A stretch of DNA of 53,635 nt from positions 1-53,635 of the forward strand of contig CACDFH010000004.1 of assembly GCA_902552015.1 (NCBI GenBank). The letters are read 5' to 3'. The position numbers and the translations under genes are program-made. Position 1 is the stretch's first letter. Every line of letters starts with the position of its first letter. The DNA comes from an uncultured marine group I thaumarchaeote (GTDB lineage: Archaea > Thermoproteota > Nitrososphaeria > Nitrososphaerales > Nitrosopumilaceae). The notes under the pieces were generated by a model, which worked only from the letters and a program-made list of their open reading frames with translations, had not been told where the DNA came from and did not search any database. This document shows, piece after piece, positions 1 through 53,635 of this stretch.

Positions 1-214
1 GTGGAGAATTAGTTCTGGCAAAAACAGATGCTTTGAAATCTTTACGTTCTTTCAATTTTTTTGAGATTAAAATTCTGGCATTTTGTTTTTCTTTATCTGG
101 TACAGAATCTTCTAAATCAAAACAGACAATATCTCCAGAAAGTGATTTTGCTTTTTCTAAGAATCGAGGATTATTTCCTGGAACAAAAACTAGACTACGA
201 AATAGATTTGTCAT
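1..214 (-). CDS. CitE-like HpcH/HpaI aldolase family lyase, 3' part cut by window edge
   Basis: The reverse strand from the ATG at 214 reads open to the window edge and gives 71 residues. The N-terminus has RSLVFVPGNNPRFLEKA followed by a FDLEDSVPDKEK segment, the first beta strand and the acidic metal-site region of the citrate lyase beta subunit / malyl-CoA lyase family. Such enzymes cleave or form beta-hydroxyacyl-CoA thioesters with Mg2+. The start lies 7 bases after the stop of the upstream dehydrogenase gene, so the two are probably co-transcribed. The substrate (citramalyl-, malyl- or another acyl-CoA) cannot be told from the fragment. The rest of the gene is outside the window. Confidence 0.85.
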   Translation of the reverse strand, partial: MTNLFRSLVFVPGNNPRFLEKAKSLSGDIVCFDLEDSVPDKEKQNARILISKKLKERKDFKASVFARTNSP

Positions 215-221
215 TAAATGA

Positions 222-1298
222 CTATGCGCCTTCAGGCTTCATTAAGATTTTGCCGAAGAACTTGCCAGATAGCATTTTTGTGTGAGCCTCTGCTGCTTGC
301 TCAAATGTATACATAGAGTCAACTGCTGATTTTATTTTTCCTTGACCCATCCAATATAGACCTTGGTCAAGTTCAGCCTTTGTTCCTTGTGTTGAACCTA
401 GAACGTTAATTCCTTTAAAGAATATGTGTCTAAGATCGATTTTGGCGTCATATCCTGTTGTTGCACCACATGAAACTAGAGTTGCACCATATTTGAGCAA
501 TGTAAGTTGCTTGTTAAAGTGAGTTTCACCAATATGATCAAATGCAATATCAATTCCTGGTGCTTCATTCTTTGTTTTTGCAATTTCTTTTGAAATTTTG
601 AAGACTTGTTTACTCCAGTCTTCTTGTCTGTGGTCAACTGCATGATCTGCACCTAATTCAAGACATTTGTCGAGTTTATCAGGACTAGCAGTTGCAATTA
701 CATCACAGTTGTATAATTTAGCAATTTGAATTGCATAACTTCCAACACCTGAACCACCACCCATAATAAGTACGGTTTGGCCTGGAGTAATTTTTGCTCT
801 TCCAACTAACATGTGCCATGAGGTTAGAATTGTCATTGATGCTGCGGCTGCATCTTCATATGATACACCCTCTGGAATATGTGAAACATTAACTTCTGGT
901 AAATGAATTTCTTCGCTGTATGCACCCCATAGTGGACCTGTTTGGAAACCCCAAACTTGTCTTCGGGTACAATCAAATTCTCTTCCACTTGTACAAGCAG
1001 CACAAACTCTGCATGCTAAATTAGAATGAGAAACAACTCTATCGCCAACTTTGAAACCTTTTACATCTTCACCAACTGCAATAACATCTCCTGCTACATC
1101 AGAACCTGAGACGTGTGGTAATGGAACTGGAACTGGATTTCCTCTCATTCCCCAAATATCGTTATAGTTTAGAGCAGATGCTTTATTTGTAAAAATTACC
1201 TCATCTGGTTTTGGTTTTGGTGAATCAATATCTTCAACCTTGAGGATTTTTGCATAATCATCATCAGGGGCATATTCACGATACACAACTGCTTTCAT
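222..1298 (-). CDS. Zinc-dependent MDR-family alcohol dehydrogenase / enoyl-CoA reductase-like oxidoreductase
   Basis: A 358-residue medium-chain dehydrogenase/reductase. It has an N-terminal GroES-like domain with a four-cysteine structural zinc lobe around residues 95-110 (CRVCAACTSGREFDC), then a Rossmann domain with the NAD(P) loop GGGSGVGSYAIQIA near residue 180. The closest recognisable type is the alcohol dehydrogenase / crotonyl- or acryloyl-CoA reductase branch. In the archaeal hydroxypropionate/hydroxybutyrate carbon-fixation cycle, acryloyl-CoA reductase is an MDR protein, so such a role is possible but not shown. It precedes a CitE-like lyase gene by 7 bases, which supports a CoA-thioester context. 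The exact substrate is unknown. Confidence 0.85.
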   Translation of the reverse strand: MKAVVYREYAPDDDYAKILKVEDIDSPKPKPDEVIFTNKASALNYNDIWGMRGNPVPVPLPHVSGSDVAGDVIAVGEDVKGFKVGDRVVSHSNLACRVCAACTSGREFDCTRRQVWGFQTGPLWGAYSEEIHLPEVNVSHIPEGVSYEDAAAASMTILTSWHMLVGRAKITPGQTVLIMGGGSGVGSYAIQIAKLYNCDVIATASPDKLDKCLELGADHAVDHRQEDWSKQVFKISKEIAKTKNEAPGIDIAFDHIGETHFNKQLTLLKYGATLVSCGATTGYDAKIDLRHIFFKGINVLGSTQGTKAELDQGLYWMGQGKIKSAVDSMYTFEQAAEAHTKMLSGKFFGKILMKPEGA

Positions 1299-1338
1299 AA
1301 TTTCGACCCAGTTTACCCCTAATTATATTTTTTTGAGA

Positions 1339-1617
1339 TCAAATTCTATTGATTTTGAAATCTTTTTTGGGTTGTTGAGCAGATAATAGGATTTGTTTTA
1401 GTTGATCGTCAGTAATTTGGCCAGGCGATCTACCCTGACTAGCAAGACCCAACAAATAATTTTCAACCATATTTGCCAGATCAGGTTTTACCATTTTGAC
1501 ATTGTTTAATCTCAATCTTGCGTCAGGACTAAGAATTTGTTTAAGCAACATGTCTTTTTGTGCATTAATTTGGTCTTCGTTTGGTTGATCGTTTACATCA
1601 GGTGCTGGGTCACTCAT
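1339..1617 (-). CDS. PDCD5/TFAR19-family DNA-binding protein
   Basis: About 92 residues. The core contains DARLRLNNVKMVKPDLANMV and then ITDDQLKQIL, the helical signature of the archaeal/eukaryotic PDCD5 (TFAR19) family of small DNA-binding proteins. The ORF can be opened from a GTG at 1626 that overlaps the stop of rps19e, but the ATG at 1617 gives the normal family length and sits 8 bases after that stop, so it is preferred. The rps19e-PDCD5 pair is a common archaeal gene order and suggests a translation or growth-related role. Its molecular function in archaea is poorly defined. Confidence 0.9.
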   Translation of the reverse strand: MSDPAPDVNDQPNEDQINAQKDMLLKQILSPDARLRLNNVKMVKPDLANMVENYLLGLASQGRSPGQITDDQLKQILLSAQQPKKDFKINRI

Positions 1618-1625
1618 TTCTAACA

Positions 1626-2081
1626 CTAAGAATAGATTTTTAGTTTTGGAGTTGTTTGAATTAATTCTCCTAGAATTTCAGTTGCAAGTTTATCTAATTT
1701 TTGCATTCCTTGACGACTAACAACGCGTCCTTTCTTTTCTACTTGTTCAAGATAGCCTAATTTTTCTAATCCATGGATTGCATTTCTAATAATTGCACCA
1801 CTAGCATCTCTGTGATGACGTGCACCGTAGTACATTTTGCGTTTTCCGTCACCATAAATTGTTCTAAGATCATTTACGGTGAGAGGACCATGAAGGTAAA
1901 TTTTTCTCATTATAGATGCACATCGAGTATACCACCAATCAGGTTGTTGTGGAGGTTTATCAGCATGTGATCCTGTTTTGACAAAAGATGACCAAACTGG
2001 TGCAGGAATATCTTCATTTTTCAAGATCTCAGTAAGTCTTGAGATGAATTCCTGTTGAGGTACATCGTAAACTTTAGCCAT
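1626..2081 (-). CDS. rps19e: 30S ribosomal protein S19e (eS19)
   Basis: 151 residues, full family length. The sequence shows the eS19 hallmarks PDWWYTRCASIMRKIYL and the winged-helix part with YGDGKRKMYYGARHH and ALEKLGYLE-like helices (here GLEKLGYLEQVEKKGR). eS19 is an archaeal/eukaryotic small-subunit head protein required for maturation of the small ribosomal RNA. It is the upstream gene of a unit with the PDCD5 gene. The ATG at 2081 is the only sensible start and gives the standard N-terminus (MAKVYDVP). Confidence 0.97.
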   Translation of the reverse strand: MAKVYDVPQQEFISRLTEILKNEDIPAPVWSSFVKTGSHADKPPQQPDWWYTRCASIMRKIYLHGPLTVNDLRTIYGDGKRKMYYGARHHRDASGAIIRNAIHGLEKLGYLEQVEKKGRVVSRQGMQKLDKLATEILGELIQTTPKLKIYS

Positions 2082-2111
2082 TGGAAAAAATTTCGGTAAT
2101 CGTCTTATAAA

Positions 2112-2411
2112 TCATTGAGAAATAATCTTCCGATATGTGTGATTGCAGTATGAACATGTTATTCGTATAGACTTTGGTTTAGAACCAAGACGAATTTTTG
2201 ATGTGATCCCAGGAGCAATGAATTTTTTGCATTTTTTGCAAAAATTTGAACTGATTTCAAATGGCATTTTAATTTTGAATTTTAGGCTAATTTTTTTAGC
2301 GATTTCAGCCTGTCTTTGAGCTAATCCAGGATTGTTTTTTGCATTAGACAATGCATTGTTGAATAAAATCTCCATTCGTTTCATAGCTATCTCTTTTTTG
2401 GAGTTTTTCAT
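2112..2411 (-). CDS. rnp4: RNase P protein component 4 (Rpr2/RPP21 family)
   Basis: 99 residues with an N-terminal helical part (KRMEILFNNALSNAK) and a zinc ribbon made by FCKKCKKF and CSYCNHTYRK, the four cysteines that bind zinc in archaeal Rpp21. The protein assists the RNase P RNA in removing tRNA 5' leaders. It lies 40 bases downstream of a tRNA-Gly gene on the same strand, so an enzyme subunit sits beside one of its substrates. An internal ATG at 2384 would still retain the core; the first ATG is kept because the family usually has an N-terminal extension of this size. Confidence 0.92.
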   Translation of the reverse strand: MKNSKKEIAMKRMEILFNNALSNAKNNPGLAQRQAEIAKKISLKFKIKMPFEISSNFCKKCKKFIAPGITSKIRLGSKPKSIRITCSYCNHTYRKIISQ

Positions 2412-2451
2412 TGTGTAATGTATTAAAATTATTTAGAAATAAATGATTAGA

Positions 2452-2525
2452 TGCAGTCAGCGGGATTCGAACCCGCGTCACAGGGTTGGAAACCCCGAAT
2501 ACTAACCAGGCTATACTATGACTGC
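2452..2525 (-). tRNA. tRNA-Gly (anticodon TCC)
   Basis: On the reverse strand a 74-base cloverleaf can be drawn. The 7-bp acceptor stem GCAGTCA pairs with TGACTGC, followed by discriminator A. The T arm contains GGTTCGAATCC. The anticodon stem CGGGG pairs with CCCTG with one G-U, leaving a 7-base loop TTTCCAA whose central triplet TCC reads GGA (Gly). No intron is needed to fold it and the CCA is not encoded in full. It is the only tRNA recognised in the window. Confidence 0.95.
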
Positions 2526-2547
2526 ATAAGGTTAAAAAAAATTTCAC

Positions 2548-3216
2548 CTAAATAAAAATGGTTTTTTCGTATTCATACACAAGTCTACTTGCCACAAGAT
2601 GTGCTTCTAAAGAAGAATCGTATATTGAAAATGATGTTTCAATAATTTTTTCAGTTTCTTTGTTAAAATGTCCTTTTTGAAATCCACCTATCAAAATACA
2701 TGAATTTTCTTTGATTTGATGAGTTAATTTTTCAAAAGTAGTTTTTTGGCCTTGTGTTGTTAATCCAATGATTTCACTTGGTTTTATTTTTGATATTAGT
2801 TTAGACAGAGAGGAATTTTCCATTTGCATCAAAACTTCTGTTTCAGATTCAATTTTTTTGGTAAGAAATAGTTTTTCCATTAATCCTTGAAATCGATGAT
2901 ATGACTTTGGTAAACGCGTATTGTTGTTTATAGTTATGATTTCATCATTTATTGTGTGAACAAATACCTGGATTTTGTTTTGAAAAAATGCAGGCGATGT
3001 GCAAAGGGACAGTAATGTCAGATGTACGATGTCAGGTCTTCCACGTTTGATTTCGTTTTCTAATCCTTTCATGGCACCAAAATGCCAGGAATTATCTAAT
3101 AATGTATTTGATATATTTTTTTTAAATTTTTTTGAATATGCTAAAACTGATTGGTGGTTAGATAATTCTGTAGGTATTAGTTCAAGTGAAGATTCAACTA
3201 GAATTATAGTAAGCAT
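2548..3216 (-). CDS. nep1: rRNA small subunit pseudouridine N1-methyltransferase Nep1/Emg1
   Basis: About 222 residues from the ATG at 3216. The SPOUT-type fold is suggested by the N-terminal MLTIILVESSLELIP and by RGRPDIVHLTLLSL (substrate-binding arginine loop of Nep1), VFVHTINDEIITIN, and the C-terminal knot segment CILIGGFQKGHF with the following acidic helix. Nep1 methylates a pseudouridine in the small-subunit rRNA and acts in ribosome biogenesis. A longer reading from 3282 adds residues without family similarity and would overlap the upstream gene. The chosen start leaves a 7-base gap after that gene's stop. Neighbouring translation genes fit. Confidence 0.88.
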   Translation of the reverse strand: MLTIILVESSLELIPTELSNHQSVLAYSKKFKKNISNTLLDNSWHFGAMKGLENEIKRGRPDIVHLTLLSLCTSPAFFQNKIQVFVHTINDEIITINNNTRLPKSYHRFQGLMEKLFLTKKIESETEVLMQMENSSLSKLISKIKPSEIIGLTTQGQKTTFEKLTHQIKENSCILIGGFQKGHFNKETEKIIETSFSIYDSSLEAHLVASRLVYEYEKTIFI

Positions 3217-3223
3217 TTGATCA

Positions 3224-4345
3224 TTAAGGGATGTTTGATTTGAATTGTGTCCATGCAGGTTTTGCATTTTCACTAGTGTCAATTAAACCAGAATTACAAA
3301 CATATTCATCTACTCGTTCAAGACGAAATGAGTTAGAAGAAAAACCAGAACCTCCTACAGATTCAATTTGTTGAGAAACACAACTTCCTTTTGGTTTATC
3401 AAATAATCTAGATACTGTGAAAAATTCTATATCTGATTCATTTTCTTCAAAGAAGTTTAAACTTGATTTTATGAATTCTGCTTGATCATTTTGATTTCCA
3501 TTCACAAAATCTGATGTACTCCAACTAATTTCAAAAAATGCTAGTTGATGTGAGGGGAAAATTTCAAGAGATTTCTCCAAATCAGCGATTGCTTCTTGTG
3601 GAGTTCTGTTAATATCACCAACAACATCAGTAGGTTTGTAAGAAAGAGCTATAAAATCACCCATCTCTAATTTAGGAGTTAATTCAAATGAACCACCAGG
3701 TTCCATTCCTTTGTTTATGACATTTTCAAGTGACATACTATTGCCGATTTTTACATCAGGGTGTTTTGATTTTATTTCTGTATAAACATCATCAAAAAAT
3801 TCAACATATGTTGGTATAGAACCACTTGCTCTTTGAAAATGATAATCAATGTCGCCTGCAAATATTACATAATCTATATTTTCATATCTAGAAAGAATCG
3901 AATCCAACACACGAATTGTTTCACCTTCTAATGTTTCACCTATTGCTTGATTACCCATCCATGATGGAAATGGACCTAATCTGTCAGCGTTAATTACTGA
4001 AAAGAAAAGAGTTGTTTTAAAATTATATTTTTCATTTAATTTCATCATAATATCAGTAACACGCCAATCAAAATTTCCTTTTTCAGGTTCAATTTGACCC
4101 CAATACACATACAGATTTGTTCTTCCAGCTCCAGATGTTGATGCAACTTTGTATGCAGATTCCAGATCATCTATGCTTTGTGGAGGATTTATTGTATTAA
4201 TGACAAGACTAATTTTTTCATTTTGAGAGATTGGTTCGCTTGAAAGTGAGTTTGTATCAACTGGATCACTTTTTGTTATAAAATATGCAGATGCTCCACC
4301 TATTGCAACGATTAAAATCACAATTCCAATTAGCCGACTATTCAA
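3224..4345 (-). CDS. Membrane-anchored exported TIM-barrel protein, glycoside hydrolase-like
   Basis: 373 residues opened by a TTG (no in-frame ATG upstream). Residues 5-21 form a single membrane anchor or signal segment, so the rest is outside. The body looks like a clan GH-A type (beta/alpha)8 domain: YVYWGQIEPEKGNFDW near residues 80-94 is the typical second-strand motif of GH5/GH10/GH39-like enzymes, and FFEISWST has Glu272 where a nucleophile would lie. The usual Asn-Glu acid/base pair after strand 4 is not evident; the corresponding area reads FAGDIDYHF (162-170). Either catalysis is altered or the protein binds glycans without cleaving them. The substrate is unknown. Confidence 0.6.
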   Translation of the reverse strand: MNSRLIGIVILIVAIGGASAYFITKSDPVDTNSLSSEPISQNEKISLVINTINPPQSIDDLESAYKVASTSGAGRTNLYVYWGQIEPEKGNFDWRVTDIMMKLNEKYNFKTTLFFSVINADRLGPFPSWMGNQAIGETLEGETIRVLDSILSRYENIDYVIFAGDIDYHFQRASGSIPTYVEFFDDVYTEIKSKHPDVKIGNSMSLENVINKGMEPGGSFELTPKLEMGDFIALSYKPTDVVGDINRTPQEAIADLEKSLEIFPSHQLAFFEISWSTSDFVNGNQNDQAEFIKSSLNFFEENESDIEFFTVSRLFDKPKGSCVSQQIESVGGSGFSSNSFRLERVDEYVCNSGLIDTSENAKPAWTQFKSNIP

Positions 4346-4388
4346 TATGTCTTGAAACTAGTTTGTATTCTAAAATGTTGTTATTTTA

Positions 4389-7043
4389 TTATCCAGAGGT
4401 ACAACCACTGTATCCACATTCAATGCAAATATGACAGCCTTCTGTTAAAACAAGAGTGTTTTTACAGTTTGGACATAATTTCTCTTCTATTTCAGGTTCT
4501 GGTGCAACATAATTTTCATGAGGAAGTTCTTGTGGAACTGTTACTTTGAGTGCTTCGTTAATCTGTTTTAGAATATATGGATTTTTGATATTATTTTTGA
4601 TATAATCATGTAGATAATCAGTTGCTGTAACTTCAAAGGTTTTTTGAGAATTTTCACCGGTCATATGAAGAACCTGTTTGTGTCTTGAACCATCACGGTA
4701 TACTGTAATTCCTTTAAGGCCTAATTCGTGTGCAAGTAAATATGCTGCCTTAACATCTTCTGCAGAAACATCATTTGGCATATTGATAGTTTTTGCAATT
4801 GCATTTCCAATCCAATCTTGCCATACTGCTTGAGCCATTAGATGATCAGTCCAGTGTATATCCATTGCAGTAACAAAGATGTTTTGAATCCATTCTGGAA
4901 TTTCATCAATTCCTCTAACTGAACCATAATTATCAGCAACTTTGGCTAGTATTTCTTCACTGTAGAGACCGTTTTCTCTTAAAACCTCTTCAAATACTTT
5001 GTTTGTGTAGAAGAATCTTCCAACGGTAACACGTTTTTCAAATACAAGAGCAAATGTTGGTTCCATTCCATTTGAACAATCTGCCAACATAGATAATGTT
5101 CCAGTTGGTGCAACAGTTGTTGTGAGAACATGTCTAACACCATGTTTCTGGATTTTTGCAATTAAAGCGTCCCAATCATAATAATGTCGTTGTTTTGGTT
5201 TTTCATAGTATCCAGCAATTGGAATCTTACCTTCAGGATATTCTGTTTTTGAGCAAAGTGGGAATGCACCTCTTGATTGTGCTAGTGCAACACTTTCTTC
5301 CATTGAATAGTATGATAATGCTTCAGATAGTTTGCCCATAAACTCGTAGCCTTCTTTTGAGTTGTATGGAATTCTTAATTTGTATAGCAAGTCTGCAACT
5401 CCCATTACACCAAGACCAATTCTTCTAGACTCTTTTGATGCTACATTAATTTCTGGAACCGGATAATGATTTACATCAATTACATTATCTAGGAATCTAG
5501 TTGTCTTTCTAACAATTTCTTCATATTTCTGCCAATCAAATTCATACTGACCATCTGCTGTTCTTTTTGTAAGATTTGCTAGATTGATTGAACCTAAGTT
5601 ACAAGATTCGTAAGGATACAAACTTTGTTCCCCACATGGGTTTGTTGCACGTAGTGGTCCACCACGTGCTTTTGCAAATACATTATACTTGTTAATTAGA
5701 TCAAAGAAGATTAAACCAGGTTCTGCACTTTTCCATGCAGATGTTGCAATAAGATCAATTAGGTGATGTGCGTTAATTTCACGTACAGGGCTTCCATCTC
5801 TGGTGCTTCTTAGTGTGTAGGCACCGTCTTCACTGTCTACTAGTGCATTCCAAAAGTCACCCCAAACACCAACACTGACATTAAAGTTCTCTAAAACGCC
5901 AGGTTCTGTTTTGTTAGTAATGAATTTTTCAATATCTGGGTGAGATACGTCCATGATTCCCATGTTTGCACCTCTTCTCTTTCCTCCCTGTTTTATGACA
6001 TCAGTTACAGTATTGATGATATTCATGAATGAGACAGGTCCTGATGCAACGCCTGATGTGGATGCAACAATATCACCTTCTTCTCTTAGTTCAGAGTAAT
6101 TAATTCCAACACCACCACCAGATTTGAAGATTAGTGCAGCGTCAGAAGTTGTTTTCATAATTTTTGCCATATCATCAGGCATTCCCAATACAAAGCATGC
6201 AGACAATTGTCCAAGACGTCCACCAGCATTCATCATGGTAGGTGAATTTGGTAAGAAGACTTGATTTACCATTAGATCATTGTATTCTGTAATTCTTGCT
6301 CCGTAGTCAGCAAATTCTTTTGCTGCAAGTTTTGTTAGAAGATCTTTAAAGCTAATCTTTGCTTGTCCTTTTTGTGCAATATCGATATAGCCATTTACTA
6401 AACCTCTGAAATGATATTGGTTAAGATAGTATTCGTCAATTTTAAATTTGTAATCAAACTGATCTAGTTTTGTCAGATATTCTTTTGCTTCCTCAACATT
6501 TTGTGGTGTATTTCCTGCTGGATTGAATACAGAAGAATCATGTAAGATATCACCAACTGCAATTAAGATTGAAACTCTCTCAAACAATTGAGTTGGAGTT
6601 TCAGTAATCTCATTTTTCTTATTTCTAAATAGATATCGAGATGCCAAAACTCTAAGACAATTAAGATCAAAGTCTTTTGAAACAGGATCTAGAACTTTGG
6701 TGTTGAGAACCTTCATTTTCTCATCACGGATCTTTCGTCTCTCATGTCTATACAAGATGTATGACTTTGCGATTTCGCTATGACCTTGTTCTATTAGGGT
6801 TGATTCCACCATATCTTGAATATCTTCAACTGATGGGGGGTTTTCAGTACCAAATCCTTGAGAAGATAATTTGTTAAGAACACCATTTGTTAGAGTTTGT
6901 GCTAAATCACGATCGCCTTCACTAGTTGCAAGTAGTGCTTTATAGATCGCATTTGTAATTTTATCCTGATCAAACTTTGTTGTATCACCATTTCGCTTTC
7001 GAATTTCTGCGAAAGATGACTCTATCTGTGAATTTTCAACCAA
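4389..7043 (-). CDS. nrdJ: Adenosylcobalamin-dependent (class II) ribonucleoside-diphosphate reductase
   Basis: 884 residues. Residues 10-105 are an ATP-cone allosteric domain (IRKRNGDTTKFDQDKI). The catalytic barrel has the three key cysteines: Cys283 in SACFVL, the thiyl-radical Cys470 with Glu472 in NPCGEQSLYP, and Cys481 in ESCNLGSINL. The C-terminus carries six cysteines (857, 860, 870, 873, 876, 881) arranged as in the zinc/thiol-shuttle tail of NrdJ. The enzyme makes deoxyribonucleotides with a B12 radical, which fits the B12-producing lifestyle of these archaea. The start is a TTG directly after an in-frame TAA, so no longer form is possible. A candidate operator region and a putative NrdD-derived regulator gene lie upstream. 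Confidence 0.95.
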   Translation of the reverse strand: MVENSQIESSFAEIRKRNGDTTKFDQDKITNAIYKALLATSEGDRDLAQTLTNGVLNKLSSQGFGTENPPSVEDIQDMVESTLIEQGHSEIAKSYILYRHERRKIRDEKMKVLNTKVLDPVSKDFDLNCLRVLASRYLFRNKKNEITETPTQLFERVSILIAVGDILHDSSVFNPAGNTPQNVEEAKEYLTKLDQFDYKFKIDEYYLNQYHFRGLVNGYIDIAQKGQAKISFKDLLTKLAAKEFADYGARITEYNDLMVNQVFLPNSPTMMNAGGRLGQLSACFVLGMPDDMAKIMKTTSDAALIFKSGGGVGINYSELREEGDIVASTSGVASGPVSFMNIINTVTDVIKQGGKRRGANMGIMDVSHPDIEKFITNKTEPGVLENFNVSVGVWGDFWNALVDSEDGAYTLRSTRDGSPVREINAHHLIDLIATSAWKSAEPGLIFFDLINKYNVFAKARGGPLRATNPCGEQSLYPYESCNLGSINLANLTKRTADGQYEFDWQKYEEIVRKTTRFLDNVIDVNHYPVPEINVASKESRRIGLGVMGVADLLYKLRIPYNSKEGYEFMGKLSEALSYYSMEESVALAQSRGAFPLCSKTEYPEGKIPIAGYYEKPKQRHYYDWDALIAKIQKHGVRHVLTTTVAPTGTLSMLADCSNGMEPTFALVFEKRVTVGRFFYTNKVFEEVLRENGLYSEEILAKVADNYGSVRGIDEIPEWIQNIFVTAMDIHWTDHLMAQAVWQDWIGNAIAKTINMPNDVSAEDVKAAYLLAHELGLKGITVYRDGSRHKQVLHMTGENSQKTFEVTATDYLHDYIKNNIKNPYILKQINEALKVTVPQELPHENYVAPEPEIEEKLCPNCKNTLVLTEGCHICIECGYSGCTSG

Positions 7044-7296
7044 TTATAATCCCCAAGTACATGTTAAACAGATGAGCTAAAAAACTCTTTGGCAATTATT
7101 TTTCTAACAATGGGTAAATAAAATTCACAACGGTACGAAAAACTTCGTTTTAGTTTTTTTGATAGTGCTAACCTTGAAAAATAGATTTCAAGTTAGATCA
7201 GTAAATGATCGAAACGAATTTCGTTTTAAAAATTAGTACATTAATGAAAATTAGAAAAATGATCTAATGTTTGGCTAGGAAAAATTATAATTTATT
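7044..7296 (-). promoter_or_regulatory. nrdJ upstream region with two ACGAA/TTCGT inverted repeats
   Basis: This 253-base gap has no convincing gene. It carries two related palindromes. One is ACGAA-4 bases-TTCGT at 7135-7148. The other is the 15-base AAACGAATTTCGTTT at 7212-7226, a perfect 7-bp inverted repeat around one base. Both right arms continue as TTCGTTTTA. They lie about 92-183 bases before the nrdJ start and after the stop of the HTH/ATP-cone gene. They are plausible operators for a dimeric regulator of nrdJ. The binding protein and the function are inferred, not shown. Confidence 0.45.
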
Positions 7297-9372
7297 TTAC
7301 TTTACAGGCTTGAATGACGAAATTAGTAAAGAAGCTTTCTCAATTGCCTTTTTGATATCAGATTCTTTTGCTTTTGCATCAAATGGCAGTTTGACAAGTA
7401 CACCACCGTCCAATATTTTTGAGATCTTATTACAATCAGAGATCGTTTCGGTTTTGGCAGTTGATTTATCTAATTCACCAGGGTTTAATTCTAATCCCTG
7501 AGAATAAGTATCGCCTTCTAAAACATCCATAATAGAGTTTTTACCATATTTTTCACTGTCAAGTGTAACAAATCTTGTTAGATCATCACTATCCACCATA
7601 GAGATAGACACATCAATTCCCATTTCTTGGCCTTTTTTATGAGCAATATCTACTGCAGTTTCCAAAACTTTGTTTAAGATTTCTTTTCCTTCTTTGTCGT
7701 CTTTGTGTCCAAGTATTTTATGTACTGCTTCTTTTACTCCAACAAAATTTAGAATGATAGATGAGTTATTTTTCTGCATGAATTGAGTTTTTTCTGCGAG
7801 AATTGGATTAACACCACGTCGTATTAGATCAGATACATCTTTTTTACGAGTTGCCATTGCAGCGATCGCAGGTTTCATCAACAATACAAGTCTAGCTCTA
7901 AAGTAAGTTTCATCTTTGCTCGATTCAAGAGCCAAACGTGGAAGATTGATAGTTAATGATCCAAGTTTAATTGATGGTTCAGAAGTTTTGGTAGAGTTTT
8001 TGATTGCGTTTGTTGAACATGCACCTTTTGAAAATGTAATATTACCTCCAAGAGATACAGTTTGTGCAAGAATTTCAGAATGATCTGCAACTTTACCTTT
8101 TTCATAATCAACAATCAATCCAATTTTTGGTGAAGGTGTTGATTTAACAAAAGTATTGTAAGCAGAGAAAATTGCATTGATTAATTTTTTATCGGCTGAA
8201 AGTGGTATTCTGAATGACAATACTGTTGGAGATTTATCTAAACTTGTAGAAGTAGACGACATTGTGAAAACATCTACTAACATTTTTTCAATATCATCTG
8301 TATTCTTTGAGAATTTACCAAGTACTGCAGGTAAATCATCAATTACTATTTCTTGTGATGATTCTTTTGATACTAAATTAAATATCATTGGTAATAATTT
8401 TCTTAGATCATCAAGTGTCTTTGCTACAGGAATTCGTGTAACGTTAGGACATTTTCCTTTTAGTTCAATTCCATCTTCTATAAGCTCTTTAAGATTTAGA
8501 AATATTGTATCAGGAATTAGGGACCATAAACCCAAGTTGGATATGTGTAACTCTCCAGATAGATGAGAATCTGCTATATCTTTAGGCAGTGTGTTTGTGA
8601 GTAAATATTCAGCTAGAGTGTTTTTTCCACTAGAAAATAGGATATCTTCAACACCATTTCGAATATTTTCAACATTTGTGAACATTTCTTGAACCTCAAA
8701 TACAGGCATCCCAAGTCTTGCAAGTTTATTTCGATATTCTTCATGGCCATGCTCTAATAGAACATTATTTACCATTTCACGAATTAATGAACCAGTGAGA
8801 TATGTTGTTTGAAATTTATAGATTCTATTTTCTACCTCTTCTGTAATTTTTTGTGATAATTCAAGTGGAAGACTTCCTTCTCTAACTAGAGATTGAATTA
8901 TTTTCTCAGAGTTGAATTCTTCTATGGAATCATGGGATGTACGAACATACATTTTTCCACTTTCTATAATAGATCGTTCTTCAATTTGTCTTGCTAAACT
9001 GAGAACTAATTTTCCAAGATTTGTAATAGTATAACGTCTTTCAGATTTATTTAATGCAACAAGTGATTGTCTGAGGAGTTTTCTCAGGTGGTAAGCAAAT
9101 TTTCCACTTTCTTTTTTTGATTTAAAGCCAGCTAGAGATTTTAGCTCAGAATAGGTCAAAGGACCTTTGGAGTTTAAAATTCTCAAAATATCAATTCTGT
9201 TTGGGCTAGCCATGACAGAGAAAATCATTCTAACACGTTTTGATGTAGATTGTAAACGACCGTCGCCTTTAGAATCGTCATCCATATCAAGATCTAGATC
9301 ATCATCATCGTCTACGCCGACATCAACATCCATATCTAATTCTTCTTCAAAATCTTCTTCCTGCTTCCCCAT
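7297..9372 (-). CDS. HTH / ATP-cone / NrdD-like fusion, putative nucleotide-sensing transcriptional regulator
   Basis: 691 residues. Residues 12-34 are almost all Asp/acidic. Residues 45-125 form an ArsR-like winged helix (SPNRIDILRILNSKGPLTYS). Residues 140-225 are an ATP-cone (MYVRTSHDSIEEFNSEKI). The rest follows the class III ribonucleotide reductase NrdD: LAEYLLTNTLPKDIADSHLSG with GELHISNLGLW (like GDIHIHDL), GSLTINLPRLALES, and RRGVNPILAE. The glycyl-radical segment and zinc cysteines that end real NrdD proteins are missing, so it should not be a reductase. The gene sits immediately upstream of nrdJ. I infer a dNTP/ATP-responsive repressor, analogous to but not homologous in layout to NrdR. 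Confidence 0.72.
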   Translation of the reverse strand: MGKQEEDFEEELDMDVDVGVDDDDDLDLDMDDDSKGDGRLQSTSKRVRMIFSVMASPNRIDILRILNSKGPLTYSELKSLAGFKSKKESGKFAYHLRKLLRQSLVALNKSERRYTITNLGKLVLSLARQIEERSIIESGKMYVRTSHDSIEEFNSEKIIQSLVREGSLPLELSQKITEEVENRIYKFQTTYLTGSLIREMVNNVLLEHGHEEYRNKLARLGMPVFEVQEMFTNVENIRNGVEDILFSSGKNTLAEYLLTNTLPKDIADSHLSGELHISNLGLWSLIPDTIFLNLKELIEDGIELKGKCPNVTRIPVAKTLDDLRKLLPMIFNLVSKESSQEIVIDDLPAVLGKFSKNTDDIEKMLVDVFTMSSTSTSLDKSPTVLSFRIPLSADKKLINAIFSAYNTFVKSTPSPKIGLIVDYEKGKVADHSEILAQTVSLGGNITFSKGACSTNAIKNSTKTSEPSIKLGSLTINLPRLALESSKDETYFRARLVLLMKPAIAAMATRKKDVSDLIRRGVNPILAEKTQFMQKNNSSIILNFVGVKEAVHKILGHKDDKEGKEILNKVLETAVDIAHKKGQEMGIDVSISMVDSDDLTRFVTLDSEKYGKNSIMDVLEGDTYSQGLELNPGELDKSTAKTETISDCNKISKILDGGVLVKLPFDAKAKESDIKKAIEKASLLISSFKPVK

Positions 9373-9404
9373 TGAATTAATAAATAAAAATTAGGTATTA
9401 AGGC

Positions 9405-9429
9405 TTGTTGTCACTAGTACATACAACAA
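9405..9429. promoter_or_regulatory. TTGTTGT/ACAACAA inverted repeat
   Basis: A 7-bp perfect inverted repeat, TTGTTGT at 9405-9411 and ACAACAA at 9423-9429, with an 11-base spacer. It lies 33-57 bases upstream of the HTH/ATP-cone gene start (9372) and 7 bases after the stop of the zinc-ribbon gene. It could be an autoregulatory operator for the former or a 3' hairpin for the latter; the sequence does not decide. Confidence 0.3.
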
Positions 9430-9435
9430 AAAATA

Positions 9436-9597
9436 TTATTTTTCTTCAACATCCAAAGAAAATTCTGATGTTGACAAGGTTTGGTTACATGACGGACACT
9501 TGTTGTTATAATGTTTTAGAACATCCTTAACAGATTTGAGCATTTTCATGGTAGAAATTTTTTCTCCACATTTTCCACAAACGATTTCTACGGACAT
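9436..9597 (-). CDS. Small zinc-ribbon protein
   Basis: 53 residues from the ATG at 9597. It has two cysteine knuckles, CGKCG near the N-terminus and CPSC near the middle, separated by a basic helix (KMLKSVKDVLKHYNN), which is a minimal zinc-ribbon fold. An in-frame TTG at 9621 would add eight residues; the ATG is preferred. No enzyme domain is visible. Similar small zinc ribbons are abundant in these archaea and often act as adaptors in transcription or translation, but no specific role can be given. It precedes the putative regulator gene on the same strand. Confidence 0.7.
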   Translation of the reverse strand: MSVEIVCGKCGEKISTMKMLKSVKDVLKHYNNKCPSCNQTLSTSEFSLDVEEK

Positions 9598-9666
9598 AAC
9601 AGATCCATTTTTCCAGATCAATTAAAAATTAAGAAAATTTTTTTTAATTAATTCAATAAAATTGAT

Positions 9667-10053
9667 TTACAGTTTTTCTAAGACGATTCCACGTTCGTCA
9701 AATCCTGTAATTTTTAGAGGTGTTCCAATTGGTAGATCTGCCGGAGTTGCAATTTTTGGTAGAAAACCAGACACTCTAATGTCAGAATCATCGATTTCCA
9801 TGACTACCCAAGCATAAGGTGCTAAATCCTCAAATCCTTCAGGAGGGACTGTCATTATTGTATAAGTTGCAACTTTTCCAGAACCTTTGATAATAGAATC
9901 TTCAAATTCCTTACTTCCACATTTTTTACAGAAATAAACAGTTGCAAGATGTAATTCACCACATTTTGTACATTTTCTAGCTAAGATATTTCCAGACTTT
10001 GCTGCTTCTATAAATTCAGGTTTTGCAGACAATTTACACACTTTGGAATACAT
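9667..10053 (-). CDS. DUF35 OB-fold acyl-CoA-associated protein, thiolase partner
   Basis: 128 residues from the ATG at 10053. The N-terminal rubredoxin-like zinc ribbon is formed by CTKCGELHLATVYFCKKCG, followed by an OB fold (GSGKVATYTIMTVPPEGF, PYAWVVMEIDD). This is the DUF35 family, whose members scaffold thiolases and hydroxymethylglutaryl-CoA synthase in archaea and channel the acetoacetyl-CoA intermediate. The gene overlaps the end of the thiolase gene by 20 bases, so translational coupling and a physical complex are likely. A TTG at 10083 would extend it by ten residues without family support. Confidence 0.88.
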   Translation of the reverse strand: MYSKVCKLSAKPEFIEAAKSGNILARKCTKCGELHLATVYFCKKCGSKEFEDSIIKGSGKVATYTIMTVPPEGFEDLAPYAWVVMEIDDSDIRVSGFLPKIATPADLPIGTPLKITGFDERGIVLEKL

Positions 10054-11194
10054 GAACTGCACAACTTGCACCTGTTGCGCCAAAGTTTTGTGTCAGTCCA
10101 ATTTTTGCGTCATTAACGGTTCTTTCTCCAGATTTTCCTGTTAATTGTTCAAAGACTTCAACAACTTGACCAACACCTGTTGCGCCAATTGGATGTCCTT
10201 TTGATTTTAAACCGCCTGATGGATTAATAGGAATTGAACCGTTTAGTTTTGTTTCACCATTACGTGCAGCTGTTGCACCAGTACCTTTCTCAAAGAAACC
10301 TAAATCTTCACTATCAACAACTTCTGCAACAGTAAAGCAATCATGAACTTCAGCAAAGTCAACATCTTTTGCAGTAATACCTGCCATTTTGTATGCAGCT
10401 TCTGCTGCAATTCTAGTACTTGGTATTGTAGTTAATTTTTCACGTCCTTGTAATGCAGCCGGTGATCCACCTCGACCAGAACCAATTACTTTAACATAAT
10501 CTTTTGAATGTTCTTTTGCAAACTTTTCATTACATAAGATAACAGAACTTGCTCCGTCTGAAAATGGACAGCAATCATATAATTTCAAAGGACTTGCAAC
10601 TACTGCAGAATCCATAACATCATCAATACTAATTTTTTTTCTCAAGTGTGCTTTTGGATTTAATACACCATTCTCATGGTTCTTTACTGCTACACTTGCA
10701 AGATCTTCTTCTGTTGCATCAAACTCATGTAGATATGCACGTGCCATTGATGCAAATAGACCTGGAAATGATGCACCTGCTTGACCTTCATAAAAGAAAT
10801 CAGAACAATAAGAAAAGTAAGTTGTTGTCCAATCAGTACCGGTATGTGTAACTTTTTCTGTACCTGTAACTAATACTGCATCATAAAATCCTGCTGCAAC
10901 ATTTGCAAATGCTTCTCTAAATGAAACAGAACCAGAACCACATGCAGATTCTATAGAGAGTGAAGGACATTCAGAAATTCCTAGATTACTCATAACTACA
11001 GGGCCCAAGTGAACTTGTTTATCTGCTACACCAAATACATTTGAGATGTAACCTGCTTGGATTTCTTTAGGTTCAATACCTGCACTTTCAATTGCACCTA
11101 CTGATGCTTGTAAAGTAATGTCAGAAATACTATCATCTAGTTTACCGTACTTTGTACTTCCTCCACCTAAAACACAAACACTTTCTCTTTCCAC
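10034..11194 (-). CDS. Thiolase-family acetyl-CoA acetyltransferase
   Basis: 386 residues opened by GTG. It has the nucleophilic cysteine in ESACGSGSV (Cys84), the second catalytic area EVHDCFTVAEV, and the C-terminal loop GGLKSKGHPIGATGVGQ. This is the archaeal thiolase type that pairs with DUF35 proteins. It condenses two acetyl-CoA to acetoacetyl-CoA (first step of the mevalonate pathway) or runs in reverse to close the hydroxypropionate/hydroxybutyrate cycle. Both routes operate in ammonia-oxidising archaea, and the sequence does not distinguish them. The overlap with the DUF35 gene supports a complex; no HMG-CoA synthase gene is adjacent. Confidence 0.92.
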   Translation of the reverse strand: MERESVCVLGGGSTKYGKLDDSISDITLQASVGAIESAGIEPKEIQAGYISNVFGVADKQVHLGPVVMSNLGISECPSLSIESACGSGSVSFREAFANVAAGFYDAVLVTGTEKVTHTGTDWTTTYFSYCSDFFYEGQAGASFPGLFASMARAYLHEFDATEEDLASVAVKNHENGVLNPKAHLRKKISIDDVMDSAVVASPLKLYDCCPFSDGASSVILCNEKFAKEHSKDYVKVIGSGRGGSPAALQGREKLTTIPSTRIAAEAAYKMAGITAKDVDFAEVHDCFTVAEVVDSEDLGFFEKGTGATAARNGETKLNGSIPINPSGGLKSKGHPIGATGVGQVVEVFEQLTGKSGERTVNDAKIGLTQNFGATGASCAVHVFQSV

Positions 11195-11266
11195 GAAAAT
11201 TTGCTGACCTAGTCCCTATAAAAATTGATCAAGTAATTTCATAAACTTGAATTACTTATAATCAGT

Positions 11267-11707
11267 ATGAGAAAAAAGAACCAAATCTCAGTTGTAAAAT
11301 TAGAAAAACGAAATGTGACAAAGTCTACTAAAAAAATTATAGATAATTTCAAGATAGAAATTGATCAATACTATGATGAAAATGGATTCGTTTCATTTTC
11401 TGCTAAGAATAAAAAATACACAATTTTAGGAACAAATTCACCAAAAGAAGGCATCTGTGAGTGTCCAGAATGTCACAAGGGACAATTATCAGTAATCAAA
11501 TCAATTACAACAAAGAAACGATTCATTGGATGCACTAATTATCAAAATGGATGTAAAGCCTCAGCACCACTCTTACAAAAAGCAATGCTAAAAGTTCTAA
11601 AAACTAAATGCCCAGAGTGTCATTGGCCTACAGTAATTTTCAGATATACGAGAAAACAAGAATGGAAAAGACAGTGTGCCAATATGAAATGTAAGACTAG
11701 ATCTTAA
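11267..11707 (+). CDS. Topoisomerase-type zinc-finger protein
   Basis: 146 residues. A basic N-terminal half (KLEKRNVTKSTKK) is followed by a four-cysteine zinc finger starting CECPECHKGQLSV and ending FIGCTNYQNGC, as in the C-terminal DNA-binding fingers of type IA topoisomerases. A second set is KCPECHWP with CANMKC. No topoisomerase catalytic domain is present, so it is a stand-alone DNA- or RNA-binding module. It converges with the nitrilase-family gene and overlaps its 3' end by 11 bases. Confidence 0.75.
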   Translation: MRKKNQISVVKLEKRNVTKSTKKIIDNFKIEIDQYYDENGFVSFSAKNKKYTILGTNSPKEGICECPECHKGQLSVIKSITTKKRFIGCTNYQNGCKASAPLLQKAMLKVLKTKCPECHWPTVIFRYTRKQEWKRQCANMKCKTRS

Positions 11708-12506
11708 AATCAGAATAGATATCGGTTCTTCTATTCTTTAGTAATGGAAGTTTTTTTCTTATTTCATGAACTTTGTCCAAAGAGATGTTTACATAACCAA
11801 TTCCTTGTCGTTTTTTCATATCTAGTAAGATTCGACCGTAAGGATCAACAGCTAAACTTCTTCCAGAATATACATGACCTAAATGATCAGGTGCTATAAC
11901 ATAACAACCATTTTCAATTGCACGAGATTTATTCAAAGTTAACCAATGTTCTTCCTTCATCGGACCATTAACCCATGCAGAAGGTGCAACAAGAATTTCT
12001 GTACCAGATGACGCAAGAGTTCGTGACATTTCAGGAAATCGTAAATCATAACAGATTAGCATTCCCATTTTTCCAACAGATGTTTTTGTTGGTAATGGGA
12101 TTTCTGTACCAGATGACATTTTGTCAGATTCTTTGAACCCTAAAGCATCGTAAAGATGAATTTTTCTATATTTTCCAGTTACTTCTCCTTTTTTGTTTAT
12201 GATAAATGAAGTATCATATACACGATCTTTTTTTCTACTTTTCTCATACATTGTACCTACTATACTGATTGAGTTTTCTTTTGCACTCTGTGCAACTGCA
12301 GAAACGAATTCACCATTGATGGTTTCTGCTTCTTGTGCTACTTGTTTTGCTGTTTGTGTTGATGGCGTGTAAAACATCATGTATTCAGGGAAGGTAACCA
12401 TATCAGCATTATTTTTTGCTGCTTGGTTTATGTAATCTAGAATTTTTGGAAGATTTTTTTTCTTATCAGTTGATGCTTTGAACTGAACAAGTGCAATTTT
12501 TGACAT
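11697..12506 (-). CDS. Carbon-nitrogen hydrolase (nitrilase superfamily, Nit-type amidase)
   Basis: 269 residues from the ATG at 12506, which gives the standard opening MSKIALVQFKAS. The catalytic triad is visible: Glu41 in TFPEYM, Lys in YRKIHLYD and Cys in MLICYDLRFPE. The family hydrolyses or transfers amide groups; the closest type seems to be the Nit1/Nit2 amidases that clean up deaminated glutathione or omega-amides. The longer reading from 12695 adds a hydrophobic stretch with no family counterpart. A TATA-like TTTTTATTTT on the reverse strand lies about 26 bases before the chosen ATG, which agrees with leaderless transcription. Confidence 0.9.
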   Translation of the reverse strand: MSKIALVQFKASTDKKKNLPKILDYINQAAKNNADMVTFPEYMMFYTPSTQTAKQVAQEAETINGEFVSAVAQSAKENSISIVGTMYEKSRKKDRVYDTSFIINKKGEVTGKYRKIHLYDALGFKESDKMSSGTEIPLPTKTSVGKMGMLICYDLRFPEMSRTLASSGTEILVAPSAWVNGPMKEEHWLTLNKSRAIENGCYVIAPDHLGHVYSGRSLAVDPYGRILLDMKKRQGIGYVNISLDKVHEIRKKLPLLKNRRTDIYSDFKI

Positions 12507-12665
12507 GTCGTATAGAAAAACCATGAAAATAAAAACATACCATGAATGTGAACGTAATGTAACTGTCTTTAAAAGCGGCAAAATTTTTTCTTTAAAAACA
12601 TTTGTACCATAGAACCGTAAAAACAGGATACATTCTTTAAAAACTAAAAAGAAATGCCATGACTC

Positions 12666-12764
12666 ATGCATGAGGGAAAACTCCGAAGAGACCATAGAGA
12701 ACGCACAATTCTCTTTCTAGGATTTTTAATGATTGTGGGTGCGAGTGTATTTTCGCTCCCATAA
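12666..12764 (+). CDS. Small single-pass membrane protein, 32 aa
   Basis: An ATG-to-TAA frame of 32 codons in the gap between the divergent nitrilase gene and the FNR gene. The peptide has a charged N-terminal half (HEGKLRRDHRER) and a hydrophobic C-terminal half (TILFLGFLMIVGASVFSLP), the pattern of a small membrane protein with cytoplasmic basic head. Support comes from signals around it: a TATA-like CTTTAAAAACTAAA centred about 26 bases upstream of the ATG, and a hairpin plus T-run at its 3' end. Function unknown. Confidence 0.6.
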   Translation: MHEGKLRRDHRERTILFLGFLMIVGASVFSLP

Positions 12765-12774
12765 TCTTTTTTTT
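12737..12774 (+). terminator. Hairpin followed by T-run after the 32-aa membrane ORF
   Basis: GGGTGCG at 12737-12743 can pair with CGCTCCC at 12754-12760 (6 of 7 pairs), with a 10-base loop, and is followed by a run of eight T. The stem overlaps the last codons of the 32-aa ORF. This looks like an intrinsic-type terminator on the plus strand. Archaeal termination mainly needs the T-run, so the hairpin may be incidental. Confidence 0.5.
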
Positions 12775-12788
12775 CTAGCTCCTAGTCG

Positions 12789-13619
12789 TTATCCGTATGA
12801 TTCGTATTTTACTTCGTAACTACCATCTTCTCTTTTGTTTCGTTCTGTTACAAACTCTTTGTTTCCGAGAAAATCTAAGGTACCATCAATTGTTCCTTGC
12901 CATCCACAGATGTAGAACATTGTGTTATCTTGTGTAATTTTTTCACCAACTAATTCTTCTAATGGAGATACTCTTCCAGGTCTTGCTCTTAGGAATTGTT
13001 CTACACGTCCAACTTGACCAGTCCAAGAACGATTTAGCCATTCTTGCGGTCTACTAATTGCAGCTCGATATTTGAAATTCCATTTGTCAGTACCTCTATC
13101 AATACTTTCTAATTCTAAATCTGTTAAACGTTCTCTGTAACTTAGTTCATCAACATAACTTGCTCCATGTAAAACAACAATTTCACGTTTATCTCCAATA
13201 TCATGAAGATGTTGAGCAAAACTAACAAATGGTGCAAGACCGGTACCGCCACCAATACAGACGATTCGTCTTTCATCAGGTTCACCATTTGGTAATTTGT
13301 CATTAATTGTCAGAGTGCCATTAGCTTTTCTCCATTGAATTGGGTCACCTTCTTTTAGATTGAACATTGCAGTAGTCAATCTTCCAGGATATGGTTTTCT
13401 TACCCATCGAATGACAAACTCAAAATATTTTTTATTTTCTGGATGAGAAGCAATTGAATATGCGCGATTGATTACACGATTATTTTCACTTTTTACAGGA
13501 AGCCCCAGAGTTAAAAACTGGCCTGCCTTGTATTCAGGAAAAGGACCTTCAGGAACTACTCGAAATATAGCTAAATCTTCTCTTAGTAATTGAATATAAC
13601 TAACGGTGGCGTTTTCCAA
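12789..13619 (-). CDS. Ferredoxin-NADP reductase-type FAD/NAD(P) oxidoreductase
   Basis: 276 residues, opened by TTG two codons after the upstream gene's stop. The FAD motif RAYSIASHPENKKYFEF lies near residue 50 and the NAD(P) loop GGGTGLAPFVSFAQHLHD near residue 130. The C-terminal FYICGWQGTIDGTLDFL matches the end of plant/bacterial type FNR. The enzyme should pass electrons between ferredoxin (or flavodoxin) and NADP(H), needed for biosynthetic reductant in an ammonia oxidiser. It shares a transcription unit with the small protein gene just upstream. Confidence 0.88.
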   Translation of the reverse strand: MENATVSYIQLLREDLAIFRVVPEGPFPEYKAGQFLTLGLPVKSENNRVINRAYSIASHPENKKYFEFVIRWVRKPYPGRLTTAMFNLKEGDPIQWRKANGTLTINDKLPNGEPDERRIVCIGGGTGLAPFVSFAQHLHDIGDKREIVVLHGASYVDELSYRERLTDLELESIDRGTDKWNFKYRAAISRPQEWLNRSWTGQVGRVEQFLRARPGRVSPLEELVGEKITQDNTMFYICGWQGTIDGTLDFLGNKEFVTERNKREDGSYEVKYESYG

Positions 13620-13622
13620 GGA

Positions 13623-14012
13623 TTAAATCCCCCATGGAGGGATAGCAGAAATTATTGATTGTACCACATCATGATAATGCACTGTTGGTTGAGTGCTGAT
13701 TAGTAACAAGTTTTCCTGATAAGGAATTGAGATTAAAGTGACATTTTCATATTCAGTTAGTGTGAGTTTTTCATTTCCTAATCGGAATGAAAGATTTTGT
13801 GCTTTTCTCCATCTTTCTAAAGAATAATTTATTGAGATTCTTATTTCATCTTCATCCAAAAGAGGATCTAAATCTGGTTTTTGTGTGCTGTATAACAAAT
13901 CAGATTTATTATTTACAAGACCTACAAAACGAACGCTTTCATGTGAAAAAAGTACATCAGAACATAATTTTTCATGAGTCTGAGTTGTAACTACTTCTTT
14001 AGCCAATCCCAC
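13623..14012 (-). CDS. Conserved-type hypothetical protein, possible small sensor fold
   Basis: 129 residues opened by GTG at 14012; no convincing ATG exists. I do not recognise a named family with certainty. The layout resembles the small archaeal proteins that carry a Roadblock-like or sensor-like fold: a helix (HEKLCSDVLFSHESV) leading into FVGLVNNKSDLLYST, a charged helix, and two late strands (VTLISIPY, NLLLISTQ). The stop lies 3 bases before the FNR start, so the two genes are likely translated from one message and functionally linked. The start is uncertain because a small ORF overlaps it in another frame. Confidence 0.6.
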   Translation of the reverse strand: MGLAKEVVTTQTHEKLCSDVLFSHESVRFVGLVNNKSDLLYSTQKPDLDPLLDEDEIRISINYSLERWRKAQNLSFRLGNEKLTLTEYENVTLISIPYQENLLLISTQPTVHYHDVVQSIISAIPPWGI

Positions 14013-14053
14013 TCGGGTCTCTCTTCTGATTCGTCGTCGTCCCTATAATACAT
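13991..14053 (-). CDS. Possible 20-aa acidic leader peptide overlapping the next gene's start
   Basis: An ATG at 14053 opens a 20-codon frame rich in Asp, Glu and Trp (segment DDDESEERPEWDW) and ending in TAG at 13991. It overlaps the GTG start of the 129-aa gene in a different frame. Such an arrangement could couple translation of the two, but the frame is too short to be secure. Confidence 0.25.
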   Translation of the reverse strand: MYYRDDDESEERPEWDWLKK

Positions 14054-14069
14054 AATATATCAAAAATTA

Positions 14070-15344
14070 TTATTTTTCTTTTGATTGCTTTTTCAAATAA
14101 TCATCAGGAGTCAATCTAAACTCTTCTTCATCAGCGTATGCGGCTTCACCATGTTCACCTAGGTCAAGACCGATATCTTCTATTTCTTTATCAACGCGGA
14201 TTCCGATAGTGCGTTTCATGACTTGTAGAATCAACCATGTTCCACCAAAGCCCAAAACTGCTGCGACTGCAATACCTACTGCTTGAATCCAGAGTTGATC
14301 AGGATTACCATAGAGCCATCCGTCAACACCACCAATTGCGGCGCTGGCAAAAATTCCTATTGCTAAAGCACCTACGATACCTGCGATGCCGTGAACAGAA
14401 CTGACATCGAGGGCATCGTCGATCTTTAATTTATCTCGAATTAATACAACTCCTCCGTAAGAGAAGACACCAATTGCTATTGCAATTACAAATGCATGTT
14501 CAACGCTGACGAAACCAGAGGCAGGTGTGATTCCTGCAAGTCCAGCAATTGCACCGTTGATTCCAGCCACTATTGATGGCTTACCAGTTCTCATCCAAGA
14601 GAAGCCTACCCAAATTAATGCAGAAATGGATGAAGCCAGATGAGTAACAAGTGCGGTGTTTGCAGGAAGAGCGCCAGATGTTAAGGCACTACCTGCATTA
14701 AATCCGAACCATCCTAGCCAAAGTAAGGAAGCACCTAATACGGCAATAGGAATGCTATGAGGGATGTTTATTGCCGGACCAAAGCCACGTCTTTGTCCAA
14801 GTACTATTGCTGCTGCAAGAGCGGCCATACCAACAGAGGTATGAATTACAATACCACCTGCAAAGTCAACAACTCCTAGTTCTGCTAACCATCCACCACC
14901 CCAAACCCAATGGACTAATGGATAGTAAATGAGAGCTGACCATACAGAGATGAATATGATAAAAGATTTGAATTTCATTCTTTCGGCAATTGTGCCGGAA
15001 AGTAATAGAGGAGTAATACATGCAAACATCATTTGGAACTTAACAAACAGTACACCAGGTATCGACATTCCTTCAAGGGGTTCATCCCATGGAATACCTT
15101 TTACAAATGCATGATCTAAGTTACCAATCATACCGTCTTGTGATGGACCAAACGATAGACTGTATCCAAAGACAAACCACATTACACTAAGTAATGATAA
15201 ACCAAAGATAATTTGTGATAGAATTGAAACCACATTTTTCTTTCTTAATAGACCTGACTCAAATAGACCAAGTGCAGGGATCATTAGTAAAACAAAACAT
15301 CCTGCTACAAGCATCCATGCTGTATCACCAGTATCTATAGGCAT
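14070..15344 (-). CDS. amt: Ammonium transporter Amt, glnK-linked copy
   Basis: 424 residues with about eleven membrane helices and no cleavable signal peptide. Amt hallmarks are present: LVHWVWGGGWLAELGVVDFAGG (substrate-site region with the conserved Asp), SLLWLGWFGFNAGSA, and the cytoplasmic tail starting after RTIGIRVDKEIEDIGLDLGEHG. The protein conducts ammonium across the membrane, supplying ammonia oxidation or assimilation. A divergent glnK gene begins 112 bases away, the usual partner that plugs Amt when nitrogen is plentiful. A second, longer Amt is encoded at 37457-39037, and the two differ mainly at the N-terminus. Confidence 0.96.
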   Translation of the reverse strand: MPIDTGDTAWMLVAGCFVLLMIPALGLFESGLLRKKNVVSILSQIIFGLSLLSVMWFVFGYSLSFGPSQDGMIGNLDHAFVKGIPWDEPLEGMSIPGVLFVKFQMMFACITPLLLSGTIAERMKFKSFIIFISVWSALIYYPLVHWVWGGGWLAELGVVDFAGGIVIHTSVGMAALAAAIVLGQRRGFGPAINIPHSIPIAVLGASLLWLGWFGFNAGSALTSGALPANTALVTHLASSISALIWVGFSWMRTGKPSIVAGINGAIAGLAGITPASGFVSVEHAFVIAIAIGVFSYGGVVLIRDKLKIDDALDVSSVHGIAGIVGALAIGIFASAAIGGVDGWLYGNPDQLWIQAVGIAVAAVLGFGGTWLILQVMKRTIGIRVDKEIEDIGLDLGEHGEAAYADEEEFRLTPDDYLKKQSKEK

Positions 15345-15391
15345 ACAAAAATTTAATTTGTTTTTTCATTTAACGTTTATCAAAGTTGATT

Positions 15392-15405
15392 TACAATGAT
15401 AATCA
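15392..15405 (-). promoter_or_regulatory. Candidate nitrogen operator in the amt/glnK divergent region
   Basis: On the reverse strand the sequence reads TGATTATCATTGTA. A 13-of-14 copy, TGATTATCACTGTA, occurs at 16945-16958 upstream of the PII-like gene. The core contains the palindrome TGAT-T-ATCA. The site lies about 48 bases before the amt start and 52 bases before glnK, so it could serve both. Its regulatory role is inferred from the shared position next to nitrogen genes. Confidence 0.45.
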
Positions 15406-15456
15406 ATGGTATGCATTTTTTAAAATATTATTTACTTTGAATGCAACAATTTATTC

Positions 15457-15786
15457 ATGCTAAAATTAGAAATAATCCTTTCTGAAAACGACGTAATGTC
15501 AATCAGTGAAAGTTTTAAACAAATTAACATTGGCGGTTTAACAATCACCAAAGTTAGAGGAAGAGGTGAGAAAACCGCACCAGAAATTCTTGTACACAAA
15601 GGTTCAGAAGTATTTGTACCACACTTCGGTGACAAATATAGAATAATGGTAGTTATTCCTGAATCCAAAGAAGAAAAAGCAGTTGAGATCATAAAGAAAA
15701 ACTCACGAGGCGGCAAAATTTTCATTTCACAGTTGCTACGTGCAATTGATATTGAGACTGGAAACGAAGGGGAAGAGATCATCTAA
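15457..15786 (+). CDS. glnK: Nitrogen regulatory protein PII (GlnK)
   Basis: 109 residues with the PII ferredoxin-like fold: first strand and helix LKLEIILSENDVMSISESF, an ITKVRGRGEKTAP segment that begins the T-loop, the B-loop area KNSRGGKIFISQL, and the closing AIDIETG. The T-loop lacks the uridylylated tyrosine of bacterial GlnB. PII proteins sense ATP/ADP and 2-oxoglutarate and control Amt and nitrogen enzymes. The divergent position beside amt supports that job. Its stop codon is followed at once by the ATG of a 43-aa membrane protein. Confidence 0.95.
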   Translation: MLKLEIILSENDVMSISESFKQINIGGLTITKVRGRGEKTAPEILVHKGSEVFVPHFGDKYRIMVVIPESKEEKAVEIIKKNSRGGKIFISQLLRAIDIETGNEGEEII

Positions 15787-15918
15787 ATGAAAATCTCCCT
15801 TCCAGAAAACAACATCAAAATTTCAAACTTAACCAAAGCCGATTACATGAAACTCGTAGTCATTGGAGCAATAGTTGTCTTACCACCGGTTACATTAGCA
15901 ATGATAGGAGGAATCTAA
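15787..15918 (+). CDS. Small single-pass membrane protein behind glnK, 43 aa
   Basis: The ATG follows the glnK TAA with no gap, so co-translation is very likely. The peptide has a polar N-terminal half (KISLPENNIKISNLTKADY) and a hydrophobic C-terminal half (LVVIGAIVVLPPVTLAMIGG) that makes one membrane helix. No known family recognised. Its place between glnK and two further tiny genes makes it a candidate membrane partner of PII or of the Amt-PII complex, by context only. Confidence 0.65.
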   Translation: MKISLPENNIKISNLTKADYMKLVVIGAIVVLPPVTLAMIGGI

Positions 15919-15922
15919 ATTG

Positions 15923-16186
15923 ATGACAGCAGTTTCTAGAAGACGAGGTACATTAAGACAAGTAATTGCTCATGAAGGCGCAAATTGGGCAGGCACCAAA
16001 TTCAAAGAATTTCAATCTAATAGAACAATCAAAATTATCTCACAAAAAAGCCGACCAACCACCCTATCGGCAAATAGAGGCACAACACAAACAATTCTAG
16101 AATCACCAAACGTTTCTGAGACTAAAATTACTCAGGTATACATTGCCATAAATAGAGGCACAAAACGTAGACTTTTGAAGTTATAA
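15923..16186 (+). CDS. Small basic soluble protein of unknown function, 87 aa
   Basis: Third gene of the glnK unit, starting at the ATG at 15923 four bases after the previous stop (an in-frame TTG directly before it is also possible). The protein is strongly basic and Thr/Arg-rich, opening with TAVSRRRGTLRQVIAHEG and ending in RGTKRRLLKL. No signal peptide, membrane helix or cysteine motif is visible. Its TAA overlaps the ATG of the next gene by one base. A nucleic-acid or membrane-surface binding role is possible; nothing identifies it. Confidence 0.65.
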   Translation: MTAVSRRRGTLRQVIAHEGANWAGTKFKEFQSNRTIKIISQKSRPTTLSANRGTTQTILESPNVSETKITQVYIAINRGTKRRLLKL

Positions 16187-16305
16187 TGAAAGCCCAAAAA
16201 ATGCCAATTAGCCTAAGTAAATCTAAGATTCGTATAGCAAAAATAGGCATGGCCGCAGTTGGAATTATGTTTCTAAGTTTGTACTTGGTTGCAGATTATA
16301 TCTAG
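16186..16305 (+). CDS. Small single-pass membrane protein, last gene of the glnK unit, 39 aa
   Basis: Starts on the last base of the preceding stop codon and ends at TAG 16303-16305. The N-terminal part is basic (KAQKMPISLSKSKIRIAK) and the rest hydrophobic (IGMAAVGIMFLSLYLVA), giving one membrane helix with the N-terminus inside. It converges with the PII-like gene and overlaps its stop by 4 bases. Together with the 43-aa and 87-aa genes it forms a tight glnK-linked module of unknown role. Confidence 0.65.
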   Translation: MKAQKMPISLSKSKIRIAKIGMAAVGIMFLSLYLVADYI

Positions 16306-16871
16306 TAATTATCTTCGTAGAGAATTGTAGGATTCTTTAGTTGTTTTTCCATGGTTGGAAGTTGTTTCATAATACAATAATTAACAAAATCAGCAAATGA
16401 TTTGATTCTATAATCGGTTTCTAAAAGTTCAGTATTGTTATCATACATTTCTTCTAATTTGTATAAAGTGCGTTTTTGAAGAGGAACCAGTCTGTTTCGT
16501 TTAGTAACAAATCTTCGAGGAGTTCTAGAATGTTCAGTTTCCACATCCGCTTGACCCTCAAGAGTAGATCCATCGACCATTTCATTCATGTCAAAAACAA
16601 ATATTTTTTGAGGCATGTTTGCAGGAAGCCCGGAAAGTTTTGATATCATCTCAAGAACAGCACGAGCATCTTTATCTTGCATAGCAAGTTCAATCTTTGC
16701 AAGCATTGTAGAACGTACACCAGTACCACCTGCACGAGAACCGGTAGATTTTGTAATGAATTTACTATCTTCTAAATTTCGTTTATCAATAATTTCTATT
16801 CCCAATACATCTAATTCTGAACGAATCAAAGGATAGTTTTTTCTGTTGATAATAGCTTCAATCTTCTTCAT
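16302..16871 (-). CDS. PII-like domain protein with C-terminal helical extension
   Basis: 189 residues. Residues 1-100 follow the PII plan: MKKIEAIINRKNYPLIRSEL, LGIEIIDKR, a T-loop-like stretch ending GSRAGGTGVRSTMLAKIEL, the helix DKDARAVLEMISKLSG and the closing strand KIFVFDMNEMVDGST that matches the KIFV..VE..... segment of PII. The nucleotide-loop residues are changed, so ligand binding may differ. Residues 110-189 are an extra basic and helical domain (TPRRFVTKRNRLVPLQKRTL) not found in GlnK. With amt, glnK and a shared upstream motif nearby, a nitrogen-signalling role, possibly DNA binding through the extension, is a reasonable inference. Confidence 0.65.
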   Translation of the reverse strand: MKKIEAIINRKNYPLIRSELDVLGIEIIDKRNLEDSKFITKSTGSRAGGTGVRSTMLAKIELAMQDKDARAVLEMISKLSGLPANMPQKIFVFDMNEMVDGSTLEGQADVETEHSRTPRRFVTKRNRLVPLQKRTLYKLEEMYDNNTELLETDYRIKSFADFVNYCIMKQLPTMEKQLKNPTILYEDNY

Positions 16872-17055
16872 ATTTTTTATCGAAATTAATCTACTATTAT
16901 ACTGTTACAGTTATTCCACATTTGTGCATTCATTGTATATCAAATGATTATCACTGTATACCACTTTCAGTCACAGTTTAATCAAAATGCATGCGTAGGA
17001 TCCGTTATGAGAAATACATCAAGTAAAAAAATACAATTCAGGATTTAAAGAGAAA
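16872..17055. promoter_or_regulatory. Upstream region of the PII-like gene with TGATTATCACTGTA motif
   Basis: No gene is seen here. The motif at 16945-16958 matches the one in the amt/glnK intergenic region at 13 of 14 positions. It lies about 75 bases before the PII-like start (16871). The region also has to hold the plus-strand promoter for the 35-aa ORF at 17056. Function of the motif is inferred from its recurrence beside nitrogen genes. Confidence 0.4.
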
Positions 17056-17163
17056 ATGAACTACAAAACAATATTACAAATGTTAGAAGAAATCAAAGTA
17101 ATGTTTCCTGAAGATTATAAAAAAATTCTCAGAGATTTAGAATTGAATAAGAAGTCTGACTAA
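17056..17163 (+). CDS. Small hypothetical protein, 35 aa
   Basis: An ATG-to-TAA frame of 35 codons in an otherwise empty gap. The peptide is charged and helical (ILQMLEEIKVMFPEDY, then KKILRDLELNKKSD), looks soluble and has codon use like its neighbours. No family recognised. It is included because its composition is protein-like, but it could be chance. Confidence 0.4.
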   Translation: MNYKTILQMLEEIKVMFPEDYKKILRDLELNKKSD

Positions 17164-17207
17164 TTCGTTCGTATTTTACCCAAAATAGTCAAAATAAAAA
17201 GAATAGT

Positions 17208-17384
17208 TTAGAGTTGATCTCCTGCAAGAAACCAGTTCTCTTTTGGGTTTTCATCAAAGACTACAATCACATGTTCTTTCTTTGTTTTCAAAATTTCAAC
17301 TGCAGAATCAGTGACGGCCTTTGCAAATTCCTGTTTTTGTTCTTCAGAACGTCCAGGATATAGTGATACGTGTACGTATGGCAT
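17208..17384 (-). CDS. 4-oxalocrotonate tautomerase family protein
   Basis: 58 residues, the normal size of the family. The initiator Met is followed by Pro2 (MPYVHVSLYPGRSEEQKQEF), the catalytic N-terminal proline of 4-oxalocrotonate tautomerases. Then come the helix AKAVTDSAVEILKTK and the strand HVIVVFDENPKENWFLAG typical of the small subunit. These enzymes shift double bonds in keto/enol acids through hexamers of this subunit. The physiological substrate here is unknown. The gene stands alone upstream of nothing on its strand; the rhomboid gene ends 38 bases on the other side. Confidence 0.88.
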   Translation of the reverse strand: MPYVHVSLYPGRSEEQKQEFAKAVTDSAVEILKTKKEHVIVVFDENPKENWFLAGDQL

Positions 17385-17421
17385 AATTGAGATTATAACT
17401 ATGATAATTTAATTGATTGAA

Positions 17422-18192
17422 TTATCTCCAATCGCCTTTGTACCCATATCTAGAACCATACGTATAATCAGATCGGTTTGTTTTCTTGTAGAAATATCCT
17501 ACACCCAATCCTAAAAAGAAACCACCAATGTGTGCCAAAAATGCTACACCACCACCTGCAACACCAAAACCTCCTATGAAAAATGGTAACAAGTTTTGAA
17601 AGATTAACCAGAAAGGTAAGAAGAATTTTGCAGGAATATGCATCATTCTCCAGAAAAATCCTAACATGACAAATGTCATCACCTTAGCATGTGGGAACAT
17701 TACAAGATAAGCACCTAAAATTCCCGCAATAGCTCCTGATGCACCAACTGCAGGAATTCCACTTCCAGTGTCACCATAAATGTGAATTAGTCCAGCGCCG
17801 ACTCCCCACATTAGATAAATTCCAATGTACTTTACTCTGCCAAACTTTGCTTCAATGTTGTCACCAAAGATCCACAAAAACAACATGTTACCACCAAGGT
17901 GCATTATACCTCCGTGCATGAATGTTGACGTAATCAAGGTCAGTTCAGGAATGGCAGGGCAATCAATAATTTCAACTCCAGTATTAATTCCATCTATCTG
18001 GCCTGTTACACAACCAGGTACGGCACCCCAGTTGAGAAACATGTTCATTGCTTCATAATTTGAAAATTCGATAAACTGTCCAGTGATTGCAACTTCAATT
18101 CCAAATACGATCACATTGATAATGATTAATGCAATTGTTAGTTTTGGTTTGAATCCTGGTGGATGTGGATTTTCATCTCTTAATGGAAGCAT
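17422..18192 (-). CDS. Rhomboid-family intramembrane serine protease
   Basis: 256 residues with six or more membrane helices. The catalytic serine is in GASGAIAGILGAYL and the catalytic histidine in FLAHIGGFFLGLGVGY, the Ser-His dyad of rhomboids. The preceding HLGGNMLFLWIFGDNIEAKFG segment is the conserved L1/H-N region. The N-terminus is short and cytoplasmic, and the extracytoplasmic loop has two cysteines (VPGCVTGQ and IIDCPAIP). Rhomboids cut membrane-anchored proteins inside the bilayer. The gene borders a cluster of exported and tail-anchored proteins, which might include substrates. Confidence 0.93.
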   Translation of the reverse strand: MLPLRDENPHPPGFKPKLTIALIIINVIVFGIEVAITGQFIEFSNYEAMNMFLNWGAVPGCVTGQIDGINTGVEIIDCPAIPELTLITSTFMHGGIMHLGGNMLFLWIFGDNIEAKFGRVKYIGIYLMWGVGAGLIHIYGDTGSGIPAVGASGAIAGILGAYLVMFPHAKVMTFVMLGFFWRMMHIPAKFFLPFWLIFQNLLPFFIGGFGVAGGGVAFLAHIGGFFLGLGVGYFYKKTNRSDYTYGSRYGYKGDWR

Positions 18193-18239
18193 GAATCAAT
18201 CAAAGTTTGTTTGGTTTGTATAATAATTTTCAGGTAGAT

Positions 18240-19895
18240 CTAAACTGAGATAATTCCTTCTTTAACTAAAAATTGAATTCCAGATGCAAAGGTGTTATCA
18301 TCAATTTGTCCGTCTGCCCACCATGCAGCGTTATTTCTGACCCAATCAGGAATAGTTGCATCATCATTTTGTGCGCCGCTAGATGTAGTTGGTACTGAAA
18401 TAATTCCTTCTTTTATCATAAACTCAATTCCAGATGCAAAGGTGTTGTCATCAATTTGTCCGTCTGCCCACCATGCAGCGTTGTTCTTTACCCAATTAGG
18501 AATGTTAACAGATTGTTCTGCAGATGGAATTGGATTGAATGAGCTTGTAGTAGATACACCTACTTCAAACATTTGAGATGATTGGAAAAATTCATCATAG
18601 TTAGAAAATCCCTCACCAGTTAGTACCAAGTTCAGAGTGTACATACCATCATCAGGAATGGTTATCAAATGAGTGGCAATTCCCTCTACTGATTTTGTAC
18701 CTACAAACTCTTCAGGATTGTCACCTGTAACTAAATTGAATTGCTCACCTTGTGGATTAACTAAACCAAATGCATAGATTACATCTTTTACTATACCGCC
18801 ATTGTTATCAAAGAATGAAAACTCAAATGGAATTTCATCGCCAGCGCCATACGAAGAGTCCCAAGCAATTAGTGCTTTGTATCCATTATCAAATGTCATA
18901 TCAAACGAATTTTTCTCAACAGTTCCTTCTGGAACTAGTTGAAAGTTCATTGTTTTAGATGAATAGTGAGATTCTCCCAAGAGTTCATTAATTCTTTGTA
19001 ATTCAGTTCCTGTAACTAAAAAGTGAACAATGTTTTCAGTCTCAGATGAATATGGATCCATTACTAGAACTCTTTGATCAACTTCGACACCATCTACATA
19101 ACCCTTGAATGATGTTTCAGGATTGTATGGGTCAAATGATTTTGGAACACGAATTTCTTCATGAACCATTTGAACTAGTTCAATATATTCAGGATCCCAA
19201 TCAAATGGCATGTCAAATGAAATGGCGTTATTACCTTGATTATATGTGAAATTTTCTACATCATCATAGTATGTTTTTACTGTAACAGGTACTTCTGCAG
19301 CTTCTGCAGTTTTAATGAAAAAGTTTTGATCCTGTGCAACACTAACAAATGTATCAAAGTATAGCGGTTGTGCAACTAATGAACGAGGACTGGTAGCACC
19401 TTCAATTGAGACTTTAACATTATACAATCCGCCTTTTTCAAAGATTGGTCCATCAATGAGTGGTCGCCCCTCACCTCGTGCAAACAATCCACCTGCGGTT
19501 CCATGTACCTCACCATAATATTCGGTACACTTCCAAGGCTTTGCTTCGTAGCAATCTGCTTTTGGTCGAACCTCAACATTTAGTGTTCCATCATCATCGT
19601 AGAAATAATTTCTAGCTAAAAGATCACCGCTTCGCCAGACTTCAACACGATATGTTACTTGTTCCAGGTTTTCATCAGTTAACATATCAAAGAAACGAAT
19701 TGAAATGTTTGCTGAATCAACTTCACCTGCAGTCATATCAGCAGGATCTAGTTGTGTAAAAATTGTAACTTCCATACCTTCAAAGCTAATTGGAGGAGCA
19801 GCATCACCACCTAAACCATGACCAAAAGCACTTTCACTTAGAAATGGCAAAGTTACACACACAGCTGCAATAATTAAGAAACTTTTGTAGTACAA
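18240..19895 (-). CDS. Exported protein with two C-terminal W-rich repeats, His-first mature end
   Basis: 551 residues, opened by TTG (no in-frame ATG). Residues 1-25 are a signal peptide ending SAFG, so the mature chain is predicted to start with His26 (HGLGGDAAPP). The body is beta-rich and paralogous to the protein at 26036-27592. The C-terminus holds two copies of a 37-38-residue repeat, each with WVKNNAAWWADGQIDDNTF or the WVRNNAAWWADG variant and ending in KEGIISV. This repeat is common in exported thaumarchaeal proteins and may bind the cell surface. Function unknown; the copper context of the cluster suggests metal binding by the N-terminal His. Confidence 0.7.
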   Translation of the reverse strand: MYYKSFLIIAAVCVTLPFLSESAFGHGLGGDAAPPISFEGMEVTIFTQLDPADMTAGEVDSANISIRFFDMLTDENLEQVTYRVEVWRSGDLLARNYFYDDDGTLNVEVRPKADCYEAKPWKCTEYYGEVHGTAGGLFARGEGRPLIDGPIFEKGGLYNVKVSIEGATSPRSLVAQPLYFDTFVSVAQDQNFFIKTAEAAEVPVTVKTYYDDVENFTYNQGNNAISFDMPFDWDPEYIELVQMVHEEIRVPKSFDPYNPETSFKGYVDGVEVDQRVLVMDPYSSETENIVHFLVTGTELQRINELLGESHYSSKTMNFQLVPEGTVEKNSFDMTFDNGYKALIAWDSSYGAGDEIPFEFSFFDNNGGIVKDVIYAFGLVNPQGEQFNLVTGDNPEEFVGTKSVEGIATHLITIPDDGMYTLNLVLTGEGFSNYDEFFQSSQMFEVGVSTTSSFNPIPSAEQSVNIPNWVKNNAAWWADGQIDDNTFASGIEFMIKEGIISVPTTSSGAQNDDATIPDWVRNNAAWWADGQIDDNTFASGIQFLVKEGIISV

Positions 19896-19954
19896 TTACC
19901 ATTTTTTGCCATAAATCACCTATTAATGATTCGATGGATTTCCATAGTTATTAC

Positions 19955-19969
19955 GAGATCATTTTTATT
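19955..19969 (+). promoter_or_regulatory. Core promoter GAGATCATTTTTATT of the CFI-box protein gene
   Basis: This 15-mer, whose T/A-rich end is a TATA-like box centred roughly 25 bases before the ATG at 19991, is repeated exactly at 21542-21556 before the cupredoxin gene. The spacing fits a leaderless archaeal promoter with a shared upstream GAGATCA element. Confidence 0.5.
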
Positions 19970-19990
19970 ATATTCACATAAAATTTCACT

Positions 19991-20815
19991 ATGAAATATC
20001 TTCTAGGACTCTTACTACTTCCGTTATTGCTAAGTCCAGCCTTTGCAGAAAGTCCAGAAGATTATGAACAAGTTTTACCATCAGAAAAAGGAACATTAGA
20101 TATTGGATTAACAGTTGATCCGCCAGCAAAAGCAAATGAAGTTTCTAAACTACACATTGGATGGATTAAACCAGGGTTCAACAAGATTCAAGAGCACATA
20201 GATTATAGAATTACAGTTATCAAAGATGGTCAGAATATTTTTGGTCCAATTCCACTAACACACACTTCTGTAGGCACAGTAAAAATTCCTGTAGAATTTA
20301 CATCAAACGGCGAACATGAGATTAAAGTTGAGATGGAGGGAATTTTGTTCCAACCAATTCCGTTAGAAACAACATACTTTACAATTAATGTTGGAGAAGG
20401 ACAAACATCACAGCCATTACAAGGAAACAACAATGAAGGTGGTGGTTGTCTAATTGCAACTGCAGCATTTGGTTCTGAAATGGCACCACAAGTTCAATTC
20501 TTGAGAGAAATTAGAGATAATACAGTAATGAATACACAATCAGGAACTGCATTCATGACCGGATTCAATCAATTCTACTATTCATTTTCACCACATGTAG
20601 CAGACTATGAAAGAGAAAACCCAGTTTTCAAAGAAATAGTCAAAGTTACATTGACACCAATGCTAACATCACTAACACTACTCAACTATGTTGATGTTGA
20701 CACTGAAGAAGAAATGTTAGGCTATGGTATTGGAATCATATTGCTAAATGTAGGAATGTACTTTGTAGCACCAGCTGCTGCAATTATTGTAATAAAGAAC
20801 AAACTTAGAAAATAA
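19991..20815 (+). CDS. Exported membrane protein with CFI-box-CTERM domain
   Basis: 274 residues. A signal peptide (1-19, ending AFA) precedes a beta-sandwich-like domain of about 115 residues. Then follows a Gly-rich hinge and the segment GGGCLIATAAFGSEMAPQVQ with FLREIRDNTV and a later FYYSFSPHVADY, which is the CFI-box motif known from archaeal and bacterial surface proteins. A C-terminal membrane helix (GIGIILLNVGMYFVAPAAAI) ends in a basic tail, so the protein is anchored at its C-terminus. It shares an intergenic region with the divergent repeat protein gene. Role unknown, perhaps surface processing or anchoring. Confidence 0.7.
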   Translation: MKYLLGLLLLPLLLSPAFAESPEDYEQVLPSEKGTLDIGLTVDPPAKANEVSKLHIGWIKPGFNKIQEHIDYRITVIKDGQNIFGPIPLTHTSVGTVKIPVEFTSNGEHEIKVEMEGILFQPIPLETTYFTINVGEGQTSQPLQGNNNEGGGCLIATAAFGSEMAPQVQFLREIRDNTVMNTQSGTAFMTGFNQFYYSFSPHVADYERENPVFKEIVKVTLTPMLTSLTLLNYVDVDTEEEMLGYGIGIILLNVGMYFVAPAAAIIVIKNKLRK

Positions 20816-20817
20816 AA

Positions 20818-21471
20818 TTATTTTTTCTTTGCAAGAGATGCTGCACCTATAGCAATTCCAGCTATTCCTAGTCCGATAGCTGCAATAATCATTCCATCTA
20901 TTCCATCATCAGTTTCAGTTTGTTCTTTTAATTCGTCAATTGTTTCTTGTAATTCTCGTATATCACCACGCAGATCATTTACTTCACGTTCAAAGTCACC
21001 GGATTCAACAACTGTTGTCTCAACTGGAGGAAATTGTAAAACTTCTTGTTCCTGTACCTTTAGTGGATGCAATGCTAGATTGACATTTTGTTCGTTAATT
21101 TTTCCAAGAAAATTTAGTTGTGACCAACCAGAAAATGTAGGAGTGATTGCTGACTCGTATTTTCCTGGGATATCAGTTGGTTGTAACGGAAGAGTGATGA
21201 ATTGTTCTTCAACAACTAGTTTTATTTTCAAAGTTTTTTTCAAGCCTTCTATTCCCTTATCAGGGTTAAATGGTTGGTCAGCAGCTTCTTTGGTTTTATC
21301 CATTACACTGACATAAACAATAATTGCATTTGATTCGCCAGTTACAATTGGTTTGTTTTTCCAGTCAATTTCAATCCTATAATCTCCAACAGAGTCTGCT
21401 TGGTGAGCAAATGCAGAATTAAGCATTAAGGGTGAGATCAAAAATAAAGCGATTAGGCATATTTTTTTCAT
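20818..21471 (-). CDS. Exported, C-terminally anchored protein with coiled coil, His-first mature end
   Basis: 217 residues. The signal peptide (1-22, ending AFA) gives a mature chain starting with His23 (HQADSVGDYRIEIDWKNKP). A single beta-sandwich-like domain follows, then a coiled coil (NDLRGDIRELQETIDELKEQ) and a C-terminal membrane helix with a KKK tail. It is a paralogue of the 216-residue protein at 22493-23143: both have a Y.IE..W...P opening and the same coil-plus-anchor end. The fold resembles CopC/YtkA-like extracytoplasmic domains. Metal binding is inferred, not shown. The gene carries the TAGTACAATTTTC motif upstream. Confidence 0.65.
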   Translation of the reverse strand: MKKICLIALFLISPLMLNSAFAHQADSVGDYRIEIDWKNKPIVTGESNAIIVYVSVMDKTKEAADQPFNPDKGIEGLKKTLKIKLVVEEQFITLPLQPTDIPGKYESAITPTFSGWSQLNFLGKINEQNVNLALHPLKVQEQEVLQFPPVETTVVESGDFEREVNDLRGDIRELQETIDELKEQTETDDGIDGMIIAAIGLGIAGIAIGAASLAKKK

Positions 21472-21507
21472 ATTTTATGAAAATAATGATTTGAATAAAA
21501 GTCAAAG

Positions 21508-21520
21508 TAGTACAATTTTC
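21508..21520 (-). promoter_or_regulatory. Shared upstream motif (TAGTACAATTTTC on plus strand)
   Basis: A 13-base sequence found identically at 23183-23195. Each copy lies about 37-40 bases before the start of one of the two paralogous anchored protein genes on the minus strand, just beyond where a TATA box would be. It may be an activator or repressor site controlling both. Confidence 0.45.
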
Positions 21521-21541
21521 TATCATTTAGGCTCAAAATTG

Positions 21542-21556
21542 GAGATCATTTTTATT
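21542..21556 (+). promoter_or_regulatory. Core promoter GAGATCATTTTTATT of the cupredoxin gene
   Basis: Exact copy of the element at 19955-19969. Its T/A-rich part is centred about 26 bases before the ATG at 21579, as expected for a leaderless transcript. This supports the ATG over the in-frame TTG at 21555, which lies inside the promoter itself. Confidence 0.5.
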
Positions 21557-21578
21557 GTCAAACTTCAAAATTTACCTA

Positions 21579-22466
21579 ATGAATAACAAGACTGTAAGTT
21601 CCTTATTCGTTCTTTTTGCAATTGTTTCAATCGGAATGACTGCAGCACCTGGTGCATTTGCTGAACACAGCATGAATGCAACAGTAGAGAATGCAATGGG
21701 TTCTTCAACACCGGGATGTGAACCAGATTGTTTCATCCCAGCAACAGTTACTATTGGTGTTGGTGGAATGGTTACATTCGCTAACAATGATTCAGCAGCA
21801 CATACCTCTACAAGTGGTACAGCTGCAGATGGTCCTGATGGATTTTGGGATAGCTCATTAGTTATGATGGGCAGTGCATACACAACTCCAGCACTAGAGG
21901 CAGGTGAATATCCTTACTTCTGCATGGTACATCCATGGATGACAGGATTAGTAATTGTTGAAGAAGAAAGTCACGATGATCACGGTCATGATGAAGCAAA
22001 AGAAGATCATGATGGCCATGATGACCATGGAGACATGGAAATGGAAATGCAAACACTAACTGCAGCAGATATCGCAATTGATATTGCAGATGGTGCAAAA
22101 GCAGGTGAAAGAGTATCAATTGATGTCACAATTGGCGGTTCACACGTTAACTATGACATTGTTGCAACTCATGGTGGTGAAACAATCCTAAGTGAAACTA
22201 ATGTTCACTCACATACAGGAGAAGGTAATCACGTTACATCAGCACTCGCAGCAGATGCATCTGACGATTTGCCAATTGATGTCACTGTAACATTCCAAGG
22301 ATTTGGTATGCCAGGTGAAGAAATGACAGGTCCAGTTGGATTAACCAGTAATGCTCAAGCAGTTCCAGAATTTGGTACAATAGCAGCATTGATTCTTGTA
22401 GTAGCAATTGGTTCAATAATTGCAGTATCTGCAAAATCAAGACTTAGCTTTATGCCAAAGATCTAG
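21579..22466 (+). CDS. Plastocyanin-like blue copper protein with PEFG-type C-terminal sorting tail
   Basis: 295 residues from the ATG at 21579. The signal peptide ends AFA, and the mature chain begins Glu-His-Ser. The cupredoxin domain has type I copper ligands His75 (SAAHTSTS) and Cys115, His118, Met121 in YFCMVHPWMTG. A His/Asp-rich linker (DDHGHDEAKEDHDGHDDHG) leads to a second beta domain. The C-terminus has VPEFGTIAALILVVAIG and a basic end, the PEFG-CTERM signal recognised by archaeosortases. Such proteins replace cytochromes c as electron carriers in ammonia-oxidising archaea. The His-rich linker may store or pass copper. Confidence 0.9.
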   Translation: MNNKTVSSLFVLFAIVSIGMTAAPGAFAEHSMNATVENAMGSSTPGCEPDCFIPATVTIGVGGMVTFANNDSAAHTSTSGTAADGPDGFWDSSLVMMGSAYTTPALEAGEYPYFCMVHPWMTGLVIVEEESHDDHGHDEAKEDHDGHDDHGDMEMEMQTLTAADIAIDIADGAKAGERVSIDVTIGGSHVNYDIVATHGGETILSETNVHSHTGEGNHVTSALAADASDDLPIDVTVTFQGFGMPGEEMTGPVGLTSNAQAVPEFGTIAALILVVAIGSIIAVSAKSRLSFMPKI

Positions 22467-22492
22467 AAAAGACTTTTTTTCTCTTTTTATTT
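22467..22492. terminator. T-rich convergent terminator region
   Basis: The 26 bases between the cupredoxin gene and the convergent anchored-protein gene contain ACTTTTTTTCTCTTTTTAT, a run suited to T-rich archaeal termination of the plus-strand transcript. No hairpin is visible. Confidence 0.4.
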
Positions 22493-23143
22493 TTATTTTC
22501 TTCGAAGCATTGCTACAATTGCAATTATAACACCAGCAGCACCAAGACATAAACCAAATACACCAAAGTTGTAAGCATTTTGAATGTCAACTCCACCTGC
22601 AGTAAGACTTACTTCACCAACATTTGATTTAATGTTAGAAACATCTTTTTGTAATGAGGATAATGCATTTTTCACTGCGCTAATTTCACCTGCAGAAGAT
22701 GAACCGCTAACTGGTGGAAATGCAATGATTGATTGACTTTCAACATCTTCAATAGGGATTACAACATCAACTGGTAAACCATTTAGTTCACCAACTAATT
22801 TTACAGACATTGAACCTGTTTTAGTCGGGAATATTTTTGCATAATAATGACCAGGGCGAGGATCAGAGTTAATATCCAATTCTTTAGTTGCACCACCTGC
22901 AACTAGGGTTGCAGTCATACTTTTGAAAGCGCTATTTATTCCGGTTCTAAGTCCTTCTTTTTCACCAGATTCTGCTACCTCAATTACAATTTTGTTAGGC
23001 AAATTAACAACTGGAGGTTCATCACCCCAACCTGCTTCTATTTCATATTGTTCAAGGTAAATAGTCGTGTGCCCATATGCTGAAGACATACCAAAGCCAG
23101 AAATCAAAAGAACACTAAGAAAGAGAAATGATTTTTTCAACAA
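22493..23143 (-). CDS. Exported, C-terminally anchored protein, His-first mature end (paralogue)
   Basis: 216 residues opened by TTG at 23143 (a second TTG codon follows directly). The signal peptide ends AYG and the mature chain starts with His25 (HTTIYLEQYEIEAGWGDEPP). A beta-rich domain, a coiled coil (EISAVKNALSSLQKDVSNIK), and a C-terminal membrane helix with an RRK tail follow. Layout and motifs match the protein at 20818-21471. The domain resembles CopC/YtkA-type folds. It is divergent from the CopC-CopD fusion gene and is preceded by the TAGTACAATTTTC motif. A copper-binding role is inferred from context. Confidence 0.65.
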   Translation of the reverse strand: MLKKSFLFLSVLLISGFGMSSAYGHTTIYLEQYEIEAGWGDEPPVVNLPNKIVIEVAESGEKEGLRTGINSAFKSMTATLVAGGATKELDINSDPRPGHYYAKIFPTKTGSMSVKLVGELNGLPVDVVIPIEDVESQSIIAFPPVSGSSSAGEISAVKNALSSLQKDVSNIKSNVGEVSLTAGGVDIQNAYNFGVFGLCLGAAGVIIAIVAMLRRK

Positions 23144-23182
23144 ATATCATTTTCTTCATTACATTATTATCTTTACTAAGAT

Positions 23183-23195
23183 AGTACAATTTTCA
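23183..23195 (-). promoter_or_regulatory. Second copy of the TAGTACAATTTTC motif
   Basis: Identical 13-mer to 21508-21520, about 40 bases before the start of the 216-residue anchored protein gene and 43 bases before the divergent CopC-CopD gene. Position and identity suggest a common regulator for the cluster. Confidence 0.45.
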
Positions 23196-23237
23196 GAGAG
23201 CATTTCTTTAAATTATAAGTAAACAAAATCGATACAA

Positions 23238-26009
23238 TTGAAAAAAATTTGGATTTTGCCTGTACTAGTATTCTTTTTAGGATTCCCTTTAGCTAGTGCA
23301 CATCCATTTTTGTTAGATTCAGAACCAGGACAAGGTCAAAATGCACCAGCAGGAACTACACAAATAATTACAAATTATTCTGAAGCAGTTGAAATTGGTT
23401 TTTCAGAATTAAGAGTGTATGATGCAAATGGAAATCAAATTGATAATAAAGATACAGCATATAACAATGGAGAAACATCACTAATAGTTACTACACCACC
23501 GCTCGAAGACGGAGTTTATACAATTACTAGCAAAGTTCTATCAAAAATTGATGGACATCTAGTACAAGCAGCCATAGTATTTGGAGTGGGAGATGTAAAA
23601 ATTGATTCATCATTATTGGAGAAACAAGAAAGCTCAGAAACTACATTCATTCCAGAATCAATTGCAAGATTTCCTGGATTGGTTGGTCAGACAATAGTTC
23701 TAGGAGGAGTAATAGTTTCAATTACAATTTGGTCATCACAACAAACTAGATTTAGAGAAGTTTTTGCCGACATTAATGAACAATTTAAGGTGAAATTTTC
23801 AAAAATTATTGGAATTGGAGTAATTGCAACTTTTGCATCAAATTTTATAATGCTAGGAGTTCAGACATGGAGATTAGAAACTTCGCCGTTAGATGTTATC
23901 GGAACAACGTTTGGAACAACGTGGCTAATTCGAATGATCATAACAATAATCATAATTGGACTTTGGTTCTGGATGGAAAAGAAAAATGAAATTACAATTA
24001 AAGGACAAATTCCATTATTGATTGCATCATTAATTTTGATTGCAACTACCACAATGATGGGGCATGGTGCATCAACTGAGTTAGAAGCTCCATGGATTTT
24101 AGATTATTCACACAATTTGTTATCATCAATCTGGATTGGAGGAGTGATATTTTTTGCATTTGTTGCATTGCCAACCATTACAAAGACAGAGAATTCAATA
24201 AAAGAGAAAATTACACTAAGTTTGATTCCAAGATTTTCAGGATTATTCATTATCGCAATTGGAATTTTAATCATAACAGGTCCGACTTTACTATGGTTTT
24301 TGGATGATAACGTAGCATCACTAACTGATTCTACATATGGAAAATTGATTTTAATAAAAATTGGAATTGCCGCTGTGATGATTGCATTTGGAGGCTTGTA
24401 TCAAGTAAAATTCATGAGAGATACGTATGATTTTGAGAAATTAGACATTTCAAAAAAAATTGGTAAGCCATTAAAAATTGAGGCAGGATTAGGAATTGCA
24501 TTACTAGCAGTTGTTGCACTTTTGGTAAATTCATCACTACCTGCAGGAGAAATCCAATCTGCAGATGCATTGCAAGGAACATTTGGTTATGAATCAGTAT
24601 TATTTTCTGAAAATGCAAAATTTGACGTCAAAGTATTACCAGCAGGAATTGGATCAAATACAATTTCAGTTATAGTCACATCATATGATGACAAACCGCT
24701 TGCAGATATTTCAGGATTGAAGGTTAAAGTTTCAAATCCACAAAAAAATATTTCACCGATAGAAGCTGAAGTTATAGAAGACGTACAAGATTCAATTACA
24801 AAATATTCTGCAGATGCTACATTTGGATTTGCAGGAAATTGGCAAATTGAATTAGAAGCCCAAAGAGCAGAAAATTCAAATGAAAATGCAATATTCAGTC
24901 TTCAGATAAAACCTGCACTTAGAGATATTAGAACTGAGATTACAGAGTACGAGTTCCCAGCAGAAGAGACAGCACCATTATTCCCAGTTTATGATGGAAA
25001 AAATATTTGGATTTCTGATGCGCAAAAACCAAGATTATGGAAATTTTCAATAGAAGATGAACAGTTTACACCATACACATTTGATGGATTAACAACAATT
25101 TTCATGGATATGGGTAAAGATGGAAAAATTTGGTTTACAGATACACCTAATTCAAAAATTGGAAGTTTTGATCCTAAAACAGAAGAATTTGAAACTATCG
25201 AATTACCACAGTTCAATTTGGCTATCAAAAAATCACTTCCAACATCTGTAGGAGTTGATAACGAAAATGATGTTTGGGTAGCAGTAATTGATCAATCATT
25301 GCTTTTAGAGTATAATCAATCAACAAAAAAATTCAAGATAGTAAATACTATCACGCCTGAAGCAGGACCAACTGCAATCGAGATTGACGATTCGAACAAT
25401 GTATGGTTTGCAGAATCTCTAGTAGGTAAATTAGGTAAGATTGATGGAGAAACAAAAGAGGTAACAGAGTTTGCACCTCAAGGAGAACCGATGGCAGAAC
25501 CATTTGCATTAATGATTGATAAGGAAGAAAATGTTTGGATTGCAGAACATATTGGTCCTGCAATAACAAAGTTCAATCCAATTTTAGAAGACTTTGAACA
25601 AATTAAAATTTCAAATCCAGAATCATTGCCATTTGGAATGGCCTTTGATAAATACGACAACATGTGGGTTGCACAACACGTCATAGATAGTTTAGTAGTG
25701 TATGATCAGAGTAGTAATCAGATTATTGAAATTGGCATACCAACTGAAGGTTCATTCACGCAATTCGTAATTGCAGATAATAATGGAGATATTTGGTTTG
25801 TGGAACAACGTGGAGGAAAACTTGGTAAAGTTTCAATCAGTGCAGTGCCAAGCCAAATAGGACCAGTTCAAGAAGAAACACCTCAGAGCATAATGTATGT
25901 AGAATTAGTAGCACCAATTATTGCAGCAGGAATTATTGCTACATCATTATTTTATGTGAAAAGTGTACGAGATAAGAGAAAAATTGATGAGTTAATTTCC
26001 ACTAAGTAA
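23238..26009 (+). CDS. CopC-CopD-beta-propeller fusion, putative copper transport/sensing protein
   Basis: 923 residues opened by TTG; a TATA-like TTTAAATTATAAG about 25 bases upstream supports it. The signal peptide ends ASA and the mature chain starts with His22 (HPFLLDSEPGQG). This is a CopC domain with Asp105 and His107 in SKIDGHLVQ, the CopC Cu(II) ligands. Residues 145-440 are a multi-helix CopD membrane domain. A beta-sandwich linker follows, then seven blades of a virginiamycin-B-lyase/NHL-type propeller (IWISDAQKPRLW, IWFTDTPNSKIG, VWFAESLVGKLG and so on), and a C-terminal membrane helix. CopC/CopD import copper in bacteria. The propeller fusion is unusual. Confidence 0.85.
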   Translation: MKKIWILPVLVFFLGFPLASAHPFLLDSEPGQGQNAPAGTTQIITNYSEAVEIGFSELRVYDANGNQIDNKDTAYNNGETSLIVTTPPLEDGVYTITSKVLSKIDGHLVQAAIVFGVGDVKIDSSLLEKQESSETTFIPESIARFPGLVGQTIVLGGVIVSITIWSSQQTRFREVFADINEQFKVKFSKIIGIGVIATFASNFIMLGVQTWRLETSPLDVIGTTFGTTWLIRMIITIIIIGLWFWMEKKNEITIKGQIPLLIASLILIATTTMMGHGASTELEAPWILDYSHNLLSSIWIGGVIFFAFVALPTITKTENSIKEKITLSLIPRFSGLFIIAIGILIITGPTLLWFLDDNVASLTDSTYGKLILIKIGIAAVMIAFGGLYQVKFMRDTYDFEKLDISKKIGKPLKIEAGLGIALLAVVALLVNSSLPAGEIQSADALQGTFGYESVLFSENAKFDVKVLPAGIGSNTISVIVTSYDDKPLADISGLKVKVSNPQKNISPIEAEVIEDVQDSITKYSADATFGFAGNWQIELEAQRAENSNENAIFSLQIKPALRDIRTEITEYEFPAEETAPLFPVYDGKNIWISDAQKPRLWKFSIEDEQFTPYTFDGLTTIFMDMGKDGKIWFTDTPNSKIGSFDPKTEEFETIELPQFNLAIKKSLPTSVGVDNENDVWVAVIDQSLLLEYNQSTKKFKIVNTITPEAGPTAIEIDDSNNVWFAESLVGKLGKIDGETKEVTEFAPQGEPMAEPFALMIDKEENVWIAEHIGPAITKFNPILEDFEQIKISNPESLPFGMAFDKYDNMWVAQHVIDSLVVYDQSSNQIIEIGIPTEGSFTQFVIADNNGDIWFVEQRGGKLGKVSISAVPSQIGPVQEETPQSIMYVELVAPIIAAGIIATSLFYVKSVRDKRKIDELISTK

Positions 26010-26035
26010 AATAAGAGTAAGAATAGTTTTACAAT

Positions 26036-27592
26036 ATGAAGATCATAATTGGAATACTGTTAGTATTTTTTGTAACATTCTCAATTGGAACAGCATTTGG
26101 TCATGGAGCAGGTATCGAGGCATCACCATTAATTTTTACAAATGATAGAGAAGTGAAAGTTACAGTAGAATTACTTCCAGCAGATTTTTACAAATCAGAT
26201 CAAAAAATGATTAAGATTGATGCTTATGATCATACAAATCGTGAAACCATTACAAATGCTAGTTTTAAGGTGCAAATTTTTAATGACAATCAGTTATTGC
26301 TAGATGAGTGGTTTTACACACAAGATGGAAATTTGATTTTAGAAGTTGATCCTGATGTAATTGTCACTAGTAGAGATGCCATTGAAATTTCAGGAGAGAA
26401 GAACAGTTTTGGTTTGTGGGAAAAAACTGATACAACACCATTAATCGTAACTGGACCAATTTTTGATGAGGGTGGAATATACACTTTCAAGATCAATCTA
26501 GACGCTCAAGACGAAGTTGGAATAATTAGTGATGTAGAATTTGAGGTTCAAGTAAGCGTAACTAACGTAACATATTATCAAGAAAAGGTAGGGCAAAAAG
26601 ATGCAGAGTTTAGAGTGAAATCATACTATGATAAAGTTAGCAATTTCGAGTATGATTCAAAAGAAAATGTTGCAAAAATTAGTTTTCCATTTGATTTTTC
26701 TGAGACAAATATTTCACATACAAATGTAATACATACAGAAATAATGTTTGCAAAAAATACACTTGAGTTTCTTTCACCAAATTATTCGGGTACGGGTAAT
26801 GGTATAGAACTATTCAAATCATCAATATTTATCGACGATTATTCTGAAGAAGATAATCGCATAGTTCACTTTGTATTACTGCCAGATCACGTAAGACACA
26901 TCAAAAATCAAATAAAAAAGATGGGTGAAGAAATACCAAATTCAATTGATTTAGTTCTCAACAAAGGAAAAGAAATAGAATTTCCATTACGAACTTTAAC
27001 ACTTAGCGAAGAATATCAAGTTGATTTATCGTGGGATCCTAAAGTTATAGTTCCTGGGGAAAAAGTCAAATTCATTTACACATTCAGAGATACGACAGAC
27101 TTGGGTCCAATTAGAGATTCTGATTATACATTTACAATATTACAAGACGGTAAAACAATTTTTTCTGAAGACAGATTTGCAAAAATTGGCGCAGACTTTA
27201 CAGACTTTACATTTACAGAAGAACAAACAGGTCTTACAATTGCTAGATTTTCAAACATTTCAGGAAGTGGACAACAAACAGAATTTGCATTTGTAGTAGG
27301 TGGACAAACAGAATTAAAATCACCATCAGTTCCAGAATGGGTGAAGAACAATGCTGGATGGTGGGCAGAGGGTCAGATACCAGACTCTGCATTCATTGAT
27401 GGAATTGAATACTTGATCAAAGATGGAATTATTGTTGTTTCAAATGCAAAACAGAGTGAATCACAAGCAGATGGAATTCCAGAATGGGTGAAGAACAATG
27501 CTGGATGGTGGGCAGAGGGTCAGATACCAGACTCTGCATTCATTGATGGAATTGAATACTTGATCAAAGATGGAATTATAAGAATAAGTTAA
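26036..27592 (+). CDS. Exported protein with two identical C-terminal W-rich repeats, His-first mature end
   Basis: 518 residues. The signal peptide ends AFG and the mature chain is predicted to start at His23 (HGAGIEASPLIF). The beta-rich body is paralogous to the 551-residue protein at 18240-19895, including the VELLPADF and FYDDDG-like (here FYTQDGNLILEV) segments. Two C-terminal repeats contain PEWVKNNAGWWAEGQIPDSA and end in IKDGII. Their DNA is identical over 103 bases. The gene follows the CopC-CopD fusion by 26 bases on the same strand, so it is probably in its operon. A surface or copper-related role is inferred from this context. Confidence 0.7.
   Translation: MKIIIGILLVFFVTFSIGTAFGHGAGIEASPLIFTNDREVKVTVELLPADFYKSDQKMIKIDAYDHTNRETITNASFKVQIFNDNQLLLDEWFYTQDGNLILEVDPDVIVTSRDAIEISGEKNSFGLWEKTDTTPLIVTGPIFDEGGIYTFKINLDAQDEVGIISDVEFEVQVSVTNVTYYQEKVGQKDAEFRVKSYYDKVSNFEYDSKENVAKISFPFDFSETNISHTNVIHTEIMFAKNTLEFLSPNYSGTGNGIELFKSSIFIDDYSEEDNRIVHFVLLPDHVRHIKNQIKKMGEEIPNSIDLVLNKGKEIEFPLRTLTLSEEYQVDLSWDPKVIVPGEKVKFIYTFRDTTDLGPIRDSDYTFTILQDGKTIFSEDRFAKIGADFTDFTFTEEQTGLTIARFSNISGSGQQTEFAFVVGGQTELKSPSVPEWVKNNAGWWAEGQIPDSAFIDGIEYLIKDGIIVVSNAKQSESQADGIPEWVKNNAGWWAEGQIPDSAFIDGIEYLIKDGIIRIS
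27330..27579 (+). repeat. 103-bp perfect direct repeat inside the W-rich repeat gene
   Basis: Bases 27330-27432 and 27477-27579 are identical, offset by 147 bases (49 codons). Each encodes one W-rich repeat. The related gene at 18240-19895 has two clearly diverged copies, so the identity here points to recent duplication or gene conversion. Confidence 0.9.
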
Positions 27593-27603
27593 AAAAATTC
27601 TAG

Positions 27604-27735
27604 TTACTCAAAAGCTGAAACAAAACTAGATTGTTCAACCTTTGTTTCTTTGCAGTTGCATTGATTTGAAGATTCACCGCATTCAAAGCAAACTAAGAGA
27701 TTTCCGCCTTTACAGTCGTATAGTGACATTTCCAT
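27604..27735 (-). CDS. Small cysteine-rich protein, 43 aa
   Basis: A 43-codon frame in the gap before pyrB. Five cysteines lie in YDCKGGNLLVCFECGESSNQ and the following CNCKE, close to a small zinc-binding knuckle. No signal peptide. The ATG at 27735 is followed by another in-frame ATG two codons on. It could bind zinc or copper; no family recognised. Confidence 0.5.
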   Translation of the reverse strand: MEMSLYDCKGGNLLVCFECGESSNQCNCKETKVEQSSFVSAFE

Positions 27736-27800
27736 ATTGTATTACAAAGTTTGTATTTAATGATGATTGAGCATATAGATCGTGTATGACTATTGTTTTC

Positions 27801-28718
27801 CTATTGTAAAAGTAGGCTCAAAATTGCTGCACGTGTAAATTTTCCATATTCAGCTTGCTGGAAATACTTTGCTTGTTTTGAAGAATCAACATCAGTTGAA
27901 ATTTCATCAATTCTTGGAAGAGGATGTAATAGTATTGCATCGTCTTTCATTTTATTTACAACATCTTGACCTATCACATAACTGCCTTTTACTTTGACAT
28001 ATTCTTCTTCATCAGGGAATCTTTCTTTTTGAATTCTTGTTACATACAAAACATCCAAGTCCTCTATGTACTCATCTATATTTTCAGATTCAGTGTACGA
28101 TAGATTTTCTTTTAGATTGTATGTAGAATCACTTCTAATTTTTAATGACTCTGGAGATATCAGATGGACATTGACATCATAATTGCTTAGTCCATACAAT
28201 AAGGAGTAAACTGTTCGACCATATTTGAGATCACCAACAATTCCAATATTTTTTCCATCAATTTTGCCTAGTTCCTTTTTTATCGTATACAAATCCTGAA
28301 TTGCTTGGGTAGGATGTTCTTCAGTTCCACTACCTGCATTGATTATAGGTTTGGAAGATACCTCTGCTGCAAATTTACTAGAACCATCCAGAGAATGACG
28401 TAAAACAATTGCATCAGTATATCCAGACATAATTCTTACAGTGTCAGCCAAACTTTCACCCTTTTGAACAGATGAAGACGTTGCATCAGCAATTCCAAAT
28501 GAGGTTCCCCCAAGCAAAGCCATTGCAGATTGAAAACTAAGTCTAGTTCTTGTACTTGGCTCAAAAAATAGATAGCCCAAAGTTTTTCCTCTAGCTATTT
28601 CTCGTCTCTGTTCGGCCTCCATTTCCATGATTTCATTTGTTTTTGAGTAGATTTGTTCTAAATCATCCTTTGATAAATCACGTATAGATATAATGTCATT
28701 TTGGGAAAAATTATTCAT
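27801..28718 (-). CDS. pyrB: Aspartate carbamoyltransferase, catalytic subunit
   Basis: 305 residues from the ATG at 28718. The carbamoyl-phosphate motif FEPSTRTRLSFQSAM, the aspartate-domain GDLKYGRTVYSL and HPLPRIDEI are diagnostic. It catalyses the first committed step of pyrimidine synthesis, joining carbamoyl phosphate and aspartate. An in-frame ATG at 28730 exists, but the reverse-strand TATA-like TGTATATCT is centred 27 bases before 28718, favouring this start. The regulatory subunit gene pyrI is divergent instead of following in an operon. Confidence 0.96.
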   Translation of the reverse strand: MNNFSQNDIISIRDLSKDDLEQIYSKTNEIMEMEAEQRREIARGKTLGYLFFEPSTRTRLSFQSAMALLGGTSFGIADATSSSVQKGESLADTVRIMSGYTDAIVLRHSLDGSSKFAAEVSSKPIINAGSGTEEHPTQAIQDLYTIKKELGKIDGKNIGIVGDLKYGRTVYSLLYGLSNYDVNVHLISPESLKIRSDSTYNLKENLSYTESENIDEYIEDLDVLYVTRIQKERFPDEEEYVKVKGSYVIGQDVVNKMKDDAILLHPLPRIDEISTDVDSSKQAKYFQQAEYGKFTRAAILSLLLQ

Positions 28719-28728
28719 TCTTTGAATC

Positions 28729-28749
28729 ATATATAGTGGCAGATATACA
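28729..28749. promoter_or_regulatory. Back-to-back TATA boxes of pyrB and pyrI
   Basis: ATATATA at 28729-28735 is centred 27 bases before the pyrI ATG (28759). On the other strand TGTATATCT (28741-28749) is centred 27 bases before the pyrB ATG at 28718. The two leaderless promoters overlap in a 40-bp gap, so polymerase binding for one may exclude the other or keep the two in step. Confidence 0.55.
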
Positions 28750-28758
28750 AACTATTCT

Positions 28759-29229
28759 ATGGAACAATCCGATTTGCTAGTCAGGCGTATCAAAGATGGA
28801 ACAGTAATTGATCATATTAACGAGGGAAAAGGTCTCAGAGTTTTAGAAGCACTGGAAATTGATGGCAGTCGTGGAAATGTCATAACTATTGCTTTGAACA
28901 TGCCTAGCGGTAAATTAAAGAAAAAAGACATGATAAAGGTAGAAGGCAGGTTCCTAGAAGATGATGATACAAACAAACTAGCAGTAATTGCTCCATCATC
29001 GACGGTAAATATAATCAAAGATTACAAACTTGTAGAAAAAAGAAGAGTTTCACTACCTAATCAGATAGAACAAATTTTTCGATGCTCAAATCCAGATTGT
29101 ATTACTAACAGTCAAGAACACATCGAGTCTACAATGGAAGTAATGGATAAGGAAAATCTAGTTCTAAAGTGTAGATATTGTGGAAGAATTTTAGATGTAA
29201 ATGATCTAAAGGTTAGCAAAAAGAATTAA
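28759..29229 (+). CDS. pyrI: Aspartate carbamoyltransferase, regulatory subunit
   Basis: 156 residues. The N-terminal allosteric domain (VRRIKDGTVIDHINEGKGLR) matches PyrI, and the C-terminal zinc site is formed by CSNPDC and CRYCG, which clamp the regulatory chain to the catalytic trimers. It gives feedback control of PyrB by nucleotides. Divergent from pyrB with overlapping promoters. An extended hydrophilic end (DVNDLKVSKKN) is normal for archaeal forms. Confidence 0.96.
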   Translation: MEQSDLLVRRIKDGTVIDHINEGKGLRVLEALEIDGSRGNVITIALNMPSGKLKKKDMIKVEGRFLEDDDTNKLAVIAPSSTVNIIKDYKLVEKRRVSLPNQIEQIFRCSNPDCITNSQEHIESTMEVMDKENLVLKCRYCGRILDVNDLKVSKKN

Positions 29230-29253
29230 AAAATTTTAAAAAAATTATTTTGA

Positions 29254-29571
29254 TTATTGTCCTAAGATAATGAACATCATGACGATACCGTAGATAGCAA
29301 TTGATTCTACCATACCTACAAAGATGAATACCTTAGATTGTAATGCTGGGTTTTCACTGATTACTGCTAAACCTGCAGAACCTACTTGACCCAGTCCAAT
29401 TCCTGCACCAAATGCAGCAAGACCAAATGCAAGACCTGCACCTAAGAGTTTCAATGAATCACCACTAGAGGATGTTGCTTCATCTTCTGCAGCATATGCT
29501 ACACCTGTCAATCCTGATAGTGAGACTACCATGGTTGCAAGTAATAAAATTGAAAGTGGTTTCATTTTCAT
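29254..29571 (-). CDS. atpK: A-type ATP synthase subunit K (proteolipid/c-ring)
   Basis: 105 residues from the ATG at 29571. An N-terminal signal-like helix (ILLLATMVVSLSGLTGVAYA) precedes a two-helix hairpin with Gly-rich packing (GAGLAFGLAAFGAGIGLGQVG) and the ion-binding glutamate in FVGMVESIAIYG. The ring rotates with proton or sodium flow. An ATG at 29592 gives seven more residues, but the TATA-like TTTAAATA is centred 26 bases before 29571, so a leaderless start there is preferred. The extra N-terminal helix suggests a cleaved proteolipid precursor. It is the last of the minus-strand ATPase genes. Confidence 0.93.
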   Translation of the reverse strand: MKMKPLSILLLATMVVSLSGLTGVAYAAEDEATSSSGDSLKLLGAGLAFGLAAFGAGIGLGQVGSAGLAVISENPALQSKVFIFVGMVESIAIYGIVMMFIILGQ

Positions 29572-29615
29572 TTTTTGAAATCTTGAGACCATATTTAAAC
29601 CAACACCTAATTTTC

Positions 29616-29747
29616 TTAGATCTTATCCAAAGTTTTCTTTTTTGCAGATTGAAGTTTTTCTTTGATAGTCTTTGAGGAGTTTTCATATTCTTGATCTAAA
29701 GTTCTTTTAGAATTGTCAAGAAATCTTTTAATTTCATCTTTTGCCAT
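29616..29747 (-). CDS. 43-aa charged helical microprotein in the ATP synthase operon
   Basis: Begins one base after the atpD stop and ends 45 bases before the chosen atpK start. The peptide (AKDEIKRFLDNSKRTLDQEY, then KTIKEKLQSAKKK) is a single charged, probably amphipathic helix with no membrane segment. Its spacing means it is translated with the ATPase. It could be a short peripheral-stalk (H/G-like) subunit or an assembly/regulatory peptide. Neither role can be proven from the sequence, and its resemblance to a stalk helix is general. Confidence 0.65.
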   Translation of the reverse strand: MAKDEIKRFLDNSKRTLDQEYENSSKTIKEKLQSAKKKTLDKI

Positions 29748-29748
29748 T

Positions 29749-30381
29749 TTACTGTCTTTTCTCCATAGAAGCTTTGACCTTTTTCAACCTTGCGAATTCT
29801 TCTCTTTCTCTTTCTTCAAGGGTAGCAAGGATGAATCTGACTCGGGTTTTGTATTGAGGAATAATCACATTTTCTAAAGCATTTAGAAGTTTTTGGGTTT
29901 TTTCAAGTGCTTTTGCAAGGCTAAAGATAGAATTTTCATATTCAGCAGCCTTACAGATTTTTGGTAGTAAATCCTTGATTAATTTTGCACCACGATCAAT
30001 TGATGCATTTGTATCTGCAAATCCATAAGGAATTGATTTTGTGTCTTTTTCAGTTACGCTAAGTACAGGAATAGTTACATCTACTACACGTTTTACATCA
30101 GAATCTACTTCCATTACTCCAGGTGTAGATTGTGCTACAGAATCTACTGTTGCAACGCCTAAAGAGAGGTATGATTCGTTAACAGATTGATAAATGTCCT
30201 GAAGAGGGTCCCATATTCCACCTCGAGTTTTTTGTGCCTCAGTAATCATTTCTTCAATGTTTTTTAGCAAAACTTTACGTTTGTCATCAAGAATTTTTTG
30301 TACCATAGTTGCTACTTGGCTTGAACGTTTGTACTTGAAAAGCTCAATCTTTGTTGCTGTAACGTTTTGTCCAAATGACAT
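29749..30381 (-). CDS. atpD: A-type ATP synthase subunit D (central stalk)
   Basis: 210 residues. Long N- and C-terminal helices (VTATKIELFKYKRSSQVATMVQKIL at the start, ENVIIPQYKTRVRFILATLE near the end) form the coiled-coil rotor shaft typical of subunit D. It couples the rotating K-ring to the A3B3 head. Located between B and the microprotein gene, with 5 bases to atpB, consistent with the operon E-A-B-D. Confidence 0.93.
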   Translation of the reverse strand: MSFGQNVTATKIELFKYKRSSQVATMVQKILDDKRKVLLKNIEEMITEAQKTRGGIWDPLQDIYQSVNESYLSLGVATVDSVAQSTPGVMEVDSDVKRVVDVTIPVLSVTEKDTKSIPYGFADTNASIDRGAKLIKDLLPKICKAAEYENSIFSLAKALEKTQKLLNALENVIIPQYKTRVRFILATLEEREREEFARLKKVKASMEKRQ

Positions 30382-30386
30382 TAGAA

Positions 30387-31769
30387 TTATTCCTTATAGT
30401 ATTGATCTACGTATTTGTCTTTAACTTTAGTTAATTCATTCTTTGGAAGTTTTGAGACGCAACTCCATTGTAATCCCAAAGTTTCCTCAATTGTTCTGTT
30501 TTCATCTATTGCTTGTGTTAAGAATTTCTTTTCAAATTCGTCACCAAAGTTCATGTAATTAAGATCAACTGGCGTAAGTCCTGCTTTTCCTACAATTCCT
30601 GCTAATGCTCTAACTTCTTGAGCACGAGAATATGCATCATAATTTTGATTTGAAATTTCTTGGTGATCAGCACGTGTACTTCCTTCACCAATTCCGTCTT
30701 TCATGATTCTACTAAGACTCATCAAAATGTTAATTGGAGGATAAACACCTTGTCTGAACAAATCTCTTCCAAGTACTAATTGTCCTTCTGTAATGTAACC
30801 GGTAAGATCTGGAATTGGGTGAGTAATATCATCAGATGGCATTGTTAAGATAGGTACTTGAGTTACACTTCCTTTCTTACCTCTCAATCTTCCTGCTCTT
30901 TCATAAATTGTAGAAAGGTCAGTATAGAGATATCCAGGATAACCTTTTCTTCCAGGTACTTCTTCTCTTGCTGCACTGATTTCACGAAGTGCTTCTGCAT
31001 AGTTTGTCATATCAGTAAGAATAACGAGTACGTGCATTCCTAAATCATACGCAAGATATTCTGCAACAGTTAATGCTACTCTAGGTGTGATGATTCTCTC
31101 AATTGCAGGATCGTCTGCAAGATTCAAAAATAGTACACTTCTTTTGAGTGCACCAGATTCTTCTAAACTTCTTTTGAAATATTCTGCTTCACTGTATTGC
31201 ACACCAATTGCTGCAAATACAACAGCAAAACTATCATCTGTTCCAATGATTGCTGCTTGACGTGCAATTTGTGCTGCCAAGATGTTATGTGACATACCTG
31301 AACCTGAAAATATTGGAAGTTTTTGTCCTCTGACAAGTGTAAGCATTCCATCAATTACAGAGACTCCAGTTTGAATGAAATCTTTTGGATATTCTCTTTG
31401 TTCTGGATTCATTGGTGCTCCGTTAATATCTAAAAATGAGTCTGCAACTGGTTCTGGTAAACCGTCTTTTGCTCTTCCTAAACCATCAAAGACTCTACCG
31501 AGTACTTGTTCGGATACTGGCATTTCCATAACTTTTCCAACAAATTTTGCGTTTGTTCCAGATACAGAAAGACCTGTTGTACCTTCAAAAACTTGAACAA
31601 CTGCTTTGCCGTTTCCAACCTCTAAGACTTTACCTAAACGTCTTTCACCATCGGTTGTTTCAATTTCTACAAGCTCATCAAATGCTGCATTGTCGACACC
31701 ATCAACTATTACAAGTGGTCCTTTAATTTCAGCAATCTTGCTGTATTGAACTCCGCCTTGATTACTCAA
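30387..31769 (-). CDS. atpB: A-type ATP synthase subunit B
   Basis: 460 residues opened by a TTG that overlaps the atpA stop by four bases (translational coupling). The degenerate P-loop [13 protein letters not shown], the arginine region [19 protein letters not shown] and the N-terminal beta barrel are those of archaeal/vacuolar B subunits. B forms the non-catalytic nucleotide sites of the hexameric head. Length is normal. Confidence 0.97.
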
Positions 31770-33544
31770 TTTTGAACTTTAACTCCTGTAATACTTTTGA
31801 ATTGTTCTATCATATCAGTTTCGATTTTATCTAATTTAGGCATCTCATCATCTTTAACATCCATTCTTGCTTTGAGCAATAATGATATTACATCCATTGA
31901 ACGAATGTCAGCTAGTGATGCACCGTCTTTGAGTGCTTGTTGACCTTTGTTGTAAAAGTCAACTTGTAATTTCATTAATTTGAATTGTTTTTCAGGACTA
32001 CAGTAAGTATCAACATCATCAAATGAGTTTTGTTGTAATATTCCAATCTTAATCATTCTTGCAACTTCTAAGATTAATTTTTCTTCATCAGGAAGTGCTT
32101 CAGGTCCTAGGAGTTTAACGATTTCTTTGAGTGTATCTTCTCTTTGTAAAATTCCATAGGTTTCACTTCTCAAATCTAACCAATCAGCGCTGATATTTTC
32201 TGACCACCATTTTGCAATATCTGCAAGATAACCAGAATAGGAGTTCATCCAGTTGATTGATGGATAATGTCTTGAATATGCTAAACTTGCATCTAAAGCC
32301 CAGAATGTTTTGATAAATCTCATTGTGTGTGTTGTAACAGGTTCTGTAAAGTCACCACCAGATGGAGATACAGCACCTACTAGAGATACTGAGCCGTCTC
32401 TTTCAGGAGAACCTTTTGCTCGGACACGTCCTGCTCTTTCATAAAATTCTGCTAATCTTGATGCGAGATATGATGGATAACCTTCTTCTGCAGGCATCTC
32501 TTCTAATCTTCCTGACATTTCACGAAGTGCTTCAGCCCATCTACTTGTAGAATCTGCTACAAGTACAACGTCATAACCCATGTCACGATAATATTCTGCA
32601 ATTGTTACACCAGTGTAGATACTTGCTTCTCTTGCTGCTACTGGCATGTTACTTGTATTTGCAACAAGGACAGTTCTGTCCATGAGTGGTTTTCCTGTTC
32701 TTGGATCTTTTAGTTCTGGAAATTCAACAAGTACCTCAGTCATCTCGTTACCTCTTTCACCACATCCAATGTAGACGACAACTTGAGAGTCAGCCCATTT
32801 TGCAATTTGATGTAATGTTACAGTTTTACCTGTACCAAATGCGCCTGGAATTGAACCAGTACCACCTTTTGCTAATGGGAAGAATGTGTCGATAACTCTT
32901 TGACCTGTAAGTAACGGAACTGTTGGATCATATCTTTTGAGATATGGTCTTGGTTGTCTGACAGGCCATTTGTGATACATTTTCAATGGGAATGATTGAC
33001 CATCTTTTTCAACAGTTGCAATTTCAGTTTCTAATGCATAATCACCTTCTGAAACAATGTTTGTGATTTTACCACCTTTGTGATCTGGTGGAACTAGAAT
33101 TTTATGTTCAATTAATGATGTTTCTGGAACAGTTCCAATGATGTTTCCAGCCTCTACTTCATCACCAACTGCTACAGATGGTGAGAAATGGTATTGCTTT
33201 TCCATATCAACAGGAGTGGTTGTGATACCTCTTCCAATGAATGAACCTGATTTTGCTGCCAAATCCTTTAGAGGTCTTTGAATTCCATCATAAATTTGAC
33301 CAATAATTCCGGGACCCAATAAAACACTAAGTGGGTTACCGGTACCAATTACTGGTTCACCTGGTTTTAGACCACTTGTTGATTCGTAAACTTGAATGAA
33401 TGCTACATCACCAGTAAGACGAATTACCTCACCGATTAATTTTGCATCCCCAACTGATACGGTTTCATACATTTTTGCATCAGCCATACCGTCAGCCTTT
33501 ACTGCGGGTCCACTAATCCATACAATTTTTCCTTGTGCTACCAT
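31766..33544 (-). CDS. atpA: A-type ATP synthase subunit A (catalytic)
   Basis: 592 residues. The P-loop [17 protein letters not shown] (G-x4-GKT) and [13 protein letters not shown] identify the catalytic subunit. The Pro/Gly-rich insertion ('non-homologous region', around residues 120-190) distinguishes A from F-type beta. It makes or hydrolyses ATP in the soluble head. The start is ATG one base after atpE ends; no inteins are present. Confidence 0.98.
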
Positions 33545-33545
33545 A

Positions 33546-34145
33546 TCAATTACCTAGGTTAAATTGTGCTGCAATATCTTTTCTAATTAAAGGTTTCAAC
33601 AATTCAATTCTTGCATCAATTGTATTATCAAAACTCATAGAACCATCTTTGGATGTGACTTTTACACCACCCATACAATCAATTGGATCGTTTGATAGTT
33701 CTGCACCAGAGATATTTGATACTGCAGATTGAACTACATCTTTGTCTTTAGAATTTGTGTAAACTATAACATCACTGGTGTTTAATGCAGATGTTGCTTC
33801 AGTGAGTAATTTTGTGATTAAACTTGAATATTCAGAATTTCTTTCCATATTTGCAATTTTTTCTTTGGCTTTTTCTAATACTTTTTCAGTAGATTCTTGA
33901 ACGATTAGAAGAGACTTGTTTCTTGCCTCTAAATCTGCACTTCCAACGATCTGTTTTTCAATTTTATCTGCCTCTTTTTTACCATCAGAGATAATTTTCT
34001 CGTATTCTTCTTCTAACATTGGAAGAGCATCAGAGAGGGTTTTTTGTGCATCTTCAAGAGAATTTTTAAGACTTTGAGAGAATTCGGATGAATTTCGCTC
34101 TAAAACCTGATCGATTGTCGATTCTAAAGCAGAATTTGATGGCAA
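33546..34145 (-). CDS. atpE: A-type ATP synthase subunit E (peripheral stalk)
   Basis: 199 residues opened by TTG. The N-terminal half is a long coiled coil ([20 protein letters not shown] and [13 protein letters not shown]-like), and the C-terminal half is the globular E domain ([18 protein letters not shown], then [20 protein letters not shown]), which caps the stator stalk. It is the first gene of the minus-strand ATPase set, divergent from atpI. The usual partner helix, subunit H, is not evident; see the microprotein at 29616 and the coil gene at 36333. Confidence 0.92.
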
Positions 34146-34253
34146 TGAATGCCGTTTTAAAGAATTGAATTTTAATGTTTAGTACAGAAACAATTTGGAA
34201 AGATTTTAAAATCACTCGTCGTTCATGTGGTTATCTTGGTAGTAGCAGATCTA

Positions 34254-36332
34254 ATGGTTGGAACGGTAATTTTACCGCGATCAGACACACCAAGCCTAAT
34301 TTCCAGATTAACAGAGTTTGAGTGGTTCCACAAGATTGATTCTCAGACGGAGACTGTTACACCAGAAGTAGACGATATTTTACTCAAAGCGCAACAATCA
34401 TTCCAAGAAATTGATGAAGTGGTAAAAGGCCTAGGAATTGAGAAAATAGTCGGAATGATTGAGATTTTGTTCAAGGGAACCGTGTTTAAAAAACAGAATC
34501 ATGAACTATCAGAACTAAAAGACATGGTTGATGAGATTATCAAACAATCACCTAGTGTAATTGATGAACCAAAACGACTCTTAGATGAACGAGAAGAATT
34601 TAGAAGACAAATTTCAGAGTTAACATCATTAATTGAGACATTAGATGTCGTTAAAAAATTGAATCTAGACTTGGGTGGATTTGGATTGATGAAACAATTT
34701 TACACTAATCTCTTCATTGTACAAACAAAGGACATTGAAGAGATTAGAAGAAGTCTAGAAAATGTCACAATTGATAATTATGAACTAAATTCAAAGGAAG
34801 AATCAGCACTGGTAGTCATTGCAGATTCTGGAGACACTGACAAAGTTCTCAAAGTAATGAGAAGCTTCAACACAAATCCATTTTCAATACCAGAAAACAT
34901 TGAGCAGAATCCAACAAAAGCATATGCAACTGCAGAATTAAAATTAAAAGAATTTCAAGAAAAAGAAAAGAAAATTACAAAAGAGATCACTGCCATTATT
35001 AAAAAAATAAGACAGTCAATTCTAACTTTACATGAAAAAGCCGAGGTTGCAAAAGATGTTTTAGAATTATTAAGAAAACCAGGCGGAACCAAGAACTTTG
35101 CAGTTATCCAAGGATACATTCCAAAAAAGATGGCAGGTAAATTTACTGAGACAACAAAACAATGGATGTCACTTACTGAAGAAATAAAAGATCCAGAAGA
35201 AGAAAAGAAGAGTCCAACATTATTTGATAACAAAAGATTTGTTAAAACATTTGAGGTGATTACACAAAGTCAGGGAATTCCAAGGAAAGGAGAGGCAGAT
35301 CCAACACCAATGATTGCATTGATGTGGCCAATTTTCTATGGAGTTATGTTTGCAGATTTAGGACACGGACTTTTGCTTATGGGATTAGGTCTTGTATTCA
35401 AACTAAAAGGACAAGGCACTCTTTCAAGATGGGGAATGCTAATTGCAATCTCTGGTGCAGCAGCAGCTATAGCGGGTGTCGGAACGGGTGAGGTGTTTGG
35501 ATTCCACATAAACTACTTTGATCCATGGAAAGGATTGTTAGACGAGGGTGGTGCATTGCATTCAGTTTCATGGTTAGTAGGCTCAATTAGTGTAGCAGAA
35601 CTAAACTTTGAACAAGTAATCAATATACTCAAAGTTTCATTATTCCTTGGAATAATTCACCTAGTTTGGGCATTTGTATTACACATCAAAAAATTATGGA
35701 AAGAGGGTCACAAAGATACAATGATCTTTGAGGCAATTCCAAACCTTACACTTTACGGCGGAATTGTAGTAATCATGATGTGTGCAATAGGTGCATCATA
35801 TGATGTGATGAATATGTACTCAAAAATTCATACAGAGGCTGTTCCATGGGTTACAGTTTTCTTAGGAGATTGGGCTCAAGTTTGGATTATCACTAGAATT
35901 GCAGGAATCATAATTATTGCATCAATTGTAATGATGATGATTGGTGGGTTAAAGCATAACAAGAAACATCCCGAGGAAGGAGGAAGTGCGGCAAACGTCA
36001 TGATGGAAGTTCTATTAGGAAAAAGTGTAGAGTGTCTTGCTCACACAATCAGCTATGCGCGAATTGGAATCATGCTGCTTGTACATGCTGCGTTATTATT
36101 GACAGTTAACAATTCTTATGCATCACTAGGCGGTATGGAATCACCAGGTGCACTTGCTCTACTCATTGGAGGAAACATTGGAATCATGATGATTGAAGGA
36201 TTAATCGTATACATCCAGTCTCTAAGACTTCACCTGTACGAATTTTTCACAAAATGGTATGATGGCGGAGCAACACCATTCAAACAAGTTGTACCAGAAA
36301 TGCTTTACAACCAATTCAAGTGGAAAAAATAA
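34254..36332 (+). CDS. atpI: A-type ATP synthase subunit I (membrane stator, a-subunit homologue)
   Basis: About 692 residues from the ATG at 34254, which gives the usual opening MVGTVILPRSDTPSLISRL. The first half is cytoplasmic and coiled-coil, and the second half has about eight membrane helices. The proton-path arginine is in LAHTISYARIGIMLLVHAAL. The GTG at 34227 adds nine hydrophobic residues without counterpart, so it is rejected. The protein forms the half-channels next to the K ring. Divergent from atpE over a ~110-bp region. Confidence 0.94.
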   Translation: MVGTVILPRSDTPSLISRLTEFEWFHKIDSQTETVTPEVDDILLKAQQSFQEIDEVVKGLGIEKIVGMIEILFKGTVFKKQNHELSELKDMVDEIIKQSPSVIDEPKRLLDEREEFRRQISELTSLIETLDVVKKLNLDLGGFGLMKQFYTNLFIVQTKDIEEIRRSLENVTIDNYELNSKEESALVVIADSGDTDKVLKVMRSFNTNPFSIPENIEQNPTKAYATAELKLKEFQEKEKKITKEITAIIKKIRQSILTLHEKAEVAKDVLELLRKPGGTKNFAVIQGYIPKKMAGKFTETTKQWMSLTEEIKDPEEEKKSPTLFDNKRFVKTFEVITQSQGIPRKGEADPTPMIALMWPIFYGVMFADLGHGLLLMGLGLVFKLKGQGTLSRWGMLIAISGAAAAIAGVGTGEVFGFHINYFDPWKGLLDEGGALHSVSWLVGSISVAELNFEQVINILKVSLFLGIIHLVWAFVLHIKKLWKEGHKDTMIFEAIPNLTLYGGIVVIMMCAIGASYDVMNMYSKIHTEAVPWVTVFLGDWAQVWIITRIAGIIIIASIVMMMIGGLKHNKKHPEEGGSAANVMMEVLLGKSVECLAHTISYARIGIMLLVHAALLLTVNNSYASLGGMESPGALALLIGGNIGIMMIEGLIVYIQSLRLHLYEFFTKWYDGGATPFKQVVPEMLYNQFKWKK

Positions 36333-36551
36333 TTAATTTTCTTGAATCATTTGTTTGTGTTTTTTGAGTTTTTCTCCTAGTTCTTTTATCTCATTGCGTA
36401 ATTCTTCATAAGTGTCACCTAAAATGTTGATCTTTGCCGGCTCTATCATCAGTACCTTTTGAAGTTCATTCATTTCCTTTTGTTTCTTGACGATCAATTG
36501 ATCTATTTTTACAATCTCTTGTTTTATTTTTCCAGTGTCATTTTCAGTCAT
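36333..36551 (-). CDS. Small coiled-coil protein, 72 aa
   Basis: Convergent with atpI, whose stop lies directly beside it. The sequence is an almost continuous coiled coil (KIDQLIVKKQKEMNELQKVL, later ELRNEIKELGEKLKKHKQ) broken near residue 37 by PAKIN. No membrane or signal segment. Position next to ATPase genes makes a stalk role imaginable, but it is on the opposite strand to atpI and probably transcribed alone. It may also be a prefoldin-like or chaperone fragment. Function unknown. Confidence 0.6.
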   Translation of the reverse strand: MTENDTGKIKQEIVKIDQLIVKKQKEMNELQKVLMIEPAKINILGDTYEELRNEIKELGEKLKKHKQMIQEN

Positions 36552-36589
36552 ATCTAACCTTCAACAAATTAATTAAAAAACAATAGTTA

Positions 36590-37366
36590 TTATTTTTCTA
36601 TAGGAAGGTTCAAGTCGTTTCCCCATTCACCCCATGAACCCAAATACACCTTGACATTTTTGAAACCAATTTTTTTTAGTGAAAGATAGCTATTGGCTGC
36701 GCGGTATGCACCCTGACAATATGTAACAATTTCAGTGTCCTTATCCATTTGATATAGAGATTCAAGTTGATCATCAGATTTGAGTTTGCCAGAATCATCA
36801 AGATTTTCATTCCAGTCTATATTTTTTGCAGTTGGGATATGACCACCTCTTGCTGCTCTAGGAGTCGTACCATCAAATTCTTCTGGTGAACGAGCATCAA
36901 TTATTGTGACTTTACCAATACTTGCATTAAGTTCTTCAAAGCCAATTATGATTGAAGGATTTAGAGGCGTTGTAAGATTAGATGGTTTGTAGATAGTAGA
37001 TTCAGAGACAGTTGGAAGGTGTTCTCCGCTCCATTTTGAAATACCACCATTTAACATTTGAACATCGGGATGTGAAAAATAAAGACACATCCAAACGCCT
37101 CTTGCTGCAAGCATTCCAGAAGTGTTATCGTAAAATATGATTTTTTTATTTTCATCAACTCCTGCGTATGAGAGAATTTTTCTCATATGCTCACCAAAAC
37201 TTTGTATTCCTTTTTGTGAAGTGTCTGCCCAATGAAATGAAAATAGATCTAAACTTACGGCACCAGGAATATGTGCTTTAGAATAATCCTTGTATGAACG
37301 GGCATCTATGATTAAAACTGAATCATCTTTGTATATTTTCTCTAGTTCCTGTGTAGAAATGAACAT
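36590..37366 (-). CDS. Two-domain rhodanese (thiosulfate/3-mercaptopyruvate sulfurtransferase)
   Basis: 258 residues in two rhodanese domains. The N-terminal one lacks the cysteine (DNTSGMLAARG at the loop), and the C-terminal one carries catalytic Cys217 in TYCQGAYRAANSYL. CH2-type motifs VLIIDARSYKDYSKAHIPGA and VTIIDARSPEEFDG mark both domains. This is the standard arrangement of thiosulfate and mercaptopyruvate sulfurtransferases, which move sulfane sulfur to thiols or cyanide. The loop CQGAYR is less typical than CGSGVTA of mercaptopyruvate enzymes, so the acceptor is uncertain. Confidence 0.9.
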   Translation of the reverse strand: MFISTQELEKIYKDDSVLIIDARSYKDYSKAHIPGAVSLDLFSFHWADTSQKGIQSFGEHMRKILSYAGVDENKKIIFYDNTSGMLAARGVWMCLYFSHPDVQMLNGGISKWSGEHLPTVSESTIYKPSNLTTPLNPSIIIGFEELNASIGKVTIIDARSPEEFDGTTPRAARGGHIPTAKNIDWNENLDDSGKLKSDDQLESLYQMDKDTEIVTYCQGAYRAANSYLSLKKIGFKNVKVYLGSWGEWGNDLNLPIEK

Positions 37367-37456
37367 GAATGATCTTTTCTAATGTGGAATAAAAATTAGT
37401 TTAGCATCCGCTGTTTGGAAAATCTAAAAAAAGAAAAAAAGAAAATTGGTTTTTTT

Positions 37457-39037
37457 CTATTCGTTTACGTATGCTCTTTCACCGTTCTGTGAGAGGTCGA
37501 GTCCGATTTCCTCCTCTTTTGGAGTGACTCTGATTCCTCCAGGCCATACTGCATCCATTACCTTGAAGATTACAATGGAGACACCAAATGCATATGCAAT
37601 TGACATTCCTGCAGCAACTATTGAAATTGCTTGTTGTTCATAACCTTCTGGTGTGCCGGTCCATGCGCCAATACCATCGCCTGTGTCCCAGATGTGTGGA
37701 CTAGCTAGTGTACCTGTTAAGATAGCACCTGTTAAACCACCCATACCGTGAACTCCCCATACATCGAGGGCATCGTCCCATTTTCGAGCGTTCTTGAATG
37801 CAACACATCCATAACAAACTGTACCTGCAGCAATACCGATAATTATTGCGGCCATTGGTCCAACCCAACCAGATGCTGGTGTGATTGCTACCAAGCCTGC
37901 GACGGCTCCTGTTGCGGCACCTACTATGCTAGGTTTGCCGGTGTGTGCCCATGACATCAACACCCACGTTACTGTCGCCATACCGGTGGCAGTGTTTGTG
38001 ACTGTCCATGCGCTTACAGTGATTCCATCTACCATTACTTCACTTCCAGCGTTAAAGCCGAACCATCCGAACCATAGAATAGATGCACCAAGAACTACCA
38101 TTGGTACATTGTGTGGTTCCATTGGAACTTTGCCGTAACCTAATCTTCTTCCGAGGATTAAGGCGCCTGCGAGTGCTGTAAATCCTGATGAAATGTGAAC
38201 CACAGTTCCGCCAGCGAAGTCAAGTGCATATGATGGTGATAGATCTGGGTTGAAGTCTAAGCTTCCTCCGCCGATGTAACCACCGCCCCATACCCAATGA
38301 CAAATTGGGTCATAGACGAATGTTCCCCATAAGAGAACAAAGACTACAATTGCACTGAATTTCATACGGTCAACTAAACCACCAACAATGAGTGCTGGTG
38401 TGATGATTGCGAAGGTTGCTTGGAACATAGCAAATAGTTGGTGAGGAACAGTTCCTGGCCAAGTATCACTACATACATCTCCTTCCTTCATCGTTTGCAT
38501 TTGGTAATAGTGTGCCCAAGTATCTTCACATGGACTTGGAGCACCTAACGGTGCCCAGTGTGAAACTTGGTTGAAGCCAACATAATCAAGGTTGCCCATG
38601 AACATGTTTGCATCGTTGTCTATTCCGCCGAATGCAAGTGAATAACCCCACAATACCCATTGTACACTCATGAGACCCATGATTACAAAGACCATGCCAA
38701 TTGTATTGACTGCGTTCTTTGATCTTGCTAATCCTCCGTAGAAGAATGCAACACCTGGAGTCATGAAAAGTACGAGAGAGCTTGCGGTTAGCATCCAAGC
38801 CATGTCACCTGTATCTACATAACAGTACATGTCTGGGACGCCATCATCATCAGTGTCATACCAACATTCGTTTGGGTTACCGGTATAGATACCAGCACCT
38901 CCATCGGGATCACCGACAATATACCCATCCATACCATCAGAGGTTTGTTGAGCATATGCTGTTGATAGAGCACCTGTTGCCGTCATAGCGACTGCGGCCA
39001 TAAGTATTAGAGCATACTTATGGTTTCGAGATTTCAT
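37457..39037 (-). CDS. amt: Ammonium transporter Amt with extended extracytoplasmic N-terminus
   Basis: 526 residues. A signal peptide (1-29, ending AYA) and an extracytoplasmic segment precede the Amt barrel, which has CHWVWGGGYIGGGSLDF, DFAGGTVVHISSGFTALAG and FGWFGFNAGSEV. The N-terminal segment holds Cys58 and Cys72 around DTDDDGVPD (61-69), a DxDxDG calcium-loop type motif. The C-terminal tail (RVTPKEEEIGLDLSQNGERA) resembles the other Amt. Marine ammonia oxidisers keep two Amts, probably of different affinity. No PII gene is adjacent here. Confidence 0.95.
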   Translation of the reverse strand: MKSRNHKYALILMAAVAMTATGALSTAYAQQTSDGMDGYIVGDPDGGAGIYTGNPNECWYDTDDDGVPDMYCYVDTGDMAWMLTASSLVLFMTPGVAFFYGGLARSKNAVNTIGMVFVIMGLMSVQWVLWGYSLAFGGIDNDANMFMGNLDYVGFNQVSHWAPLGAPSPCEDTWAHYYQMQTMKEGDVCSDTWPGTVPHQLFAMFQATFAIITPALIVGGLVDRMKFSAIVVFVLLWGTFVYDPICHWVWGGGYIGGGSLDFNPDLSPSYALDFAGGTVVHISSGFTALAGALILGRRLGYGKVPMEPHNVPMVVLGASILWFGWFGFNAGSEVMVDGITVSAWTVTNTATGMATVTWVLMSWAHTGKPSIVGAATGAVAGLVAITPASGWVGPMAAIIIGIAAGTVCYGCVAFKNARKWDDALDVWGVHGMGGLTGAILTGTLASPHIWDTGDGIGAWTGTPEGYEQQAISIVAAGMSIAYAFGVSIVIFKVMDAVWPGGIRVTPKEEEIGLDLSQNGERAYVNE

Positions 39038-39147
39038 TGATCAAATCCGCTGGATGAATGTATATAACAATTAAGATGTAAAATCTGTACCTAATGTAAA
39101 TTATTATATTCTAGCATATTGTGATAGTAACATAGAATGAACAAATT

Positions 39148-39840
39148 ATGTTACTTAATGAGGCAAAAAGGGGTATGAAAACAGAAAAACCACGATTGGC
39201 AATATTTGACACCTTCAAGACTAAAACTCAGCAGATAACTGGAGAGGCATCAAGACAAAGAGCAATCATACATCATCTATCAAATTCAACAAATTCCGCA
39301 TCAAAGACGAGAACTGCCATATCTCAGAGCATTGCAGAAAAAAATAAAATTTTGTGGAAGAACATCTATTCAGGAATATTCAGAGATTTAGACGAAATTT
39401 TGATTCCATTAGGAATAGTTGAAGAAGAAGGTAGACTTCCTCTAAAAAGAGGACCTAAAGCATTACAACAAAACGGAATGCCATTTTATCATTTGACAAA
39501 AAAAGGAATGATCGTCTCTTTGGCAATAGATAGCATGTCAGAAAAGAAAAAAATTCTCAAGGGCATATTGAGCCAGGCAGATGGAGATGAAAAACAGGCG
39601 TTTGAGATTATGCAAAAATTAGTAAAAATTGCTCCTCATTTTGGTTTCTCAGTTTTTGAGAGATATGTCAAGGCATATTGTGATAACAAACTTGACGATC
39701 TGGTTCCATTTACAGTGGAAAATGTGAGTAAATCAGCAGATGACTCAGCACAGCTCCAAATGGAGCTATTAGAAGGATTTTCCAAGCTTTCCAAGTCAGA
39801 TCGGGATCAAACTATTGATTTTCTAAAGAAAATTGACTGA
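39148..39840 (+). CDS. Conserved-type hypothetical protein, possible winged-helix
   Basis: 230 residues, mostly alpha-helical. A central FRDLDEILIPLGIVEEEGRLP followed by a Lys/Arg-rich turn and FYHLTKKGMIVSLA looks like a winged-helix core (helix, wing, next helix). No catalytic motif. It lies directly before atpC on the same strand with a 46-base gap and could be a transcriptional regulator or ATPase-related factor. I do not recognise a named family. The ATG at 39148 is used; a later ATG at 39175 is possible. Confidence 0.6.
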   Translation: MLLNEAKRGMKTEKPRLAIFDTFKTKTQQITGEASRQRAIIHHLSNSTNSASKTRTAISQSIAEKNKILWKNIYSGIFRDLDEILIPLGIVEEEGRLPLKRGPKALQQNGMPFYHLTKKGMIVSLAIDSMSEKKKILKGILSQADGDEKQAFEIMQKLVKIAPHFGFSVFERYVKAYCDNKLDDLVPFTVENVSKSADDSAQLQMELLEGFSKLSKSDRDQTIDFLKKID

Positions 39841-39886
39841 GATCGTTAACAAACATTTAAAATCAGTTCGGCGTGAGAAAAGCTAA

Positions 39887-40933
39887 ATGGGCTCTGGAGG
39901 TTCTCAGAAAATTTTCGTGACTGTAAAATCTTACAGTCAGAGAGGTAAATTACTAAAGAGAGCAGATATCCAGACTTTGGCAGAATCGCGGGATCTTGAA
40001 GAATTGGTTACCAGGATTAAGAACACAAAATATGCTGATGCAGTATCTGGAATCGAAAAACCATATTCAGCTGAAAAACTCGAAAATGCATTAAGGGTCT
40101 ATCTTGCAGATGCGCAATTTAAGATTGCAAAGGCTTCTGGCAAATCAAAAATTTTGGATGCATATTTTCATAAATTTCTAATTACAAATCTCAAACTCAT
40201 CCTCAAAGGAAAGATCCTTGGAAAATCACAAGAGGATATTGAATCATACTTTAATTTCCATGCTGAAGAACTAATCAGCCAAAGAGACGTTGTTGTCAAG
40301 GCTCTAGTTGCAAAGGATCTAGAAGAAGCAGTTTCAAGCCTTTCATCGTCACCATTTTCTGCAGATATTACAAAAGCTGTCGAATTGTACAATGAGACAA
40401 AAAATACTCAGGCATTTGATATTTACTTTGACAAGATGCTTTACCATCAAATTAGCAAGGCAATCAGAAGCGAGAACAATCAAGACATTACTAGAATCTA
40501 TGGAAGAGACATTGACTTTTACAATATCATGAGTATTGTTAGGGGAAAATTCTGGGGACTAGATTCTGAGAAAATTGAGGACCTATTAGTACCACCAACT
40601 GCAACCACACCAAAACATCTTCTAGACAGAATGGTCGCAGCAGAGTCTGTCAAAGATGCAATTGATGAACTTTCAACTACAAAATACAAGTCAATCATCC
40701 CAGATGCAGAAGATGATGTAGAAGTACTTTCACAGTTTGAGCATGCATTAGAGATGGGAATCTATAAGGCAACAAATGCATCATTTTCAAAAATGTTTAG
40801 CTTTGCAACAGTTATTGGAATTTCAAAATTAATTGGATATGAGGTACGAAATATCAGCGCAACAGCATTTGCAGTTGAGCAGAAAATTCCAGTAGAGACT
40901 ACAATGTCAAAATTAATTATAAACGAAGAGTAG
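39887..40933 (+). CDS. atpC: A-type ATP synthase subunit C (central stalk to ring connector)
   Basis: 348 residues, all helical. The opening FVTVKSYSQRGKLLKRADIQ and later IYGRDIDFYNIMSIVRGKFWG match the three-fold helical-hairpin protein C/d of archaeal and vacuolar ATPases. It links the D/F shaft to the proteolipid ring. It is separated from the other ATPase genes by the rhodanese and amt genes. No subunit F gene is seen in the window. Confidence 0.9.
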   Translation: MGSGGSQKIFVTVKSYSQRGKLLKRADIQTLAESRDLEELVTRIKNTKYADAVSGIEKPYSAEKLENALRVYLADAQFKIAKASGKSKILDAYFHKFLITNLKLILKGKILGKSQEDIESYFNFHAEELISQRDVVVKALVAKDLEEAVSSLSSSPFSADITKAVELYNETKNTQAFDIYFDKMLYHQISKAIRSENNQDITRIYGRDIDFYNIMSIVRGKFWGLDSEKIEDLLVPPTATTPKHLLDRMVAAESVKDAIDELSTTKYKSIIPDAEDDVEVLSQFEHALEMGIYKATNASFSKMFSFATVIGISKLIGYEVRNISATAFAVEQKIPVETTMSKLIINEE

Positions 40934-40934
40934 A

Positions 40935-41372
40935 ATGGCAAGAGTTTTTTCACAAAAAAAGGAAATTCCAGCAGATGTACTTGTAAATACACTTTGGGTT
41001 AGCACAGGATTAGCAGTAGTTCTCACAGTACCATCAATTCTGATTTTCATGTTCTTTTTCCTCAATTTCGACAATATTGTCGCAGGAGCAGTAATTGGGT
41101 TTGGATTACACTTTATTTTACTAGCATTTTCAGAAAAGATTTCAAAATTCCTTATGTCAATTTCAAGTACAGAAGAACCAAAAATAAAGAATCATGGATT
41201 TATGGCCAGTGACTACTTTACGTTTGAAACAGACGAGGAAAATGTAGTTATTTTGACCATTAAAGACGAGGAACGTGAAAGAAAGGATGTTCATACATAT
41301 CTTGAAAATCATCAAATATTCCATGTTGCATTAAACAAATACCACAATAAAACGACAAAAATTACCTACTGA
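40935..41372 (+). CDS. Hypothetical membrane protein with two helices
   Basis: 145 residues, starting two bases after the atpC stop (probable co-translation). Two adjacent hydrophobic segments (STGLAVVLTVPSILIFMFFF, GAVIGFGLHFILLAFS) form a hairpin with a C-terminal cytoplasmic part (about residues 75-145), which is acidic and beta-rich (DYFTFETDEENVVILTIKDE). It could be an ATPase assembly or anchoring factor because of its position behind atpC. No family recognised. Confidence 0.65.
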   Translation: MARVFSQKKEIPADVLVNTLWVSTGLAVVLTVPSILIFMFFFLNFDNIVAGAVIGFGLHFILLAFSEKISKFLMSISSTEEPKIKNHGFMASDYFTFETDEENVVILTIKDEERERKDVHTYLENHQIFHVALNKYHNKTTKITY

Positions 41373-41443
41373 CTGCATCTTTTCATAGAGTAAGATTTCA
41401 TATGAACAACTTTAAAACACCGATGAAATCCAAATGATCTACA

Positions 41444-42100
41444 ATGATGGGAGATCGCGACTATAGGTCGGTTATCAAAAATTCAGTTGAATCAGTTGGA
41501 AGAGAACTAGAATATAGATTTGAAAAAGACAATATTTCAAAAATTCATGCAAGTGAAGTAACAGGATGTCTCAGAAGGGCATTTTATGATAGAACCGATG
41601 AGATTGAAAAAGACAGAACGAGTTTTTCAGATCTAATTGGAGGCATGTTTAGACAGTTAGATTATGGAGCAAAACCTCAAGAGTTCTCCTTAGAAGATAT
41701 CAGTCTACAAGCCCAAGCAGACCTGATTGTAGACGATTTAGTGATGGTTTTCAGATCAACTGGAGATTTCCCAGAAAGCCCAAATGCAAAAGATTTGCTG
41801 TACATTAACGCCTGTATGTATGCATACGAAAAAGTTGATGGAGTTATAATTTACATAAATGGCAAAGGAGATGAAATATCATTTTCAGTTACAAAACACA
41901 AGAAGATGTTTGAAGAAACTATCAGAAGAGTTCGTGTCCTAAATGACCTACTAAAAGAGAAAAAGACTCCAATTCTAGAAACATCCAAGGAATGTACAGA
42001 ATGCCAATATTTTGAAAGATGTTATACAAACAAGAAGGCTGGAAAAACCATTAACTTCTTTGGTGCAGGAAAAGACTTCTTGGATAGTATGAAATCATAG
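41444..42100 (+). CDS. Cas4/Dna2-like Fe-S protein with degenerate nuclease site
   Basis: 218 residues of the RecB/Cas4 type. The first cysteine is Cys42 in HASEVTGCLRRAFYDR. The cluster is completed by Cys184, Cys187 and Cys193 (Cx2Cx5C in ECTECQYFERCY), which fits a [4Fe-4S] centre. The nuclease site is changed: Asp93 is present in QADLIVDD, but the next strand reads VMVFRST (102-104 V-F-R) where active enzymes have Glu-x-Lys. The protein may therefore have lost nuclease activity and act as a DNA-binding or structural partner. No CRISPR or cas genes are nearby. Exact role unknown. Confidence 0.65.
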   Translation: MMGDRDYRSVIKNSVESVGRELEYRFEKDNISKIHASEVTGCLRRAFYDRTDEIEKDRTSFSDLIGGMFRQLDYGAKPQEFSLEDISLQAQADLIVDDLVMVFRSTGDFPESPNAKDLLYINACMYAYEKVDGVIIYINGKGDEISFSVTKHKKMFEETIRRVRVLNDLLKEKKTPILETSKECTECQYFERCYTNKKAGKTINFFGAGKDFLDSMKS

Positions 42101-42144
42101 ATAAAAATAGAAAAAGAAAAAGAAAATTCTTTTTTGGTTTTAGT

Positions 42145-42258
42145 TTATTCGCCTGGTTCTTCTGGATGGCCTTTGCCTCTAAGTGCAAATGTAACTACTG
42201 CTAATGCGATTGCTACGCCAATTGCTGAACCGAATGCGGCCATATCTGCTTCTGCCAT
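42145..42258 (-). CDS. Small single-pass membrane protein, 37 aa
   Basis: A 37-codon frame from ATG 42258 to TAA. The core GSAIGVAIALAVVTFALRGK forms one membrane helix, with a short charged tail (GHPEEPGE). A TATA-like box (reverse-strand GTTATATTCT) lies about 25 bases before the ATG and a 13-bp palindrome lies directly upstream, so it is probably expressed on its own. Function unknown. Confidence 0.6.
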   Translation of the reverse strand: MAEADMAAFGSAIGVAIALAVVTFALRGKGHPEEPGE

Positions 42259-42292
42259 GAGAAAACCGTTTAGAAATAGAATATAACGTGTT

Positions 42293-42320
42293 GTATCATA
42301 ATTTTCAAAAATTATGATAC
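42293..42320. promoter_or_regulatory. 13-bp perfect palindrome with 2-base loop
   Basis: GTATCATAATTTT at 42293-42305 is mirrored by AAAATTATGATAC at 42308-42320. It lies 3 bases after the stop of the LEA14-type gene and 35 bases before the start of the 37-aa gene, next to that gene's TATA-like box. It may be the operator of the small gene or a terminator hairpin for the upstream gene. Confidence 0.45.
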
Positions 42321-42322
42321 TA

Positions 42323-42874
42323 TTACCTAGTAAATTCGAAGGTGATCTCGTTTTCTCCGCCTGCAGTCATGGAACTGAGGTTGTAGTATGCCTCGCCTGT
42401 TACACGCCACTGCGGATTGTCATTCTCTAGTGCACTCCAAAGTTCAGGAATATTGCCGTTATTTTTGATGGTGAATTCATCTTTGATGATTGATGGTCGA
42501 TCGCTGAGAATTGTAAAGTAATTTGAGGCAGAAACTAATCCACCAGGAGCGGCTCGGTCACCAATTGATTTTGTGCCAATCTTCATTCCATCCTCATAGA
42601 CATTATAACGAATCATCTCTAAAATTACAGATTTGTAATTTGGGTTCGTTACCTTGAATGATATTTCTACAAATGCAGTTCTCTCATCAACGTCTTCGAT
42701 TATAATATCATTAAGTTCAATTACCAATGGTTCAATTACTGTAGCTCCGCCTGAACTACCCAAACGTGCCTCACCAGAGGTATCATCAATGACTGAGGTT
42801 CCAGAATATGCAATAATCAGAATTACGACTGCAAAAGCGCCGACAACTCCAATAACAGGTATTCTTGGATTCAA
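42323..42874 (-). CDS. Membrane-anchored LEA14/WHy-type domain protein
   Basis: 183 residues opened by TTG. The N-terminal helix (IPVIGVVGAFAVVILIIAYSG) anchors it, with the rest outside. The domain INIEDVDERTAFVEISFKV-like stretch (here IIIEDVDERTAFVEISFKV), then NPNYKSVILEMIRYNVYEDG and GGLVSASNYFTILSD, is a beta-sandwich of the LEA14/water-stress (WHy) type. Such proteins are linked to stress protection or surface architecture. The specific role here is unknown. Confidence 0.65.
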   Translation of the reverse strand: MNPRIPVIGVVGAFAVVILIIAYSGTSVIDDTSGEARLGSSGGATVIEPLVIELNDIIIEDVDERTAFVEISFKVTNPNYKSVILEMIRYNVYEDGMKIGTKSIGDRAAPGGLVSASNYFTILSDRPSIIKDEFTIKNNGNIPELWSALENDNPQWRVTGEAYYNLSSMTAGGENEITFEFTR

Positions 42875-42940
42875 TAAAATTTTCTTATTTTTTCTTCATA
42901 AAAAGGAATCTAAAATATAGCACTAGTGCTGAAGAAAATT

Positions 42941-43294
42941 ATGCAGTACTTTCAGGCAGTCCAGGAAGGCAAAAAGCGAGCAAATGAAGCCCAAATGAAA
43001 TTATTTGATGTTGCAGGATTTGCCATGCTGACACTAACTACAAAGAAAAAAGATGGAAAATTCATTCCCATAGGAGAGGAGAACTATTGTGCTGCAATAC
43101 ATCGACCGGAAGGATATCTCGTCATCCTAGTTGATTCAGAGGGATACACAAAGGCACAAACAAAGGATTTGGAAAAAGAAGAGGCAGGACAAATTTACTG
43201 TAAAGTTGAAGAATCAGGAATTGAGGAATTTCCAGGAAATCAGATTACAATTTGGACCGAAACATTTGATACAATTCAATCAGAATTTAAATAA
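42941..43294 (+). CDS. Small soluble hypothetical protein
   Basis: 117 residues from the ATG at 42941; an in-frame GTG at 42926 would add five. The sequence starts MQYFQAVQEGKKRANEAQMK, a basic helix, and continues with strands (VAGFAMLTLTTKKKDG, YLVILVDSEGYTKAQ, EFPGNQITIWTE). No cysteine, membrane or catalytic motif stands out. The family is unknown; it converges with the TPR protein gene. Confidence 0.55.
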   Translation: MQYFQAVQEGKKRANEAQMKLFDVAGFAMLTLTTKKKDGKFIPIGEENYCAAIHRPEGYLVILVDSEGYTKAQTKDLEKEEAGQIYCKVEESGIEEFPGNQITIWTETFDTIQSEFK

Positions 43295-43299
43295 AAAAA

Positions 43300-43791
43300 T
43301 CAGAGAGTAGCTTCTTTGAATTTATTCATGTTTTTGATATCAATAAAATCAATATCACATTTTGCCTGTTCTCTGTATGAGCCATCTAATTCTATTAGTT
43401 TAGATAATAATTCTAGCCCCTCATCGAGTTTTCCAGATTTGATTAATGATGATGCCATATTGTACATGCCAGTCTTGCTGTCAGGTTTTATTTTCAAAAC
43501 TATATCAAAACACTCGATAGCTGGAGCATACTGCCCAATTTTATGAAAACACAATCCCTTATTCAGTAGTGCCAAAATGTCTTCTTTTTCTTGTGAGAGA
43601 ACACCATCATAACAGACTATAGCATCTTCATATTTTCCAAATTTTCCAAATATGTTGCCTTTTTTGAACAACGCTTGCAAATTGGTTGGATCTTGTTCAA
43701 GAACCTTTTCATAAAATGCTAGTGCATCTTTTGGATTACCCAGATTTAGTGCAGTTTGTCCACTTTTTAGTAACGATTCTATTTCAGACAT
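43300..43791 (-). CDS. Tetratricopeptide repeat protein
   Basis: 163 residues of four to five TPR units, e.g. ALNLGNPKDALAFYEKVLEQDP and IVCYDGVLSQEKEDILALLNK, with the repeated A...Y..AL and conserved Gly/Ala positions. TPR proteins mediate protein-protein contacts. Partner unknown. It lies just downstream of the UMP kinase gene with a 10-base gap, so it may be part of that transcription unit. Confidence 0.88.
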   Translation of the reverse strand: MSEIESLLKSGQTALNLGNPKDALAFYEKVLEQDPTNLQALFKKGNIFGKFGKYEDAIVCYDGVLSQEKEDILALLNKGLCFHKIGQYAPAIECFDIVLKIKPDSKTGMYNMASSLIKSGKLDEGLELLSKLIELDGSYREQAKCDIDFIDIKNMNKFKEATL

Positions 43792-43801
43792 GAATTGGTG
43801 A

Positions 43802-44485
43802 TTATTTTTTTCCTAAAATAATTTCAGTTCCAGCAGATCCACCCTTGATTGCTTTTTCAAGAGTTTTGATATCTGATTTTATCACTCTGGTTCGAATTTT
43901 TGAGCGTTCAATAATTTTGAGTGCAACTATATCCATCAGGTCATATCCACCTGCTACAGAATCCTCATGGATTAGAAGTTTTTTCAAATTTTTCATTTCA
44001 ATTGTTTTGAAGAGTTTTGCTTTTTTGTTTTTGTTAGGATCAGAGTCATAAATTCCTGAAACATCTGTTGCGTTAAGGAACTGTTCAGCATTTACCTTTT
44101 CAGCAATTAATGCAGCGGTTCCATTTGTTGATTGGCCTGGATGCAATCCACCTGCAATTACAATCAAACCGCTATCCACTGCATGCTTTGCTTCTCGGAG
44201 GGTGGTTGGCGGATGTGGGTAAGCCTTGTCCTTCAGTGCATAAATGAGTAATTTTGCATTTAATCGCGATATTTCAATTCCAAGTTCATCCAAGGTGGAT
44301 TCATCAGCACCGGAAGAACGTGCATGTGTAATGTAGTGTCTTGCAATTTTTCCACCTCCAGCAACTATGATTGGCTGGTATGTTTTGCTAATTTTTACTA
44401 GAAATCGGGCATAATCTTTGAGGAGCTTTACGTTTTCCATTGCAAAGACTTTGCCTGAAAATTTGATTACAATTTTTTTCTTCAT
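43802..44485 (-). CDS. pyrH: Uridylate kinase (UMP kinase, archaeal type)
   Basis: 227 residues of the amino-acid-kinase fold. Motifs are [10 protein letters not shown] (phosphate loop), [19 protein letters not shown] and [19 protein letters not shown]. The compact length and lack of an allosteric extension match archaeal PyrH. It phosphorylates UMP to UDP for RNA and, via reductase, DNA precursors. It stands 2 bases after the HD phosphohydrolase gene in a nucleotide operon with tmk. Confidence 0.93.
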
Positions 44486-44487
44486 CG

Positions 44488-45726
44488 TTACAGTTCACCA
44501 AGAATTGATTTTGCAGCAATTTCAACTTTGTTTCTATTCTTTTGTTGAGTATATGCTCTAAGAATATTCATTTTTCCAGACATTGTAGATACAAGAGGGA
44601 TTTCAGATATCGGGATTATCTGAGGAGTGATTTTGCTTCCTTCTTTTTTGATTAAGATTATCGAGTTTGATTCCTTTTTGGAAGGAGCAAGAGGCATGGA
44701 ATGAGTAGTGGTAGTATCTATGAAAATTTGATTTTCATCTAATTTTGATTTTTTAGCAATGTCTTTTCTGAACTGTTTTAGTGTGTTTTTTCCAAATGTC
44801 TTATTTCCAGAAATTGTTTTTTCAAACACACATTTGAAGAGTTTTCTGTTTTGATAATCAACTGCAATTTTTTTTGCTGCCTTTAGTTCAGAATTGCTTT
44901 CTGGTAGAGATGTCAGTTGCTCCAAAATTGTGTCATCTGTCTGTTTTACATATTCTTGAGCATTCATTGAACTCAATCCAAGATGATCGTCTGCCAAACT
45001 CATTGCCTCTAGCAACATTACCTCGCCTGCACGTACAGTTTTATGAAAATATACTGCCTTGAACATCTGAAAGCGAGAAATCATCATTGTTTCAAAATTT
45101 ACAAGCGCAGAACTTTGTAGGGCAAGTTTATTCTTGTAAATCTCAAAGGAGTTTGTAATTCTGTTATGGTCAATTTTTGCGTGCTCGGCACCTGTGAAAT
45201 ACCCATCTCGTAAGAGATAATCCATCATATCTGCAGAAAGTGCGCCAGAAATTATTTCATTTTCAAACTGTTTGCTTCCCTCTCCAACTGCAAGACGATT
45301 GATTTTTTTCTTATCAGTTGTTTTAGAAATGATATCACCAATTTCAGATTTTAAGATAATTTCTTTTCCAATTTGTTCATGTGTTATGCGCTTTTTTTTC
45401 TGTAATACTTCTTCAAATAGATGTGAAAATGGCCCATGGCCAATATCGTGCAGTAATGCTGCTAATCTAATATCATCAGTATCTTTTACAGGCATTTGTT
45501 TTTTTGATGCAAGCGAAGTTGCAGCCATTCCTGCAATGTGCATAACACCAAGTGAGTGTTCAAATCTTGTATGCTGTGCACCAGGATATGTCAAGTGTGC
45601 ACCAGACAGTTGTTTGATTCGTCTTAATCTTTGAAAGACAGATGTATCAATAATTTTTTGTTCAGTACTGTTCAGTCTAATGAAATCATGAATCGGATCT
45701 GTAATTTCTAAAAATTGATTCTTCAT
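44488..45726 (-). CDS. HD-domain phosphohydrolase (SAMHD1/dGTPase-like)
   Basis: 412 residues. The metal site is made by His56 in [12 protein letters not shown], His93-Asp94 in [12 protein letters not shown] and a later Asp in [12 protein letters not shown]. The order and spacing match the SAMHD1/dGTP triphosphohydrolase-like HD family, whose members hydrolyse dNTPs or related nucleotides. The gene overlaps tmk by 4 bases and precedes pyrH, a setting that fits control of nucleotide pools. Substrate not known; the sequence alone does not prove dNTPase activity. Confidence 0.9.
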
Positions 45727-46304
45727 AGCCCCATCTTTTTTGCTACGACCTTCATTACGTCATTGTGAACATCATTTTTTGATTGAGATGCATTTACTAC
45801 TTTCCAGCCCTTCTTTTTTGCCAATTTACGATACCCTTGAGAGATTTTATTTGAAAATTCCTTATTTTTCTCAAATTTATCACGATTTTGTTTTTTTCTT
45901 GCAAATGACTCCTTTTGAGGCACGTCTAAAACAATTACAAGATCAGATTTTGGCAATCCTTCATCTAATTTTTCTAGCCAGTCTAGTTTGAGACCATTTG
46001 TTATTCCATATACTAGATTAGATTCCCTATATCGATTCATTATAACAACAGAATTTTTGTCATGTGCTTTTATGACATCATTAGCTCGCTCCCATCTGTT
46101 TGCAGCTAAAAGACAATGGATTACCTGTGCTGGATACTTTCTCTTTCCGTGCAGATATCTGTCAATTTCTTTTCCAATAGGAGTTGTATAATCAGGAAAC
46201 GAGAATAATTTTACCTTTAGTTTTGCAGAGCGAAGTTTTCTTTGTAGCATAGCAGACTGGGTCTTTTTTCCAGCTTGATCTCCACCTTCAAATGTAATTA
46301 TCAA
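45723..46304 (-). CDS. tmk: Thymidylate kinase
   Basis: 193 residues opened by TTG. The P-loop FEGGDQAGKKTQ and NRYRESNLVYG (the dTMP-binding Arg loop) and DVPQKESFARKKQNRDKFE (lid region) fit dTMP kinase. It makes dTDP for DNA synthesis. The stop overlaps the next gene's ATG, so tmk, the HD gene and pyrH form an operon. The P-loop deviates a little (GGDQAGK instead of GxDGxGK), as in other archaeal forms. Confidence 0.9.
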   Translation of the reverse strand: MIITFEGGDQAGKKTQSAMLQRKLRSAKLKVKLFSFPDYTTPIGKEIDRYLHGKRKYPAQVIHCLLAANRWERANDVIKAHDKNSVVIMNRYRESNLVYGITNGLKLDWLEKLDEGLPKSDLVIVLDVPQKESFARKKQNRDKFEKNKEFSNKISQGYRKLAKKKGWKVVNASQSKNDVHNDVMKVVAKKMGL

Positions 46305-46346
46305 TGTATAGACGGATGTTTCTTTGAATTAAAATCTTGGGCAGGA

Positions 46347-46475
46347 TTAAGAATAATTTTTTCTTCCTACTTTGAGTTTGTCTAGACGTGTAGTTTCTTC
46401 GTCACTAACCTTTTCTTCAATTTCTTCCTTGATTTCCTTTGATTTCTTTGATTTGGAGGAGGCCATTTTGCTCAT
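46347..46475 (-). CDS. Small charged protein, 42 aa
   Basis: A 42-codon frame between the ABC1 kinase gene and tmk. Sequence is Lys/Glu/Ser-rich (SSKSKKSKEIKEEIEEKVSD, then TTRLDKLKVGRKNYS), without cysteine or membrane segment, and probably unfolded or helical. It could be a nucleic-acid or protein binder. No family recognised. The ATG at 46475 (or 46466) is used. Confidence 0.5.
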   Translation of the reverse strand: MSKMASSKSKKSKEIKEEIEEKVSDEETTRLDKLKVGRKNYS

Positions 46476-46538
46476 AATCGGATTAGCACTATTACAATAT
46501 TAACACTAGCGATCGTTCTCTATGCAGATAACATAGGA

Positions 46539-48089
46539 CTATTTCTTCCTAAATAAGGCAGAAATTCCAATTATTACACCAGATGCGATCAGACCTAGCA
46601 CTCCAACGGTTTCATTTGTCTGAAACATGAATGCAGAACCAAGAAAGACTGCTGCTGCGAAAATACTTCCAGCTAGCATTGAATTGTTTTTCTTTCCAGA
46701 TTGTTGCTGCATTAGTTTTGTGTCATCCATGAATTTTTTTATCTCAGGTGCAATTGTTAATGTATCTTCAATTGTTTTTGCAAAACGTGAAAATGATCTT
46801 TTAATTTCTTCAACGTATGCATCTTTGATTAGCGATTCTTCTTCTAAAATTTGTCCTAACACCTTGATGAACTTGAAATCAACTTTGTGTGTATGGTAAA
46901 TGCCTTCAATAATTGTGGACATTCTCAAGTAAAGAGCTAAATGTTTCGGAAGTTTGAATGGGAATTTGGACATTGTCTTATTTGCCATGTTCATTAATTG
47001 TTCAACTTCCATCTCATCAGGTTTTTTTCCATACATTGACTTGATTGATAACTCGATTCCCTTTTCAATCACCTGACGATTGAAATCTGGTGCTAACATT
47101 CCCAGCTCATCCATTGCGGTGACTGTTCTAGGAGGGTTTTTCTCTATCAATCCTAGGTATAATCTGACTAGTTTTACTCTAGTTTCATCATTAATACGGC
47201 CAATCATTCCAAAGTCATACAAAATGAGCGTACCATCGTCTTTTACTGAAATGTTTCCTGGATGAGGGTCGGCATGGAAAATGGAATGCTTGAGAAGCAT
47301 TGTAAAGAAAACCTTGTGAACATCAATCACCAGTTTTTGTCTGTCTATGCCTTTTTCATCCAAAGATTGAATGTCTGTTACCTTTATTCCTGGAATATAC
47401 TCCATTGTTAGAATATTTTTTGTAGAATAATCATCATGGACTTTTGGAATGACTACATTGTCGTATGGCTCCATGTTTTTCTTTATTGTTTTGAGATTTT
47501 CAGACTCTTTTGTGTAATCTAACTCCTCATGCATTGATTCGACAAACTGTTTCATTATAGGAATGATTGAGAATCTCAAGTTTGGATCTACAAACTTCAT
47601 TGCAAATGGAATGATCTTCATCAATACCTTGAGATCCTTTTCAACAACCTTTTCGATTCCGGGTCTCTTTACCTTTACAATTACCTGTTGACCGTTTCTA
47701 GTTCCTCTGTACACCTGACCTAGAGATGCGCCAGATAGTGCAGTAGTATCTAGAGAATCAAATTTTTCATCAATCTTACCAATGTCTTGTTCTATGACAG
47801 GTCTTACCTTCTCAAATGACTCGGCAGGAACATCATCTTGCAGTTTTGATAGTTCTTTCATGTATGGTTCAGGTAAAATGTCTGCCCTTGATGATAGCCA
47901 CTGTCCAAATTTGATGTAAACAGGACCTAATGAGATGCAGGTGTTTAGTATACGTCTTGCATGTTTTTTGAATCGCTCTTCATCAACATCTTTTTTGTCA
48001 TCAGATATCCATAAGACGCGATCTTTTCTTAATGCCAGGATTGATGGCAGTAATTTGATGAAAACGTAGATTGTTCTTCCTAAAACCAT
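46539..48089 (-). CDS. ABC1/AarF/UbiB-family atypical protein kinase
   Basis: 516 residues. The UbiB-specific KxGQ motif is IKFGQWLSSRADILP, the Ala-rich loop is GASLGQVYRG, the lysine strand IVKVKRPGIE, and the catalytic segments HADPHPGNISVKDDGTL and LYDFGMIGRI. Family members bind ATP and support quinone or isoprenoid-lipid metabolism. The C-terminus has two hydrophobic helices (SIFAAAVFLGSAFMF, LGLIASGVIIGISALF), so the enzyme sits on the membrane. In ammonia oxidisers it could serve quinone synthesis. It lies 6 bases after a small membrane protein gene. Confidence 0.92.
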   Translation of the reverse strand: MVLGRTIYVFIKLLPSILALRKDRVLWISDDKKDVDEERFKKHARRILNTCISLGPVYIKFGQWLSSRADILPEPYMKELSKLQDDVPAESFEKVRPVIEQDIGKIDEKFDSLDTTALSGASLGQVYRGTRNGQQVIVKVKRPGIEKVVEKDLKVLMKIIPFAMKFVDPNLRFSIIPIMKQFVESMHEELDYTKESENLKTIKKNMEPYDNVVIPKVHDDYSTKNILTMEYIPGIKVTDIQSLDEKGIDRQKLVIDVHKVFFTMLLKHSIFHADPHPGNISVKDDGTLILYDFGMIGRINDETRVKLVRLYLGLIEKNPPRTVTAMDELGMLAPDFNRQVIEKGIELSIKSMYGKKPDEMEVEQLMNMANKTMSKFPFKLPKHLALYLRMSTIIEGIYHTHKVDFKFIKVLGQILEEESLIKDAYVEEIKRSFSRFAKTIEDTLTIAPEIKKFMDDTKLMQQQSGKKNNSMLAGSIFAAAVFLGSAFMFQTNETVGVLGLIASGVIIGISALFRKK

Positions 48090-48095
48090 CTTAAA

Positions 48096-48482
48096 TTACT
48101 CCTTTAGTTTTTTTGTTAACCGGTATGATGCGTATCCTACAGCTAGAGATGCTGCCAGTCCGCCAATTAGCGCTTGTTGTTTTCTGTATGGTGAGTTTTT
48201 TTTAATTTTGTAAATGTAAGAACCAATTGCTGCACCAGAAACAGTAGCGCCTGCCAAACCAACTAGAACTTCTTGTGCGTCATGAATGAGATGTCCCATT
48301 GGATCTTCTCGTGGGTCTACCTTGTCTGCATGAACTGTTAATCGGTCTTCATATTCTCGAATGTGTAAATTTCCTTTTCTGTATTGTTTGATTGCACCTT
48401 TCTTGTCACCGAGTTTTGTTTCTTCAGCACCCATCAGTACGACTCGTTTCAAATCTAAAGGAATTGTAATTTCTTGGGTCAT
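48096..48482 (-). CDS. Hypothetical membrane-associated protein
   Basis: 128 residues. The first half is soluble and charged (KRVVLMGAEETKLGDKKGA, HADKVDPREDPMG). The second half has two Gly/Ala-rich hydrophobic segments (VLVGLAGATVSGAAIGSYIY, ALIGGLAASLAVGYASYRL). It is directly upstream of the ABC1 kinase gene (6-base gap), suggesting a partner in the same membrane pathway. No family recognised. Confidence 0.6.
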   Translation of the reverse strand: MTQEITIPLDLKRVVLMGAEETKLGDKKGAIKQYRKGNLHIREYEDRLTVHADKVDPREDPMGHLIHDAQEVLVGLAGATVSGAAIGSYIYKIKKNSPYRKQQALIGGLAASLAVGYASYRLTKKLKE

Positions 48483-48559
48483 AGTGATCGATTCTATGAT
48501 GATTTGAATATAAGAAGTCTATGATGTGTGATGCTCATAAAGTCATAAATCATAGTTTT

Positions 48560-51500
48560 ATGATAATTCACTACTTGACGATTACGCCTAACTCAAAGCA
48601 AAAAGAGGTTATCAATCACAAAGATGGACCTCTCCTAGTCATAGCAGGACCAGGAAGCGGAAAAACATACACCATTGTAGAGCGTGTAAAAAAACTCAAA
48701 GCAAAAAAAGTTGATCCTAAAAAAATTCTCTGTATAACATTTACCGAAAAAGGTGCAGGAGAAATGAAGGGAAGATTAGAAAAAGAAGGAGTTACAGAGA
48801 CTACAGTTACAACATTTCATTCATTTTGCATAGATGTCTGTACCGATAATTTCATGCAATCAGGATTATCAGATCAAACTAAACTAATGAAAGAAACGTC
48901 AATGCAGGTTTGGTGTCTCAAAAATACTGACAGATTCAATTTTGAAAAGATAGAGGCAGGTTCAGATATGAACAAAACCTACAAGGGAATGGTTCAAGCA
49001 ATTAGTAATTTCAAAGAGGCTCTAATTACATCAAAAGACCTTGAATTATGGTTAGCACAAAAACAAAAAGAAATAGATAAACTTTCAGAAAAAGAAAAGA
49101 AAAAGAAAGAAAATAAGAAACTCAAAAAATATGTTGAAGACCACATAGACTTCAATAAAGTTTATTCTGAATATGAAAAATTTCAAAAAAAGACTAACAT
49201 TTTTGATTTTGATGACATGGTTGCAAAAGCAATCAATCTGTTCAAAAAAGACTCTACAATATTAGAAAATTATCAAGAAAAATATGACTACATCTTAGTA
49301 GATGAGTTTCAAGATAACAACTACAGTCAATACGAGATAATCAAGATGCTAGGAGATCATGGAAATGTCATGGTGGTAGGAGATGATGATCAATTAATCA
49401 TGAGATTCCAAGGAGCAAGACAAGAAAACTTTGATGACTTTAGAGCAGACTTTTCCAAAGTAAAGTCAAAGACGTTAGGTGAGAACTATAGATGTACACA
49501 AGAAATAGTAAATGTTTCTGAGTTAGTTTTAAAAAAAATAGATAACCGGATTAAAAAAACACTTTCATCTAGAAAAAAATCCAAAGAAAAGGTTCAACTG
49601 ATTAGAACAGATACGGACAAGGCAGAAGTTGAATATGTAGTAACTGAGATTCAAAAATTACTAAAACAGAAATTTGTCAATCGTGATGCAAAAAAAGTAA
49701 ATTACCAGTACGGGGACATTGCAATCCTTACAAGAAATAGAGAGTATGGGGACAAATTTGTTCAGGCTCTAAATGCATACAACATTCCTACAACTCACAT
49801 AGGGGATCTAAACATCTTTGAGACATCAATCATTTCTGAACTGATGCTGTACCTTCGAATTATTCACTCGCCAAGTAGTTCAGGAATGTACCTTAACAAA
49901 TTACTAGCAGCAGCAGGGATAGATGACGTAAACATTTCAACTGTCAATCACGTGGCTAGAAGTGCAAAGAGACATGTTTACGAAGGCGAAAATGACGGAA
50001 TTTTTGAAACATTAAAAAAAATAAAATCATTAGATGTAACTCAGAAAAAAGAGATTTTGGAAATTGTTAAGACAATTGAAAGTGCGGTAAAGACTGCATC
50101 AGGAACCTCAGTTGCATTGTTAGTTCACACCTTGATTTATTCAGATTTGACAGGAATGATGAAAAGATGTTTACAGCTAGATTCACTAGACAGTAGATTA
50201 AACATCATACTTCTAAACAAATTTTATGAAATTACTGAAGAGTTTCAAAATTTAAATCCAAATGATACGTATCAGCAGTTTTTAGAGCATTTGGATCTTT
50301 TGCGTACAATAAAGGTGGATGTAGACGAAACACTTGACATCGAAAACACAGTTCACGTAATGACTATGCACAAGTCAAAAGGAAAGCAGTATCCTGTTGT
50401 ATTTATTGCAGATGTTGCAGAGGATAGATTTCCATCACCAAATAGAAAAGTTACATTTTATGTTCATGAAGAGTTAACACAAGGAAATCCAAATCTTACA
50501 TTTTCAGATAAGGTGCAAGATGAAGATGAAAGAAGATTATTTTATGTTGGAATTACAAGAGCAGAAGAACGCTTGTACATTGTTGCACCAAAAAAATATG
50601 GAGAAAACATTAACGACAAGCCATTATCAAGTCTTCTTAAAGAAACAATTTTCCACAATACAGCAAATAAGAAAAAAGTAAAACATACAGACTACATAGG
50701 GAAAGGAAAACTACAGTTTAATCCAAAAGAGCCACTAGACAAACTAAAAGCAGAAGCACAAGAACAGTTGGTGAATGCCGTAGATAGAATGCAGTTAGAC
50801 GTTTCTATTGCAAGAATTATTCAGCTAGCAAGGATTCAGTATTTTGAAAAACACAAAAAAGATGATCCAGACTGCAAAAAGTTTGATCCGAAAGAAATTC
50901 TTAATGTTGATATTTCAAATGTCAATCTTAGCCAGCCTTTAACAGGCACAAAACTGCCGTTATTCAACCCAAAGAAACTGACATTATCAAAATCAAGTCT
51001 AGAATCATACAAGACATGTCCATATCAGTTCCAATTATCAAAACTAATGCGAATTCCATCTAAAGCAAATGTGTACACGGACCTCGGCTCGTCTGTTCAT
51101 AAAATGATTGAAGAGACTGTAGGAAAAACAGGGAAGGTTCCTACGAAAAATGCAGCGGTTAAAAAACTGAAAGAAAAATGGATTTTCAGATCATACTCCC
51201 GTGCATCTGAAGAAAAAACATTTTGGAACCGAGCACAGAAAATGACAGACAATTATCTCAGATGGCGAAAATCAAACAAAAACAAGTTTGTAAAATCAGA
51301 GGCAAGTCTTGAGTACAAATTTGCAGGAGTAACACTGAACGGAAAGATTGACTGGATTGAACAAGATAAGAATGGAGACTATGAGATTGTTGATTTTAAG
51401 ACATCAAAGAAAGCAATCTCACAAAACAAAGCAGAGGTAGACTGGCAATTACACATCTATGCAAAATTAATAGAAAAAGAGTATGGAAAACTGCCAACAA

Positions 51501-51697
51501 AGGCTACGCTTTACTTTTTGAATGAGGACAAGAAGGTTACTGTGAAAATTGACAAAAAGAAGGTCAAAAACATACTAGAAAAAGAGCTAAAGCCGATAAT
51601 TGAAAAAATTTTGAGAGAAGAGTTTGAAGCAAAGCCTGAACATAACAAGTGCTTTTTCCAGTGTGATTATTCAGATATTTGCAGTTTTAAGAAATAG
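48560..51697 (+). CDS. UvrD/Rep-type helicase fused to Fe-S RecB-family nuclease domain
   Basis: About 1045 residues from the ATG at 48560. The helicase part has Walker A AGPGSGKT (29-36), Walker B ILVDEFQDNN, the GDDDQLIMRFQGA motif and MTMHKSKGKQYPVVFI. The C-terminal part is a RecB/AddB-like nuclease: Asp931 in GKIDWIEQ, Asp945-x-Lys947 in EIVDFKTSK, and four cysteines (820, 1031, 1035, 1041) positioned for a [4Fe-4S] cluster. This is the layout of AddAB/Cas4-like end-processing enzymes in one chain. The ATG at 48560 is favoured because the ORF start at 48521 lies only 10 bases after a TATA-like AATATAAG. It is followed by the ParB-like gene. Confidence 0.88.
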   Translation: MIIHYLTITPNSKQKEVINHKDGPLLVIAGPGSGKTYTIVERVKKLKAKKVDPKKILCITFTEKGAGEMKGRLEKEGVTETTVTTFHSFCIDVCTDNFMQSGLSDQTKLMKETSMQVWCLKNTDRFNFEKIEAGSDMNKTYKGMVQAISNFKEALITSKDLELWLAQKQKEIDKLSEKEKKKKENKKLKKYVEDHIDFNKVYSEYEKFQKKTNIFDFDDMVAKAINLFKKDSTILENYQEKYDYILVDEFQDNNYSQYEIIKMLGDHGNVMVVGDDDQLIMRFQGARQENFDDFRADFSKVKSKTLGENYRCTQEIVNVSELVLKKIDNRIKKTLSSRKKSKEKVQLIRTDTDKAEVEYVVTEIQKLLKQKFVNRDAKKVNYQYGDIAILTRNREYGDKFVQALNAYNIPTTHIGDLNIFETSIISELMLYLRIIHSPSSSGMYLNKLLAAAGIDDVNISTVNHVARSAKRHVYEGENDGIFETLKKIKSLDVTQKKEILEIVKTIESAVKTASGTSVALLVHTLIYSDLTGMMKRCLQLDSLDSRLNIILLNKFYEITEEFQNLNPNDTYQQFLEHLDLLRTIKVDVDETLDIENTVHVMTMHKSKGKQYPVVFIADVAEDRFPSPNRKVTFYVHEELTQGNPNLTFSDKVQDEDERRLFYVGITRAEERLYIVAPKKYGENINDKPLSSLLKETIFHNTANKKKVKHTDYIGKGKLQFNPKEPLDKLKAEAQEQLVNAVDRMQLDVSIARIIQLARIQYFEKHKKDDPDCKKFDPKEILNVDISNVNLSQPLTGTKLPLFNPKKLTLSKSSLESYKTCPYQFQLSKLMRIPSKANVYTDLGSSVHKMIEETVGKTGKVPTKNAAVKKLKEKWIFRSYSRASEEKTFWNRAQKMTDNYLRWRKSNKNKFVKSEASLEYKFAGVTLNGKIDWIEQDKNGDYEIVDFKTSKKAISQNKAEVDWQLHIYAKLIEKEYGKLPTKATLYFLNEDKKVTVKIDKKKVKNILEKELKPIIEKILREEFEAKPEHNKCFFQCDYSDICSFKK

Positions 51698-51708
51698 TAG
51701 AATATGAA

Positions 51709-51736
51709 GATCATGATATAGATCATCTTTATATCA
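51709..51736 (+). promoter_or_regulatory. Promoter of the ParB-like gene with duplicated GATCAT
   Basis: GATCAT occurs at 51709-51714 and again at 51721-51726, followed by the TATA-like TTTATATC (51728-51735), whose centre lies about 25 bases before the GTG at 51757. The GATCAT-TATA arrangement is close to the GAGATCATTTTTATT promoters at 19955 and 21542. Confidence 0.45.
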
Positions 51737-51756
51737 AATAATTTATTTTGCATTCT

Positions 51757-53445
51757 GTGAGTAGTAAGAAAAAAACAAAGATCAAGATTACAATACCAAT
51801 TGAGAAAGTAGATGAGAAAAGAGCTGCAGATATTGAAAAAATTAGAAAATTAGATTCAAGCAAAACCGGGAAAACCGCAGACATAATTGTCAATGGTGAA
51901 CTTTTGGAAGAACAACCAGTTTACAATATTCCTAGAAATCTTTTAAAATTAAATTATAGAAATGATAGATTTGCAATGGCTCTTGGACAATTAATACAGA
52001 TTCGACAAAATGAAAATGTTCCAAATGCCGCAGATGGATGGAATATGGATGATCGACGGTTACCACAGGAGACACCAATTCCAAAAAATTGGAAAGATAG
52101 AGAAGCTGATGATCTTGGTGGAGATGTGCATCAAATTAGACAACTCATTAAAGGCGAACAACCTGAAAGTACATCTAGACAGACTGAGTATAAAACACTC
52201 AAACAAACCATGTTAGATCATATTGAGATATCAAAGACAAATACTAATGGTCAAAGAGACCCAGCTGTTATTACAGCAGATGGAATACTAGTTAATGGTA
52301 ACAGACGAGACTGTGTTTTAGAAGAATTCTATCAAAAAGCTGTTGCGGATAAAACAAAATCTGGTAAAGATGTTGAAAAATATCTTACCATGATGGTAGC
52401 GATTTGTCCTCCTAAAATTACTTTAACAGATATTCAAGAAATGGAAGCATGGGAACAAGAAAGCAAAGACGATAGAGCAAGCTTCCCTCCAATCGATAGA
52501 GCAAATCTATGGCATAAGATTTACAAATCACATTGTTTGATACAAGGATTACCATTAAAAGATGAGGAAACTAACGATTGGCAAGCTGCAGTGATTTCAC
52601 AAATTGCAACTAAAGCTAAAAACAGAAGTAAGGAATATGTAAGAACTAATCTTAACGCATTTGAACTTGCAAATGAAGTTTTAGAATTATTAGGAAGAAA
52701 AGGCGAACTGTGGAGGATTTCAGAAACAGAAAAAGGAGTTACAAGCAAAGTGAGCGAGTACGTAACAAAAACACAAGCACCGTTGTATGGAAATGCAAGT
52801 GATGAAGAAAAGGAATTGCTCATTAAACAAACAGCTGCAATGTTACAAGCTGCATGGGCGCAAGAACAACAAATTGGTGCAGAGGAAGAAGAAGAAGGAG
52901 AGGAATTGAACGAAGGAGATTTGCTTAATAGCTATACATTCCAATTCATGGGACGAACTTCAAAAAAAGTAATGGGTACAAGTAGCGAAACATTCAATGA
53001 TGAATATTTTGAAGATTGGGATTTTGAAGATTCAGAATATGCAAAAAAATTTGATGAAGATTTGGAAAAAGCAGTGGAAGATAAGAAAGATGAAGGTAAA
53101 ATTAAAGAGCCATCAAGATTGCTAAATGACTCTAGAAGAAAAATTGCAAAGATTGTGAAAGCTATGGGTAAATCTTCAATTTCAGGAAAACAAATGTTAC
53201 AAGAAATAGCAAATAATGAAGGCGCAAAGACAATTTCAGATATGTCAAAGGAGTTGACAGAAATCAAGAAAAAATTACCAAAACCAGAAACAAAAGGTAA
53301 AGCTACTAAACGTAAAGCTACTAAACGTAAAGCTACTAAACGTAAAGCTACTAAACGTAAAGCTACTAAACGTAAAGCTACTAAACGTAAAGCTCCTAAA
53401 CGTAAAGCTACTAAACGTAAAGCTACAAAGAAAAGAAGAAGATAG
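51757..53445 (+). CDS. ParB/Srx-like protein with basic KRKAT-repeat tail
   Basis: About 562 residues from the GTG at 51757, chosen because a TATA-like box lies 25 bases upstream (a TTG at 51748 is also in frame). Residues 168-184, DPAVITADGILVNGNRR, match the ParB/Srx core, where a strand-turn-GNRR/GHRR motif holds the nucleotide or catalytic site. No HTH is evident. A Glu/Asp-rich stretch (EEEEEGEELNEGD) and a C-terminal tail of KRKAT pentads resembling histone H1 tails follow. The tail should bind DNA non-specifically. The gene follows the helicase-nuclease by 60 bases and precedes a truncated gene by 5. Role unknown; genome maintenance or defence is a guess from context. Confidence 0.65.
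   Translation: MSSKKKTKIKITIPIEKVDEKRAADIEKIRKLDSSKTGKTADIIVNGELLEEQPVYNIPRNLLKLNYRNDRFAMALGQLIQIRQNENVPNAADGWNMDDRRLPQETPIPKNWKDREADDLGGDVHQIRQLIKGEQPESTSRQTEYKTLKQTMLDHIEISKTNTNGQRDPAVITADGILVNGNRRDCVLEEFYQKAVADKTKSGKDVEKYLTMMVAICPPKITLTDIQEMEAWEQESKDDRASFPPIDRANLWHKIYKSHCLIQGLPLKDEETNDWQAAVISQIATKAKNRSKEYVRTNLNAFELANEVLELLGRKGELWRISETEKGVTSKVSEYVTKTQAPLYGNASDEEKELLIKQTAAMLQAAWAQEQQIGAEEEEEGEELNEGDLLNSYTFQFMGRTSKKVMGTSSETFNDEYFEDWDFEDSEYAKKFDEDLEKAVEDKKDEGKIKEPSRLLNDSRRKIAKIVKAMGKSSISGKQMLQEIANNEGAKTISDMSKELTEIKKKLPKPETKGKATKRKATKRKATKRKATKRKATKRKATKRKAPKRKATKRKATKKRRR
53299..53433 (+). repeat. 15-bp minisatellite encoding KRKAT pentads
   Basis: Tandem units AAAGCTACTAAACGT starting at 53299, repeated in frame eight times with one substitution (unit 7) and a degenerate ninth. 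Each unit encodes Lys-Ala-Thr-Lys-Arg. The near identity of the units suggests slippage; the count may vary between strains. Confidence 0.92.
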
Positions 53446-53450
53446 AATAA

Positions 53451-53635
53451 ATGAAAATTAAAGTTAGTAAAACAGATAATTTTTTAAAAGTTATTCCTCA
53501 AGAAACTTGGAAACCAGTACAAAAGATGAGTTTGAGGACTTTAGGTTTTGTTGAAAAAAATAATGAGTTTATTAAAAAGACTGATGATTTTGAACATGTA
53601 ATAAATTTATTAAAAAAGAAATTTTCAAATAAACA
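53451..53635 (+). CDS. Partial gene following the ParB-like gene, cut by window edge
   Basis: Sixty-one codons from ATG 53451 to the edge, starting 5 bases after the previous stop, so likely co-transcribed. The fragment is basic and lysine-rich (KIKVSKTDNFLKVIPQETW, then LRTLGFVEKNNEFIKKTDDF). It is too short for family assignment. The presence of a leading small strand-helix unit is compatible with the N-terminus of a larger helicase or nuclease, but this is a guess. Confidence 0.6.
   Translation, partial: MKIKVSKTDNFLKVIPQETWKPVQKMSLRTLGFVEKNNEFIKKTDDFEHVINLLKKKFSNK

Follow-up and report, generated by a model that had tools for sequence, protein, structure and literature searches.

What is a protein built like a class III ribonucleotide reductase (NrdD) doing beside the gene of a class II enzyme? 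In the window, by which we mean the whole 53,635-nucleotide stretch of thaumarchaeal DNA analysed here, an intact reading frame on the reverse strand (7297–9372) encodes a 691-residue protein of this kind, which we call pseudo-NrdD. Directly downstream on the same strand, after a gap of ~250 bp, lies nrdJ (4389–7043), the gene of a class II ribonucleotide reductase that depends on B12 and has an ATP-cone itself; this is the arrangement described in the original prediction, which regarded the upstream protein as a reductase relic that controls nrdJ, an independently evolved counterpart of bacterial NrdR. We find that pseudo-NrdD is, judged from its residues, dead as an enzyme. We also consider it likely that a class III reductase has here been turned into a transcription regulator, which would bind DNA, read ATP and dATP, and control whichever reductase gene is present.

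Domain organization and loss of catalytic residues

All features of the protein lie on the reverse strand. It begins with an acidic leader (residues 1–38; 9259–9372), in which aspartate or glutamate occupies 20 of 40 residues; the leader is as acidic as originally described but is not a general feature, being present in some lineages only. Residues 50–124 (9001–9225) form a winged-helix HTH that matches Pfam DUF7347 (2.8e-10; 40.7 bits versus a cut-off of 27.6) and the ArsR-like family HTH_20 (9e-8; 32.4 bits versus 27), and residues 141–213 (8734–8952) form an ATP-cone (PF03477; 1.3e-9; 38.9 bits versus a gathering score of 25.8), so that both predicted N-terminal domains pass their Pfam cut-offs. 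The body, residues 225–691 (7300–8700), follows the NrdD fold. Pfam NRDD matches it in two stretches after the cone, over the cut-off for the whole protein (1.6e-20), and the translation contains the three motifs that had been cited as NrdD signatures (LSGELHISNLG, GSLTINLPRLA and RRGVNPILAE); the NCBIfam NrdD model (TIGR02487), which has a cut-off of 326 bits, scores 64. An AlphaFold2 model built from close relatives only has a mean pLDDT of 63 and a pTM of 0.58; pLDDT stays under 50 for the HTH and most of the time in the cone, but is good across much of residues 320–690. The first 33 PDB matches of this model are all class III reductases, and across the body a profile built from 15 homologues can be aligned with the solved NrdDs of S. 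thermophilus, T. maritima and phage T4. Sequence and structure therefore both identify a reductase fold.

The catalytic parts of that fold are missing. Pseudo-NrdD ends in GGVLVKLPFDAKAKESDIKKAIEKASLLISSFKPVK, at the point where NrdDs run on into a zinc ribbon and glycyl-radical loop, which bears out the claim that the C-terminal radical segment is absent. In an alignment of 46 representative homologues with real NrdDs from the same phylum, neither the cysteine of the barrel strand (PFCQDWD) nor the finger-loop cysteine is retained in any homologue, and the RVxGY glycyl radical site is likewise found in none of the 46. The same site is present in 18 of the 19 real NrdDs used from the phylum, the exception (L071) being a frame that ends early. 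Decay is graded across the homologues. Some outgroup members have a glycyl loop that is present yet broken (SRVSAKHLP versus SRVTGYYQA in the adjoining real NrdD), most members from the window's class end after the zinc ribbon, and the window's own clade (L003–L018) has lost the zinc ribbon as well.

Distribution and gene neighbourhood

Named relatives of the window show that it comes from a Nitrosopelagicus-like ammonia oxidiser. Within the window's class, 165 of 169 genomes encode pseudo-NrdD, as a rule in a single copy, and its presence in nearly all relatives excludes a chance occurrence. The same query matches 171 of 244 genomes of the phylum, the weakest of these matches possibly reflecting the HTH or cone alone; both genome sets were limited to assemblies with a completeness of 90% or more and a contamination of 5% or less. 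In a tree built from the regions that regulators and NrdDs have in common, with the HTH left out, by a quick method with SH-aLRT support only, 50 regulators form one clade (support 100) apart from 19 real NrdDs found in the phylum. By this tree, pseudo-NrdD arose once and is an old family within the phylum, which contradicts the view of it as a relic confined to one genome. Within the class, mean identity is 71% for the HTH, the best-conserved part, and 61% for the ATP-cone, whereas segments of the body, the fastest-diverging part, average 20–33%, a pattern that fits a regulator and not a working reductase. No relative was detected in the viral contigs scanned. In two genomes (G031:C1:1756085-1758069 and L117:1852-3945), the reading frame is split by a stop or frameshift, which could be an assembly error or decay.

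Surveying the neighbourhood of nrdJ, as the original prediction had proposed, gives 126 loci (including some genomes fetched twice) from the taxonomic order to which the window belongs, in which nrdJ lies directly downstream on the same strand wherever the contig continues. Three loci from a different family of this class (L073–L075) have the two genes convergent, tail to tail. At least eight genomes from other classes have the regulator immediately upstream of an intact, real nrdD (L057, L058, L065 and L175–L179), so the predicted link to nrdJ stands but has to be widened, as the family also accompanies class III genes. Two of these loci (L057 and L178) belong to one genus and have nearly identical regulators followed by nrdDs that fall in different clades of the tree; the reductase has thus evidently been exchanged while the regulator stayed. 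Orthologues had been expected to share both the HTH and a place beside reductase genes. The aligned representatives do all keep the HTH and ATP-cone, but most outgroup members outside a few families have no adjoining reductase gene, and the adjacency argument is weaker there.

Several small features accompany these loci. Between the regulator and a real nrdD, a short glutaredoxin-like frame with CPRC or CTRC occurs on the reverse strand at three loci (L057:6274-6636, L065:6176-6484 and L179:5400-5708), which suggests an operon with an NrdH-like reductant. At L046, L047, L049, L050 and L052, which represent several other families of the window's taxonomic order, the nrdJ frames match the window's NrdJ weakly and some exceed 1000 codons, pointing either to inteins or to a different NrdJ subfamily; here, too, the regulator immediately precedes nrdJ. 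In the window itself, a small zinc-ribbon-like frame (CGKCGEKIS...CPSCNQTL; 9435–9600, reverse strand) lies between a thiolase and zinc-ribbon/OB pair and pseudo-NrdD.

Candidate operators and a probable nucleotide sensor

The gap upstream of nrdJ contains two palindromes that are candidate operators. On the reverse strand, AAACGAAATTCGTTT (candidate operator 1; 7212–7226) abuts the inverted repeat GATCATTTACTGATC (7196–7210), and ACGAAGTTTTTCGT (candidate operator 2) lies at 7135–7148. Blocks conserved across the window's genus in this gap are AAACGAAATTCGTTT, GATCA..TGATC and ACGAAGTTTTTCGT. At the place of candidate operator 2, Nitrosopumilus relatives have TATGAAnTTCATA, ~100 bp before the nrdJ start codon. 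Palindromes with a GAAnTTC core precede nrdJ in 42 of 83 non-redundant upstream regions versus 1.1 expected from shuffles, a ratio that overstates independence because the upstream sequences are related. Exact copies of TATGAAnTTCATA number one to three in 10 of 12 genomes, and in nine of these ten one copy stands before nrdJ; the other genomic sites are mostly inside genes unrelated to reductases and occur in near-chance numbers. The GAAnTTC palindromes are clear only in Nitrosopumilaceae, with none in the nrdJ upstream regions of more distant families. Autoregulation through the same palindrome was considered and rejected, as it occurs in 0 of 41 upstream regions of the regulator itself. A scan of positions 4000–12000 of the window gave no Rfam match, and hence no known riboswitch before nrdJ. 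At one locus (L031), a 19-bp perfect palindrome, TTTTATGAATTTCATAAAA, lies 111 bp before nrdJ and is the longest form of the candidate operator.

If pseudo-NrdD senses nucleotides, its ATP-cone is the likely site. Only two ATP-cones, those of pseudo-NrdD and NrdJ, occur in the genome examined. By alignment, E151 and K157 of the regulator correspond to Glu15 and Lys21 of the E. coli ATP-cone, the residue roles of which have been described (PMC12662201), and R144 and E151 are invariant. The phosphate-contacting Lys9/Arg10 pair of the E. coli domain is T/S in the regulator, which makes nucleotide binding by the regulator cone less than certain, and the conserved residues appear to fit such binding in part. 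In T4 NrdD, Gln114 and Glu181 contact the base at the specificity site (PMC12662201). These positions fall on non-matching residues in our profile alignment; as this stretch aligns poorly, we only lean toward the view that the contacts have been lost in the regulator, and it is their seeming loss that leaves the ATP-cone as the likely sensor. In working NrdDs, ATP and dATP in the cone alter its position and contacts (PMC11226230, PMC12662201), and in NrdR the same domain shifts oligomers and DNA binding (PMC9110341).

Proposed function and alternative explanations

Could pseudo-NrdD still be a ribonucleotide reductase that uses a different radical source? It has kept the overall NrdD fold, and in the window's clade a cysteine lies near the finger loop (GACSTN). 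We rejected this residue as a catalytic finger-loop cysteine, as it is unconserved in sister genera; the other catalytic cysteine position is non-cysteine in all 46 homologues, and the glycyl radical is gone, often with its loop and, in the window protein, with the zinc ribbon. Since the body also diverges fastest and a complete nrdJ adjoins, reductase activity is very hard to credit. Control at the protein level, in which the pseudo-subunit would bind NrdJ or NrdD and relay ATP/dATP signals from its cone, has more in its favour but is improbable. Winged helices can bind proteins, and the HTH could thus serve as a protein contact in a molecule that has kept the reductase fold and adjoins two unlike reductase classes. 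NrdJ and NrdD are very different, yet one regulator clade accompanies both; NrdJ already has an ATP-cone of its own; and strong conservation of the HTH within the class, together with palindromes before nrdJ, also speaks against this explanation.

The outgroup copies away from reductase genes raise another explanation, that pseudo-NrdD is a transcription factor of a wider regulon, for example in DNA replication or the cell cycle, with the reductase link reflecting one target or conserved gene order. We regard this as similarly doubtful, because the regulator repeatedly adjoins unlike reductase genes (nrdJ and nrdDs of two clades), also as a convergent pair in another family, and because the other exact palindromes in each genome are mostly within reductase-unrelated genes. 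The evidence supports well the view that pseudo-NrdD is an inactive NrdD homologue with an HTH, tied to reductase genes where NrdR is missing. As the original prediction held, a dead reductase stands beside nrdJ: catalytic residues are retained in none of the 46 homologues, nrdJ or nrdD adjoins in distant lineages, palindromes precede nrdJ, and none of 81 genomes from the class has a match to bacterial NrdR (TIGR00244) that passes the cut-off, the NrdR profile also being absent from the NCBIfam matches of the window protein. Loss of catalytic parts, a DNA-binding head and a place beside a working enzyme's gene suggest that pseudo-NrdD is probably a nucleotide-reading switch. We infer binding at the palindromes, nucleotide sensing and the direction of control.

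We propose that an ancestral archaeal NrdD acquired a winged helix at its N-terminus and ceased to be a catalyst. Its body would then probably be the scaffold of a dimer in which the ATP-cone senses ATP and dATP and the winged helices read palindromes upstream of the reductase gene. Exchange of ATP and dATP in the cone could rearrange the two winged helices on the NrdD-like dimer and thereby change palindrome occupancy before nrdJ. In the window genome, nrdJ would be tuned to the dATP/ATP ratio, most simply by repression at high dATP, and in other lineages the regulator would control the real nrdD. More broadly, we see about an even chance that a reductase-derived transcription factor, with an origin separate from that of NrdR, reads dATP/ATP with the enzyme's allosteric domain and controls class II or class III reductases across much of this archaeal phylum.

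Pseudo-NrdD and NrdR share an ATP-cone, a DNA-binding-type domain, linkage to reductase genes and upstream palindromes, but NrdR begins with a zinc ribbon and lacks a reductase body, whereas pseudo-NrdD has a winged helix and an NrdD body. With NrdD itself (PF13597/TIGR02487; PDB 1h78, 4coi, 9d3x and 8p23), it shares the ATP-cone, the reductase barrel with its TINLPR strand and, in most of its relatives, the zinc ribbon; unlike NrdD, it lacks the glycyl radical and catalytic cysteines and has an additional N-terminal HTH. That HTH resembles ArsR-like winged helices (HTH_20 and DUF7347) in sequence but here precedes an ATP-cone and reductase body in one protein. BirA and PutA are also enzyme folds that report on their own metabolite and bind DNA; they keep catalysis, whereas pseudo-NrdD has lost it. 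The literature searched, with subscription papers mostly outside the search, contained no description of an HTH–cone–NrdD regulator. The known repressor dedicated to reductase genes, NrdR, has been described as rare among archaea (PMC9110341, PMC12176259). If our proposal is correct, ammonia-oxidising archaea and many of their relatives would have a counterpart that controls dNTP supply at the level of genes, and the family would be one of the few examples in which the change from enzyme to regulator of the same pathway can be traced, as its intermediate steps can still be seen. Finally, outgroup regulators such as G368:C9:33387-35009 and G288:C24:22241-23842 score at about the TIGR02487 cut-off (327 versus 326 bits) and are therefore likely to be annotated as anaerobic reductases, so that some genomes may be credited with an enzyme that is absent.
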